In this document: positions 1 through 53,464 of the stretch, piece after piece
How the letters are laid out: each line of letters opens with the position of its first letter
Numbering within the stretch: the first letter of the stretch is position 1
From: Nitrospirota bacterium
GTDB taxonomy: Bacteria; Nitrospirota; Nitrospiria; Nitrospirales; NS-4
Reading direction: 5' to 3'
Length of the DNA stretch: 53,464 nucleotides
Assembly: GCA_005877615.1 (NCBI GenBank)
Contig: VBOD01000107.1
Coordinates: forward strand, 1-53,464
The notes under the pieces: model-generated
The model's database searches: none
What the model was told of the DNA's origin: nothing
Seen by the model: only the letters and a program-made list of their open reading frames with translations
Program-made: the position numbers and the translations under genes

Positions 1-1
1 C

Positions 2-391
2 ATCCCGGAGATCGAACAGGAGCTCGGCGTGACCGTCTCGTTCACCCCGCATCTGGTGCCCATGACGCGGGGAATCCTCAGCACCGCGTACGTGCGCCTG
101 CGGGAGGCCCGCACCACGGAACAGCTGACGGCACTGTATCGAGACTTCTACAAGAACGAGCCGTTCGTGCGGGTGTTGGACCCGGGACAATCGCCGAATC
201 CGCTGCATACCCGCGGCGCCAACTTCTGCGAGGTCTCGGCCTTCGTCGACCCGCGGACCGGCACGGCCACGCTGATGGCCGCTCTCGACAATCTGGTCAA
301 GGGCGCAGCCGGCCAGGCCATCCAAGCGTTCAACCTCATGCAGGGATGGGACGAAACGCTGGGACTTCAGGACTCCGGCCTCTATCCATAA
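2..391 (+). CDS. argC: N-acetyl-gamma-glutamyl-phosphate reductase, C-terminal part (truncated by window start)
   Basis: Frame open from base 2 (IPEIEQELGVTVSFTPHLVPMTRGILSTAYV...); ArgC C-terminal sequence incl. HLVPMTRGI; followed by argJ. Confidence 0.9.
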   Translation: MPEIEQELGVTVSFTPHLVPMTRGILSTAYVRLREARTTEQLTALYRDFYKNEPFVRVLDPGQSPNPLHTRGANFCEVSAFVDPRTGTATLMAALDNLVKGAAGQAIQAFNLMQGWDETLGLQDSGLYP

Positions 392-410
392 AGATCCAAG
401 AAGGATCGCG

Positions 411-1619
<1,209 letters not shown>

Positions 1620-1634
1620 GCGACAATATTTCGC

Positions 1635-1663
1635 TTGAAAAGCCCGTGGTCGCGTGCTAGTTT
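1635..1663 (+). promoter_or_regulatory. Predicted sigma70-type promoter upstream of rpsB
   Basis: TTGAAA (1635-1640), 17-nt spacer, TAGTTT (1658-1663); implies a leader of about 185 nt. Confidence 0.45.
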
Positions 1664-1854
1664 TCACAGGCTTGGTTGGAGTGGTCGCGGTGACGGTCGT
1701 TCCTGCTGGCCGTGAAGCCGGCGGTCATTATCCACAATCTCGGAACGTCCGCCCTAGCGGACGGGATATCGGCGCCCTAAGGACCTGAAAAATCCTCCCG
1801 CTCTGCTTTCCCGATCAGGGCGGGTCGCGCCGGTACAAGAAAGGGGGTGACGGG

Positions 1855-2622
1855 ATGGGCGTGATCACGATCAAGGAACTCCTGGAGGCCGGCGTGCACT
1901 TCGGCCACCAGACCAATCGATGGAACCCGAAGATGAAGCGGTACATCTTCGGGGAGCGCAACGGCATTTACATCATCGACCTGCAACAGACCCTCGCGCG
2001 GTTCGAGGCCGCCTACGATTTCGTCCGGCAGACCATCGCCCAAGGCGACTCCGCCCTCTTCGTCGGCACCAAGCGACAGACCAGCACGATCGTCGAAGAA
2101 GAAGCCAAGCGTTGCCAGATGTTCAACGTCTCGCAGCGCTGGCTGGGCGGCATGCTCACGAACTTCAACACGATCCGTAAGAGCATCGAAAAGTTGCGCA
2201 AGATCGAGGCCGCGGCGAGCGACGGTACGTTCGAGCGCCTGCCCAAGAAGGAAGTCGCGAAGCTGGAAAAGGAACGGCTGCGGCTCGAAGCGAGCCTGGG
2301 CGGCATCAAGGGCATGAACACCCTGCCCGGCTTCATCTACGTGGCCGACACGCGTGGCGAGCGCATCGCCATCCTGGAGGCGAACCGGCTGGACATCCCC
2401 GTCGTCGCCATCGTGGACACCAACTGCGACCCCGACGGGATTGATTACCCCATCCCGGGCAACGACGACGCGATCCGCTCCGTCAAGTTTATCACCTCCA
2501 AGATCGCTGACGCCGTAATCGAAGGGCTGCACCTGCGCGCCCAGCGCGCCGAGGAAGAGAAGCCCGGGGCCATGTCCCCGGCAGACTTGCGGGCCGTCCA
2601 GGCCGCCGGCGCCGGAGTCTAA
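1855..2622 (+). CDS. rpsB: 30S ribosomal protein S2
   Basis: [46 protein letters not shown]; followed by tsf. Confidence 0.97.
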
Positions 2623-2664
2623 CGCCAGACCCGCAACCCGAAGTCAGCAAGGAATCGGAGGACC

Positions 2665-3264
2665 ATGGCAGGAGACAGCGCACTCGTCAAGCAACTCCGG
2701 CAGAAGACCGGAGCCGGCATCATGGACTGCAAGCAGGCCCTGGTGGAAAACGGAGACGACATCAGCAAGGCCATCGACTGGCTGCGGCAAAAAGGCCTGG
2801 CCGTGGCCGGGAAGAAGGCCGGACGCGCCACGAACGAAGGCGTGATCGCCTCCTACATCCACCCTGGCAGCAAGGTCGGGGTGTTGATCGAGGTCAACTG
2901 CGAAACCGATTTCGTGGCCCGGAACGACGAATTTCAGGCCCTGGTCCGCGACCTGACCCTCCAGATCGCTGCGTCCAAGCCCCTGTACGTCCGGCGGGAG
3001 GACGTCCCGCAGTCCGTGATCGACAAAGAACTGGAAATCTATCGAGGCCAGGCGAAAGAGTTGGGCAAGCCCCAAGCCGCGTGGGAGAAGATCGCCACAG
3101 GCAAGCTGGAAAAATTCTATCAGGACACGTGCTTGATGGAGCAGCTCTTCATCAAGGACCCGAGTCTGAAGATCGCCGACCTGATCAAGCAGAAGATCGC
3201 CAAGATCGGCGAGAACATCACCGTCCGGCGCTTCACCCGGTTCCAACTCGGTGAGGAGGAATGA
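2665..3264 (+). CDS. tsf: Translation elongation factor Ts
   Basis: [20 protein letters not shown] motif; rpsB-tsf-pyrH-frr order. Confidence 0.97.
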
Positions 3265-3992
3265 GCCAGCCGGCGTACAAGCGCATCCTCCTGAAAATCA
3301 GCGGAGAAGTGCTTGCTGGCGAGCAGTCTTTCGGGATCGACTCGCGGATGATCGACTACATCGCCTCGGAGATCGCGGAGGTAGCCGCGATGGGCGTCGA
3401 GGTCGCGGTGGTCATCGGTGGGGGGAACATTTTCCGTGGGCTCGACGCCGCCGACGGCGGCATGGAGCGGGCGTCGGCCGATTACATGGGCATGCTGGCC
3501 ACCATGCTCAACGCGCTCGCCCTGCAGAACGCGCTCGAGAAACGGGATGTGGTCACCCGCGTCCAGTCCGCCATCGAAATGCGCCAACTGGCCGAAGGCT
3601 ACATCCGCCGGCGCGCGATCCGACACCTGGAAAAGAAGCGCGTGGTCATTTTCGCGGCGGGCACTGGCAACCCGTATTTCTCCACTGACACGGCCGCCGC
3701 GCTTCGCGCGATGGAGATCGGCGCCGAGATCATCCTCAAGGGTACCAAGGTCTCCGGCATCTACGACGACGATCCCATGAAGAATCCCCGCGCGACCAAA
3801 TACACAAAGCTGTCCTTCCTCACCGTCATCGACAAGCGCCTCAAAGTCATGGACTCGACCGCCATCTCCCTGTGCATGGACCACAACCTCCCCATCATCG
3901 TGTTCAACGTCAAGGAGAAGGGCAACATCAAGCGCATTGTCCAGGGAGAGCAACTCGGCACATTGGTCACAGACGAAGCCGCCCCAGCGTAG
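3261..3992 (+). CDS. pyrH: UMP kinase
   Basis: [14 protein letters not shown] ... [11 protein letters not shown]; overlaps tsf stop by 4 nt. Confidence 0.96.
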
Positions 3993-4008
3993 CGCCCCGA
4001 GGGACACC

Positions 4009-4566
4009 ATGGAATTCCCGCAGAAGAAAAAAGCCACGGAGAAAATGGAGGGCCAGATCGACCACCTGCGGCACGAGATGGCCGCGATCCGCACGGGCCG
4101 TGCCTCGATCGGCCTCCTGGATCACGTCCGGGTGGACTACTACGGCACGCCCACGCCCCTCAAGCAGGTCGCCTCGCTGGCCGCGCCCGAGAACCGACTC
4201 CTCACCGTCCAGCCATTCGACCCCAAGATGATCAAGGACATCGAGAAGGCGATTCTGGCCTCTGACCTCGGCCTGACCCCGACGAACGACGGCAAGCTCA
4301 TCCGCCTCCCGATCCCGCCGCTCACCGAGGAGCGCCGCAAGGAGCTGGTGAAGCTCGCGAAGAAGATCGCGGAGGAAATCCGGGTCCACATCCGCAACAT
4401 CCGGCGGGACGTGCTCGAGGAGATCAAGAAGGCCCAGAAGGCCTCCCAGATGACCGAGGACGAGGTCAAGAAGGCCCACGACGAGCTCCAGAAACTGACA
4501 GATGCGTACATCACCAAAGTGGACGAGACCCTCAAGAAGAAGGAGGCGGAGATCACCGAAATTTGA
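4009..4566 (+). CDS. frr: Ribosome recycling factor
   Basis: RRF family; ATG at 4009 chosen (MEFPQKKKATEKMEGQIDHLRHEMAAIRTGRAS); the ORF-track start at 3937 is an upstream extension. Confidence 0.95.
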   Translation: MEFPQKKKATEKMEGQIDHLRHEMAAIRTGRASIGLLDHVRVDYYGTPTPLKQVASLAAPENRLLTVQPFDPKMIKDIEKAILASDLGLTPTNDGKLIRLPIPPLTEERRKELVKLAKKIAEEIRVHIRNIRRDVLEEIKKAQKASQMTEDEVKKAHDELQKLTDAYITKVDETLKKKEAEITEI

Positions 4567-5666
4567 ATTCCACCGTCGTCGAGATTTCCCTGCCCGCCCT
4601 CCGCCATAACCTCCGTCAAGTCGCGCGTCGCGTCGGGACGGTATCCATCATCGCCGTCGTCAAGGCCAACGCGTACGGCCACGGGGTCGTGCCCGTCACG
4701 CGCACGCTCCTGACAGCCGGGGCGCACCAACTGGGCGTCGCCACGGTGGCGGAAGGCCAGGAGCTCCGGCACGCCGGCATCACCGCTCCGATCCTGGTGA
4801 TGGGCGGCATCTTCCCGGACGACGTGCCGCTTCTCCAGGAGCTCAATCTGACGCCGGTGCTGCCCTCGCGGGACGCCATCCTGATGGCTGCCCGCCTCGT
4901 GAAATCCCGTTCCGCGCCCCTGCCCGTCCACCTCAAAGTGGACACCGGGATGAGCCGCCTGGGACTCGCGCAGGAAGAATTCCTGGGCATCCTCCGCTCC
5001 AGCTGGCCTCCAACCCTGCGCCTCGATGGCCTGATGAGCCATCTCGCCTCGGCTGACTCGCACGACGGTGCGTCGGCCGAAAACCAACTGGCCCGCTTCC
5101 GCGAGCTGCTCGACGCGGCGAAGTCAGCTGGCCTGGCGGTGCCGGCTGCGCACATCGCCAACAGCGCCGCCATCCTGCGCTTCCCGGCGAGCTACTTCGA
5201 CCTCGTGCGTCCCGGCCTCATGCTGTACGGGTACGTCAACGGGCCGTCGGCCGCAGCCGATCTCCGTCCCGCGCTCTCGTGGAAGACCCACATCGTGCAG
5301 GTCAAACACGTCGGCGCGGGCCAGCCGGTCAGCTACGGCGGGACGTTCGTCACATCGCGTCCCTCGACCCTGGCCATCCTGCCGGTCGGCTACGCCGATG
5401 GGTACAGCCGCGCCCTGTCCAACAGGGGGCACGTGCTGGTCGGCGGCAGGGCGGTTCCGATCGTCGGGCGGGTCTGCATGGACCTCACGGTGGTAGACGT
5501 GACGGCCCTCCCGGAGGCCCGTCCCGGCGACGAGGCAATGCTGTTGGGCAGGCAGGGCGCCGCTGCGATCACAGCGGATGACCTGGCCGCGTGGCAGGAC
5601 ACCATCAGCTACGAAGTCCTCTGCCAGATCAGCCCCCGCCTCCCGCGCGTCTATCTGGAAGACTGA
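4563..5666 (+). CDS. alr: Alanine racemase
   Basis: VVKANAYGHG PLP-lysine motif; TTG start overlapping the frr stop. Confidence 0.95.
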   Translation: MNSTVVEISLPALRHNLRQVARRVGTVSIIAVVKANAYGHGVVPVTRTLLTAGAHQLGVATVAEGQELRHAGITAPILVMGGIFPDDVPLLQELNLTPVLPSRDAILMAARLVKSRSAPLPVHLKVDTGMSRLGLAQEEFLGILRSSWPPTLRLDGLMSHLASADSHDGASAENQLARFRELLDAAKSAGLAVPAAHIANSAAILRFPASYFDLVRPGLMLYGYVNGPSAAADLRPALSWKTHIVQVKHVGAGQPVSYGGTFVTSRPSTLAILPVGYADGYSRALSNRGHVLVGGRAVPIVGRVCMDLTVVDVTALPEARPGDEAMLLGRQGAAAITADDLAAWQDTISYEVLCQISPRLPRVYLED

Positions 5667-5681
5667 TCCCCGCGCCCCATC

Positions 5682-5710
5682 TTGCCACGTCCGGATAAAA
5701 CCGGTATGGT
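5682..5710 (+). promoter_or_regulatory. Predicted promoter upstream of mlaE
   Basis: TTGCCA (5682-5687), 17-nt spacer, TATGGT (5705-5710). Confidence 0.4.
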
Positions 5711-5747
5711 ATAGTCACGTCCGTCATTTCCCTGAAAGGGGCCGCGA

Positions 5748-6527
5748 ATGACCTCGTCAGTGCTCCGTCTCGACGACACGCTCAAAGGCTACGTCTTAAC
5801 AGTCCAAGAATTTGCGCAGCTCTGCGCGGCCGCGTTCGCTGGCGCCTTCCGGCGTCCCTGGTACCTCCGGGATACGCTCTACCACATGGACCAGATCGGA
5901 GTGGGCTCTCTTTTCATCGTCCTCCTGACTGGGATTTTCACCGGCATGGTCCTGGCGTTGCAGGGGGCTATCCAGCTCGAGCCGTACGGCGCGGTCCAGT
6001 ACATCTCCCGTCTGATCAGCACGTCCGTCGTACGGGAACTCGGCCCGGTGCTCGCCGCCCTCATGATCGCCGGACGGGTCGGTTCCGGCATCGCCTCCGA
6101 GCTGGCGTCCATGCAAGTCACCGAGCAGATCGACGCGCTCAGGGCCGAAGGGACGGACCCCATCAAGAAACTGGTCACCCCGCGACTGGTGGCCTCGGTG
6201 ATCATGGTCCCTGTGCTGACCGTCATCACCAACGGGATCGCATTGCTCGGTGGGTTCGTGATCGCCCACTTCTACTTGAGCATCGACCCCTACTTTTATT
6301 GGACGTGGGCGTTTGAGGCCTTGCGCCTCCACGACCTGATTTACGGTCTCATCAAACCGACCGTCTTCGGCTTCATCATCTGTATGGTCGGCTGCTACGC
6401 CGGCCTCAACACGGCCGGCGGGACTGTGGGAGTCGGTCAGTCGACGACCCAAGCGATGGTCACTTCCTCCATCCTCATTCTCATGACCGACTTTTTCATG
6501 ACCAAGGTGTTCGTCTTTCTCGGTTGA
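5748..6527 (+). CDS. mlaE: MlaE-family lipid ABC transporter permease
   Basis: MlaE permease sequence (GTDPIKKLVTPRLVASVIMVPVLT); adjacent mlaF/mlaD. Confidence 0.9.
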   Translation: MTSSVLRLDDTLKGYVLTVQEFAQLCAAAFAGAFRRPWYLRDTLYHMDQIGVGSLFIVLLTGIFTGMVLALQGAIQLEPYGAVQYISRLISTSVVRELGPVLAALMIAGRVGSGIASELASMQVTEQIDALRAEGTDPIKKLVTPRLVASVIMVPVLTVITNGIALLGGFVIAHFYLSIDPYFYWTWAFEALRLHDLIYGLIKPTVFGFIICMVGCYAGLNTAGGTVGVGQSTTQAMVTSSILILMTDFFMTKVFVFLG

Positions 6528-6534
6528 GGCGCGC

Positions 6535-7344
6535 GTGATCCGGTTCACCAACGTGTGCATGATGTTTCACGGCCGGCCGGTCCTCAAGGATTTCACCATG
6601 GAGGTTCCTTCCGGACACACGGTGGTGATCCTGGGGGGCAGCGGCGGCGGCAAGACGACCGTGCTGCGCCTGATCCTGGGCCTGCTCCGCCCGGACTCCG
6701 GCTCCATCCGCGTCGACGGGCGGGAAATCGTCGGGCTTCCCGAACGAAACATGGTTGCGATCCGTGCCCACATGGCGATGGTCTTCCAAGGATCCGCGCT
6801 GTTCGACTCACTCACCGTCCGCGAGAACGTGGGCTATCGTCTCTACGAGGAGCAGTCCCTTCCGGACGATGCCATCGAACGGAAGATCGTCGAATCATTG
6901 TGTTTCGTCGGGCTGGAAGACACGCTCGAGAAGATGCCGGCCGAACTCAGCGGCGGCATGCGCAAGCGGGTCGCGATCGCGCGTGCCCTGGCCTGCAGTC
7001 CGGAGGTGATCCTCTATGATGAACCGACGGCAGGACTGGATCCGATCAACACCCACCTGATCAACGAGTTGATCTGCCGGCTTCAGAAAGAGGAGTGCCT
7101 CACGCAGGTGGTGGTCACGCACGACCTCGACACGGCCTATCGCGTTGCGGACCGGCTGATCATGATCCACCGGGGAGAAAAACTCTTCGACGGCACCTTG
7201 GACATGCTGAAAACCGCGGACGACCCGCGCATCCGGACCTTCCTCCGCCCGCATGAGATCCTGGCGACGCCGGGATGCTTCCCAGATAAGGACGGAGGGA
7301 TTCGTGTGGTCGCACCGACCATGGACGAGGAGACACCGGCATGA
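6535..7344 (+). CDS. mlaF: ABC transporter ATP-binding protein (MlaF-like)
   Basis: Walker A GGSGGGKTT, signature LSGGMRKR, Walker B VILYDEPTAGLDP; GTG start. Confidence 0.92.
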   Translation: MIRFTNVCMMFHGRPVLKDFTMEVPSGHTVVILGGSGGGKTTVLRLILGLLRPDSGSIRVDGREIVGLPERNMVAIRAHMAMVFQGSALFDSLTVRENVGYRLYEEQSLPDDAIERKIVESLCFVGLEDTLEKMPAELSGGMRKRVAIARALACSPEVILYDEPTAGLDPINTHLINELICRLQKEECLTQVVVTHDLDTAYRVADRLIMIHRGEKLFDGTLDMLKTADDPRIRTFLRPHEILATPGCFPDKDGGIRVVAPTMDEETPA

Positions 7345-8321
7345 GGCCCCGCGCACAGGTGCGTTGGTTGCAGCTCAAGGTCGGCCTGGTCATCATCGCC
7401 GCCGTCGCCGGGATACTGGTCGCCATCATGAACCTCAATGAGGGCATGGGGCTCTTCCGTCAGCAAGCGACCTTCCGCGCCCTGGTGGATGACAGTCATG
7501 GCATCAAGGTCGGGGCGCCCGTCCGTCTCAACGGGGTGGACACGGGCAATATCATCCGCATCGCCATCGACAGCAGCAGCGGCAAAGTGTCGCTCACCTT
7601 CACCATCAACCAGGACATCGTCCCGCTCCTGCGCCGCGATGCCGCCGTGCTGATCCGACCGATGGGGCTGCTCGGGGACAAATATCTGGAACTCCTCCCC
7701 GGCACCCCCAAGGAGCCGCCTCTCCAGAATGGTTCGGTCCTCACCGGGCAAGCCGAGAGCGACATTACCGGCCTGGCCGACAGTGCGACGGCCACGCTGG
7801 AGAACGTGAATCGCAGCCTCAAGGACCTCCAGACGATTCTCACTGGCTTGAAGGAAGGCAAAGGCACCGCGGGCAAGCTCGTGACCGACCCGGCCCTCTT
7901 CGACCACACGACGACGCTCCTCCGCAAGGCGGAGGCAATCTCCGACAAGGCTTCCCAACTGCTCGCCAGGATCGAAAAGGGAGAAGGCACTCTGGGCCAG
8001 TTGGTCATGGACCGGGCGTTCTATGACCGGGCCGCGGCGGCCGTGGATGAACTGCAGAAGGTGGCCGCTTTGCTCAACCAGCCCAACGGCAGCCTGGGAC
8101 GGCTGGCACGCGACCCGTCGTTGTATCAGCGATTGGAGGGCATCACCACGAAAAGCGAGGCCTTGGTCGGGAAGATCGAGCGTGGCGACGGCACCCTCGG
8201 CAAGCTGGTCACCCAGGACCAGCTTTATCAACGGGCCGACAAGGTGTTGACCGAGATGGAGACTCTGCTGGCAGACGTCAAGAAGAATCCGACCAAGTAC
8301 TTCAAGTTCTCCGTGTTCTAG
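7341..8321 (+). CDS. mlaD: MCE/MlaD-family protein with C-terminal GTLGKLV-type repeats
   Basis: N-terminal TM, MCE domain (HGIKVGAPVRLNGVDTG), four G-x-G-(S/T)-x-G-x-L repeats. Confidence 0.88.
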   Translation: MRPRAQVRWLQLKVGLVIIAAVAGILVAIMNLNEGMGLFRQQATFRALVDDSHGIKVGAPVRLNGVDTGNIIRIAIDSSSGKVSLTFTINQDIVPLLRRDAAVLIRPMGLLGDKYLELLPGTPKEPPLQNGSVLTGQAESDITGLADSATATLENVNRSLKDLQTILTGLKEGKGTAGKLVTDPALFDHTTTLLRKAEAISDKASQLLARIEKGEGTLGQLVMDRAFYDRAAAAVDELQKVAALLNQPNGSLGRLARDPSLYQRLEGITTKSEALVGKIERGDGTLGKLVTQDQLYQRADKVLTEMETLLADVKKNPTKYFKFSVF

Positions 8322-8332
8322 CCAGCAGTCAT

Positions 8333-8641
8333 TTAGGTCTTCAGTTTCCGTCCCAGACGCTTCTCCACGCTTGCGACCTTGGCGTGCAGGCGCCCCTGGG
8401 CCCCCTTGCGGTAGTCCACCTTGATCGAACACGAGATGCGGTTGCAGTCTTTCTTCATCCGCTCGAAGCACTGCTTCACGACCCCCAACACGTCGTCCCA
8501 GTCGCCTTCCAGGACCGTCCCCATCGGGTTGAGCCGGTAGTCCACTCCGCTCTTGTCCACGATCTCCAGCGACCGGGCCACGTACTTGCCGACGCTCTCC
8601 CCTTTCCCCAACGGCGACATGCTGAACTCCAGAAGCACCAT
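8333..8641 (-). CDS. MTH1187/UPF0045-family thiamine-binding protein
   Basis: MVLLEFSMSPLGKGESVGKYVARSLEIVDKSGVDYRLNPMGTVLEGD; SD AAAGGAA. Confidence 0.85.
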   Translation of the reverse strand: MVLLEFSMSPLGKGESVGKYVARSLEIVDKSGVDYRLNPMGTVLEGDWDDVLGVVKQCFERMKKDCNRISCSIKVDYRKGAQGRLHAKVASVEKRLGRKLKT

Positions 8642-8662
8642 CGCTCACGTTCCTTTCTTTGA

Positions 8663-8713
8663 GGGGACTGGCTACTTTTCTTCTTTGCGTCCCAAGAAAA
8701 GTTGCCTGTCCCC
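8663..8713. repeat. Imperfect REP-like palindrome
   Basis: GGGGACTGGCTACTTTTC (8663-8680) vs GAAAAGTTGCCTGTCCCC (8696-8713), 2 mismatches in 18. Confidence 0.8.
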
Positions 8714-8835
8714 GTTTTCTGTCTCTCAGATACACCACTTCGCCCCAGAAAACCAGGCCCATCCGAACCCTCGCCCCTTCACCCCTACCGAAATTTTCCT
8801 CCCGGTTTTACCTTTTGCTGACCTCCCGAGTCTTA

Positions 8836-8864
8836 TTGACAAGACAGTCGGAGCGGCTTACTGT
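8836..8864 (+). promoter_or_regulatory. Canonical sigma70-type promoter of the coiled-coil gene
   Basis: TTGACA (8836-8841), 17-nt spacer, TACTGT (8859-8864). Confidence 0.6.
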
Positions 8865-8886
8865 TCAACGTCACGGCGGAGGCGGC

Positions 8887-9300
8887 ATGGATCAGGAACT
8901 TGTTCAGTACCTCGAAGAGCGATTTGACCGCCAGGAGCAACGACTCAACGCTCGATTCGATCGGATTGAACAACGACTAGACGGGCACGACCAGCGGTTC
9001 GAGCAGATCGACCGGCGATTCGAGGGGATTGACCGCCGCTTTGATGAAGTAAATGACCGGATCGAAGAGGTCAAGCGCCACAGCGGCGTCCTGATCGAAG
9101 ACCTTCGTTACCAGGTCCGGCTTGTGGCCGAGGGGTTCGCGACCTTCGTGGAAGGGCGATATGCTCAGGACCAGACTCGTATTGACGAACGCTTCAACGA
9201 AACCCAGGCGTTGCTCCGCACATCGTTCGAGCACCTCACTCGGCAAGACGACCAGCTCCGCCAGCGCGTGGAGAACCTCGAACAGAGGGATCAGAGTTAG
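8887..9300 (+). CDS. Hypothetical heptad-repeat coiled-coil protein
   Basis: RFDRIEQRLDGHDQRFEQIDRRFEGIDRRFDEVNDRIEEV heptads; ATG at 8887 lies downstream of the promoter, so the ORF-track start at 8659 is too early. Confidence 0.75.
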   Translation: MDQELVQYLEERFDRQEQRLNARFDRIEQRLDGHDQRFEQIDRRFEGIDRRFDEVNDRIEEVKRHSGVLIEDLRYQVRLVAEGFATFVEGRYAQDQTRIDERFNETQALLRTSFEHLTRQDDQLRQRVENLEQRDQS

Positions 9301-9350
9301 GTCCCTCTTCGCCCAGCAGCCTCCGCAAATCTTGCAGAAGTCACATCAGC

Positions 9351-9448
9351 TCCTCTCCCCTGACAGGAGAGCCCTCCCGTTATCCCTCCCCCCTTGCGGG
9401 GGTCACACCATCCCCTCTCCCCTGGCGGGAGAGGGTCAGGGTGAGGGG
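9351..9448. repeat. Intergenic palindromic repeat cluster (CTCTCCCCTGGCGGGAGAGGG type)
   Basis: CTCTCCC-CTGGC-GGGAGAG hairpin followed by TCAGGGTGAGGGGG; a degenerate copy at 9351-9370; related composition at 18877-18925. Confidence 0.6.
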
Positions 9449-9456
9449 GCATTTTC

Positions 9457-9501
9457 ATTGCGAGCGTAGCACCGCGTCATCGCGAGCGCAGCGAAGCAAT
9501 C
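9457..9501. repeat. Intergenic repeat, ATTGCGAGCG...CGCAGCGAAGCAATCT type
   Basis: attgcgagcgtagcaccgcgtcatcgcgagcgcagcgaagcaatct; ATTGC/GCAAT arms; resembles widespread GCGAGCGAAGCGAAGCAATCT repeats. Confidence 0.55.
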
Positions 9502-9737
9502 TAACAGCAGGGATTCGGATCTGAAGACAGAGGCGGGAAGAAGCGAAGGGGGAAATGGCGGCTGACTCTGAAATTAAAGAAGAAAGGCTAGAGGTTTTCA
9601 GCGATGATGAAATCGCGAAGGGTTATACACTTGATACCTAGTGCATCGCAGACGTCTGGAATATGACCCCTACCCATTCGGAAATGGAGCCAGTCCCCTG
9701 CTTCTGCTACACTTCCTTGCCATAACCGGAGACATCC

Positions 9738-10598
9738 ATGCGGGAAGAACGCCTACCGTACTATTACGAGGTGCTCGAGCTCCGACCCTCCGCATCGAAC
9801 GCTGAGATCAAAAAAGCCTGGCTTGAACTGGTGCAGGTCTGGCATCCCGATCGCTTTCACCATTCATCCAACCTGCACCGTAAAGCCGAAGCCCGAACAC
9901 AAATGATCAACCAGGCCTACCAAACCCTCAGCGACCCCTTGGCACGCGCACGTTATGATGCCATCACACGAAAAGCAGCCGCGTCCAAGCCACCCTCGCG
10001 CCCATCGCCTCCACCACGCCCTCAACCCACCCCTCGACCCCGCCAGGAATTCAGAGGTCCCCAATCCCTCATCATCCTCTCTCGGCCGGGTCAACCTAAA
10101 ATCCCGGTGCCCGCGATTCAAATGCTCGTCGACAGCAATGAGCACAGCCCCTACGACTTTCGCCGTCTCGTTCGAATCGCCGGGACCATTCGCCAAACAC
10201 TTCCCGCCGGTGACTATGCCATTGCTGAAGCCCCAGGACTGTTTTGCGTGGAGCGCAAGCCCGTGGCAGAGCTGTATGCGTCGACCTCGACTTCATCCGA
10301 TAACCGCGCTCGATTTCTGCGCGAACTCGAACGACTCCTCCCGTTCCCTTATCGGTTTATGATGATCGAAGGCCGGATCGACCAGGCCCAGGGAAAAGGG
10401 CGTTTAAGCGAATATCTCAAAAACGGAGTGATGGATTTCCTGGATGCCATCACGCTGAAATATGGGATCCAGGTTATTTTTGCAGATACCCGTGAAGAGG
10501 CGGAAGAACGCGTCGCGAATCTCGCGGCCATGCACTATGCATACTTCTATGCCGAACAAGAGGGACTTGGGCGTTCTCTCAGTGAGAACGATTTATAA
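9738..10598 (+). CDS. J-domain / ERCC4 (XPF-type) nuclease domain fusion protein
   Basis: N-term YYYEVLELRPSASNAEIKKAWLELVQVWHPDRF (HPD motif); Pro-rich linker; C-term VDSNEHSPYDF...LPAGDYAI...VERKPVAELYAS...RFLRELERLL...MMIEGRI...LDAITLKYGIQVIFADTREEAEERV matching bacterial/phage ERCC4 nucleases. Confidence 0.85.
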   Translation: MREERLPYYYEVLELRPSASNAEIKKAWLELVQVWHPDRFHHSSNLHRKAEARTQMINQAYQTLSDPLARARYDAITRKAAASKPPSRPSPPPRPQPTPRPRQEFRGPQSLIILSRPGQPKIPVPAIQMLVDSNEHSPYDFRRLVRIAGTIRQTLPAGDYAIAEAPGLFCVERKPVAELYASTSTSSDNRARFLRELERLLPFPYRFMMIEGRIDQAQGKGRLSEYLKNGVMDFLDAITLKYGIQVIFADTREEAEERVANLAAMHYAYFYAEQEGLGRSLSENDL

Positions 10599-10655
10599 AC
10601 GAAGAGGACGCGCTAGCCGATGGCACAGAATTGGGGTTCGCCGGGGGTTAAGAAG

Positions 10656-10697
10656 GGGGACAGGCTACTTTTCAAAGTCGAAAAGTAGCCTGTCCCC
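10656..10697. repeat. Perfect REP-like palindrome (18-bp stem, 6-nt loop)
   Basis: GGGGACAGGCTACTTTTC-AAAGTC-GAAAAGTAGCCTGTCCCC; directly abuts the stop codon of the 10698-11327 gene. Confidence 0.95.
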
Positions 10698-11327
10698 TTA
10701 CATCCCTTTCTGCTCGGCTTTCTTCTCGACCTTGGGAAATTCTATCTTCGCGTGAAGCTTGACCTTTGCTACCGCATCTCGCAGTAATTGCTGCCGCTTT
10801 TCAATATGAGGCTCGGTCGATTGGAGGTGCGCGCGGTACGCATCCAGCCATTCCAAAAACACCTCGAAGCGCTCGTCGAACAGGGGCTCAAGGTCCTCAC
10901 GCAACCGTTTGGCCAGGGCGGGCGACACGCCGCTCGTGCTGATCGCGATCCGGAGGGGGCCCCTGGCCACTAGCGCGGGCATCGTGAAGGTCGAATACTC
11001 CGGCTGGTCGGTGGAGCAGAGCAGGAAGCCCTTCTGCTTAGCCAGATTGTAGAGATCACGGCTCAAGACGTCGTCGGTTAGGACCGTGTTGATCACGAGC
11101 CAGATCCCCCCGTCCACATCGGAGGCCTTGAAGCGCCGGCCCCTATGTAGGACTCTCGCCGAGGCCGCAAGGACCTTGAGCTCCTCGGACAGCGTGGGGC
11201 TGATGACCGTCACCCTGGCGCCGGCTTCGAGGAGCCGGTTGGTCTTCTCCGTCGCTTCATCGCCGCCACCCACCACGATGCACGGCCGGTCTTTCACATC
11301 AAGATTGATCTGGAAGCCAAATTTCAT
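10698..11327 (-). CDS. Precorrin-2 dehydrogenase / sirohydrochlorin ferrochelatase-like (Met8p/CysG N-terminal)
   Basis: FGFQINLDVKDRPCIVVGGGDEATEKTNRLLEAGARVTVISP; CSTDQPEYSTFTMPALVARGPLRIAISTSGVSPALAKRLRE. Confidence 0.88.
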   Translation of the reverse strand: MKFGFQINLDVKDRPCIVVGGGDEATEKTNRLLEAGARVTVISPTLSEELKVLAASARVLHRGRRFKASDVDGGIWLVINTVLTDDVLSRDLYNLAKQKGFLLCSTDQPEYSTFTMPALVARGPLRIAISTSGVSPALAKRLREDLEPLFDERFEVFLEWLDAYRAHLQSTEPHIEKRQQLLRDAVAKVKLHAKIEFPKVEKKAEQKGM

Positions 11328-11336
11328 GGTGTGCGC

Positions 11337-11365
11337 ATCTTAGCTTACTGCAACAGATAGGTAAA
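11337..11365 (-). promoter_or_regulatory. Predicted promoter for the precorrin-2 dehydrogenase gene, near-leaderless
   Basis: Minus strand TTTACC, 17-nt spacer, TAAGAT; -10 ends 9 nt before the ATG. Confidence 0.4.
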
Positions 11366-11369
11366 TACA

Positions 11370-11398
11370 TTGTCGCGAGAGACCACGTCAGTTATAAT
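11370..11398 (+). promoter_or_regulatory. Predicted promoter with TATAAT -10, start codon at the expected TSS
   Basis: TTGTCG (11370-11375), 17-nt spacer, TATAAT (11393-11398); GTG start at 11405. Confidence 0.55.
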
Positions 11399-11404
11399 CC
11401 CGGC

Positions 11405-11848
11405 GTGAACAAGAAGCAGCTCGTGCCGTTGCTCTTCATCGGGATCCTCTTGCTTGCCGGCGTGGCGGCCTGGCAGGGTGTCCTCCGCGGCGGCAAGGAA
11501 GCCGCCAGTTCGATCGCCGGGGTTGTCACGATCGACCCGGCTCTGGCCTCCAAGGTAGCCCCCACCGACGTGCTCTTCGTGATCGTCAAAAGGCCGAGCG
11601 GGCCGCCGCGACCCCTCGCCGCCGTCCGGATCGACCACCCGAAATTCCCCCAGCCTTTCGAGGTGACCAATGCCGACGTGATGCTCCAGGGCTCCGAGCT
11701 CAAAGGGGTAGTGTCCATCATCGCCCGGCTGGACAAGGACGGCAACGCCGGTCCGGCGCAACCCGGTGACATCGAGGGAGAGTACGCCAAGAACCCGACC
11801 ATGGTGGGCGCCAAAAACGTCGAGATCGTCCTCAACACGGTCAAGTAA
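11405..11848 (+). CDS. Membrane-anchored protein resembling the CcmI/CycH C-terminal domain
   Basis: N-terminal TM, then DVLFVIVKRPSGPPRPLAAVRIDHPKFPQPFEVTNADVML...ISIIARLDKDGNAGPAQPGDIEGEY-type pattern. Confidence 0.65.
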   Translation: MNKKQLVPLLFIGILLLAGVAAWQGVLRGGKEAASSIAGVVTIDPALASKVAPTDVLFVIVKRPSGPPRPLAAVRIDHPKFPQPFEVTNADVMLQGSELKGVVSIIARLDKDGNAGPAQPGDIEGEYAKNPTMVGAKNVEIVLNTVK

Positions 11849-11905
11849 CAAAAAAGGGGAGAACGCCGCTCGGCGCCCTCCCCCTGCGCACAGAGCACAA
11901 GACCG

Positions 11906-12451
11906 TTACGGCTCGGGGATGTCCGAGTCCAGTTCCACGTTCCAGTAGAGGTAGTCCCGCCAGCTCTCCGGAGTGTTCCGGACCCCGATCGTGATCGTCA
12001 CTACCGGGTTCCACTTCGGCTTGAGCGGCTTCCGCATCAACTGCATGCCCGCCTCCTCCGGCATCCGCCCGCTCTTCCGATTGTTGCACCCCCAGCAAGC
12101 CGTGACAATGTTCTCCCAGGTCTTTTTCCCGCCCTTCGCGATCGGAATCACATGATCGAAGGTGAGGTCCTCCGTCCGGAACTTGTGCCGGCAGTATTGG
12201 CAGCGGTTCCCGTCCCGGGTGAAGATATTGATCCGGGAGAACTTCACGGAGCGGTGGGCTTCGCGGATCCTGACCAACTTCAACAGCCGCATAACCGCGG
12301 GCAGCTTGAAGGAGATCGAGACCCCGTGGATCTCACGATCATAGACCTCCAGCACCTCGACCTTCCCCTGCCAGAGCAGGGTGATGGCCTTCTGCCAATT
12401 CACCACGCGGAGTGGTTCGTAGGTGGCGTTCAAAAGTAGAGTCAGCTCCAT
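11906..12451 (-). CDS. HNH endonuclease family protein
   Basis: RDGNRCQYCRHKFRTEDLTFDHVIPIAKGGKKTWENIVTACWGCNNRKSGR (Cys pairs and DH...N...N). Confidence 0.9.
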   Translation of the reverse strand: MELTLLLNATYEPLRVVNWQKAITLLWQGKVEVLEVYDREIHGVSISFKLPAVMRLLKLVRIREAHRSVKFSRINIFTRDGNRCQYCRHKFRTEDLTFDHVIPIAKGGKKTWENIVTACWGCNNRKSGRMPEEAGMQLMRKPLKPKWNPVVTITIGVRNTPESWRDYLYWNVELDSDIPEP

Positions 12452-12603
12452 AGACCCCCTTTCACCAATGACGACGTCCGACCAATTCTGCCCCCGCGCG
12501 AGGGGCGGCCCCTATGATGCAGGTTCGTATAGCACAGTTGGTGGGAGAAAATCCAGCCTCTTCCCGCAGCTGCGAGGGTCCAGCAGCCGGGGCCCACTTC
12601 GCC

Positions 12604-12632
12604 TTGAAGTCGTGTCTGCCGCCGATTACAAT
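12604..12632 (+). promoter_or_regulatory. Predicted promoter, start codon at the expected TSS
   Basis: TTGAAG (12604-12609), 17-nt spacer, TACAAT (12627-12632); ATG at 12639. Confidence 0.5.
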
Positions 12633-12638
12633 TCGGCC

Positions 12639-12950
12639 ATGCCGACCTTCATTCATGTCGCGGACCTCAAAGACATTCCTCCCGGCACGGCCAAGGTCGT
12701 CGCGGTGCAGAACGTGGAGGTGGCGCTGTTCAACCTTGAGGGATCGATCTACGCCATCGACAACATGTGCCAACACGCTGGGGGGCCCTTGGGCGAGGGC
12801 AAGATCACGGGCGACATCGTGATCTGTCCCTGGCACGGGTACCGCTATCACATCAAGACCGGCCAGTACGTCAAAAACCCGGAGATGAGCGTTGCCTGCT
12901 ACCCGGTGAAGGTCGAAGACGGCAAGATCTCGGTCGCGGTCGCGCCATGA
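12639..12950 (+). CDS. Rieske [2Fe-2S] protein (NirD-like)
   Basis: CQHAGGPLGEG ... CPWHGYRYHIKTG ligands; ATG at 12639. Confidence 0.92.
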   Translation: MPTFIHVADLKDIPPGTAKVVAVQNVEVALFNLEGSIYAIDNMCQHAGGPLGEGKITGDIVICPWHGYRYHIKTGQYVKNPEMSVACYPVKVEDGKISVAVAP

Positions 12951-13468
12951 GGCTTCTCCTCCTCACCGTTCTCACCATGGCATGGCTGGCATGGTCTGCG
13001 TCCTCCCAGCCTGGCGACTTGCCCGGCAAAGAGGTGCCTGATCTCGGGAACGTCCACATCCAGCGTCTGGGCGACCCGCATGTGCCCTACAACAGCGACC
13101 CGCCCACGTCGGGGCCACACATGCCGGGTATCGCCCCGTGGGGCTTCTACGACAAGCCCATTCCCAAGGAATACCAAGTCCACAACCTGGAGGACGGCGG
13201 CGTGGTCATCCAGTACAACTGCCCGCGGGGATGCCCCGACCTGCTCAAAAAGCTTGAGGGTGTTTTCCTGAAATACAAGAAGCGGGCGGAAAAAGAGAAG
13301 CGCTACATGCACCTGATCGTTGCGCCATACCCCGACATGAACGCCCGGATCACCCTCACGGCCTGGACGCGGATCGACACGCTCGCCGGGTTCGACGAAG
13401 TCCGCATCGACCGCTTCATCGAGGCCTACGTCGGGATCGATCACCACAAAAAAGAAGGCGCGAAGTAG
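12947..13468 (+). CDS. DUF3105-family exported protein
   Basis: Signal peptide; PYNSDPPTSGPHMPGIAPWGFYDKPIPKEYQVHNLEDGGVVIQYNCPRGCPDL; ATGA overlap with the Rieske gene. Confidence 0.85.
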   Translation: MRLLLLTVLTMAWLAWSASSQPGDLPGKEVPDLGNVHIQRLGDPHVPYNSDPPTSGPHMPGIAPWGFYDKPIPKEYQVHNLEDGGVVIQYNCPRGCPDLLKKLEGVFLKYKKRAEKEKRYMHLIVAPYPDMNARITLTAWTRIDTLAGFDEVRIDRFIEAYVGIDHHKKEGAK

Positions 13469-13481
13469 CCCTCCGGGGCGT

Positions 13482-13931
13482 TCACGGCGGCATCACGTCA
13501 CCTGCCGGCCTCGACAGCGGGATCACGGTCTGGGGGGAAAGCCGCACCCGCCACAGATAGTCCCACTCAATCCAGCGGTGCTTCTCGTCACCAGGCAGCC
13601 GCACCACGACCCGCACCAGATACCCGTTCCGCTTGTCCGCCCGTACCGTCCAGTCCCCGACCACGGGTGTCCGGTCGTCCTTCCGGCTAGCCTTTACGAT
13701 GGCGTCAATGGCCTGACGGATCGTCGGGGTTGAGCGGGCCGGATGGGTCTGTACCAGCGCGAGCGCCTGGGCAGCGCGAGGATCGGCCATCGGGTCCAGC
13801 GGCTTCCATATCACATATGCCGCGACGCCGACGAGGAGAAGCACGACCGCCCCCCACTCGACCCAGACGATGGCGCGGGCGCGAGGCCTCGCATCGCGTT
13901 CATCCATGTGCCCCCTCCCCTGACTTGACAA
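13482..13931 (-). CDS. Hypothetical single-TM protein
   Basis: ORF with TM segment AIVWVEWGAVVLLLVGVAAYVIW; true start probably MDERDARPR. Confidence 0.65.
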   Translation of the reverse strand: MSSQGRGHMDERDARPRARAIVWVEWGAVVLLLVGVAAYVIWKPLDPMADPRAAQALALVQTHPARSTPTIRQAIDAIVKASRKDDRTPVVGDWTVRADKRNGYLVRVVVRLPGDEKHRWIEWDYLWRVRLSPQTVIPLSRPAGDVMPP

Positions 13932-13954
13932 GCCGAAAGACCATTCTGTACAAG
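13925..13954 (+). promoter_or_regulatory. Predicted promoter, start codon at the expected TSS
   Basis: TTGACA (13925-13930), 18-nt spacer, TACAAG (13949-13954); GTG at 13963. Confidence 0.45.
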
Positions 13955-13962
13955 TAGCACCG

Positions 13963-14424
13963 GTGAAATACTTTATCTACAGCGAGACTCTGCACCAGAA
14001 CCAATTGAAAGGGCGTGCGCCGGAAGCCACCTTCCTGTTCCGCGCGTACCTGCCCGATCATACCCTGACCTTTCCGCGCTGGTCGTCGCAGTGGCGGTGC
14101 GGACTGGCCAGCATCACCCCGTCCGTCAGCGACCGGGTCTGGGGAGCGGTCTTCGAAATTACACCGGAAGACCTCAAGATCATCGACCAGTACGGCGACG
14201 AGGTGCCGTCGGGCGCCTTCCGCCATTGCACTATCAACGTCTACCCGGAGCACGAGGCCGAGCAGGTCCCGCAGAAGGAGATGGTCACGACCCACGTGGC
14301 CACGCCGGCCGGCAAGTTCAAGCCGCAGGACCATTATATTGACTTCGTCATTGCCGGGATCAAACACTGGAAACTCCCCCAGGAATGCATTGACTGGTGG
14401 GAGGACCAGCGGCCACGACGCTAG
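13963..14424 (+). CDS. Gamma-glutamylcyclotransferase-like (AIG2/GGCT) protein
   Basis: MKYFIYSETLHQNQL...RVWGAVFEITPEDLKIIDQYGDEVPSGAFRHCTINVY. Confidence 0.75.
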   Translation: MKYFIYSETLHQNQLKGRAPEATFLFRAYLPDHTLTFPRWSSQWRCGLASITPSVSDRVWGAVFEITPEDLKIIDQYGDEVPSGAFRHCTINVYPEHEAEQVPQKEMVTTHVATPAGKFKPQDHYIDFVIAGIKHWKLPQECIDWWEDQRPRR

Positions 14425-14451
14425 GAACGAACCCCGCAAAGGAGCCTCATC

Positions 14452-14778
14452 ATGCCGAAGCCCAAGTACCACATCCTCGTGTGCAAAAACACCCGTCCCC
14501 CCGGCCATCCCAAGGGTTCCTGCGGAGAGAAGGGCGCCATGGGCGTCCTCAACCAGTTCAACTTCGGGATGATGGAGCGCAATCTGCTCGGCCAGGTCAT
14601 CGTGACCCCAACGGACTGCTTGGGTCCCTGCCAGTTGGGACCCACCGTGGTCGTCTACCCAGACGGCGTCTGGTACAAGAACGTGACCGAAGCTGATGTC
14701 GCCACCATCCTCGACGAGCATATCGGCAAGGGCAAGCCGGTCGATCGCCTCAAATTACCGGATGAGGTCTGGGGATAG
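14452..14778 (+). CDS. (2Fe-2S) ferredoxin domain protein, thioredoxin-like
   Basis: HILVCKNTRPPGHPKGSCGEKGA...VTPTDCLGPCQLGPTVVVYPDGVWY; SD AAAGGAG. Confidence 0.9.
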   Translation: MPKPKYHILVCKNTRPPGHPKGSCGEKGAMGVLNQFNFGMMERNLLGQVIVTPTDCLGPCQLGPTVVVYPDGVWYKNVTEADVATILDEHIGKGKPVDRLKLPDEVWG

Positions 14779-15313
14779 CCAGCCCGAGCCAGTGGCGCGC
14801 CGCGAGAAAGCGTCTCACCAGGAGCACAAGGCGGTCGCGCCAAGGTCTGTCTCCTGCATGGTGATCACCTGCAGCGATACTCGGACGCCCGAGACCGACA
14901 CCAGCGGCGCGCTGATCATGAACGCCTTGAGGGAACGCGGCCACTCGATCGCATCCTACCACCTCGTCAAGGACGAGCCGTCGGTCATCAGGAAGCTGAT
15001 CAAGCAGGGTGCGAAGGACCGCCACGTCCAGGCGATCATCGTGAACGGCGGAACGGGAATCTCGCGGCGGGATTCCACGTTCGAAGCGATCGACGGCCTC
15101 TTGGAAAAACGATTGGACGGATTCGGCGAGATCTTCCGCTATCTCAGCTACCAGGACATCGGTTCCGCGGCGATCATGAGTCGCGCCACGGCGGGCCTCT
15201 ACAAGGGCACGGTTGTGATCTCGATCCCCGGTTCGGAAAAAGCCGCCCTCCTAGCGATGGACAAACTCATCCTCAACGAACTGGGTCACATAGTCCATGA
15301 AATGAAAAAGTGA
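14762..15313 (+). CDS. moaB: Molybdenum cofactor biosynthesis protein MoaB
   Basis: VITCSDTRTPETDTSG...IVNGGTGISRRDSTFEAI...SIPGSEKA; start 14762 inferred. Confidence 0.88.
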   Translation: MRSGDSQPEPVARREKASHQEHKAVAPRSVSCMVITCSDTRTPETDTSGALIMNALRERGHSIASYHLVKDEPSVIRKLIKQGAKDRHVQAIIVNGGTGISRRDSTFEAIDGLLEKRLDGFGEIFRYLSYQDIGSAAIMSRATAGLYKGTVVISIPGSEKAALLAMDKLILNELGHIVHEMKK

Positions 15314-15316
15314 CTT

Positions 15317-15718
15317 CTAATCCTGGGTGATCCTCGGTTCTGAGACCCGCTTAAAGTACACCAGCAAATCCCGCACCGAGAGCAACCCCACGATCTTCCC
15401 GGCATCGGTCACGGCCAGGTGGCGCACGCCCAGATCCGCCATCATGTCATGGGCGTCCTGCGGCGTCCGATGGATGTCGATCGAGGCGACCGGCGCCGAC
15501 ATGATGGCCTCCACCTTCTCCTTGCCAAGGTCGGCTCCCTTGGCCACGGCCTTGCGGACGATGTCGGTCTCCGTCACGATTCCCACGATCTGCCCGCCCC
15601 GTTCCACCAGCAACGACCCCACCTTCTCCGCCTGCATCCGGCGCGCCACCTCTTGCACGGACACACTGTGAAGAATCGTCTTGAGGTTTTTGGTCATCGC
15701 TTCGCGGAGGGTTTGCAT
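15317..15718 (-). CDS. CBS domain-containing protein
   Basis: Two CBS motifs: VGSLLVERGGQIVGIVTETDIV and VRHLAVTDAGKIVGLLSVRDLL; strong SD. Confidence 0.92.
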   Translation of the reverse strand: MQTLREAMTKNLKTILHSVSVQEVARRMQAEKVGSLLVERGGQIVGIVTETDIVRKAVAKGADLGKEKVEAIMSAPVASIDIHRTPQDAHDMMADLGVRHLAVTDAGKIVGLLSVRDLLVYFKRVSEPRITQD

Positions 15719-15769
15719 GGGTTCCTCCTGTGAGTACTGGATTTATTCCATTCTAGCACGATATGCGGG

Positions 15770-16798
15770 TTACGGAGTCAGCACGATCTTCCCGAAGAGC
15801 TTGCGCTCGAGCATCCGTTCGTGGGCCGCGCGGACGTCCTGGAGAGGCAGCACCGAATCGATCACGGCCCGGATCCGCCCCTCGCCCATCCACTTGGCCA
15901 CGGCCAGCAGCTCGTGCCGCGTGCCCATGAACGAGCCCATGACGGTGGTCTGCCGCATGTAGAGGTAGCGTAGGTCAATCCGCACCTCAGGCCCCGACGT
16001 GGCGCCGCAGGTGACGAGCCGGCCGCCCTTGGCCAGCGAGCGGAGGCTTTGCTCCCACGTGGCCGGCCCGATGTGCTCGATGACCACGTCCACGCCGCGC
16101 CCGCCCGTCGCGCGCTTGACGCCGTCCGCGATCACGTCCCGCGTGTGGTTCAGCACGACATCCGCTCCTAGCCCCTGCGCCTTCTCGACCTTGTCGTCCG
16201 CGCCCACCGTCGTGATCACCCGCGCGCCGGCGGCCTTCGCCATCTGCACCGCCATGCTGCCGACGCCGCTGCTGGCCCCCAGCACCAGCACATCCTCCGC
16301 CGGCTGCAGCCGGGCAAGACCGAACAGCATGTGCCAGGCGGTGACTGCCGTCAGGGGGAACGCCGCGGCCTGCTCGAACGAAAGCGAGCCGGGGACTGGA
16401 ATCACATTGAGGGCTGGCACCTTCACAAACTCCGCCAGCCCGCCGTCCACCTGGGAGCCGAGGATGCGGTACGTGGTACAGAGGTTGTCCTGCCCGCCCA
16501 GGCAGAACTCGCACCGCCAGCACGAGAGCCCCGGTGCGATGAACACGCGGTCGCCCGGTTTCAGGCCCGTCCCCTCGCCCCCGACACGCTCCACCACACC
16601 GGCGACGTCGCACCCGCCGATATGGGGCAGCGGGACCTGAAAGGCCGGGATGCCCTGGCGGATCCAGATATCGAGATGGTTCAAGGCGCAGGCCTTGACC
16701 CGGACCAGGATCTCGCCCGAGGCCAGCTTGGGCTCCGGAGCGTCTTCATACCGGAGCACCTCTGGCCCGCCGTGCTGGTGAAAGCGCGCCGCCTTCAT
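15770..16798 (-). CDS. Zinc-type alcohol dehydrogenase / quinone oxidoreductase family (MDR)
   Basis: GGCDVAGVVERVGGEG, GLSCWRCEFCLGGQDNLC, VLGASSGVGSMAVQMAKAAGA. Confidence 0.9.
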   Translation of the reverse strand: MKAARFHQHGGPEVLRYEDAPEPKLASGEILVRVKACALNHLDIWIRQGIPAFQVPLPHIGGCDVAGVVERVGGEGTGLKPGDRVFIAPGLSCWRCEFCLGGQDNLCTTYRILGSQVDGGLAEFVKVPALNVIPVPGSLSFEQAAAFPLTAVTAWHMLFGLARLQPAEDVLVLGASSGVGSMAVQMAKAAGARVITTVGADDKVEKAQGLGADVVLNHTRDVIADGVKRATGGRGVDVVIEHIGPATWEQSLRSLAKGGRLVTCGATSGPEVRIDLRYLYMRQTTVMGSFMGTRHELLAVAKWMGEGRIRAVIDSVLPLQDVRAAHERMLERKLFGKIVLTP

Positions 16799-16802
16799 CC
16801 CG

Positions 16803-17732
16803 TCAGAACGTCACGGACCCTTCGATCACCATGACAGCGCGCCCCCCCACGGTGACGTACTCGATCTCATCGTCATCTGAGTGGACATGCACGGTCAGGC
16901 GGGACGGGCGGTCGATCTCATAGCCCTGCTCGCAGATGATCTCGGTCGTCGGACCAACGTCCACCACCCCGTGCTTGACGAGGTACGCGCCGAGGGCGCC
17001 GCTCGCAGATCCCGTGGCCGGATCCTCGAGCACTCCGACTGGCGAGGCGAACATCCGGGTATGCACCGTGGACTGTTCCTCCACCGTGACCGTCGTGAAC
17101 AGCATGACGCCCTGGGCTTTATGCTGCTCGCAGACGCTGTTGAGCAGCGCGATGTTGGGGCTGGCCTTGGACACCGCCGTGAGGGTGCGGACCGGCACGA
17201 TCATCACCGGAAACCCCGTGGACACGACCTCCACCGGCAGGCCGGTGCCAGTGATCTGGGTCTTGGGCACCGAGATGGCCTTGGCGACTTCGAAAAGGTC
17301 CCGCAACGGCTCCACCATCCCAATGAACTCCGGCTTGGGCTGGTTCATCATGATCTGCCGGACATGCCCGTCCCGCACCGTCAGCTCGAGGGGGAACACG
17401 CCGACGCTGGTCTCCTGATGGATGCGGGTGACCGGTTCCTGCAGCCGCAGGACGCCGAGATGCGCGAGCACGTAGAAGGCGCCGATGACCGGATGGCCTG
17501 CGAACGGAATCTCCCGCGCGGGGGTGAAGAACCGGAGCCGGTATTCGGCGGAGGGATCGGTCGGCGGGAGCACGAAGACAGTTTCAGAGAGGTTCATCTC
17601 CCGGGCGATCTTCTGCATCTCCCAGGCGTCCAGATGGCCCGCGTCCGGGATCACAGCCACCGGATTGCCCCCGAACACGGTGTCGGTGAACACATCCGCC
17701 TGGTAGAACTTGACGGTGCGCCGTTCGGACAT
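16803..17732 (-). CDS. PhzF family isomerase/epimerase
   Basis: FYQADVFTDTVFGGNPVAVIPDA...DPATGSASGALGAYLV. Confidence 0.92.
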   Translation of the reverse strand: MSERRTVKFYQADVFTDTVFGGNPVAVIPDAGHLDAWEMQKIAREMNLSETVFVLPPTDPSAEYRLRFFTPAREIPFAGHPVIGAFYVLAHLGVLRLQEPVTRIHQETSVGVFPLELTVRDGHVRQIMMNQPKPEFIGMVEPLRDLFEVAKAISVPKTQITGTGLPVEVVSTGFPVMIVPVRTLTAVSKASPNIALLNSVCEQHKAQGVMLFTTVTVEEQSTVHTRMFASPVGVLEDPATGSASGALGAYLVKHGVVDVGPTTEIICEQGYEIDRPSRLTVHVHSDDDEIEYVTVGGRAVMVIEGSVTF

Positions 17733-17819
17733 GCGCCACCCCCGAAGCGGCTTACTCTATGGGATACCCCCGTAATTGTCAACGCGGCCAACGGGTATGC
17801 TAGAATGCGCCGCATCATT

Positions 17820-18059
17820 ATGATGAAGCCGCCGCCGCCGAAAGACGTGACGTTCGACCAGATCAATCGGATCCTGGAGGTGACGGACGCGCTTGCGCTG
17901 GATCGCGAGTGGATCGAGATTCCCTTGAGCGCCGCGAGCCCCGGCAAGATCCACAAACTCCCCAACGGCAAGATCGAGATCGTCGTGGACGCCGAGATGC
18001 CCTTCGAGGAATGGCTCGCCGCAGCCAGGCAGCAACTTCGACAGGTCGCCGGGTGCTAA
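17820..18059 (+). CDS. Small hypothetical protein, directly upstream of a nucleotidyltransferase
   Basis: MMKPPPPKDVTFDQINRILEV...GKIHKLPNGKIEIVVDAE; TAA directly abuts the next ATG; in-frame ATG at 17805 is an alternative start. Confidence 0.6.
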   Translation: MMKPPPPKDVTFDQINRILEVTDALALDREWIEIPLSAASPGKIHKLPNGKIEIVVDAEMPFEEWLAAARQQLRQVAGC

Positions 18060-18872
18060 ATGGATGACGGCACGATCGAGCTCGGTGCACCGCAGACGCC
18101 ATCGGACGGCTCATCCGACGCGACGCCGCAGAGCGAACCGCCTCCGCCGACGGATGCAGCGCCCGCACCGGCGAAAGACGAATCCGCTGCGGAGACCACT
18201 CAGGTCATTGCGAAGGCGGTCCGGTACGTCAAGGCGAAACGCGGGGGGGACTTGGCCGCCATCATCCTGGCTGGCTCGGCCGCACGGGACGCCATGACGA
18301 GCCACAGCGATGTGGACCTGCTGGTCCTGGTTCTGGGCTCGGACAACAGTCACGAGCTGGTCCGGATCCTCTCCCGCATCGTCGAGATCCGCTATCTCGG
18401 CATCTCCGAGGCCGAGGAGCAGGTCAATACGTCGCCGCGCCTGCCCATCATCCTGCGCAAGGCCCGTGTCCTCTATGAACTCGAAGCGGCCGGATCGCAA
18501 TTATTACAGAAGGCCCATGCCCGCTTCCGGCAGGGGCCACCCTCTTCGACAATTCACGAGAAGATCCGGCTCCGCGCGACCGTTCTCCACTGGCTGGGGA
18601 AGGTGGAAGACCAACAGGCCGACCCGGCGATCGCCCGACATCTCCTCTCGATCTTTCTCGATGAAGCCATGAGCGCCTTCTACCAACTGCGCGGGTTGTG
18701 GCCGGCCTCACCCGTCGAACACCTCCGCTTCATCAGCCAGCGCGACCAAGTCATGGGGGACCTCCTGCAACAGGCCTTCACGGCCACCGACCTCGTCGAC
18801 CAACTGGCGACGGCCCGGCGCATCGCCGACCATCTGTTCAAGGACATCCCCGCCCCGGCCAGGATTGATTAG
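18060..18872 (+). CDS. Nucleotidyltransferase-domain protein (pol-beta/MNT-like) with helical C-terminal region
   Basis: AGSAARDAMTSHSDVDLLV (GS-x10-D-x-D); Pro/Ala-rich N-terminus. Confidence 0.8.
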   Translation: MDDGTIELGAPQTPSDGSSDATPQSEPPPPTDAAPAPAKDESAAETTQVIAKAVRYVKAKRGGDLAAIILAGSAARDAMTSHSDVDLLVLVLGSDNSHELVRILSRIVEIRYLGISEAEEQVNTSPRLPIILRKARVLYELEAAGSQLLQKAHARFRQGPPSSTIHEKIRLRATVLHWLGKVEDQQADPAIARHLLSIFLDEAMSAFYQLRGLWPASPVEHLRFISQRDQVMGDLLQQAFTATDLVDQLATARRIADHLFKDIPAPARID

Positions 18873-18925
18873 CCCCCCTCCCTCACCCTCCCCCTCTGAG
18901 GGGGGAGGGAAGGGTGAGGGTGGTG
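18873..18925. repeat. Palindromic intergenic repeat between convergent genes
   Basis: CCCTCACCCTCCCCCTC-TGAG-GGGGGAGGGAAGGGTGAGGG; the SGNH hydrolase stop codon lies inside it. Confidence 0.7.
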
Positions 18926-19506
18926 TTGAACACCTGCTCAAACAGCAGCCGCGCGAGCAGGTCGTAGCCGGCCTTCGTGAGATGCAACCCGTCGTTCGAA
19001 TACGGAGCCGCCAGCCGGTGGGTGCCCGGCTCGGCCGTCGCGGTGAAGAGATCGATACAGGGCAGGTTCCTGCGGGCGCAAGAGTCGGCGATCAGCACGT
19101 TCAGCTCATGCCGCCGCGGAATGTGGTCGTCGAATCCGCGGATGGACGGCACCGTCACCGCTGCCACCCGGATGCCGGCCTTGGCGGCGCGCTCATACAT
19201 CGCGGTGAGGTTGCGCATGATCTCCGCCGGCTGGAGGTTCCAGCCCAGATCGTTGGTCCCTCCGAGGATGACCACCCAGGCAGGCCGGTGGCACGCCACG
19301 TCGCGCTCGAAGCGTTCGTCCATCTCCGCCGTCAACTCTCCGCAGACCGCGCTGATCTGGACCCGCGCGCGATCTCCAAGCCGCTCCGCCAAGAAACGGC
19401 CGTAGGGCGTCTCCTGGTAGTCGGGACATTCAGCGGTGGGCGATTGGAACCCGGCGGTAAGGCTGTCGCCGAAGCAAATGATGAGGGGAAGCGTGGGGGC
19501 GGGCAC
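18883..19506 (-). CDS. SGNH/GDSL hydrolase (lysophospholipase L1-like)
   Basis: IICFGDSLTAGFQ, GGTNDLGW, DGLHLTKAGYDLLA; C-terminal TLTLPSPLRGGG is encoded by the repeat. Confidence 0.9.
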   Translation of the reverse strand: MPAPTLPLIICFGDSLTAGFQSPTAECPDYQETPYGRFLAERLGDRARVQISAVCGELTAEMDERFERDVACHRPAWVVILGGTNDLGWNLQPAEIMRNLTAMYERAAKAGIRVAAVTVPSIRGFDDHIPRRHELNVLIADSCARRNLPCIDLFTATAEPGTHRLAAPYSNDGLHLTKAGYDLLARLLFEQVFNTTLTLPSPLRGGG

Positions 19507-19516
19507 GCGGCTAGAG

Positions 19517-19930
19517 CTAGTTGGTCTTGTCGTCGCTGCCCTCTGGTAAAGCAGTCCCGACCTGGGCGGTCACGACCCCGGCGAAATTCACCTGGATGTT
19601 CATTTTATAGTTGGAGCTCTCGTCCAGGGTCCCGACATGCCGCTCCACGGGCTCCGACTCGTACTTGAACTTGATGATGACGTCGGTGGTATCGCGGAGA
19701 CGGGGCGTCTTGAGGTTCTTGGTCGCGTTCTTCCTGATGGTCCCCAGCGGGTGCGACTCCGACCAGACGACCAGTGTCACATCCGAAAGGTCCTTGCCCG
19801 AGTTGTTCTGCACGGTGATGTGTGTATCGGTCGTTGTCCAGAACTGGAACCGCGGCGGGATGCTGTTCCGGCTTACCCACACAAGGAACACCACCAGCAC
19901 AAAAATCAGGTACTCTTTCTTCATCGGCAC
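19517..19930 (-). CDS. Hypothetical protein with N-terminal TM/signal
   Basis: MPMKKEYLIFVLVVFLVWVSRNSI...; SD GGGAGT. Confidence 0.7.
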   Translation of the reverse strand: MPMKKEYLIFVLVVFLVWVSRNSIPPRFQFWTTTDTHITVQNNSGKDLSDVTLVVWSESHPLGTIRKNATKNLKTPRLRDTTDVIIKFKYESEPVERHVGTLDESSNYKMNIQVNFAGVVTAQVGTALPEGSDDKTN

Positions 19931-20011
19931 TCCCTTTCACCAAAGGGCCGCGCAACGCTACAGGCTTCACAGTATACAGAGTTACGGGACAGGGTCAACC
20001 CTAATATGAAT

Positions 20012-20977
20012 TCAAGGTTCACGGTACCGTCGCACGAGGGGATTCAGCTCGCGAGCTTTGTTGATCAAGACCTCCCCTGCCTCCTGCTGGCCCAGAAACT
20101 TGAGACACGCCCCTTTCAGGGCGTAGCCTTCGGCCCCGTCCGGAACCTGGCTGAGGTACGCGTTGGTATAGGCGACCGCCGCTGGGAAGTCCTGGTCCAG
20201 GAAGGCCACCTCGGCCTGTGCGAAGTCCACCCACCGCCGCAGGAGCACGGCCTCCGCTCCTCCCATGCCGCGATCCAGGAGTTGCCGGACCGTGGCAAAC
20301 CTGCTCCGCGCCAGGTCACGGCGCCCGTTATAGTACAGATCCAGGCGGGCCTGGAGGTAATGGGCGCGGAGGTTGTCCCGTTCCAGCACGAATGCGCGTG
20401 CGACGAACGAACGGGCCTTGTCAACATCCCCGTAGGCCAGCGGCGGCAGGTAGGGCGCCGCCATGTAGTACTCGGCCTGCCCGAGCAACGCCCCGACATG
20501 CTCCGGCGCCTGTGCCAGGACCTGCTCGTACAGATCCAGCGCGACCATAATCGCGCGCCGGCTCTTGATCACGCCGTCCAGAATGGAGTGACGGGAGTAC
20601 CACGCCAGGGCGGCCTTCAAGGCGTAAGCGCGAGCGCTCCAGTACAGGCAATCGAGTCGCTGTTGCGGCACGCTCTGATCCCCGCCCACGCGGGACAGGC
20701 ACGCGTCGAACATCGACAACGCTCGGTCGGGATCATAGAGCAGGAAGTGGGCCAGCCCTAGGAGGTAGGGTGTCTCGCTGTCGGTGAGTGGGTCCGCCCA
20801 CATGCCTTCGAGATGGCGCAGGGCCAGGCCGGGGTCTTTCCGGTCGAAGAGCGCGCTGCGCGCCGCCTGGACGGCCTCTTGATGAGGTTTTGTATGGTGC
20901 GCATCGGCCGGAGTGGCCGGGCCGAGCGTCCCGCACAGAAGCCACGCGCACGATGCGGAAACCGCCCGCGCCATCAT
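20012..20977 (-). CDS. TPR-like exported protein
   Basis: Signal peptide from MMARAVSASCAWLLC; helical TPR-like repeats; start revised from the ORF track (21049). Confidence 0.7.
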   Translation of the reverse strand: MMARAVSASCAWLLCGTLGPATPADAHHTKPHQEAVQAARSALFDRKDPGLALRHLEGMWADPLTDSETPYLLGLAHFLLYDPDRALSMFDACLSRVGGDQSVPQQRLDCLYWSARAYALKAALAWYSRHSILDGVIKSRRAIMVALDLYEQVLAQAPEHVGALLGQAEYYMAAPYLPPLAYGDVDKARSFVARAFVLERDNLRAHYLQARLDLYYNGRRDLARSRFATVRQLLDRGMGGAEAVLLRRWVDFAQAEVAFLDQDFPAAVAYTNAYLSQVPDGAEGYALKGACLKFLGQQEAGEVLINKARELNPLVRRYREP

Positions 20978-20990
20978 GGCGCAACCGCGC

Positions 20991-21443
20991 TCAGTACTTG
21001 TCATAGGTCTTGATGCGCCCGTCACCGCAATCGATTTCCATGACCACATCGTCGCGCACGTTCACGACTGCCCGGATGGGCTTCTCGGCAAGGAACGGGG
21101 TGGTGAACGTGAGTGCCACGCGCGTCTTGGCCTGGTTGGCCATGATAGTGGTCGGCGCTCCCAGGATCTGAACGAGGTCCGCCCGCTGACCACCCGGCTC
21201 CAGGACGCCACAAGCCTTGAGATTGACCTCGCCCTGTTGGTGTGTTCGCCAGACCCACGCGCCCGCCAGCGCGACCACGCACGTGAGCGCCAGGATCAGC
21301 CCGCCCCGACGGCGCGTCACTGACAGGACTCTCGCTCCCACAGCTGCAACGACCACTCGAGCATGTTCGTCAGATGGTACAGGAGTGAGAAGCCTCTCAT
21401 CAACGACTCCGTGCGGTCGCCGTTCGGTGCAACAGCACGGCAA
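20991..21443 (-). CDS. Hypothetical membrane-anchored protein
   Basis: TM GGLILALTCVVALAGAWVW plus ~75-aa domain (ADLVQILGAPTTIMANQAKTRVALTFT); real start probably internal, because the ORF overlaps the OPT gene. Confidence 0.5.
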   Translation of the reverse strand: MPCCCTERRPHGVVDERLLTPVPSDEHARVVVAAVGARVLSVTRRRGGLILALTCVVALAGAWVWRTHQQGEVNLKACGVLEPGGQRADLVQILGAPTTIMANQAKTRVALTFTTPFLAEKPIRAVVNVRDDVVMEIDCGDGRIKTYDKY

Positions 21444-23352
21444 CCGCCGCCAGCACGGCCAGCCCCGGCCATCCCCCCAGCGGCGGTGTCTCGAAGAGCT
21501 GCAAGTGATCCGTGCCCAGCGTCGGCCAGAGCCCGCTCAGGGCGATCGGCACTGCTAGCAGGATCCCCATGAGCGCTTCGCCGGTCACGAGACCGGCGGC
21601 GAACAGCAGCCCTCGCGGGCTCCCTGCCGCCGCGGGCTCGCCTGCTCTTCGCCTCGCCAACGCTGCGACCAGGCCGCCGGCCAGAATCGCTGCGGAGAGC
21701 TTCAGCGGGAGGTACATGCCCAAGGCGACCGCGAGCACCGGCATCCGGAAGTCAGAGCCGCACGCCGCCAGCCGCCGGTCCACTAGGAGAACGACGATAC
21801 TGATGGCCGCGCCCAAGCCGACCAACTCCCACGGAAGCGTGCCCCCGAACACGCCGCGCGCCAGGCTGGCCATGAGCATGGCCTGCGGCGCGCTCAAGGG
21901 GTGGGGATGATCCGCTGTCACCTCGCCGATCCCGTACTTGGCCTGCAGCAGGACCAGCACCGGCACGATCACCACCGCGGCAGTCGCCACCCCGACCACT
22001 TGCATGATTTGCTGCTTCCACGGCGTGGATCCCACGACGTAACCCGTCTTGAGGTCCTGCAGGTTGTCTCCGCCCATCGCCGCCGCGCAACACACGACCG
22101 CGCCGATCAGGAGCGCTGCCGCCGGGCCGGCCGGATGGTCGCCCCCCATCACCGGCACCAGCACCAAGGCCGTCAGCCCGATCGTTGCGATCGTCACCCC
22201 AGACACGGGATTGCTCGAGCTGCCCACGAGTCCCGCCATGTAGGCGGCCACGGCGGAAAAGAGAAACGCCGCGCCAGCCATAAGCACCGTCATCACCAGG
22301 GCGACGATGCCGTCGCGCACGACCGCGTGATAAATGAGCGCCATCGGCACCAGCACCAGCCCGAACGGCACCAGCACCCAGAGCAGCGGCGCGTCATAGT
22401 CAGTTCGGGGGATGCCGTTCCCGTACCGACGCCTGCCGGTTGAGGCGTCACGATAGGCAGCGACCGACCGCCGCACCCCTTCCACCAAAGGTCTGCGAAG
22501 CTGGATAAGGGTCCAGAGCCCGCCGACGAGCATGGCGCCGATGCCGACGTACCGGATGCGGGTGCTGCCGATGGACTTGGCCGCTTCGATCGCCGCCACA
22601 TTTTCCGGGGCGCCTGCCCACGCTCCGTACAATGGCAGCAGTACGAGCCAGCCCAGCGCCCCGCCCAGGAACACCACGCTGGCCGTATTCGGGCCGATAA
22701 TGAAGCCAACCGCCAGCAGGGCCGGCGAGAGATTGACGCCGCCATAGACCACAGATCGTCCCACGCGCGCGGCGCCCTCCAAGGCCTCCGCCCAGAGCCG
22801 CAGGCCACTCTCGCCCAGCTTGACAAGCCCGCCGATGATCGCCGCCGAGAGCAGCGTGCGAAAGCCGGCCACTGCCGTCTCCCCGCCCGATCCGACCTTG
22901 AGGACTTCGGCCGTCGCGATCCCTTCTGGGTAGCGAAGTCGCTCGGTCACGATCAGGACGCGCCGCAAGGGGATCGTGAACAGCACGCCTAGGAGCCCCC
23001 CCACCATGGCGATGGCCGCGGTTTGGCCGTAGTCGAAGCTCGTCCAATAGCCGATGAGGAGAAGGGCAGGGATGGTGAAGATCACGCCGGCGGCGAGGGC
23101 TTCGCCCGAGGAGGCAGCCGTCTGCACGATGTTGTTCTCGAGGATGTTCGACTCTCGGAAGAGACGGAGCACCGCCATCGAGATCACCGCCGCCGGAATG
23201 GACGCCGACACCGTCATCCCGGCGAACAGGCCAAGGTAGGCGTTGGCCCCGGTCAGCACGGCGGCGAGCACGACCGAGAGGACCACGGCTTTGAGCGTGA
23301 TCTCCGGAAGGACGACCTCCGGCGGGACGACTGGGCCCGGATCAGAACTCAT
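21400..23352 (-). CDS. OPT family oligopeptide/metal transporter
   Basis: EITLKAVVLSVVLAAVLTGANAYLGLFAGMTVSASIPAAVISM; many TM segments; start 23352 (MSSDPGPVV) rather than ORF-track 23661. Confidence 0.9.
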   Translation of the reverse strand: MSSDPGPVVPPEVVLPEITLKAVVLSVVLAAVLTGANAYLGLFAGMTVSASIPAAVISMAVLRLFRESNILENNIVQTAASSGEALAAGVIFTIPALLLIGYWTSFDYGQTAAIAMVGGLLGVLFTIPLRRVLIVTERLRYPEGIATAEVLKVGSGGETAVAGFRTLLSAAIIGGLVKLGESGLRLWAEALEGAARVGRSVVYGGVNLSPALLAVGFIIGPNTASVVFLGGALGWLVLLPLYGAWAGAPENVAAIEAAKSIGSTRIRYVGIGAMLVGGLWTLIQLRRPLVEGVRRSVAAYRDASTGRRRYGNGIPRTDYDAPLLWVLVPFGLVLVPMALIYHAVVRDGIVALVMTVLMAGAAFLFSAVAAYMAGLVGSSSNPVSGVTIATIGLTALVLVPVMGGDHPAGPAAALLIGAVVCCAAAMGGDNLQDLKTGYVVGSTPWKQQIMQVVGVATAAVVIVPVLVLLQAKYGIGEVTADHPHPLSAPQAMLMASLARGVFGGTLPWELVGLGAAISIVVLLVDRRLAACGSDFRMPVLAVALGMYLPLKLSAAILAGGLVAALARRRAGEPAAAGSPRGLLFAAGLVTGEALMGILLAVPIALSGLWPTLGTDHLQLFETPPLGGWPGLAVLAAVAVLLHRTATARSR

Positions 23353-23720
23353 CCCTTCTCGATCGGATTCCCCGCCTCGCGCCAGGCCCGGATGCCTCCG
23401 TCCATCGACGAGACATTGGTGTAGCCCATCTTCCGGAGGTTGTCGGCGGCCAGCGCGGACCGGAACCCCCCGCCGCAGTATAGGACGATCTCGGCGTGCT
23501 TGTCCGGGATCACGGTCTCGATGTCCCGCTCGAGGATACCGCGTCCTAGATGCACGGCGCCCTTGGCATGGTCGGTCGCGAACTCGTTGTCTTCGCGCAC
23601 GTCGATGAAGTGGAACCGCTCGCCACGGTCCAGCTTGGCCTTCACCTCGGCGATCGCGCATTCCTTAATGTGCGTCTTTGCTTCTTCGACCAGTTTCAGA
23701 AACCCCGGATTGTGCTTCAT
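23349..23720 (-). CDS. Rhodanese-like domain protein
   Basis: HFIDVREDNEFATDHAKGAVHLGRG...VLYCGGGFRSALAADNL; ATGA overlap with OPT. Confidence 0.92.
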   Translation of the reverse strand: MKHNPGFLKLVEEAKTHIKECAIAEVKAKLDRGERFHFIDVREDNEFATDHAKGAVHLGRGILERDIETVIPDKHAEIVLYCGGGFRSALAADNLRKMGYTNVSSMDGGIRAWREAGNPIEKG

Positions 23721-23798
23721 CGTTCCCTCACGTCTTCAATACCACAAGCCCTTGTGAACGTGAGCTTACCCGAACATTCGGCGGAAGGCAAAATGGCC

Positions 23799-23828
23799 TT
23801 GTCAATCATCGGACGGTTCGGGTAGACT
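23799..23828 (+). promoter_or_regulatory. Predicted promoter with overlapping dyad
   Basis: TTGTCA (23799-23804), 18-nt spacer, TAGACT (23823-23828); TACCCGAAC (23767-23775) / GTTCGGGTA (23816-23824) inverted repeat. Confidence 0.4.
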
Positions 23829-23853
23829 GACGCGGTTTTTCGAGGAGGACCGC

Positions 23854-24204
23854 ATGGCGACACACAAGATCACACTGACCCGGTACGGAATCGCCGAGGT
23901 GCTCAAGTGGTGCATCGAGCGCAATCACAAAAACATTCCCGGAACGGACAGTGCCGCGTTTCAACGGATGCAGGCGGAACTGAAGAAGAAGCCGGACTCG
24001 TCGGATTACTTCACCCTTCACCAGTTCTGGAAAGAGCCGGTGACCATCGAGTTTACGGACGAAGAGATCCACACCGTGGACCGCTGCCTGTACGACAACC
24101 CCAACGCCGAGAACAATCAGAACCCCGCGATCCGGTACCGCTTCTGGGTCGCCACAGAGACCGCCAAGGAAGCGGAAACGCAGATGGAGAAGAAAGGGCA
24201 TTGA
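23854..24204 (+). CDS. Conserved hypothetical protein
   Basis: SD GAGGAGG; MATHKITLTRYGIAEVLKWCIERNHKNIPGTD...; 1-nt overlap with the cytochrome gene. Confidence 0.7.
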   Translation: MATHKITLTRYGIAEVLKWCIERNHKNIPGTDSAAFQRMQAELKKKPDSSDYFTLHQFWKEPVTIEFTDEEIHTVDRCLYDNPNAENNQNPAIRYRFWVATETAKEAETQMEKKGH

Positions 24205-24569
24205 TGCTGCTCCCTGCCGCAGTGGCACTCGCCCTGTGTCTGGCCGTAACCCACGCGGCGGCCGCCGATGCGCCAGCCGTCAAGCCGCCCCCCGACCTCA
24301 GCAAAGGAGAGGCCCTCTTCAACAGCCGTTGCGCGGCGTGCCACGGCATCGGCGCCAAGGGGACTCCCGTCGGACCTCCGTTCCTCGACAAGATCTACGA
24401 ACCCAACCATCACGCGGATAGCGCCTTCTATCACGCACCTGAGATGGGGGTGCGCGCCCATCACTGGAAGTTCGGCGACATGCCGAAGATCCCAGGCGTC
24501 ACCCGGGACGATCTCGCCCAGATCATCGCGTACATCCGGTGGCTTCAAAAGCAGGCCGGCATCTTCTAG
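24204..24569 (+). CDS. Monoheme c-type cytochrome
   Basis: Signal peptide; GEALFNSRCAACHGIGAKGTPVGPP (CxxCH); distal Met candidate GDMPKIPGV. Confidence 0.9.
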   Translation: MLLPAAVALALCLAVTHAAAADAPAVKPPPDLSKGEALFNSRCAACHGIGAKGTPVGPPFLDKIYEPNHHADSAFYHAPEMGVRAHHWKFGDMPKIPGVTRDDLAQIIAYIRWLQKQAGIF

Positions 24570-24598
24570 CAGCGCGCCGCGTCCACGCCCGTCACGGG

Positions 24599-25297
24599 GT
24601 GCCCCCTCCGTCCGCCTTCACCCGCAAAGAATGGGCGGTGATCCGAAAGCACCGGACTCCGAAGCAAGTTCAACGTCTTCTCGATTCCCTCCCCTATAAC
24701 TGGGAGAAACCCAAGGACACGCTCCGCTCGTTTCGGGGCGTGATCGCCACCGGGATCGCGCATTGCCTGGAAGCCGCCATCACGGCCGCAGTGATCCTGG
24801 AGCAGCGCGGCTATCCCCCGCTCATGCTGAGCCTCGAGTCGGCAGACAAGCTCGACCACGTCCTGTATCTCTTCAAGCAGAACGGGCGCTGGGGGACCAT
24901 CGCCCGGTCGCGCGAGGCGGGCCTGCACGGGCGCAAGCCGGTCTTCCGTTCTGTCCGAGATCTGGTCCTGACCTATGTGGAGCCCTACGTGGATTTCACC
25001 GGCCGACTGACCGGGTACGGCGTGGGGAACCTGTATGACCTCGGCCACTACGACTGGCGGTTCTCACCGAGGAACATCTGGAAGGTCGAACAGTATCTTC
25101 TCAAGATGCCGCACAAGAAGTATCGCATGTCGAAGCGGCGCTACGAGCAGGTGTTGCGGCGCTACAAGGCCTTCCGCGCCGACGATCCGGACGCCCCCGT
25201 GAACTACTACGACAGCCGCCCGACCTGGATGGGCAACCCAAACTTCCCTTCACCACCGATCCCGAAGAAGGTGTTACGGGAACTCAGGTCGTCCTGA
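24599..25297 (+). CDS. Transglutaminase-like fold hypothetical protein
   Basis: GIAHCLEAAITAAVILEQRGYPPLMLSLESADKLDHVLYLFKQNGRWG (Cys...His arrangement); GTG start inferred. Confidence 0.55.
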   Translation: MPPPSAFTRKEWAVIRKHRTPKQVQRLLDSLPYNWEKPKDTLRSFRGVIATGIAHCLEAAITAAVILEQRGYPPLMLSLESADKLDHVLYLFKQNGRWGTIARSREAGLHGRKPVFRSVRDLVLTYVEPYVDFTGRLTGYGVGNLYDLGHYDWRFSPRNIWKVEQYLLKMPHKKYRMSKRRYEQVLRRYKAFRADDPDAPVNYYDSRPTWMGNPNFPSPPIPKKVLRELRSS

Positions 25298-25369
25298 GCG
25301 CGTCGCCGAATCTCTTCTCTGACATCCTTTGACATGTTTCCTCAACTACATCAGACCTTGGCATCGCAT

Positions 25370-25397
25370 TTGCTTGTGTACTGTGGTAGCGTAGTTA
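25370..25397 (+). promoter_or_regulatory. Possible promoter upstream of the TPR gene
   Basis: TTGCTT (25370-25375), 16-nt spacer, TAGTTA (25392-25397). Confidence 0.3.
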
Positions 25398-25431
25398 GGA
25401 ACACCATCGAAAGACAGGTCACAGTAATGCG

Positions 25432-26502
25432 GTGAGAGGCAAAAGATTCACAGCCATCTTGGGCGCCTGCGTGCTGTCGTTCTTGGTCTCGGAAGTCCCC
25501 GCGCAGAATGTGTTGCTATCGGAGTGGCACGTGGACAGCGGCAAGCGAGCCGTGAAGGAACGCCACTTTGATGAAGCGGAACAACATTATTTCGCCGCCC
25601 TCAAGGAGGCGGCCGGCGCCCCGGGCACCCGTGTGACCGACAGTATTGCCTCACTGGCAGATCTGTACCTCACAGAAGGAAAGCCAGCGGCGGCGGAGCG
25701 CCTCTTCAGACGGGCGCTCGCCCTCCAAGAGCGAATGTTGGGGCGGGAGCATCCGGCCGTCGCCGAGACGCTGAAGAGCTGGGCGGCCCTGCATGCCGAT
25801 CACGGGCAGGACGAGACGGCCGAGCGTCTCTACACGCAGGCGCTCGCCATCCAGGAGAAAACGCTGGGGCCTGAGCACCCGGACGTGGCGACGAGTCTGA
25901 ACCACCTGGCGATCCTGTACAAAGGCCGCGGGAAGTATGACCTGGCTGAACGCCTGTACGCGCGGGCCCTTGCCATTCAAGAAAAGGCACTGGGGCCCGA
26001 GCATCTGGACATGGCTGATACCCTGAACAATCTGGCGGTCCTCTACAAAACCCAAAAGCGGTATGCAGAGGCAGAGGATCTCTACAGGCGTGCGCTAGCG
26101 ATCCAAGAGCATCACCTTGGGCGAGAGCACCCGGACGTGGCGGTCAGCCTGAGCAACCTGGCCAACCTCTATTTCGTCCTGGGGTGGTACCACGAGGCAG
26201 AGCCGCTGCATGAGCGCGCATTGGCGATCCGCGAGAAACGCCTCGGGCCTGAGCACCCGGACGTGGCGACGAGTCTGAACCACCTGGCGATCCTGTATAA
26301 CCATCAGGGGAAACACGCCGAAGCGGAGTCTCTCTTCAAGCGGGCGTTGACGATCCGGGAGAAAAGCCTGGGACCAGAGCATCCCAAGGTGGCCGCCACT
26401 CTGGAGAACTATGCGGCGTTGCTGTGGGCGATGGAACGCCCGGAGGAGGCTGAACAATTCGCGGCGCGGGCCAAGGCGATCCGGAGCAAGCAAGGGTCCT
26501 AG
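25432..26502 (+). CDS. Kinesin-light-chain-type TPR repeat protein, exported
   Basis: Repeated 42-aa units (A-x-x-L-x-x-R-A-L-A-I-x-E-K-x-L-G-P-E-H-P-D-V-A...); GTG start. Confidence 0.9.
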   Translation: MRGKRFTAILGACVLSFLVSEVPAQNVLLSEWHVDSGKRAVKERHFDEAEQHYFAALKEAAGAPGTRVTDSIASLADLYLTEGKPAAAERLFRRALALQERMLGREHPAVAETLKSWAALHADHGQDETAERLYTQALAIQEKTLGPEHPDVATSLNHLAILYKGRGKYDLAERLYARALAIQEKALGPEHLDMADTLNNLAVLYKTQKRYAEAEDLYRRALAIQEHHLGREHPDVAVSLSNLANLYFVLGWYHEAEPLHERALAIREKRLGPEHPDVATSLNHLAILYNHQGKHAEAESLFKRALTIREKSLGPEHPKVAATLENYAALLWAMERPEEAEQFAARAKAIRSKQGS

Positions 26503-26508
26503 CTCAGG

Positions 26509-26760
26509 TTATTCCCGACGTGCAGGCTCACCCGAAGATTCTCGTCCTGCCTTTCGCATTCGTCGCGTTGCCACTACCGCGATCAGCAAGCTGAACAGCC
26601 ACCACAGCCCAAGCCCGGTCAAGGCGAATGAATCCGACAGTCCCTGGCTAAACGTTTCGTACTTTTGCATGATGAACGCGGTGAAATCCAAGCTCCCTAT
26701 GACAAAGACAAGAACGGCGAGGAAGTAGTAGAACCGGCTACCTTTCATGCTATGCAGCAT
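26509..26760 (-). CDS. Small two-TM membrane protein
   Basis: FYYFLAVLVFVIGSLDFTAFI and GLGLWWLFSLLIAVVA segments. Confidence 0.6.
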   Translation of the reverse strand: MLHSMKGSRFYYFLAVLVFVIGSLDFTAFIMQKYETFSQGLSDSFALTGLGLWWLFSLLIAVVATRRMRKAGRESSGEPARRE

Positions 26761-26784
26761 CTCCTTTTATCTTTTCCATCCTCC

Positions 26785-27531
26785 TCACCTACCTTGGAGT
26801 TCAGCGCCGGCCGCTTCGTCCACCAGCCATCGCAGCCGCTCCGGTCCGGGTTGGATACACTTGGCTGGATACTGCTCGGGGGACGCCGTCCCTTCCAACA
26901 CTTCCCGAAGGGCAGGCGCTTTGCGACGGCCTGCCACCATGAAGAGCACCTGATGCCCTGCGTTTAACACCGGCAGGGTCACCGTCAGGCGCCGAGGCGG
27001 CGGCTTGGGCGCATCCAGCACGGGCGCCACCCACTGCGATTGTTCCTTAAGCACCGGCGATCCCGGAAACAGCGAGGCCGTGTGCCCGTCCGACCCCATG
27101 CCGAGCAGCACCAAATCAAAACGCGGGAACGCCCCGAAGGACGCGCGTAGCTCGCCCTCATACGCCGCTGCGGCGGCATTCAAGCCCTCCGCTTCCGCCT
27201 TCATCCGGTGTATGGATGATTCCGCAATCCCTAAGGGACGAAACAGCACCTCATTGGCCATGCGATAGTTGCTCTGCGGATGATCGGGCGGCACGGCCCG
27301 CTCATCCCCGAAGAAGAAGGCGACGCGGTCCCAGTCCACCCGCGACCGATACTCGGCGGAGGCCAGGACAGTATACAAGGTCTTCGGCGTCGTCCCGCCG
27401 GCCAGCAAGACATGAAACGGACGGCGTGCTCTCGCCGCCTGCGCCGCCAGCTTCACGAAAAGCTCGGCGGCCGCCCGCGCGATCGCGGCTACGTCCTTTA
27501 CCACTTCCACTCTGCACGCGGTCATCGGCAT
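26785..27531 (-). CDS. pgl: 6-phosphogluconolactonase
   Basis: FHVLLAGGTTPKTLYTVLA...FFFGDERAVPPDHPQSNYRMANE...LLGMGSDGHTASLFPGSP. Confidence 0.93.
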   Translation of the reverse strand: MPMTACRVEVVKDVAAIARAAAELFVKLAAQAARARRPFHVLLAGGTTPKTLYTVLASAEYRSRVDWDRVAFFFGDERAVPPDHPQSNYRMANEVLFRPLGIAESSIHRMKAEAEGLNAAAAAYEGELRASFGAFPRFDLVLLGMGSDGHTASLFPGSPVLKEQSQWVAPVLDAPKPPPRRLTVTLPVLNAGHQVLFMVAGRRKAPALREVLEGTASPEQYPAKCIQPGPERLRWLVDEAAGAELQGR

Positions 27532-27539
27532 ATTCCGTC

Positions 27540-29735
27540 TCAGACCAGGAGCAGTCCGGCGGTCCGAGCCTGTTGCCACGGGGCCGACCTGGCCAGCGCA
27601 TCGAAGCCGTGCGGCCCTCCCAGTGGATACGCCTCGCGGACTTCTCTGAGCGAGGGGTATCCTTCGCCTCGCTTCTCCCGTGTGGGCGTCGCGGATCGGA
27701 TGAGGTCCAGCAGCCAGTCTGCCTTCTCAGAAGAGAGTCGCACCTCGACGTCTTCGGTCTGATTGGGGAGGATGACTCGGCTCCGGTCATGCCCGTACGA
27801 TTCATTCACCGGCGCGCCCCCGATCCAGACGAACCGACGTTCTGCCGTTGGATCATCGAGAACGGGCGTCTCTTCCAGCACCCGCACAACCCAATTGCGC
27901 GGCACCTTCGGTCGCGGGACCGGGTGGTCGAACCATTGCCGGACATCGGCCATCAATCCTTCCCCACGCATATAAAAGGAGAGGGCGGCTCTCAATCCGA
28001 CGCCGAGCCACTCTGGCGCTTTCTCCGCGGGATCGTCGTGGGTGAGATCGTTCTCCGCAAAGCCGCCGAACGACGGCCCCGTGATGCGGATGCCGTGGGC
28101 CGTTGGATCCAAACCGATTGGACTGTGAGCGGTCGCCACGAACCGGTGCCAGAATGCCGATTGGATCAGTCCGTGCGCGAACAGTTGCCGCACGCGCTCG
28201 AGGGTCTCCACGGTCTCTACGATGGTTTCGCCCGGGAACCCGTACATGAGATAGGCATGCACCATGATGCCGGCGGTCTGGAACGCCGCCGCCACGCGCG
28301 CGGCCTGGGCGACGGTGATCCCCTTCTTCATGGCGTCAAGGAGCCGATCGGACGCCGCTTCAAGTCCTGCAGTGACGGCGACGCATCCAGACGCGGCGAG
28401 CAGGCGGCAGAGGTCCCGCGTGAAGACCGGCTCGAAGCGGATGTTCCCCCACCACGTGATCGCCACTCCCCGTTCCAATAGACATAACGCCAGGCCCTTG
28501 AGCCCCGCCGGTGGCGCCGCCTCGTCCACGAAGTGGAACCCCCGTCTCCCTGTCTCTGCGATCAGCGCCTCGATGCGGTCGGTCAAGATCTCGCTCGGCG
28601 TGGCCTCGTACCGGCCGATGTAGTCCAGGCCGACATCGCAGAAGGTGCACTGCTTCCAATAGCATCCGTGCGCCACTGTCAGCTTGTTCCAGTGCCCGTC
28701 TGACCACAGACGGTGCATGGGATTCAGCACGTCAAGCACGGAGAGATACCGGTCCAGCGCCAGCCCGGCGTAGGTCGGCGTGCCGATCTCGGCCATGCCG
28801 AATTCGGGATCGCGGGCCCCGTCCCGCCACACGACACGCCCCTCCGACCGCAGGAAGGTCCGTCGCAACTCAGCCTCGTCGCGCTTGCCGGCGAGGTGCT
28901 CCAGGAGACAGAGCAGGGGCCGCTCGCCGTCATCTAGCGTCACGTAGTCCACGTAGTCGAACAGACGCGGCTCTTGGAGACGGCGCAGTTCCGTGTTCAC
29001 GTAACCGCCACCGAGCACGATTCGCACAGCAGGCCGCCGCGCTTTCACAGCCTGGGCGATTCGGAGCGCGCCATAGAGGTTGCCAGGGAACGGGACCGTC
29101 AGCCCGAGAAGGGTCGGAGCGACCCCCTCCACGTGCCCCCAGACGGCGTCCAGCAGCATCTCGTCCGTCAGGCTGGGCGGCTCGGCGAGAGCACGCGCCA
29201 CCGCATCGAATGAGGCGGCCGAGACGCCGACGTGCTCCGCATAGCGGCTCAGCGCGAACTGGGGCGACACGGTTTCATGAATCAGATCGGCCAGGTCCTC
29301 CAGATAGAGCGTGGCGAGATACCGGGCCCGGTCCGTCGCGCCCAGTGTTCCGAAGGCGCCGCTCTGCTCGTCAGCATGGGCAAACCGTGGGCCTTGCGGG
29401 AGGAAGCCCCCCTGACAGATCCGAGGCGCCAGCGTCGGATCCTGTCCTTGGAGAAACCAGATCACGGCGTCAATCGAGTTGAGGTAGGCCTGTTCCAACG
29501 CCAGCATCTGCTCGGCTTCGCCCGGCAGGTCTCCCGGCATGGCACGGACACGGTCGAACACGCGCGACAGACCGTCGCGGGAGAGCAACGCGAGGACCAT
29601 CTCGATCCCGACATCGGCCTGCGTCACGTCAGAGCCATGCCGCTTGAGAAAGCCGGTCAAGTAGGCTGTGGAGGGATAGGGCGTGTTGAGCTGGGTCAGC
29701 GGCGGGATCAGCAGGAGGAGACGCGGGGCGCTCAT
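27540..29735 (-). CDS. B12-binding-domain radical SAM protein
   Basis: Central cluster motif GCYWKQCTFCD; N-terminal cobalamin-binding-like region; GFPGETIVETVETLERV. Confidence 0.85.
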   Translation of the reverse strand: MSAPRLLLLIPPLTQLNTPYPSTAYLTGFLKRHGSDVTQADVGIEMVLALLSRDGLSRVFDRVRAMPGDLPGEAEQMLALEQAYLNSIDAVIWFLQGQDPTLAPRICQGGFLPQGPRFAHADEQSGAFGTLGATDRARYLATLYLEDLADLIHETVSPQFALSRYAEHVGVSAASFDAVARALAEPPSLTDEMLLDAVWGHVEGVAPTLLGLTVPFPGNLYGALRIAQAVKARRPAVRIVLGGGYVNTELRRLQEPRLFDYVDYVTLDDGERPLLCLLEHLAGKRDEAELRRTFLRSEGRVVWRDGARDPEFGMAEIGTPTYAGLALDRYLSVLDVLNPMHRLWSDGHWNKLTVAHGCYWKQCTFCDVGLDYIGRYEATPSEILTDRIEALIAETGRRGFHFVDEAAPPAGLKGLALCLLERGVAITWWGNIRFEPVFTRDLCRLLAASGCVAVTAGLEAASDRLLDAMKKGITVAQAARVAAAFQTAGIMVHAYLMYGFPGETIVETVETLERVRQLFAHGLIQSAFWHRFVATAHSPIGLDPTAHGIRITGPSFGGFAENDLTHDDPAEKAPEWLGVGLRAALSFYMRGEGLMADVRQWFDHPVPRPKVPRNWVVRVLEETPVLDDPTAERRFVWIGGAPVNESYGHDRSRVILPNQTEDVEVRLSSEKADWLLDLIRSATPTREKRGEGYPSLREVREAYPLGGPHGFDALARSAPWQQARTAGLLLV

Positions 29736-30550
29736 GACGCAGTCACCATTACACCCGCCCGCCCCGACTCCGCCAAGACGGAGTCTTTCCCCGTCGCACC
29801 CGCCCGCCCCGACCGCGCCGACACGCGGTCTTTCCCCGGTGTTTCCTGACGGAGGCCGACGGCGGTTAACAACTCGTCGCGTTCCTTAGGCGTGAGGTGC
29901 CGCCATTTCCCGACCGGCAGATCGCCCAGGCGAATGTGCATGATACGGGTACGGACAAGCGTGACGACTCGGTATCCGTGCGCCGAGCACATGCGGCGAA
30001 TCTGGCGGTTGCGCCCTTCCGTCAGCGTGATCCGGAACGTGGTCGCCTCCACCTTCTTCGTCCGGCACGGTCGGGTCTTCTCTCTTAGCACCAGGACCCC
30101 CTTCTCCAGGTGTTTCAGAAAGGACAGCGGGTACGGACGATCCACGGTGACCACGTATTCCCGCTCGTGTCCGAACTCCGCCCGTAGGATGCGGTTGACG
30201 ATGTCGCCGTCGTTGGTGAGCAGGATCAAGCCCGAGGAGTCCTTGTCTAGGCGACCAATGGGGAAGATGCGCTCGGGATAGCCGACGGCGTGCACGATGT
30301 TCCCGGCCACGTGGGATTCCGTGGTGCAGGTCACGCCGACCGGCTTGTGGTACGCCAGGTACGCCAGCGGAGGCCGGCGGGACACCGCATGTCCGTCCAC
30401 GGTCACCACGTCCGCATCAGTTACCTGATCGCCCAAGATCGCCACACGCCCGTTGATCCGGACGCGCCCTTCTTCGATCATCCGATCCGCAGCACGACGG
30501 GAGCAGCACCCTTGTTCGGTGAAGAACTTGTTGATGCGGACCGTGCTCAT
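29732..30550 (-). CDS. RsuA/RluB/RluF-family pseudouridine synthase
   Basis: S4 domain (RINKFFTEQGCCSRRAADRMIEEGRV), GRLDKDSSGLILLTNDG, EGRNRQIRRM; repeat-derived C-terminal tail. Confidence 0.92.
   Translation of the reverse strand: MSTVRINKFFTEQGCCSRRAADRMIEEGRVRINGRVAILGDQVTDADVVTVDGHAVSRRPPLAYLAYHKPVGVTCTTESHVAGNIVHAVGYPERIFPIGRLDKDSSGLILLTNDGDIVNRILRAEFGHEREYVVTVDRPYPLSFLKHLEKGVLVLREKTRPCRTKKVEATTFRITLTEGRNRQIRRMCSAHGYRVVTLVRTRIMHIRLGDLPVGKWRHLTPKERDELLTAVGLRQETPGKDRVSARSGRAGATGKDSVLAESGRAGVMVTAS
29751..29840. repeat. Two tandem 45-nt units, each with a perfect 7-bp hairpin, in the 3' end of the pseudouridine synthase gene
   Basis: (A/G)CACCCGCCCGCCCC-[GACTCCG CCAAGA CGGAGTC | GACCGCG CCGACA CGCGGTC]-TTTCCCCG. 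Confidence 0.9.
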
Positions 30551-30641
30551 GTGCAGACGACCCGTGCCAGGAAGCCATCTCCAGAAGAGAGCATAGGCTC
30601 AGCAGTGTAAGCCGAACGGGAGGAGATTTCAAACCGTGAGG

Positions 30642-30977
30642 CTAGGTGAAAAGGAGTTCGCTGAACTCGGACATGAACCCGTAGTACAGCGGCGCGAAGT
30701 GCGTCAGACCGTCGGGGCTCGTCTCCTTTAACCTCTTGAAAAAGAATACTTGTTGCCGCGGGTCCACCTGCTCGAGCAGCTTGCCGAGGTTGGCAATCGA
30801 GTAGCTGCCAGCCGGGACGCTCAGGACGTAGTGGACGAGGCGCTCGACGAACTGCTCGGCGACATACGGACTCGTGATCAAGCCGTCGGGGATTTTGCCC
30901 GTCGCCAGCATCTCCTGAAACGGCACCGCCTGGGCTGCGAACGGGACGGTCGCAGGCTGGGAGTTCGACATTGCCAC
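30642..30977 (-). CDS. Conserved hypothetical protein
   Basis: MAMSNSQPATVPFAAQAVPFQEMLATGKIPDGLITSPYVAEQFVERLVHYVLSV. Confidence 0.65.
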   Translation of the reverse strand: MAMSNSQPATVPFAAQAVPFQEMLATGKIPDGLITSPYVAEQFVERLVHYVLSVPAGSYSIANLGKLLEQVDPRQQVFFFKRLKETSPDGLTHFAPLYYGFMSEFSELLFT

Positions 30978-31144
30978 CTCTACATCAACGAAAAAGCAAA
31001 ACTGCGGCCACTCTACAAAAGGGTCGGACCAGAGTCAAGGACGGTGGGGTCTGTCCAGCGGCGACTTTCTGGATTTCGCTGTGGCAATCCTTCCGATGCT
31101 TGTGTAGAATGCCGTCGCTTTGTGCTCATTCAAGGGAGCGCTGT

Positions 31145-32110
31145 ATGACAGTCCGCGTGCCCGCTCAGTGGTTGTTTAGGCTCGTTCTCATCGGCGCCGG
31201 GCTGGTGGGTCTGCAGGCGCCGCCAGCTGCCGCGGCGCCCGTCTTCGCCGACAACGTTGTGGTAATCATGGTGGACGGGTTGCGGCCCGACGCGCTCAAG
31301 CACGCCAAGGTGCCGACCTTGGATGGGCTGATCAAGCGAGGAGCCTCCACCATGAAGGCGCGGACCGTCGAGCCCAGCCTCACGCTGCCGGCCTTCGCAT
31401 CGATGATGAGCGGCCTGCCCGTCGACCAGCACGGGGTGGACTGGAACGAGTACGATCCCCCGCGCGGCTTTATCAAGTCCCCGACCCTGTTTGAGATCGC
31501 CTCGTTCAACGGCAGCAAGTGGGGCGCGGCGTTCCTCAATAAGGAGAAGCTGCTGCACGTGATCAAACAAGATCGCCGGCTACTGTTGAACGTGTGCAGC
31601 AGCAACGAGCCGGGCTGCAACGCCAAGAAGATCACCGGCGACGTGATCGCATCGTACAAGACCGCGACCGAAGGCAAGCCCGCCCTGTTCGTCGTTCAGC
31701 TGGCCGACGCCGATACGGCCGGCCACGACCAGGGCTGGATGAGCAAGCCCTATCTGAAGGCGGTGGAGGAAGTCGATCGGGCGATCGGGACCCTGATCAA
31801 GGGATTTAAGGACCTGGGACTCTACGACCGGACCACGTTTATCGTCACCACCGACCACGGGGGCCATGCCACGACCCATGGCACCACGATGGCCGAAGAC
31901 ATGACCATCCCCTGGATCGCGGCAGGGCCAGGGATCAAGGCCGGGTATGCGATCAAGCAGCCGGTCTCGCTGATCGACACCGCCGCGACCGTCATGCGCG
32001 CGTTCGGCATCACCGACTACTATGTGGAATGGAAGAGCCGACCGATCGAGGAGATCTTCGTGGACAGGGCGGGGGCGACAGCGCCCTCAGGAGCCGAGAA
32101 GCCTAGTTGA
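31145..32110 (+). CDS. Alkaline phosphatase / nucleotide pyrophosphatase superfamily, exported
   Basis: NVVVIMVDGLRPDALKHAKVPTLDGLIKRGA...TEGKPALFVVQLADADTAGHDQGW...IVTTDHGGHATTHG; start 31145. Confidence 0.88.
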   Translation: MTVRVPAQWLFRLVLIGAGLVGLQAPPAAAAPVFADNVVVIMVDGLRPDALKHAKVPTLDGLIKRGASTMKARTVEPSLTLPAFASMMSGLPVDQHGVDWNEYDPPRGFIKSPTLFEIASFNGSKWGAAFLNKEKLLHVIKQDRRLLLNVCSSNEPGCNAKKITGDVIASYKTATEGKPALFVVQLADADTAGHDQGWMSKPYLKAVEEVDRAIGTLIKGFKDLGLYDRTTFIVTTDHGGHATTHGTTMAEDMTIPWIAAGPGIKAGYAIKQPVSLIDTAATVMRAFGITDYYVEWKSRPIEEIFVDRAGATAPSGAEKPS

Positions 32111-33089
32111 TGATGTACTTGATCGGGTCGGCGGCGGCGCCGTGGACCTCGATTTCGTAATGGAGGTGGGGACCGGTCGAGAGGCCCGAGTTCCCGACCT
32201 CTCCGATGATGTCTCCCCGCTTCACGGTCTGGCCCGTCCTCACCCTCACCTTGGACAGGTGCCCGTAAAGCGTCTTGAAGCCGTAGCCGTGAGACAACAC
32301 GACCACGTGCCCCAGGCTCTTCTCAGGTCCGGCCGCGATGACGAACCCGGCCGCCGGCGCTTTGACCGGCGTGCTCATCGGCGCGGAAATATCCAACCCG
32401 CTGTGCATCGTGTCTTCTCCCGTAAAAGGAGACACGCGGCGCCCGAACCCTGAAGAGACCCAGCCACGGACCGGCCAGATCGAAGGCGTGGACGCCCACT
32501 GCGCACGCCGCTGACCGACGATTCCGGTCAGTTCATGCAGGTACCGCTCTTGGATGACCGCTTCCTCCTTGAGCCACGTCAGCTTCTGCTGCAATGGCAC
32601 CACGACCTCCGACAGCGATTCGCCCTCGCCTCCCATACCGCCCGCGGAGTGGGGAACCACTCGGGACTCCTCCTTACCGCCCAATCCAAGAGGAGACGGC
32701 GGGATTTTGGGCGGGTCCAAGCCCAGCATGACGCGCAGCCGGACATTCACTTCCCGCATGTTGGACAGTTGCTTGCGCAGATCTTCCATTGCCGAGGAGA
32801 GGGCGGTGGCCTGATGGCGATGCTGGCTTGCCTCGGACCGCAAGGTCTCGAGTTCCCAGATCTCCCCACTACGGGTGACGTACTGGACGAGGAAGAGAGC
32901 TTCCAGGACAACCGCGACCACGGTCGCGAGCAGCAGCACACGGACGGTGCGCCGCCTGATGCTGAACCGGCGCGGACGCGAGGTCGCGCTCGGGAAGACG
33001 ACGATATGGAATTCCTGGTCCGCCCTCTTACTCAATCTAGGTTGCCTCTCTAGGAAATCCCGCCACTCCTGCAAGATAAGTAGGGGCAA
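32103..33089 (-). CDS. M23-family metallopeptidase with N-terminal TM/coiled coil
   Basis: HSGLDISAPMSTPVKAPAAGFV...LSHGYGFKTLYGHLSKVRVRTGQTVKRGDIIGEVGNSGLSTGPHLHYEI. Confidence 0.95.
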   Translation of the reverse strand: MPLLILQEWRDFLERQPRLSKRADQEFHIVVFPSATSRPRRFSIRRRTVRVLLLATVVAVVLEALFLVQYVTRSGEIWELETLRSEASQHRHQATALSSAMEDLRKQLSNMREVNVRLRVMLGLDPPKIPPSPLGLGGKEESRVVPHSAGGMGGEGESLSEVVVPLQQKLTWLKEEAVIQERYLHELTGIVGQRRAQWASTPSIWPVRGWVSSGFGRRVSPFTGEDTMHSGLDISAPMSTPVKAPAAGFVIAAGPEKSLGHVVVLSHGYGFKTLYGHLSKVRVRTGQTVKRGDIIGEVGNSGLSTGPHLHYEIEVHGAAADPIKYIIN

Positions 33090-33185
33090 AGGACTACCAC
33101 AACGACCGGCCCGATGTCAATAAGAGCGGCTCCGCTGTCATGCAAAGCGTGTGGTTGTCAAGCGAAATCGCGTGTCTGGCTAGGC

Positions 33186-33530
33186 TCAGGTGGATTCGGC
33201 CACCCACCGGAGGTAATCGGAAGACCCCACAAGGATTGGGAGGGCGATGATCTCCGGGACGCTATAACTATGGAGCTGCGTGACGACGGTCGCGAGTTCT
33301 CGAAACCGCGCGCGCCGAGTTTTCGCCACCAGGAGGAGTTCGTCTTCCTCGGAGAACTTACCCTGCCAGATGAAGAACGATCGTACCTGGGACACAATGT
33401 TCACACACGCTGCAAGCCGGTCCTCGACCAGGCGCCTAGCGATGCGTTCCGCTTCCTCGCGCGAGGCCACCGTGATCAGGACCACGAGGGCGTCCTCCCC
33501 TTCGACGGCCTTCATCTGTTTTCCCCCCAT
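33186..33530 (-). CDS. cutA: Divalent cation tolerance protein CutA
   Basis: VLITVASREEAERIARRLVEDRLAACVNIVSQVRSFFIWQGKFSEEDELLLVAKT. Confidence 0.95.
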   Translation of the reverse strand: MGGKQMKAVEGEDALVVLITVASREEAERIARRLVEDRLAACVNIVSQVRSFFIWQGKFSEEDELLLVAKTRRARFRELATVVTQLHSYSVPEIIALPILVGSSDYLRWVAEST

Positions 33531-33598
33531 CGTCTCACCTCGCTTTCACGCCTGTGCAGCCGCATCCCGAGAACCCACGCCTTTGCGTACTGCGTCGG

Positions 33599-33628
33599 TT
33601 GACAGCACGAAGAGGCTGCGCTTACTAT
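33599..33628 (+). promoter_or_regulatory. Predicted sigma70-type promoter of a rhodanese gene
   Basis: TTGACA (33599-33604), 18-nt spacer, TACTAT (33623-33628). Confidence 0.55.
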
Positions 33629-33654
33629 CCTTCTGCAAGAGGAGGGTCCGCGCC

Positions 33655-33975
33655 ATGGGTTTCACCATCACGGTCCAGGAGTTGAAAGAAAAACTCGATC
33701 GGGGAGAAAAGTTCGTCCTGATCGATGTCCGGGAACCTTGGGAATACAACATCTGCAAAATCCCGGGCGCTCAGCTCATTCCGCTCGGCACGCTGGCTAC
33801 CGAGTACAAGAAGCTCGATCCGAGCGCCGAAATCGTCCTGCACTGCCACATGGGAATGCGCAGCATGGACGCGACCCAATTCCTCCAGCAGCAAGGGTTC
33901 AAGAACGTGAAGAACCTCACCGGCGGTATCAACGCCTGGTCCCTGCAAATCGACCCGTCCGTGCCGAGATATTAG
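33655..33975 (+). CDS. Rhodanese-like domain protein
   Basis: VQELKEKLDRGEKFVLIDVREPWEYNICKIPGA...VLHCHMGMRSMDATQFL; SD GAGGAGG. Confidence 0.93.
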   Translation: MGFTITVQELKEKLDRGEKFVLIDVREPWEYNICKIPGAQLIPLGTLATEYKKLDPSAEIVLHCHMGMRSMDATQFLQQQGFKNVKNLTGGINAWSLQIDPSVPRY

Positions 33976-33985
33976 AAGATAGCCA

Positions 33986-34915
33986 TCACGCCGACTTGAC
34001 TGTTTTCCTGTAATACTCCACGGTCCTCTCGAGGCCGTCCTTCAGCGAGACTCTCGGCTCCCAATCCAACTCCTGGGTGAGCCGGGATGCGTCCAGCGCG
34101 ATCCTCATCTGCTCGCCTCGCTTTTCCGGCCCGTGGATCTCGTGGACGGAGGGATTGATCAGGCCCGCCAGCATCGCGAACAGCTCGTTGATGGTCGTTT
34201 CCTTCCCCGTCCCCACGTTGTAGATCCCGTGGGCGGCCTTGTTCATGGCGGCCATGTTGGCCTCGACCACGTCGTCCACGTAAATGAAATCGCGCGTCTG
34301 CCGGCCGTTGCCGTTGATGATCGGCTGCTCGCCGAGCAGCATCTTCTGCGCGAAGATGCCCACGACCCCCGCCTCGCCGTGTGGGTCCTGGCGAGGCCCG
34401 TAGACGTTGCCGTACCTCAGGCTCGCGTACTCCAGACCGTCGGCGTCGCGGAAGTACCGCAGGTATTCGTCCCCCATCGCCTTGCTGATGCCGTAGGGGG
34501 AGGCCGGACGAGTCGGGTGGGACTCCGACACCGGCAACGACTCCGGCTCCCCGTACACTGCCCCGCCGGAGGAGGCGAAGATCATCTTGCGCACGCCGTA
34601 CTTGATCGCCTGCCGCAGGACGTTGAGCATTCCCAAAATGTTGACGTCGGCGTCGAACCTCGGGTCCAGCACGGACCGACGCACGTCCATCTGCGCCGCG
34701 TGGTGCGACACGACTGCTGGACGTTCCCGGCGGAAGACCCGCTCCAGCCACCACCCTCGAATGTCGCACCGGTAGAACCTGGCGGCGCGGTTGACATGCC
34801 GCCGCTTGCCCGTGGACAGGTTGTCGACGACCACAACTTCATAGCCCTCTTGGACGAGCCGGTCCACGACGTGCGACCCGATGAAGCCAGCCCCGCCCGT
34901 GATCAGAACCTTCAT
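33986..34915 (-). CDS. NAD-dependent epimerase/dehydratase (UDP-glucose 4-epimerase-like)
   Basis: MKVLITGGAGFIGSHVVDRL; SPYGISK (YxxxK); FIYVDDVVEAN; start corrected from ORF track. Confidence 0.92.
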   Translation of the reverse strand: MKVLITGGAGFIGSHVVDRLVQEGYEVVVVDNLSTGKRRHVNRAARFYRCDIRGWWLERVFRRERPAVVSHHAAQMDVRRSVLDPRFDADVNILGMLNVLRQAIKYGVRKMIFASSGGAVYGEPESLPVSESHPTRPASPYGISKAMGDEYLRYFRDADGLEYASLRYGNVYGPRQDPHGEAGVVGIFAQKMLLGEQPIINGNGRQTRDFIYVDDVVEANMAAMNKAAHGIYNVGTGKETTINELFAMLAGLINPSVHEIHGPEKRGEQMRIALDASRLTQELDWEPRVSLKDGLERTVEYYRKTVKSA

Positions 34916-34917
34916 CT

Positions 34918-35901
34918 TCACGAAACCACACCTCCTGACCCGGCGGCCGACCGGTACCACCGGACGAAGGCGGGGATGCCCTCCTTGATCGTCGTGCGCG
35001 GGGCGTAGCCCAGGAGGCTGATGGCCTTCCCGATGTCGGCGAAGGTGACCGGCACGTCGCCCGCCTGCAGGGGCCGCCACTCGATGCGGGCCGGCTTGCC
35101 AACGGCTTCTTCGATTAGCCGGATGACCTCCTGCAGCTCAACAACGTGGGAGACGCCCAGGTTCACCACTTCGAACGCGTGCGGGCGGTCCAGCGCGGCC
35201 AGGATCCCTGCGACTGCGTCGTCCACATAGGTGAAGTCCCGGCGCGCCGACCCGTCTCCGAAGACCGGCACAGGGCTGCCTTCCTCCACGAGTCGGACGA
35301 AATGATGGATCGCCATCTCTGGCCGCTGCCGCGGACCATAGACCGTGAACAGACGTACGCAGGTGATCGGGATCCCGTACAGGGCGGCATAGGTCCGGCA
35401 CAGGTGCTCCCCCGCAAGCTTGGTGGCGGCGTACGGCGAGATGGGCTTCAGCTCGCTTTCCGACTCGCGGAACGGAATCCGTTCGCAGGCCCCATAGACC
35501 GACGACGACGACGCGAAGATGAAGTTCTGGATCCCCTTGTCCTTGCAGACTTCCAGAAGTTGCAGGGTCCCGCGGACATTGACCTCTTCGTAGAGCAATG
35601 GCATGTGCAGGGACGGGCGCACACCCGCGCGGGCAGCCGCATGGAAGACTCGGCTGATCGGGCGACTGGCAAACACCCGCGCCAGGGCCCCGGGGTCCCG
35701 GATGTCCCCTTCGATGAGGGTGAACCGGTCGGAGCGGCGCGCCTCGGACAGGTTCCGGCGCTTGACCGCCGGATCGTAGTAATCATCAAAGTTGTCCAGG
35801 CACACCACGGCGTGGCCACGGGCTAACAACGCATCAACAGCGTGCGACCCGATGAATCCGGCGCCGCCCGTGACCAACACCGCCCCGTCGCCGTCCTTCA
35901 C
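34918..35901 (-). CDS. NAD-dependent epimerase/dehydratase (UDP-glucuronate 4-epimerase-like)
   Basis: VLVTGGAGFIGSHAVDALLARGH; SPYAATKLAGE; FTVYGPRQRPEMAIHHF. Confidence 0.92.
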   Translation of the reverse strand: MKDGDGAVLVTGGAGFIGSHAVDALLARGHAVVCLDNFDDYYDPAVKRRNLSEARRSDRFTLIEGDIRDPGALARVFASRPISRVFHAAARAGVRPSLHMPLLYEEVNVRGTLQLLEVCKDKGIQNFIFASSSSVYGACERIPFRESESELKPISPYAATKLAGEHLCRTYAALYGIPITCVRLFTVYGPRQRPEMAIHHFVRLVEEGSPVPVFGDGSARRDFTYVDDAVAGILAALDRPHAFEVVNLGVSHVVELQEVIRLIEEAVGKPARIEWRPLQAGDVPVTFADIGKAISLLGYAPRTTIKEGIPAFVRWYRSAAGSGGVVS

Positions 35902-35946
35902 GTGTGTAGCCCGTCCCTTCCCGCAATCGTTGCGCGCATCCAGCGA

Positions 35947-36681
35947 TCAGACGCCAGGCCGTAGCCAGACCACGTACTCGACGTTTCCCTTCTGACCGGC
36001 GATCGGCGAGCGCACCTCGCCCTTCCATTTCCACTGCTGCGCTTCCACAGCCGTGCGGACCTTCCGGACGGCCTCCTGCCGCAGACTCTCATCACGGACG
36101 ATGCCGCCCTTTCCGACCTTGCCCTTGCCGAGTTCGAACTGTGGTTTGACCAAGGCCACCACCTGGCCCTCTTCTTTGAGACACCGACGCACGGCCGGGA
36201 GGATGAGCGCGAGCGAGATGAAGGAAACGTCAATGGTGGCCAGGTCAATGGGCTCAGGCACCCGTGAGCGGTCCAGGTAGCGCGCGTTGCACCGTTCGAC
36301 CACGACCACCCGGGGGTCTTGCCGGAGGCGCCAGGCCAGTTGGCCGTAGCCGACATCCACCGCATAGACGCGCGCGGCGCCGCGCTGCAAGAGACAGTCC
36401 GTGAACCCACCCGTCGAGGCGCCGACATCCAAGGCGACCAGGCCCTCCGGATTGATGCCGAACGCGTCCAGGCCCGCTGCCAGCTTGAGCCCGCCACGCC
36501 CCACGTACGGGTGCTCCGGCTCGGTGATCTCGATCGGGGCGCCAGCAGGAATGGGTTGGGAGGCCCGGCTGGCAACTCGGCCGGCCACGGTGACGACGCC
36601 GGCCAGGATGAGACTCTGGGCTCGCGCTCGGCTCTCCACGAGCCTGCGGCGGACCATGGCCAGATCCAACCGCTCCGCCAC
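35947..36681 (-). CDS. TlyA-family rRNA methyltransferase / S4-domain protein
   Basis: S4 domain (LDLAMVRRRLVESRARAQSLILAGVVTV), YVGRGGLKLAAGLDAF, ALDVGASTGGFTDCLLQRGA; GTG start 36681 inferred. Confidence 0.9.
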   Translation of the reverse strand: MAERLDLAMVRRRLVESRARAQSLILAGVVTVAGRVASRASQPIPAGAPIEITEPEHPYVGRGGLKLAAGLDAFGINPEGLVALDVGASTGGFTDCLLQRGAARVYAVDVGYGQLAWRLRQDPRVVVVERCNARYLDRSRVPEPIDLATIDVSFISLALILPAVRRCLKEEGQVVALVKPQFELGKGKVGKGGIVRDESLRQEAVRKVRTAVEAQQWKWKGEVRSPIAGQKGNVEYVVWLRPGV

Positions 36682-36700
36682 GACGGAGTCTTTTCCCGGG
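36671..36700. repeat. Hairpin related to the 29751-29840 repeat, at the xseB/tlyA junction
   Basis: CTCCG CCACGA CGGAG followed by TCTTTTCCCGGG. Confidence 0.6.
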
Positions 36701-36967
36701 TCAGTCTTCGACGCCGCTGTTGTCCTGGCCAGCTTCAGAGAACTCCTCAAGGTCAAACGTTCGGGTACGCTTCTTGCCGTCCTTATCCTTGACGAGGACC
36801 TCCACCTTGCGCTCGGCTTCCTCAAGCATTTTGAGACAGACCTTGGAGAGCTTGATGCCCTCCTCGAAGATCCGCATGGAGTCTTCAAGCGGCAATTCGC
36901 CGCGCTCCAGTTCGGCGACGATCGCTTCCAACCGGGCCAGCGCTTCTTCGAATTTGACCGTGGCCAC
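36701..36967 (-). CDS. xseB: Exodeoxyribonuclease VII small subunit
   Basis: KFEEALARLEAIVAELERGELPLEDSMRIFEEGIKLSKVC. Confidence 0.95.
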   Translation of the reverse strand: MATVKFEEALARLEAIVAELERGELPLEDSMRIFEEGIKLSKVCLKMLEEAERKVEVLVKDKDGKKRTRTFDLEEFSEAGQDNSGVED

Positions 36968-36990
36968 TCTTCCGCTCCTTCAACCGCGCA

Positions 36991-38361
36991 TTATACGCCG
37001 CCGGGCTTCCGAATCAACTCGTTGGCGGTCTTCTGGACCTCGCACAACAGCTCGCCGGCGGCCAGCCGTACATGCACGACCTCGCCGGGCGCGACGGCGG
37101 AGGCTGCCCGCAAGACGGTCAGCTCCGGCCACCGCCGCGTGATGCTGTACCCACGTCCCAGGATCGCGAGGGGGCTCAAGGCATGGAGCGTCCCGATGGA
37201 TTCTTCTAAGGAGCGCCGCCACAATTCAAGCGCCACCGTCATCCGCTGCTGGAGCCTCATCCGCAGGTGAGGCAACAGGGTCAAGCCCCGCTGGATCAGC
37301 TGGAGGGGGCTCCGCAGCAGTACGTCCTGCCGGAGGGCCTCGACCGCCGACCGCAAGTCTTTCAGGCGGTTCACCTGAGTCAGGCGCAGTCGCATTTCCA
37401 GCTCGTCTCGGCGCTGCATGGCGCGCGCCACGAGCGCGGTCGGATCGAGGAGGCCGCGTCGCTCGGCTTCCACACGCGCGTACAGATCCCGGAGGACGGT
37501 CCGGACGGCATGCACGGAGCGGTCCCCATAGCCGACGACCCGCTCGAGGAGGTCGGCCCGGTCTCGCACCACCAGTTCGGCGGCCGCCGACGGCGTGGGG
37601 GCTCGCATGTCGGCGACGAAGTCGGCGATCGTAAAATCGATCTCGTGCCCCACGGCCGATACGACGGGAACGCGCGACGCCGCGACGGCCCGGGCGACGA
37701 TCTCCTCGTTGAACGGCCAGAGGTCCTCGAGCGATCCGCCGCCGCGCCCCACGATCAGGACGTCAAAGCCGCCCATCTCGTTAAGCTCCTCGATGGCGCG
37801 GGCGATCTCGCCGGCCGCGCTCTCGCCCTGCACCGCGACGGGATCGAGCACGATGGTGATGCCGGGGTCGCGCTTATGGGCGACCTGCACGATGTCCCGG
37901 ATCGCCGCGCCCGTGGGTGAGGTGACCACTCCGATCCGGCGCGGAAGGAACGGCAACGGTCGCTTGCGTGCCTGGTCGAACAGACCCTCCGCCGCCAGCC
38001 GTGCTTTGAGCTGCTCGAAGGCAAGCTGGAGCGCTCCAACGCCCTTCGGCTCGGCATACTCCACGATGACCTGATAGTCGCCCCTAGGTTCGTAGACCGT
38101 CAGCCGGCCCCGACAGACGAGCTGCAACCCGTCCTGCAAGGCGAACCGCTGGGAGCGTCCGACGGACCGGAACAGGACCGCGCGAATCTGACTGGAGGCG
38201 TCTTTCAGCGTGAAGTAGGCGTGTCCGGAGGTCGGGATGCGGAGATTGGAGACCTCCCCTTCCACCCAGACGTCAGAGAAGGCGGACTCGATGTGGACTC
38301 GCAGGAGGGCCGTGAGGGCAGAGACGGTGTAGAGCGTTCGCGGAGGAGGCCCGCCGGTCAT
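36991..38361 (-). CDS. xseA: Exodeoxyribonuclease VII large subunit
   Basis: VWVEGEVSNLRIPTSGHAYFTLKDASSQIRAVLFR...VLIVGRGGGSLEDLWPFNEE. Confidence 0.96.
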   Translation of the reverse strand: MTGGPPPRTLYTVSALTALLRVHIESAFSDVWVEGEVSNLRIPTSGHAYFTLKDASSQIRAVLFRSVGRSQRFALQDGLQLVCRGRLTVYEPRGDYQVIVEYAEPKGVGALQLAFEQLKARLAAEGLFDQARKRPLPFLPRRIGVVTSPTGAAIRDIVQVAHKRDPGITIVLDPVAVQGESAAGEIARAIEELNEMGGFDVLIVGRGGGSLEDLWPFNEEIVARAVAASRVPVVSAVGHEIDFTIADFVADMRAPTPSAAAELVVRDRADLLERVVGYGDRSVHAVRTVLRDLYARVEAERRGLLDPTALVARAMQRRDELEMRLRLTQVNRLKDLRSAVEALRQDVLLRSPLQLIQRGLTLLPHLRMRLQQRMTVALELWRRSLEESIGTLHALSPLAILGRGYSITRRWPELTVLRAASAVAPGEVVHVRLAAGELLCEVQKTANELIRKPGGV

Positions 38362-38365
38362 GCGA

Positions 38366-39145
38366 TCAATCCATTATCCGCAAGCGTTCGATCGAGAGGG
38401 CCTTGCCTACCGTCGTGTCCACGTCGAGCAGCACCGCCGAAAAGACGCACGGGCCCGGGGCCACTTCGAAGCGGCGCGGCATCTGGGAGAGGAACTTCTC
38501 GATGGCGATCTCCTTCTTGATCCCGATCACGGACTCGGTCGGCCCGACCATGCCGACGTCGGTGAGGTAGGCCGTGCCCTTGGGCAGGATCCGCTCGTCG
38601 GCCGTCTGAACGTGCGTGTGGGTCCCGAACACCCCGCTGACCTCACCGTCCAGGTACCAGCCCATCGCCATCTTCTCGGAGGTCGCCTCTGCGTGCATGT
38701 CCACGATCACGGTCCGCGCCTCCTGCTTGACCGCCTCGACCTCGTGCCGGACGACCCGGAACGGGCAGTCCACCGTCGGCATGGACACCCGCCCCATCAC
38801 CTGCACCACGCCGACCTTCTCGCCTGCGGTGGTCGTCACCACGACGCTGCCGAATCCCGGCACCCCCTTGGGATAGTTGGCGGGGCGCAACAGCCGTGGC
38901 TCGTCTTTGATGTAGTCGATGATCTCCTTCTTGTCCCAGATGTGATTGCCGCTCGTGAGCACGTGCACACCCGCCGCAAACAACTCCCGCGCCACGTCCG
39001 GCGTGACGCCGAATCCCCCGGCGGCGTTTTCCGCGTTGGCGATGACGCAGTCCACCCCACGTTCACGGACGAGCCGCGGCACCTGCCGGGCCACGGTCTT
39101 GCGCCCCGGCTCGCCTATGACGTCGCCGATGAAGAGAATTTTCAT
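38366..39145 (-). CDS. TIGR00282/YmdB-family metallophosphoesterase
   Basis: MKILFIGDVIGEPGRKTVARQVPRL...VLTSGNHIWDKKEI...FGTHTHVQTADERIL. Confidence 0.94.
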   Translation of the reverse strand: MKILFIGDVIGEPGRKTVARQVPRLVRERGVDCVIANAENAAGGFGVTPDVARELFAAGVHVLTSGNHIWDKKEIIDYIKDEPRLLRPANYPKGVPGFGSVVVTTTAGEKVGVVQVMGRVSMPTVDCPFRVVRHEVEAVKQEARTVIVDMHAEATSEKMAMGWYLDGEVSGVFGTHTHVQTADERILPKGTAYLTDVGMVGPTESVIGIKKEIAIEKFLSQMPRRFEVAPGPCVFSAVLLDVDTTVGKALSIERLRIMD

Positions 39146-40720
39146 TTACTTGGCTATGTCCGTATAACGGCTTTCACGGATGACCGTGACCTTGATCTGG
39201 CCGGGATACGTCAGCTCCTGCTCGATCTTGCGGGCCAGGTCGCGGGACAGGACGGCGCATTCTACGTCCGTGATCGCATCTTGCTTCACGATCACCCGGA
39301 TCTCCCGGCCGGCTTGGATGGCGTAGGCCTTGTCCACGCCCTTGTAGTCCACGGCCAGCTTCTCCAGCTTCTCGAGGCGCTTGATGTAGGCCTCGACAGT
39401 CTCCCGCCGCGCCCCCGGCCGCGCCGCCGACAGCGATTCCGCCGCCGCCACGAGCACCGTTTCGGGACAGATCGGCTCGACCTGCTCGTGGTGCGCAGCG
39501 ATGGCGTTGACCACCCGGGGCTCTTCCCCGTACTTCTTGGCGAAGTCCGCGCCGATGATGGCGTGCGGGCCTTCCTCCTCCTGGCTCAGCGCCTTGCCCA
39601 TGTCGTGCATCAGCGCGCCGCGCCGCGAGAGCCTGACATCCAGCTCCAGCTCCGAGGCCATGATCCCGCAGATGTAGGCCGCCTCCCGCGCGTGGTAGAG
39701 GTTGTTCTGCCCGTAGCTCGTCCGGAACTTGAGCTTGCCCAGGAGCTTCACGATCTCCGGATGGATGTTGGTGATCCCCAGCTCGAAGAGCACCTTCTCG
39801 GCCTCCTCAAGCATCATCTTGTCGAGGTCTTTCTTGACCTTCTCGACCACCTCTTCTATGCGGGTCGGGTGGATGCGTCCGTCCGCCATCAGCCGCTCTA
39901 GCGACACCTTCGCGATCTCCCGGCGCAGCGGATCGAAGCCTGAGATCAGGACCGCCTCGGGCGTTTCATCCACGACCAGATCGATGCCCGTCGCGGCCTC
40001 CAGTGCTCGGATGTTCCGGCCCTCCCGGCCGATGATCCGTCCCTTCATCCCGTCGCTCGGGAGCGGCACCACCGAGATCGTCGCCTCCGCCACGTAGTCC
40101 CGCGTGATGCGCTGGATGGACCGGGTAATGATCTCCTTGGCTTCCCGATCGGCAATCTCCTTGGTCTCGTCCTGGATCCGCTTGATCATCTTGGCGGCCT
40201 CGAACTTGGCCCCACTCTCCACCTGCTGCAAGAGCGACGCCTTGGCCTCGTCGGCCGTCATGCCCGAGGCGTATTCGAGCGCCTTGGTGTGGTCCTGGAT
40301 CAGGCGGGCCACGTCGGCCTCTTTTTCCTCCAACGCCTTCTCCCGGACTGCCACCGTCTTCTCTCTTTTCTGGAACTCTGCCTCGCGCCGGTCGAAATTG
40401 GACATCCGGCGGTCCAGGGACTCCTCTTTCTGGACCAACCGTTTCTCCAATGCGAGGATCTCGTTGCGCTGAGCCTGCATCTCCTTGTCGAGCTCGGCCC
40501 TCGCCTGGACGATCATGTCCTTGGCTTCGAGCTGAGCTTCGCGCGCCCGCGTGGAGGCCTCTTTCTCTGCCGCCCGGACGACCTGGGCCGAGCGATCCTC
40601 CGCCTCACGGAGGCGTGAGGCGACTACCTTGCCCCGAATGAGCCAGAGCATGCCGGCGCCCAGGGCCGCTCCGGTGACCACCGCAACAATCACAACGGCC
40701 AATTCTGAAATGGTGTCCAC
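39146..40720 (-). CDS. rny: Ribonuclease Y
   Basis: N-terminal TM and coiled coil, KH domain (KGRIIGREGRNIRALEAATGIDLVVDETPEAV), HD domain (LMHDMGKAL). Confidence 0.97.
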   Translation of the reverse strand: MDTISELAVVIVAVVTGAALGAGMLWLIRGKVVASRLREAEDRSAQVVRAAEKEASTRAREAQLEAKDMIVQARAELDKEMQAQRNEILALEKRLVQKEESLDRRMSNFDRREAEFQKREKTVAVREKALEEKEADVARLIQDHTKALEYASGMTADEAKASLLQQVESGAKFEAAKMIKRIQDETKEIADREAKEIITRSIQRITRDYVAEATISVVPLPSDGMKGRIIGREGRNIRALEAATGIDLVVDETPEAVLISGFDPLRREIAKVSLERLMADGRIHPTRIEEVVEKVKKDLDKMMLEEAEKVLFELGITNIHPEIVKLLGKLKFRTSYGQNNLYHAREAAYICGIMASELELDVRLSRRGALMHDMGKALSQEEEGPHAIIGADFAKKYGEEPRVVNAIAAHHEQVEPICPETVLVAAAESLSAARPGARRETVEAYIKRLEKLEKLAVDYKGVDKAYAIQAGREIRVIVKQDAITDVECAVLSRDLARKIEQELTYPGQIKVTVIRESRYTDIAK

Positions 40721-40979
40721 CTCCCTTCACGCCGGAACGATGACAGCTCCACGCCCCGCCGGACAGAGCCATCGCCTACGGCATTCGTGTCGTGGGAGCG
40801 GAAATGGAAGGGTGTCGGCGGAAGGAGGACGGAAAGGCGATTACAGAAGCGAGCTAATTGCCCGGCAGGTCGCAACCGGCAGAGAGGAAGGGTTGTCAGG
40901 GAGATGCGTCAGCCCTTGCATGTACATGAGCGTCTGTGTCGCACATTCCTCGTTCCGAGACCAAATACCCCGTTCCCCT

Positions 40980-41168
40980 CGGGCTTTCCAGAGCCAAACA
41001 GTATTCTTCATGCTTCAGGCTCGAGCCCTGTCCGCATCCTGTCGTGTCGACTGCACCGGTCAGATCTTACGAAAACTGCTCGTCCTCTTGAATCGTCTTG
41101 TTCGGCCTTGCCACAAGCCCTACAACTTGTAGGGCATTCCACCGACGGGAGCATTCCGTTCCCGTCCG
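40980..41168 (-). ncRNA. Candidate structured ncRNA between zapA and rny (possibly 6S-like), or a long rny leader
   Basis: Promoter on minus strand; hairpins GACGGGA/TCCCGTC and GCCCTACAA-C-TTGTAGGGC; CTCGG near the predicted 5' end can pair with CCGAG about 190 nt downstream; location next to zapA. Confidence 0.3.
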
Positions 41169-41174
41169 AGCGCC

Positions 41175-41203
41175 AGTGTAGCAAACCGCCTACAGGCTTG
41201 CAA
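41175..41203 (-). promoter_or_regulatory. Predicted promoter of the zapA-rny intergenic transcript
   Basis: Minus strand TTGCAA (41203-41198), 17-nt spacer, TACACT (41180-41175). Confidence 0.5.
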
Positions 41204-41214
41204 GAAAAAAAGCC

Positions 41215-41496
41215 CTACCTGGCGCCGCCGAGCGTCTCTTCAATCGAACTGATGAGACTGTCAGCCAACTGCTCCACCTTCTCGTGCTGAAACTTGCGCG
41301 CCTGATGGAGTTGGTGCGCCAGGTTCAGGGCCGCCAGGATGGCGACCTTGGCGGGTGTGGCCACTTTCATCCCCCCGGCCAGGGTCCGCATCTGCTCGTC
41401 GACTTCCCTGGCCAGCTCGTTGACGTACGCCTGGTCGGCGTCCCCCCGGATCGCGTACCGCTGGCCGTAGATCTCGACCTCAAATCTCTGGCTCAC
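41215..41496 (-). CDS. zapA: Cell division protein ZapA
   Basis: FEVEIYGQRYAIRGDADQAYVNELAREVDEQMRTLA...AILAALNLAHQL. Confidence 0.92.
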   Translation of the reverse strand: MSQRFEVEIYGQRYAIRGDADQAYVNELAREVDEQMRTLAGGMKVATPAKVAILAALNLAHQLHQARKFQHEKVEQLADSLISSIEETLGGAR

Positions 41497-41518
41497 CGTC
41501 GTCCTCCGTTCATGAGCG

Positions 41519-41779
41519 TCAGCTCTTGCTTGTCTGCCGGTCGTCTTCCCGATGCTCGATGAGCGCCAGCTCGCCCAGAATCTTCCGCAGTCGGCCCCGG
41601 AGCCACTCCCGCTCCTTCTCCCACCGGCGGGAGTCGGCCACGTGGCGCGCCAGCTTGGCGTCCGCCTCGCGGAGGCGGGATTCTAGCTGCACTGCCCGTC
41701 GCTTCAGCCCGGTGGTATGCTTGATGAGCTCCTTGACCTTCGCCTCAAGGGAGGCCATCTTATCCACGTCCGTCAGCAC
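41519..41779 (-). CDS. Short coiled-coil protein (ZapB-like)
   Basis: MASLEAKVKELIKHTTGLKRRAVQLESRLREADAKLARHVADSRRWEKEREWLRGRLRKIL; adjacent to zapA; start may be internal. Confidence 0.6.
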   Translation of the reverse strand: MLTDVDKMASLEAKVKELIKHTTGLKRRAVQLESRLREADAKLARHVADSRRWEKEREWLRGRLRKILGELALIEHREDDRQTSKS

Positions 41780-44043
41780 CCCTTCTCAAAAAACGACGCC
41801 GCGCACTCGAGCCCACTCACCCGCTTGTATTCCCGGTAGCTCCGCAGGACCCGCTTCACGTAGAGCCGGGTCTCCGTATAGGGGATCGACTCGATGAACT
41901 CATCCGGATCGCCACCGCCAAATTGCTGCGCCCATTTGGCCACGACATCGGGGCCGGCATTGTACGCCGCGATCGTATAGATCGGATTATGGTTGAATTT
42001 CTCCGCCAAATGTCCCAGGTACCGGCTTCCGAGCTTGATGTTGTAGGTGGCGTCGAACAAACGTTCCCGGTTGAACGCCTCGCCGCCCAGTCGGTTTGCG
42101 ACCATCTCCCCGGTCTGGAGCGTCACCTGCATCAGTCCCAGCGCGCCAGCCGGCGACACCGCTGCCGGATTGTACGTGCTCTCTTCCCGGATGATCGCGG
42201 CCACGAGGTGCGGGTCCACGCCGTGATCCGCCACCGTCTGGATCACCGGCAAGAGTCCCTGCGGGTAGGCCAATTCCCAGAACGCGGGGGACACGCCGGT
42301 CACGCCGCGGTCAATCACATCAGGGAAGAACAGTTGGACCAATTTCAGGGCGCGATGGTACTCCCCGACCTCTTTGAAGAGGCCAGCCAGCCACAGAATA
42401 GCCCCCCGGTCTCCGCCGATCCGGCCGGGCAGCACGCCCAGCTCTTCACCCGCCTCGCGCAGCAGGCCCACCATGCGAAGTTCCACGGCGCGCTGGTAGT
42501 GCACGTCGTTCGTGACGGTCTTGTCCTGAGGATCCAACCCGGGGAACGAGTTGCCGCCTCCGTCGCCTCCGACGGCATTGGGCATCGCGGCCACGCCCGC
42601 ACGTATTCGTGCTGTGTGGCAGTAATAGGTCAACGGGCCCTCCTTGCACAGCGCCTCGAACAGCGCGGCCGCCTTCTGTGGCTCGCCGGCCTTCTCCAGA
42701 CTCCGCCCTTTCCAATAAAGCGCCGCCAAGCGGACGGGACCGTCCGGTTGGAGCCGAACGGCCTGATCAAAGGAGTGCATGGCTTCCTCATAGCGCCCGT
42801 TCTTGTAGAGCAGCCACCCGGCGCGCCAATGTCCTTCCGCGGCCAGGCTCTCCGGCATCTCCCTTCGCCCGACTTGCTGATAGGTCTGGATCGCCTGATC
42901 CAGCCGTCCGCGATCCACATGTTGGGCGGCCAGCATCAACAAGAACTTCGCCTTCGCCTCGCCTGAGAGATGTCCGGCTTCGACCTCGCGCGCGAGGGCC
43001 AGGAATGGCTCATCCAGCCCCAGCCGCAGGAAGATCCTGGCCAGCCAGTTGATGGCCTCCTGAGCGAACCCGTTCGTCCCGCTTTTCACCAATTGCTCGA
43101 AGCTGCCGCGGGCGTCGTCATAGCGTTTGAGTCGCACCTGCGCGATCCCAAGCGTCAACCTGGCCCGTTCCCGGTGCGTCCCGCCGGGCGTCCCCTTGAG
43201 CACCTCTTCGCAGGCCTTCACCGCCTTGGGATACTGCCCGGCGTCGAACAGCGTCTTGGCGCGCACCCAGCGCTCTTCCGCCGTCAATTCGGGAATTGCG
43301 ACGTCTTCGCTCCGCAGCCGCTCCAGTCGCGCCGCAGCGTCGTCGGCTTGAGGGGAAGCCGCATACTGGGTCCAAATGCGCCGGTAGGTCGCGACCGCGC
43401 TGGCAGTGTCCCCAGCCTTCTGCATGCACTCGCCGTGGCGCAAGAGCACGACAGGCGCCAAGGCATGGCTACTGTACCCCGACAGAAACTGAGCCTGCCG
43501 CTCCCGCGCGCGCCGGCAGTCGTCGGCCAGGAACCACGCCTCGGTTGCCCGCGCCAGGGCCGTGGACCTGAGGAGACTGTCCGGGTAGCTCTCGACCAGC
43601 AAGTCAAAGGCCGTCGCGGCTCCGTTGTAGTCGCCGCTCTTCATCCCGGCCTCACCGAGGTAGAAGTATGCGTAATCGCCTAACGCAGGCAGATGCAACG
43701 GCGCGGCCACAAGGTAGGGAATCGCTTGCCGATCGCCTTGTTCCTGGTACCACTTCCCCAACAGCAGTTCGGCGCGACCGGCCCACGGTGTGCCCGAAAA
43801 TTGATCGATGAGCCCCTGCAGGAGACGAGTCGCTGTATCCTGGTCCTGCTGACTCAACGCTTGGACGGCCTGGGCCAGACAGGTAACAGGCTCCGCACAC
43901 TGAGCGCTGCCCGGCAGGTCAGCAGAAACGGCTGTGCCGAGGACGAGGACAACGCCGGCGGCAGCAGGCAGTGCGCCCAGCCGAAAGACACGAGACAGAA
44001 ATGTAAAGGAGGACATGAGGGTTGTCACAGAACGTGCAATCAT
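41773..44043 (-). CDS. Soluble lytic murein transglycosylase with TPR-like repeats
   Basis: VAAIIREESTYNPAAVSPAGALGLMQVTLQTGEMVANRLG...YNIKLGSRYLGHL...AAYNAGPDVVAKW; ATG at 44043 chosen. Confidence 0.93.
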   Translation of the reverse strand: MIARSVTTLMSSFTFLSRVFRLGALPAAAGVVLVLGTAVSADLPGSAQCAEPVTCLAQAVQALSQQDQDTATRLLQGLIDQFSGTPWAGRAELLLGKWYQEQGDRQAIPYLVAAPLHLPALGDYAYFYLGEAGMKSGDYNGAATAFDLLVESYPDSLLRSTALARATEAWFLADDCRRARERQAQFLSGYSSHALAPVVLLRHGECMQKAGDTASAVATYRRIWTQYAASPQADDAAARLERLRSEDVAIPELTAEERWVRAKTLFDAGQYPKAVKACEEVLKGTPGGTHRERARLTLGIAQVRLKRYDDARGSFEQLVKSGTNGFAQEAINWLARIFLRLGLDEPFLALAREVEAGHLSGEAKAKFLLMLAAQHVDRGRLDQAIQTYQQVGRREMPESLAAEGHWRAGWLLYKNGRYEEAMHSFDQAVRLQPDGPVRLAALYWKGRSLEKAGEPQKAAALFEALCKEGPLTYYCHTARIRAGVAAMPNAVGGDGGGNSFPGLDPQDKTVTNDVHYQRAVELRMVGLLREAGEELGVLPGRIGGDRGAILWLAGLFKEVGEYHRALKLVQLFFPDVIDRGVTGVSPAFWELAYPQGLLPVIQTVADHGVDPHLVAAIIREESTYNPAAVSPAGALGLMQVTLQTGEMVANRLGGEAFNRERLFDATYNIKLGSRYLGHLAEKFNHNPIYTIAAYNAGPDVVAKWAQQFGGGDPDEFIESIPYTETRLYVKRVLRSYREYKRVSGLECAASFFEKGC

Positions 44044-44155
44044 GACGCGGATTATACCACACGGCGTTACGACTTCCGAGGAGTCTGTGAGAAGAACCGT
44101 CCCCAAGATTCCTGGCTTGCCGCCTATCCGGATGCTGTGTTAGGCTCTCTCCGCA

Positions 44156-45268
44156 ATGTCCCTGATAGACCTCATCGCCTTGAGCGCAGACGAAGTAGCC
44201 GCGCTGGTGCGCGACTGGGGCTGGCCCCGCTACCGAGCCCGGCAGACCCTCCGCTGGCTCTACCAGGCCCGCATCACGGACATCGGCGCCATGACGGACC
44301 TCTCCCACTCCGACCGGACGCGGCTGGCCGCGGAGGCGCGCATCGGGTCGCTCACCCCGTCCGAAGTCTTGACGTCGGAAGACGGCACGCGGAAATTCAT
44401 CTTTCCCCTGGAGGATGGAAAGCGCATCGAAAGCGTGCTCATCCCCGATACCTCCTCCCGTTCGCATGATCGCCTGACCCTGTGTCTCTCCACCCAGGTA
44501 GGCTGTTCGCTGGACTGTACGTTTTGTTTGACCGGGCAGATGGGGCTGCAGCGCAATCTCAGTGCCCATGAGATCGTGGGGCAGGTCCTGGCTGTGCAAA
44601 GAGTACTGGATAGTGAACATCACCTCACGAACCTCGTATTAATGGGCATGGGCGAGCCGCTGGCCAACGCCGCGGCGGTGGCGGAAGCCATCCATCGCCT
44701 CACCAACCAGACGTGGGGCGTCGGCTTCTCGCCACGCCGGATCACGCTGTCGACGGCCGGGCTGAGCTCACGGCTCAAGCAGGTGGCGCGCATGGGCGTC
44801 AACCTGGCGGTGTCGCTGAACGCCACGACCAACGAACAGCGGAACCGTCTCATGCCGGCGGTCAACAAGGCGTACCCGTTGGAGACCCTGCTGGCGGCCT
44901 GCCGGACCTTTCCCTTGAAACCACGCCGCCGCCTGACGTTCGAGTACGTGCTGTTGGCCGGCGCGAACGACACGGAGCAGGACGCCGCCCGGCTCGTCAA
45001 GCTGATGCGCGGCCTCCGCTGCAAGATCAACCTGATCCCGTTCAACGAATTTCCGGGCAACCCACACCGACGGCCCTCCGATGAACGCGTGCTGCGCTTC
45101 CAGGCGATCTTGACCCGGCATGGGCTGGAGGCCTACATCCGCAAGAGCAAAGGACGGGACATCCTGGGCGCCTGCGGCCAGCTCGGAACGTTGCCTGATG
45201 CGTCGGTCCTCGTGCGCCCACCCGGCACACAGAGTCCGTCCCCCATCCCGATCCATTCGCACGCGTAG
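44156..45268 (+). CDS. rlmN: 23S rRNA (adenine2503-C2)-methyltransferase RlmN
   Basis: Radical SAM GCSLDCTFCLTG; LVLMGMGEPLAN; RYRARQTLRWLYQ. Confidence 0.96.
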   Translation: MSLIDLIALSADEVAALVRDWGWPRYRARQTLRWLYQARITDIGAMTDLSHSDRTRLAAEARIGSLTPSEVLTSEDGTRKFIFPLEDGKRIESVLIPDTSSRSHDRLTLCLSTQVGCSLDCTFCLTGQMGLQRNLSAHEIVGQVLAVQRVLDSEHHLTNLVLMGMGEPLANAAAVAEAIHRLTNQTWGVGFSPRRITLSTAGLSSRLKQVARMGVNLAVSLNATTNEQRNRLMPAVNKAYPLETLLAACRTFPLKPRRRLTFEYVLLAGANDTEQDAARLVKLMRGLRCKINLIPFNEFPGNPHRRPSDERVLRFQAILTRHGLEAYIRKSKGRDILGACGQLGTLPDASVLVRPPGTQSPSPIPIHSHA

Positions 45269-45286
45269 AGAATTAGGGAGCAGACC

Positions 45287-46660
45287 GTGACCGCTCTCCA
45301 GCGAATCCTGTGCGGTGTGACCGTTGCCTCTCTGCTGGCCCTCATCCCTGCCGGGCAGCAGGCGATAGCCGGCCGTCTCACGGTCCAGGAATTCACCCTG
45401 GCCAACGGCCTCAAGGTGCTGCTCGTGGAAGAACACAAGGCCCCCGTCGTCACGGTCCAGATCTGGTACAAGGTCGGCTCCCGTAACGAAGTCATGGGAC
45501 GGGCCGGCCTCTCCCACATGCTGGAACACATGATGTTCAAGGGCACCCCCAAGTACGGGAAGGGCGAATTCTCCAAGATCATCGAAAAGAACGGGGGCAA
45601 TGACAACGCATTCACCAGCCAGGACTACACGGCCTATTTCGAAAACCTGGCCGCGGACAAGCTGGAGCTCACTCTCGAAATGGAGGCGGACCGGATGAAG
45701 GGGCTCCTCCTCGACGAAAAGGAGTTTCAGTTGGAGCGTGAGGTCGTCAAGGAAGAGCGCCGCCTGCGAGTCGAGGATGTCCCAACGGCGTATCTCGTCG
45801 AACAGATGGACGCCCAGGCCTTCATGGTTCATCCCTACCACTGGCCCGTCATCGGATGGTTCAACGACCTGGACGCGATGACCCGCGAAGACCTCAAGGT
45901 CTACTACGACAAATACTATGTCCCGAACAACGCAACCCTCGTGATCGTGGGCGCCGTCAAGGCCGAGACCGCCTTGCCCTTGATCGAGAAGTATTTCGAA
46001 GGCGTTCCCAAAGGCTCCCTGCCCCAGCCGCCGTCGATCGTCGAGCCGGAGCAAAAGGGCGAACGGCGGATCGTGGTGAAGCGCGAGGCGCAACTCCCCT
46101 TCATCTACTTCGGCTACAAGGTGCCCAACTTCAAGAGCCCGGACGTGCATGCCTTGGCTGTGCTGGAGAACATCCTCTCGACCGGCAAGAGCGCGCGCCT
46201 CTACGACGCGCTCGTGTACCGGAAAAAGCTGGCCTTGCAGGTGGGGGCCGGCTACAACGAATTGGCGGCGGACCCCGAGCTCTTCACCTTCTACGCGATG
46301 GTCAAGCCCGGCGTGAAGATCGCCGACGTGGAAAAGGCCGTGCTGGCGGAGATCGAACGGCTCAAGAAGGAGCCGCCGACGGAGAAGGAACTCCAGAAAG
46401 CCAAAAACCAGGTGGAGGCTCACTACCTCTTCGAGCAGGACTCCGTCTTCCGACAGGCCATGCTGCTGGGCACGGCCGAGACCGTCGGCGCAGGCTGGCA
46501 GTACATCGCCGACTATGTGAAGAGGCTCAGAGGAGTCACCAAAGAGGACGTCCAGCGGGTCGCCCGCCACTACCTGAATGAGGACACCCGCACCGTCGGC
46601 ATCCTCATTCCCCTGCCGCCCAAATCCAAAGGAGCCCCGGCGTCGGGAGGTGCCCGATGA
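45287..46660 (+). CDS. M16-family zinc peptidase (catalytic-type)
   Basis: GLSHMLEHMMFKGT contains HxxEH; downstream E in ...TLEMEADRMKGL. Confidence 0.94.
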   Translation: MTALQRILCGVTVASLLALIPAGQQAIAGRLTVQEFTLANGLKVLLVEEHKAPVVTVQIWYKVGSRNEVMGRAGLSHMLEHMMFKGTPKYGKGEFSKIIEKNGGNDNAFTSQDYTAYFENLAADKLELTLEMEADRMKGLLLDEKEFQLEREVVKEERRLRVEDVPTAYLVEQMDAQAFMVHPYHWPVIGWFNDLDAMTREDLKVYYDKYYVPNNATLVIVGAVKAETALPLIEKYFEGVPKGSLPQPPSIVEPEQKGERRIVVKREAQLPFIYFGYKVPNFKSPDVHALAVLENILSTGKSARLYDALVYRKKLALQVGAGYNELAADPELFTFYAMVKPGVKIADVEKAVLAEIERLKKEPPTEKELQKAKNQVEAHYLFEQDSVFRQAMLLGTAETVGAGWQYIADYVKRLRGVTKEDVQRVARHYLNEDTRTVGILIPLPPKSKGAPASGGAR

Positions 46661-48009
46661 TTCGCGCCACGTTCCTCATCGCAGCGCTCGCAGTCGGGAG
46701 CGTCCTGCCCGGTGCGGCCCACGCCGTCGGGATCAAACCGACTCGCGTGGTCACGGAGAATGGCATGACCGTGCTCATCGCGGACCGGCCCTCTCTCCCC
46801 ATCGTTACCGTGAACGTGCTCATCAAAGCCGGCTCGGTCTATGATCCGGACGCCAAGGCCGGCTTGTCCTACATGGTGGCCAGCACGCTCGACGAAGGCA
46901 CCACAACCCGCAGCGCGGTTCAAATCGCCGAGCAGATCGAGTTCATCGGAGGCGAGCTGTCGACCGAGGGCGGAGAAGACTCTGCGTCCGCGAAACTCCG
47001 GGTGCTGAAGAAGGACGCGGACCTCGGATTCACGCTTCTGGCCGACATCCTGATGAATCCCAAGTTCGACGCCAAGGAGGTCGCACGCGTTCGCGACGAG
47101 CTGGTGGGCTTCCTCCGGTCGGAGCAGGACGAACCGGGCACCATCGCCAGCAAAGCCTTCAACGAGATCGTGTTCAAGGGCCATCCCTACCGGCGGCCGG
47201 CCAACGGTGAGGAAAAGACCGTGACCAAGCTCGTCAGGCAGGACCTGCTCGCGTTCCACGACCGGTTCTACCGCCCGAACCGCGCCATCATGGCCATCGT
47301 CGGCGACCTCCGGGAGGCCGAGGCCATCGCTCTGGTCAAGAAGCACTTCGGCAAATGGGCGCCGAAAGAGCTTACGCTCCCGGCCTTCCCCGCCCCGGCA
47401 CCGTTGCCGAAGCCCATGCTCAAGCTGATCGACAAGGACCTCACGCAAGCGACCATCGTCCTGGGGCACGTCGGGATTGACCGGCGGAACCCGGATTTCT
47501 ACGCCGTGGCGGTGATGAACTACATCCTCGGCGGCGGCGGGTTCTCCTCGCGACTCGTGAACCGGATCCGCGACGAGCAGGGCCTGGCCTACGACGTGGA
47601 CAGCGTCTTCGAAGCGAATGTCATGCCGGGTCCTTTCGCCGTGCATGTGCAGACCCGGAATGCGGCGGCGAACCAGGCGCTTGCGAGCGTGTTCCAGGAA
47701 CTCAAGCGCATCCGGACCGACCCGGTCCGCGACCAAGAGCTGGCGGACGCCAAAGCCTACCTGATCGGGAGTTTCCCGCTGCGCATGGACACCAACGCGA
47801 AACTGGCCTCGCTGCTGAACCTCGTGGAACTGCACAGCCTCGGCCTGAGTTATTTCGACGATTATCCCAAGGCGATCGCGGCGGTGACGAACGAGGACGT
47901 GTTGCGGGTGGCCCGGAAATATCTCAACCCCGACCGCTACGCCCTGGTCGTCGTCGCCAAATTGGCCGAAGCCAAGATTGACACCAATGTCGTCTCCAAC
48001 GCGAAGTGA
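46657..48009 (+). CDS. M16-family protein lacking HxxEH (putatively non-catalytic partner)
   Basis: GLSYMVASTLDEGTTTRS at the HxxEH position; RRNPDFYAVAVMNYILGGGGFSSRL; 4-nt overlap with upstream gene. Confidence 0.92.
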   Translation: MIRATFLIAALAVGSVLPGAAHAVGIKPTRVVTENGMTVLIADRPSLPIVTVNVLIKAGSVYDPDAKAGLSYMVASTLDEGTTTRSAVQIAEQIEFIGGELSTEGGEDSASAKLRVLKKDADLGFTLLADILMNPKFDAKEVARVRDELVGFLRSEQDEPGTIASKAFNEIVFKGHPYRRPANGEEKTVTKLVRQDLLAFHDRFYRPNRAIMAIVGDLREAEAIALVKKHFGKWAPKELTLPAFPAPAPLPKPMLKLIDKDLTQATIVLGHVGIDRRNPDFYAVAVMNYILGGGGFSSRLVNRIRDEQGLAYDVDSVFEANVMPGPFAVHVQTRNAAANQALASVFQELKRIRTDPVRDQELADAKAYLIGSFPLRMDTNAKLASLLNLVELHSLGLSYFDDYPKAIAAVTNEDVLRVARKYLNPDRYALVVVAKLAEAKIDTNVVSNAK

Positions 48010-48817
48010 CGGCGGCACGGAGGCCCTTGACCGTCTCAGGACGATCATGGGCGACATGGGCTCTGTGCTCGTCGCGTTCTCCGGCGGCATCGACAGCACG
48101 CTCGTCCTGAAAGTGGCGCACGACGTGCTGGACGCGCGAGCCGTCGCAGTGACGGCGGTGTCGCCCACGTTCCCCGCGATTGAACTCGCCCTGTCCCAAA
48201 CAATCTGCAAGGAAATCGACGCCCGCCAGATCATCCACGAGACTGATCAGCTCCGTGACCCTGCGTTTGTCATGAACACCACCAGCAGGTGCTACCGGTG
48301 CAAGACGGACCTCTACTCGGCGCTGGTGCCCCTGGCCGCGCGGCTGGGGCTTGCCTATGTCGTGAACGGGGTGCAATGCGATGACCTGGGCGACGATCGC
48401 CCCGGCCTCCAGGCCGCGCGCGAGTCCAGCGTGCGGAGTCCCTTGGTGGAGGCCGCCATGGGCAAGGCAGCGGTCCGGAAGGCGGCGCGATTGCTGGGGC
48501 TGTCGAACTGGGACAAGCCTGCGGCCGCATGTCTCGCCTCGCGCATCGCCCGCGGGGAGACGATCACCGTGGAGCGGCTCAGACGGATCGAGGCCGCCGA
48601 GGAGTTCCTGCTACGCGAGGGCTTCCGTCAGGTTCGTGTGCGGGATCACGGCGGGAATGCACGGGTCGAGGTGGGGCAGGATGAACTCGTGCGGCTCTTC
48701 GAACCGATGATGCAAGACTTCATTACCAGTCGGCTCGCCGCACTGGGGTTCGCCACTGTGACGTTGGATCCTGCCGGCTACCGCCAAGGAAGCGCGAACA
48801 AGCCTCTCGTTCCGTAA
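47987..48817 (+). CDS. larE: LarE-type ATP-dependent sacrificial sulfur transferase
   Basis: PP-loop AFSGGIDSTLVLKVA; NTTSRCYRCKTDLY; DKPAAACLASRIARGE (conserved Cys). Confidence 0.93.
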   Translation: MSSPTRSDGGTEALDRLRTIMGDMGSVLVAFSGGIDSTLVLKVAHDVLDARAVAVTAVSPTFPAIELALSQTICKEIDARQIIHETDQLRDPAFVMNTTSRCYRCKTDLYSALVPLAARLGLAYVVNGVQCDDLGDDRPGLQAARESSVRSPLVEAAMGKAAVRKAARLLGLSNWDKPAAACLASRIARGETITVERLRRIEAAEEFLLREGFRQVRVRDHGGNARVEVGQDELVRLFEPMMQDFITSRLAALGFATVTLDPAGYRQGSANKPLVP

Positions 48818-48833
48818 GCAAGGGGACAACCCC

Positions 48834-49265
48834 TCAGGACTGTGGGTTGGTTTGCAGCAGCTCCCGCACTTTTCTGACAAAGGCCTCGATGGGGAAGGGC
48901 TTTTGGAGAAAGTTTGCCATGTCAGGATCCCGAAGCTTCTCGCGGACGATCTCAAGCGGGTAACCGGAGATGTAGAGCACTTTCATGTGCGGGCGCGAGG
49001 ATGTCACCATGGAGGCCAATTCGCGCCCGTTAATCCCGGGCATCATGACATCCGCGACCATCAAGTGGATGGGGCCTTCATGCCGTCTGGCCATCAGGAG
49101 AGCCTCGCTGTTGACACGGGCCTCCAAGACGGTGTACCCCTGCTGCTCGAGACTCTCACGAAGCAGAGCCCGGACCGACTCATCGTCGTCCACGAGCAGA
49201 ATGGTCTCCATACCCGGGTCGGCCTTTCGCGTGGTGCCACTCATAGGAGTCAATCTTACCGCCAC
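48834..49265 (-). CDS. Single-domain response regulator (receiver only)
   Basis: ILLVDDDESVRALLRESLEQQGY...LMVADVMMPGINGRELA...VLYISGYP; K in FLQKPFP. Confidence 0.94.
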   Translation of the reverse strand: MAVRLTPMSGTTRKADPGMETILLVDDDESVRALLRESLEQQGYTVLEARVNSEALLMARRHEGPIHLMVADVMMPGINGRELASMVTSSRPHMKVLYISGYPLEIVREKLRDPDMANFLQKPFPIEAFVRKVRELLQTNPQS

Positions 49266-49413
49266 GCGGGTTCCTGTGGAAGAGGTTATTTTACAGGCCT
49301 GGGGTGTGCCTTGTGCACTCCGGCAGTCAGAACTAGAATGAATGCCGCCTGAGGTCGCATGCTGTGAACCTTGAGCCCGCCAATGAAGACGGACGCCGCA
49401 AGAGGAGGAGACT

Positions 49414-49719
49414 ATGCCAATCTACGTGAGCCTGGTGAAGTTCACGCGGGAAGGGATCATGACGATGAAGGAACAGGGCATCGACCGGTCCGAGAAGGTG
49501 AAGAAGAACATTGAGGAGCTGGGCGGGAAACTAATCGCCGCCTATTATTGTCTCGGGGAATACGATGTGGTGGCCATCCTACAGTTCCCGGACAACAAGA
49601 CAGCCATGAAGGCGGCGGTCAAGAACGCCTCGCTCGGACACATCTCGATCACAACGATGCCGGCATTGCCAAGAGATGAATGGGCCACGCTGTTGCGTGA
49701 GGTCTGGAAGAAGAAATAG
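49414..49719 (+). CDS. GYD domain-containing protein
   Basis: MPIYVSLVKFTREGIMTMKEQGIDRSEKVKKNIEELGGKLIAAYYCLGEYDVVAILQFPDN; strong SD. Confidence 0.92.
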   Translation: MPIYVSLVKFTREGIMTMKEQGIDRSEKVKKNIEELGGKLIAAYYCLGEYDVVAILQFPDNKTAMKAAVKNASLGHISITTMPALPRDEWATLLREVWKKK

Positions 49720-49725
49720 GGCTGG

Positions 49726-50235
49726 TTAGCTTTTCTCGAAGTCCTTGGCGACCGCGGTGAGGGCCTCGTCGGCCAGTCTCTTATGGTCGGCGTCCGTCAG
49801 GCTTCGCTCGAGCACTCTCTCAGCGACGCGCAGGCCCAGTTCGCCGGCGTAGCGGCGCACCTCCTCCAGCGCCGTGCGGCGCTCCTGCTCGATCTCGCGG
49901 GCGGCATTCGCCTTAATCCGCTCCGCTTCGGCCGACATCCGGCGCTCGTTCTCTTCCATCATTTGCTGCGCCCGGACCTTGGCCTGGGCAATCATCTCCT
50001 CCGCCTCTTTTTGCGCGGACCTCATCTTGGCATCGTACTCGGCCATCCGCCGTTCGGCTTCCGCCCGCTGCCGCTCCGCCGCTTCGATGGTCTCGCGAAT
50101 TTTCCGCTCCCTGGCATCGAGGTTCTCCAGAATCCACGGAAAGGCATACTTGTAAAGGATGAGGAGCAGGATGCCAAAGGAGACCCACTCCCAGAAAAGC
50201 AGCGAGGAGAAGAACTGCGTGTCAAACTGCGGCAT
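49726..50235 (-). CDS. atpF: F0F1 ATP synthase subunit b
   Basis: N-terminal TM FFSSLLFWEWVSFGILLLILYKYAFPWI, long charged coiled coil; adjacent to atpE/atpB. Confidence 0.93.
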   Translation of the reverse strand: MPQFDTQFFSSLLFWEWVSFGILLLILYKYAFPWILENLDARERKIRETIEAAERQRAEAERRMAEYDAKMRSAQKEAEEMIAQAKVRAQQMMEENERRMSAEAERIKANAAREIEQERRTALEEVRRYAGELGLRVAERVLERSLTDADHKRLADEALTAVAKDFEKS

Positions 50236-50250
50236 GAGGACTTCGTCCTT

Positions 50251-50481
50251 TTATTTGCGCAGGCCCATGATGATGAAGGCAATCACAATCCCATAGAGTG
50301 CGATCGCTTCAACGAGCGCGAACCCGATCCACATATACTTGCCCACTCGGCCCTCCGCTTCCGGCTGGCGGGCCACCGCCTCGATCATCTTCCCGAAGAT
50401 GTACCCGATTCCCACACCGGCGCCGGCGAACCCGGCGGCCGCCAATCCCATTCCCAACAGTGCGGCCGATGCAGCGTCCAT
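50251..50481 (-). CDS. atpE: F0F1 ATP synthase subunit c
   Basis: GLAAAGFAGAGVGIGYIFGKMIEAVARQPE...GFALVEAIALYGIVIAFII. Confidence 0.96.
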   Translation of the reverse strand: MDAASAALLGMGLAAAGFAGAGVGIGYIFGKMIEAVARQPEAEGRVGKYMWIGFALVEAIALYGIVIAFIIMGLRK

Positions 50482-50515
50482 TCAGCGTTCTCCTTTCTCT
50501 CCGCGAGAGAGCCTG

Positions 50516-51409
50516 CTAGTGTGCGCCTTCAGCATGCCCGTGCAGGGTGATGGCATCGCCGAGGTATACACAGGTCAATATCGTAAAAATGTAAGCCTGA
50601 ATAAAGGCAATCCCGACTTCCAGGCCATTGATGGCGATGGAAAAGGCAAACGGGAGCCAACGGCTCCAGATCACGGTCAGGATAACTGGTATCAGAATGC
50701 ACATCCCGACAAGGCCCCACGTGCCTGTCGCAGCGATTACCCGACGCCGTCCCACAACCAATACAACCATGAGGATCAGGAGTCCGATTTTGACTGCCAG
50801 CGGGGCCGCTATCAAAGGAATTGAGACAACCATCCCAAAAAGGACAGCGAGAATCGTGTGCCCCGCCGTCATGTTGGCGAAGAGCCGGACCGCCAGTGAG
50901 AGCGGCCGCGCCAATTGGCTGACGAGTTCGATCGGCACCATGAGGGGAAGCAGCAACACGGGAGTCCCCGCCGGCATCAGGATCCCGAGAAACTTGATGC
51001 CGTGTAGCACGAACCCGACAACTATGCTCATGCTATACACGAACAACGCGAATGCTGCCGTGACAACGATCTGGCTGGTCACGGTGTACGAACCTGGGAT
51101 CAGCCCGAGGATGTTACAGAACAGAATGAACACGAACAGGGTCGCCACAAATGGAAAGAACTTCATACCTTTCTCACCCATCGTGTCCATGATCATATTC
51201 CTGATGAACTCCACCAAGATCTCGGCAAGGCTCTGCAGTCTCGTCGGGACGATCCGCTGCTGTCTGGCTGCAATGATCAGTAGGGAGGAGGCCAGGACGA
51301 TGATGATCCACATCATCACCACGGCTTTGTTTGGAGAAATATCCAGCCCGAACAGCGACAGCGACCCATAGGGGTGCAGTTCAAACGGGTGGAGGGGGTT
51401 GCTTTCCAT
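50516..51409 (-). CDS. atpB: F0F1 ATP synthase subunit a
   Basis: LVSQLARPLSLAVRLFANMTAGHTIL; multiple TM segments. Confidence 0.96.
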   Translation of the reverse strand: MESNPLHPFELHPYGSLSLFGLDISPNKAVVMMWIIIVLASSLLIIAARQQRIVPTRLQSLAEILVEFIRNMIMDTMGEKGMKFFPFVATLFVFILFCNILGLIPGSYTVTSQIVVTAAFALFVYSMSIVVGFVLHGIKFLGILMPAGTPVLLLPLMVPIELVSQLARPLSLAVRLFANMTAGHTILAVLFGMVVSIPLIAAPLAVKIGLLILMVVLVVGRRRVIAATGTWGLVGMCILIPVILTVIWSRWLPFAFSIAINGLEVGIAFIQAYIFTILTCVYLGDAITLHGHAEGAH

Positions 51410-51412
51410 CGC

Positions 51413-51622
51413 TCAAAGACGTGACGCAGTCCGATACACGTTCAATAGACCCGCCGACATACCCAGGAAGACACCAATGATGATCCCGAACGGACTGGAG
51501 CTGAAATACGAGTCGGCCAGGTACCCCAAGCCGCCGCCAACGATCAGGGCGGCCACCAGCTCGACGCCGATCCGTGCGGCGATCGCGAGGCCTTTCCGGA
51601 ACGCATCGGGCTCATCTGCCAT
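51413..51622 (-). CDS. AtpZ/AtpI-family F0F1 ATPase-associated protein
   Basis: GVELVAALIVGGGLGYLADSYFSSSPFGIIIGVFLGMSAGLLNVYR. Confidence 0.88.
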   Translation of the reverse strand: MADEPDAFRKGLAIAARIGVELVAALIVGGGLGYLADSYFSSSPFGIIIGVFLGMSAGLLNVYRTASRL

Positions 51623-51784
51623 ACAAATTGACAGCGCCTGCGGTTTCCAGCGGCGCCCTTATCGCCCGGTGAAAAATCGGGCGCCATCTAAACAGAATCG
51701 CTGAGGGAAGTCAAGGTTGCCGGATGCCTTGCTGGGGCCGTAACAGGTGGGTTAAGATGCCGCACACACCGAGGGCTCCTCACA

Positions 51785-53257
51785 GTGTTTCGAACCTCAC
51801 GCGAAACCTTCCTGAAGGCTTCCCCGCCCATCCCGCTGGCGACCGTCCTGCCGCTCCCGTCCTGCTCGACATTCGAGCTCTACCAACGCCTGGCTGGGGA
51901 CGGGCGCTGCCCCGTGCTGCTGGAGAGCGGCCAGGGACCCGGCGGTGTCGCCCCGGGACAGCGGTACTCGATCATCGGCGCTGATCCCGCGCTCCTGTTT
52001 CGCGGCACCGGGTCACACGTGGGCTGGTGCGCAAGAGGCGAGGAATGGATCATCCGTGCCGGGGATCCACTGGCGGCGCTTCGGGATCTGCTCACTCGCA
52101 TGGCCGTCCCCCGCCCTTCCGAGTTCCCTCCATTCTATGGCGGCGCCGTCGGCTATTTCGGCTATGACGTGGCCCGCTGGTTTGAGCGTCTCCCCCATCC
52201 TCCGCCCGATGACCTAGGTCTCCCAGATCTGGAGCTCGCCTTCCTCGACCTCGTGGCGGTCGTGGACCATCACCAGAAAGAGTTGTGGCTCATCTTCTGT
52301 CCCTTTGGGGAGCGCTTCATCAAGGAGTCGCGTGAGGAACTCTATGAAGAAGGGCAGGCTCGGCTGCTGGCGCTAGAGACCCGGCTGACAAGGTTGCGGC
52401 CCGTCTTGCCCGACACGAACCATCAGGTTGTGCCGCACGTGACGCCCGGCATGTCAGAGGCCGACTATACGGATCGGGTGCGACGGTGCCTCGACTACAT
52501 TGCAGCCGGAGACACCTATCAGGCCAATCTGTCCCATCGATTCGCCGTCGGTTTGGGTGGGCGGTCGCCGCGCTCCATCTACCGCCGCCTGCGTGAGATC
52601 AATCCCGCGCCCTTCGCCGCCTTGCTTGAACTGCCGGACGTCACGCTGGTCAGTTGCTCGCCGGAACGGCTCGTGCGGATCAGCGGGATCGAGGCGGAAA
52701 CCCGGCCGATCGCCGGCACCCGCCCGCGCGGCGCCTCCACGGACGAGGACCGCCTCCTGATCGAAGACCTGCTGATGAGCCCGAAAGAGCGAGCCGAGCA
52801 CATCATGCTCGTGGACCTGGAACGCAACGACCTGGGGCGCGTGTGTACCTTTGGCAGCGTCCGCGTGGATGAGTTCATGGTCATCGAGCGCTATTCGCAC
52901 GTGAGCCACATCGTGACCAACATCCGCGGCCGGCTCGCGCCAGGCAAGGACGCGCTGGACGTGCTCCGCGCGGTCTTCCCGGGGGGAACCGTGACGGGCG
53001 TGCCCAAGGTCCGCTGCATGGAGATCATCGACGAACTGGAGCCGGTCCGCCGCGGGCCTTACACCGGCTCCATCGGTTATCTCAGCCCGAGCGGTGACCT
53101 GGACCTGAATATCATCATCCGGACGTTGGTCATCGCAGGCGAGCGCGCCTACCTCCAGGTGGGCGCCGGCATCGTCGCGGACTCCGACCCGGCGCGTGAG
53201 TATCAGGAGACGTTGTACAAAGCTGAAGCGCTGCTGAAGGCCCTGAGAGAATCCTGA
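51785..53257 (+). CDS. Aminodeoxychorismate/anthranilate synthase component I family
   Basis: ETRPIAGTRPRG; MLVDLERNDLGRVC; GGTVTGVPKVRCMEIIDELEP; PYTGSIGYL. Confidence 0.92.
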   Translation: MFRTSRETFLKASPPIPLATVLPLPSCSTFELYQRLAGDGRCPVLLESGQGPGGVAPGQRYSIIGADPALLFRGTGSHVGWCARGEEWIIRAGDPLAALRDLLTRMAVPRPSEFPPFYGGAVGYFGYDVARWFERLPHPPPDDLGLPDLELAFLDLVAVVDHHQKELWLIFCPFGERFIKESREELYEEGQARLLALETRLTRLRPVLPDTNHQVVPHVTPGMSEADYTDRVRRCLDYIAAGDTYQANLSHRFAVGLGGRSPRSIYRRLREINPAPFAALLELPDVTLVSCSPERLVRISGIEAETRPIAGTRPRGASTDEDRLLIEDLLMSPKERAEHIMLVDLERNDLGRVCTFGSVRVDEFMVIERYSHVSHIVTNIRGRLAPGKDALDVLRAVFPGGTVTGVPKVRCMEIIDELEPVRRGPYTGSIGYLSPSGDLDLNIIIRTLVIAGERAYLQVGAGIVADSDPAREYQETLYKAEALLKALRES

Positions 53258-53260
53258 GCG

Positions 53261-53464
53261 ATGTGGATTTATCTGAATAACCGGTTCGTGTCGAAGGAGG
53301 AGGCGAAGATCTCGGTCTTCGATCACGGCTTCCTGTACGGCGACGGCGTCTTCGAGACCCTGCGGAGCTATGGAGGAAAGGTCTTCATGTTGAGCGAGCA
53401 CATCGCTCGCCTGGAACAGTCGGCGGCCCGCCTTCATATCCCCATGCCGGTCAAGCGCAGCCGG
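53261..53464 (+). CDS. Class IV PLP aminotransferase family (PabC/IlvE-like), truncated by window end
   Basis: MWIYLNNRFVSKEEAKISVFDHGFLYGDGVFETLRSYGGKVFMLSEHIARLEQSA. Confidence 0.92.
   Translation, partial: MWIYLNNRFVSKEEAKISVFDHGFLYGDGVFETLRSYGGKVFMLSEHIARLEQSAARLHIPMPVKRSR

Follow-up and report, generated by a model that had tools for sequence, protein, structure and literature searches.

Eukaryotic repair complexes are known to contain ERCC4 folds without catalytic activity. In catalytic members of the XPF family, the fold carries the signature GDXnERKX3D, the first two acids of which are metal ligands; the basic residues and the last Asp do not contact Mg through their side chains, and what they do is only partly understood (PMC3905867). 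FANCM reads CDXnERRX3E and is without nuclease activity, and its nuclease domain on its own shows no DNA binding (PMC3905867).

Here we describe a bacterial gene in a 53,464-nucleotide stretch of a Nitrospirota genome (contig VBOD01000107.1 of assembly GCA_005877615.1, hereafter the window), in which a J-domain is joined to an ERCC4 fold (Table 1). Like FANCM and FAAP24, the fusion family combines the ERCC4 fold with a degenerate motif, which reads GDXnERRX3E in 25 of 52 fusions, and a Foldseek search with the ERCC4 part reached FANCM-FAAP24 (9hjo, E 3.9e-3). Unlike them, the fusion is bacterial, has a J-domain, and is without (HhH)2, a helicase or a second ERCC4 subunit. The nuclease domains of Hef and archaeal XPF (1j22, 2bhn) share the fold by profile and Foldseek searches, but have GDXnERKX3D and (HhH)2 and/or helicase domains, which the fusions lack. 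Stand-alone small ERCC4 proteins, encoded on the Rhodoferax plasmid NC_007901 (WP_011458674.1), twice in the Nitrospirota genome G283 and once in another, G242, are also related, and the likeness of the Rhodoferax protein extends to the C-terminal tail; they differ in having no J-domain and in keeping the full catalytic motif in all four cases.

On the chaperone side, the Nitrospirota loci L135 (1105-2367, minus strand; J-domain plus Sel1-like repeats) and L136 (1845-2330, minus strand; J-domain plus a Cys-rich segment) encode the same VWHPDRF-type N-terminal J-domain, 48% identical to that of the window protein, on other C-terminal modules. Judged from their sequences, these two fusions are modular J-domain shuffling. 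The C-terminal part of CbpA is DnaJ-type and not an ERCC4 fold. What CbpA has in common with the present architecture is a J-domain plus a second module able to take DnaK to DNA (PMC4344490, PMC2955964). In the open-access literature, we have found no description of an ERCC4 and DnaJ fusion, in Nitrospira or more broadly, and no report of a bacterial inactive ERCC4 fold tied to a chaperone.

Domain architecture of the window protein

Table 1. Features of the fusion gene and of its flanks, in window coordinates
Feature	Position	Strand	Evidence or remark
Whole gene: J-domain / Pro-Arg linker / ERCC4-fold protein	9738..10598	+	286 aa plus stop; translation and full-length homologues
DnaJ domain, residues 9-74	9762..9959	+	Pfam PF00226 E=1.2e-16; Foldseek J-domain matches
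HPD motif, residues 36-38, Hsp70-stimulating tripeptide	9843..9851	+	48/49 readable fused J-domains
Pro/Arg/Ser-rich linker, residues 77-105	9966..10052	+	length and sequence variable
ERCC4 (XPF-type nuclease) fold, residues 131-261	10128..10520	+	Pfam PF02732 E=3.7e-10; profile Hef 1j22 E=1.5e-4; Foldseek XPF/Hef E=6.6e-5
GD (Gly158 Asp159) of GDXnERKX3D	10209..10214	+	Asp absent in 9/52 fused homologues
ERK (Glu172 Arg173 Lys174)	10251..10259	+	Lys in 13/52, Glu in 38/52 fused homologues
Glu178 at final Asp position of GDXnERKX3D	10269..10271	+	Glu in 42/52 fusions; Asp in 4/4 J-less relatives
C-terminal helix and tail (AEERVANLAAxHYAYxxAEQxGLGRxLxExD)	10488..10595	+	median dN/dS 0.07; column identity 0.85
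Dispersed palindromic repeat GGGGACWGGCTACTTTTC, inverted pairs	8663-8713, 9681-9698, 10656-10697		outside the gene system

The reading frame (9738-10598, plus strand) runs through 286 codons with no internal stop on translation. Pfam, AlphaFold/Foldseek and the 52 homologues agree that J-domain, linker and ERCC4 domain lie in one ORF, as the first-pass annotation had proposed, and its HPD (36-38), GD (158-159) and ERK (172-174) motifs, together with the Glu (178) in place of Asp at the ERKxxxD position, were all confirmed in the window copy. It had also noted the absence of attached helicase and HhH domains, and the Pfam search of the window protein indeed returned no match to either.

Both the DnaJ and the ERCC4 Pfam scores exceed the curated cut-offs. 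The J-domain (Hsp40) fold is recognised by the PF00226 profile and by Foldseek matches to J-domains with a probability of 1.00, and the XPF/ERCC4 superfamily fold by PF02732 and by Foldseek matches to XPF and Hef. The structure models are of moderate confidence: the mean pLDDT is a modest 60.9 for the whole protein, the halves of which match J-domains and the Hef nuclease domain (1j22), and 62.2 for the ERCC4 part modelled separately, which has archaeal XPF and Hef as its top matches (E=6.6e-5). The ERCC4 fold assignment thus rests on three concordant methods, namely Pfam, a PDB-sequence profile search and a fold search; a PHROGs match to the 'ERCC4-type nuclease' family was also obtained (1.7e-7). 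Against the full DnaJ model TIGR02349 (NCBIfam) the protein scores 57.8 bits, compared with a cut-off of 377.2, and does so through its J-domain only, as expected of a J-domain placed on another body; the protein does not belong to the class A-B canonical DnaJ proteins as defined by the G/F region, zinc finger and C-terminal domains. Column identity reaches its minimum in the linker (0.66), where pLDDT is below 50. The C-terminal helix and tail are among the best-conserved parts and have a counterpart segment in the J-less plasmid relative.

Distribution of the fusion and selection on it

The same fusion, its parts in unchanged order and spacing, was found in 52 non-redundant Nitrospirota homologues (57-93% identity), by a scan that is sensitive to close relatives only and that fusions outside this phylum could escape. 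Full-length homologues are present in 17 of 59 relatives, the source genome included, from two families of one order (59-93% identical), and the carriers include Nitrospira defluvii FP929003 and N. moscoviensis NZ_CP011801. In a phylum-wide sample of 295 genomes, the ERCC4 domain occurs in 36 genomes of the order, and two more distant genomes have J-less versions. Two fusion loci labelled 'Gaiellales' and 'Nitrosospira' MAG fall within the Nitrospira tree and are probably mis-binned or mislabelled. Occurrence is patchy: in genera g5 and g8 the fusion is missing from several near-complete genomes, and G020 and G042 contain the TPR, GalE and TrmL genes that accompany it elsewhere, without the fusion itself. 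The copy in the g5 genome G017 clusters with genus g14, and some transfer of the gene between lineages is therefore likely.

A frameshift joining two genes, or an assembly chimera, can be ruled out for the window gene, given the uninterrupted ORF, the sharing of the fusion by 52 homologues and the low dN/dS. As separate observations, one fusion copy (L100, G166:C11:8895-9579) is split between two frames that overlap, apparently through a frameshift or a faulty assembly, and about 5 kb from an intact gene there is an additional ERCC4 copy, truncated to a C-terminal part (L099, G034:C16:99337-99507).

The fusion genes are under purifying selection. By the simple Nei-Gojobori method, after removal of saturated pairs, the J-domain has a median pairwise dN/dS of 0.12, the ERCC4 core 0.14 and the C-terminal tail 0.07. 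In the clade without both metal-binding acids, the medians are 0.07 (J-domain), 0.10 (ERCC4) and 0.06 (C-terminus), meaning that these genes, which also retain HPD, are maintained and not decaying. The only readable fused J-domain out of 49 without HPD is that of L053, which has HPA. HPD retention and low dN/dS together indicate that selection across the family has held on to the J-domain with its HPD and to the ERCC4 fold plus tail, and not to the chemistry of the nuclease.

Decay of the catalytic signature

The signature positions were scored over the 52 non-redundant fused sequences, and the complete GDXnERKX3D is found in none of them. The window protein departs from the catalytic XPF/MUS81/Hef motif in reading GDXnERKX3E, a form found in eight fusions, itself included. 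Apart from these and the 25 GDXnERRX3E members, five sequences have other ERR or ERQ forms, five have LRK or VRK with Glu172 gone, and nine have SG or GS followed by KRI, KCI or KPL, with Asp159 and Glu172 both gone; these last nine form a single clade (support 100/99). The metal-binding Glu172 is hence absent in 14 of 52 fusions, in nine of which Asp159 is missing too, and both acids are present in the other 38. The VDxxE motif (Asp132, Glu135) is retained in 50-51 of 52. GDXnERKX3D is intact in 4/4 J-less relatives, which are split from all fusions in the tree with 100/100 support. Most simply, the degradation of the catalytic site would have come after the fusion; this direction is an inference, the tree being rooted at its midpoint.

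Genomic context and candidate partners

The fusion gene is chromosomal. In one group of Nitrospira contexts, GalE is found upstream and AAA+ and TPR genes downstream; in the other groups, Tex precedes the fusion and TrmL, GalE and TPR follow it in conserved order (gene names were read from translations by inspection, the AAA+ domain alone being confirmed by Pfam). An AAA+ ATPase gene lies directly 3′ of the fusion at L048 (9144-10664) and at 12 other loci of genus g8. Across the 59 genomes, however, the two occur independently, with the AAA+ gene present without the fusion in G014, G020, G022 and others, and the fusion without the AAA+ gene in the source genome, G011, G026 and G032. The ATPase was dismissed as a partner, the association being mere linkage within one genus. 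Elsewhere in the window, an HNH endonuclease-domain gene (11906-12451, minus strand) is located close downstream of a siroheme-synthase-like gene.

The first-pass annotation had placed the gene alone in a repeat-bounded island, an idea that does not hold. The flanking palindrome GGGGACWGGCTACTTTTC occurs in about 18 copies genome-wide (0 for the backward-pattern control), and at the sister locus L064 the downstream palindrome is missing with the downstream genes unchanged. Since the repeats are dispersed and the downstream copy is absent at that locus, the 'island' is without special meaning. A REP-transposase island was also rejected, as one repeat-flanked segment on contig C26 contains no transposase-like ORF by eye.

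A full-length canonical DnaK is encoded in the fusion-bearing source genome, and on contig C6 a J-domain match adjoins the DnaK gene; this neighbour is presumably the canonical DnaJ. The proposed link to Hsp70 is thereby supported to the extent that sequence allows, with the HPD intact and DnaK encoded. In each of the 17 fusion-carrying genomes, the fusion is the sole PF02732 match. At Pfam sensitivity, then, a heterodimer with an active ERCC4 subunit was rejected, and with it a role of the fusion as the catalytically dead partner in an XPF-type pair.

Possible functions of the fusion

The protein is probably a specialised DnaK co-chaperone that uses a retired ERCC4 nuclease fold as its target-binding module. 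The nuclease residues have decayed and the J-domain has been kept, so that the protein most likely directs Hsp70 to a target instead of cutting DNA. This reading draws on the fusion and its conservation as computed here, on the lack of a full signature in all 52 sequences, on the inactivity of FANCM with its CDXnERRX3E, on purifying selection despite the loss of the acids, on an HPD kept in 48/49 J-domains along with the fold, on the intact signature of the J-less relatives and their separation from the fusions in the tree, and on the encoded canonical DnaK. In such a mechanism, the N-terminal J-domain with its intact HPD would recruit and trigger DnaK, its presumed Hsp70 partner, and a flexible Pro/Arg linker would connect it to the former XPF-type nuclease domain. 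The latter, presumably non-catalytic in vivo, would be retained for binding (compare FANCM, FAAP24, EME1 and ERCC1), and may position DnaK at branched or flapped DNA, the putative ligand, or at a protein bound there. DnaK brought to the ERCC4-marked site could then load, remodel or strip proteins.

Against this, Asp159, Glu172 and Lys174 are intact in the window copy and in seven other fusions, which makes nuclease activity in these lineages possible; moreover, the Lys to Arg and Asp to Glu changes are conservative, and VDxxE is retained beyond the expectation for a freely drifting active site. Alternatively, the protein could be a working structure-specific nuclease, with DnaK acting through the J-domain to control its loading or turnover, ERR and X3E being tolerated and a few clades secondarily inactive. 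Both metal-binding acids in most members, the near invariance of Asp132 and Glu135 and the fold matches to Hef and XPF agree with such an enzyme. On the other hand, it would have to operate without HhH or any other DNA-binding domain, no sequence has the full signature, Glu172 is gone in 14, purifying selection still acts on the nine-member clade that has neither acid, and FANCM, with a nearly identical ERRX3E motif, is inactive. We consider this alternative improbable, and likewise improbable the narrower proposal of an active nuclease in the few ERKX3E members, window copy included. For the family as a whole, the earlier suggestion of an Hsp70-regulated structure-specific nuclease is not borne out, as Glu is lost in 14/52 and Asp also in 9/52 with no full signature (0/52), and what is conserved is the HPD and the fold. 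A role as a defence or mobile-element effector in a repeat-bounded island, also suggested at first, appears very improbable. The patchy occurrence among near-complete genomes would suit it, as would the closest J-less protein, which is encoded on a conjugative Rhodoferax plasmid (about 39% identity over 97% of the domain) and itself shares 37% identity with ERCC4 nucleases from tailed viruses of haloarchaea. However, PADLOC gave weak generic REase_II matches only (best 3.5e-4), with neither a strong match nor a defence neighbourhood; the neighbours are housekeeping genes, in Nitrospira Tex, TrmL, GalE and TPR in conserved order, and the repeats on either side are palindromes found dispersed over the genome. 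The window ERCC4 domain has no match in phage genomes or viral contigs, the J-less ERCC4 set none in viral contigs, and the J-ERCC4 fusion no copy in phage, viral-contig or plasmid collections; with these phage and viral-contig searches empty, a phage or virus origin was dismissed.

A plausible history would be that a shuffled J-domain captured a small mobile-element ERCC4 nuclease, and that catalysis was then lost. The small ERCC4 protein of the Rhodoferax ferrireducens plasmid, with its catalytic motif intact, is encoded at L095 (5971-6543).

Within the co-chaperone reading, the target itself may be of more than one kind. The FANCM nuclease domain does not bind DNA alone, so the ERCC4 fold need not bind DNA here either. 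In one version of that reading, which is part of it and not an addition to it, the fold would be purely protein-protein or self-pairing, making a client-specific J-protein with no DNA role. This is conceivable, though on the unlikely side: the conserved features are the C-terminal tail and fusion-specific residues (RGP, RIAGT, DFLD, ANLAA), the ERCC4 core is near neutral (median net charge -1) and the 17 carrier genomes hold no second ERCC4 protein, whereas the linker and the segment ahead of the core are basic (median +7) and the J-less relatives have a complete nuclease signature, neither of which is decisive. A bacterial FANCM-like pseudo-nuclease, which would read branched DNA while its J-domain brings DnaK to remodel repair or replication proteins, seems to us rather unlikely.

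Implications

The fusion family offers a natural stepwise series of nuclease decay, from GDXnERKX3E to ERRX3E to SGXnKRI, and with three natural variants that differ in active-site state, Hsp70 stimulation and DNA binding or cutting become testable in vitro. The fusion is widespread in Nitrospira, which are important nitrite oxidisers. If the protein were indeed a FANCM-like pseudo-nuclease, it would provide a direct link of Hsp70 to fork or recombination structures.
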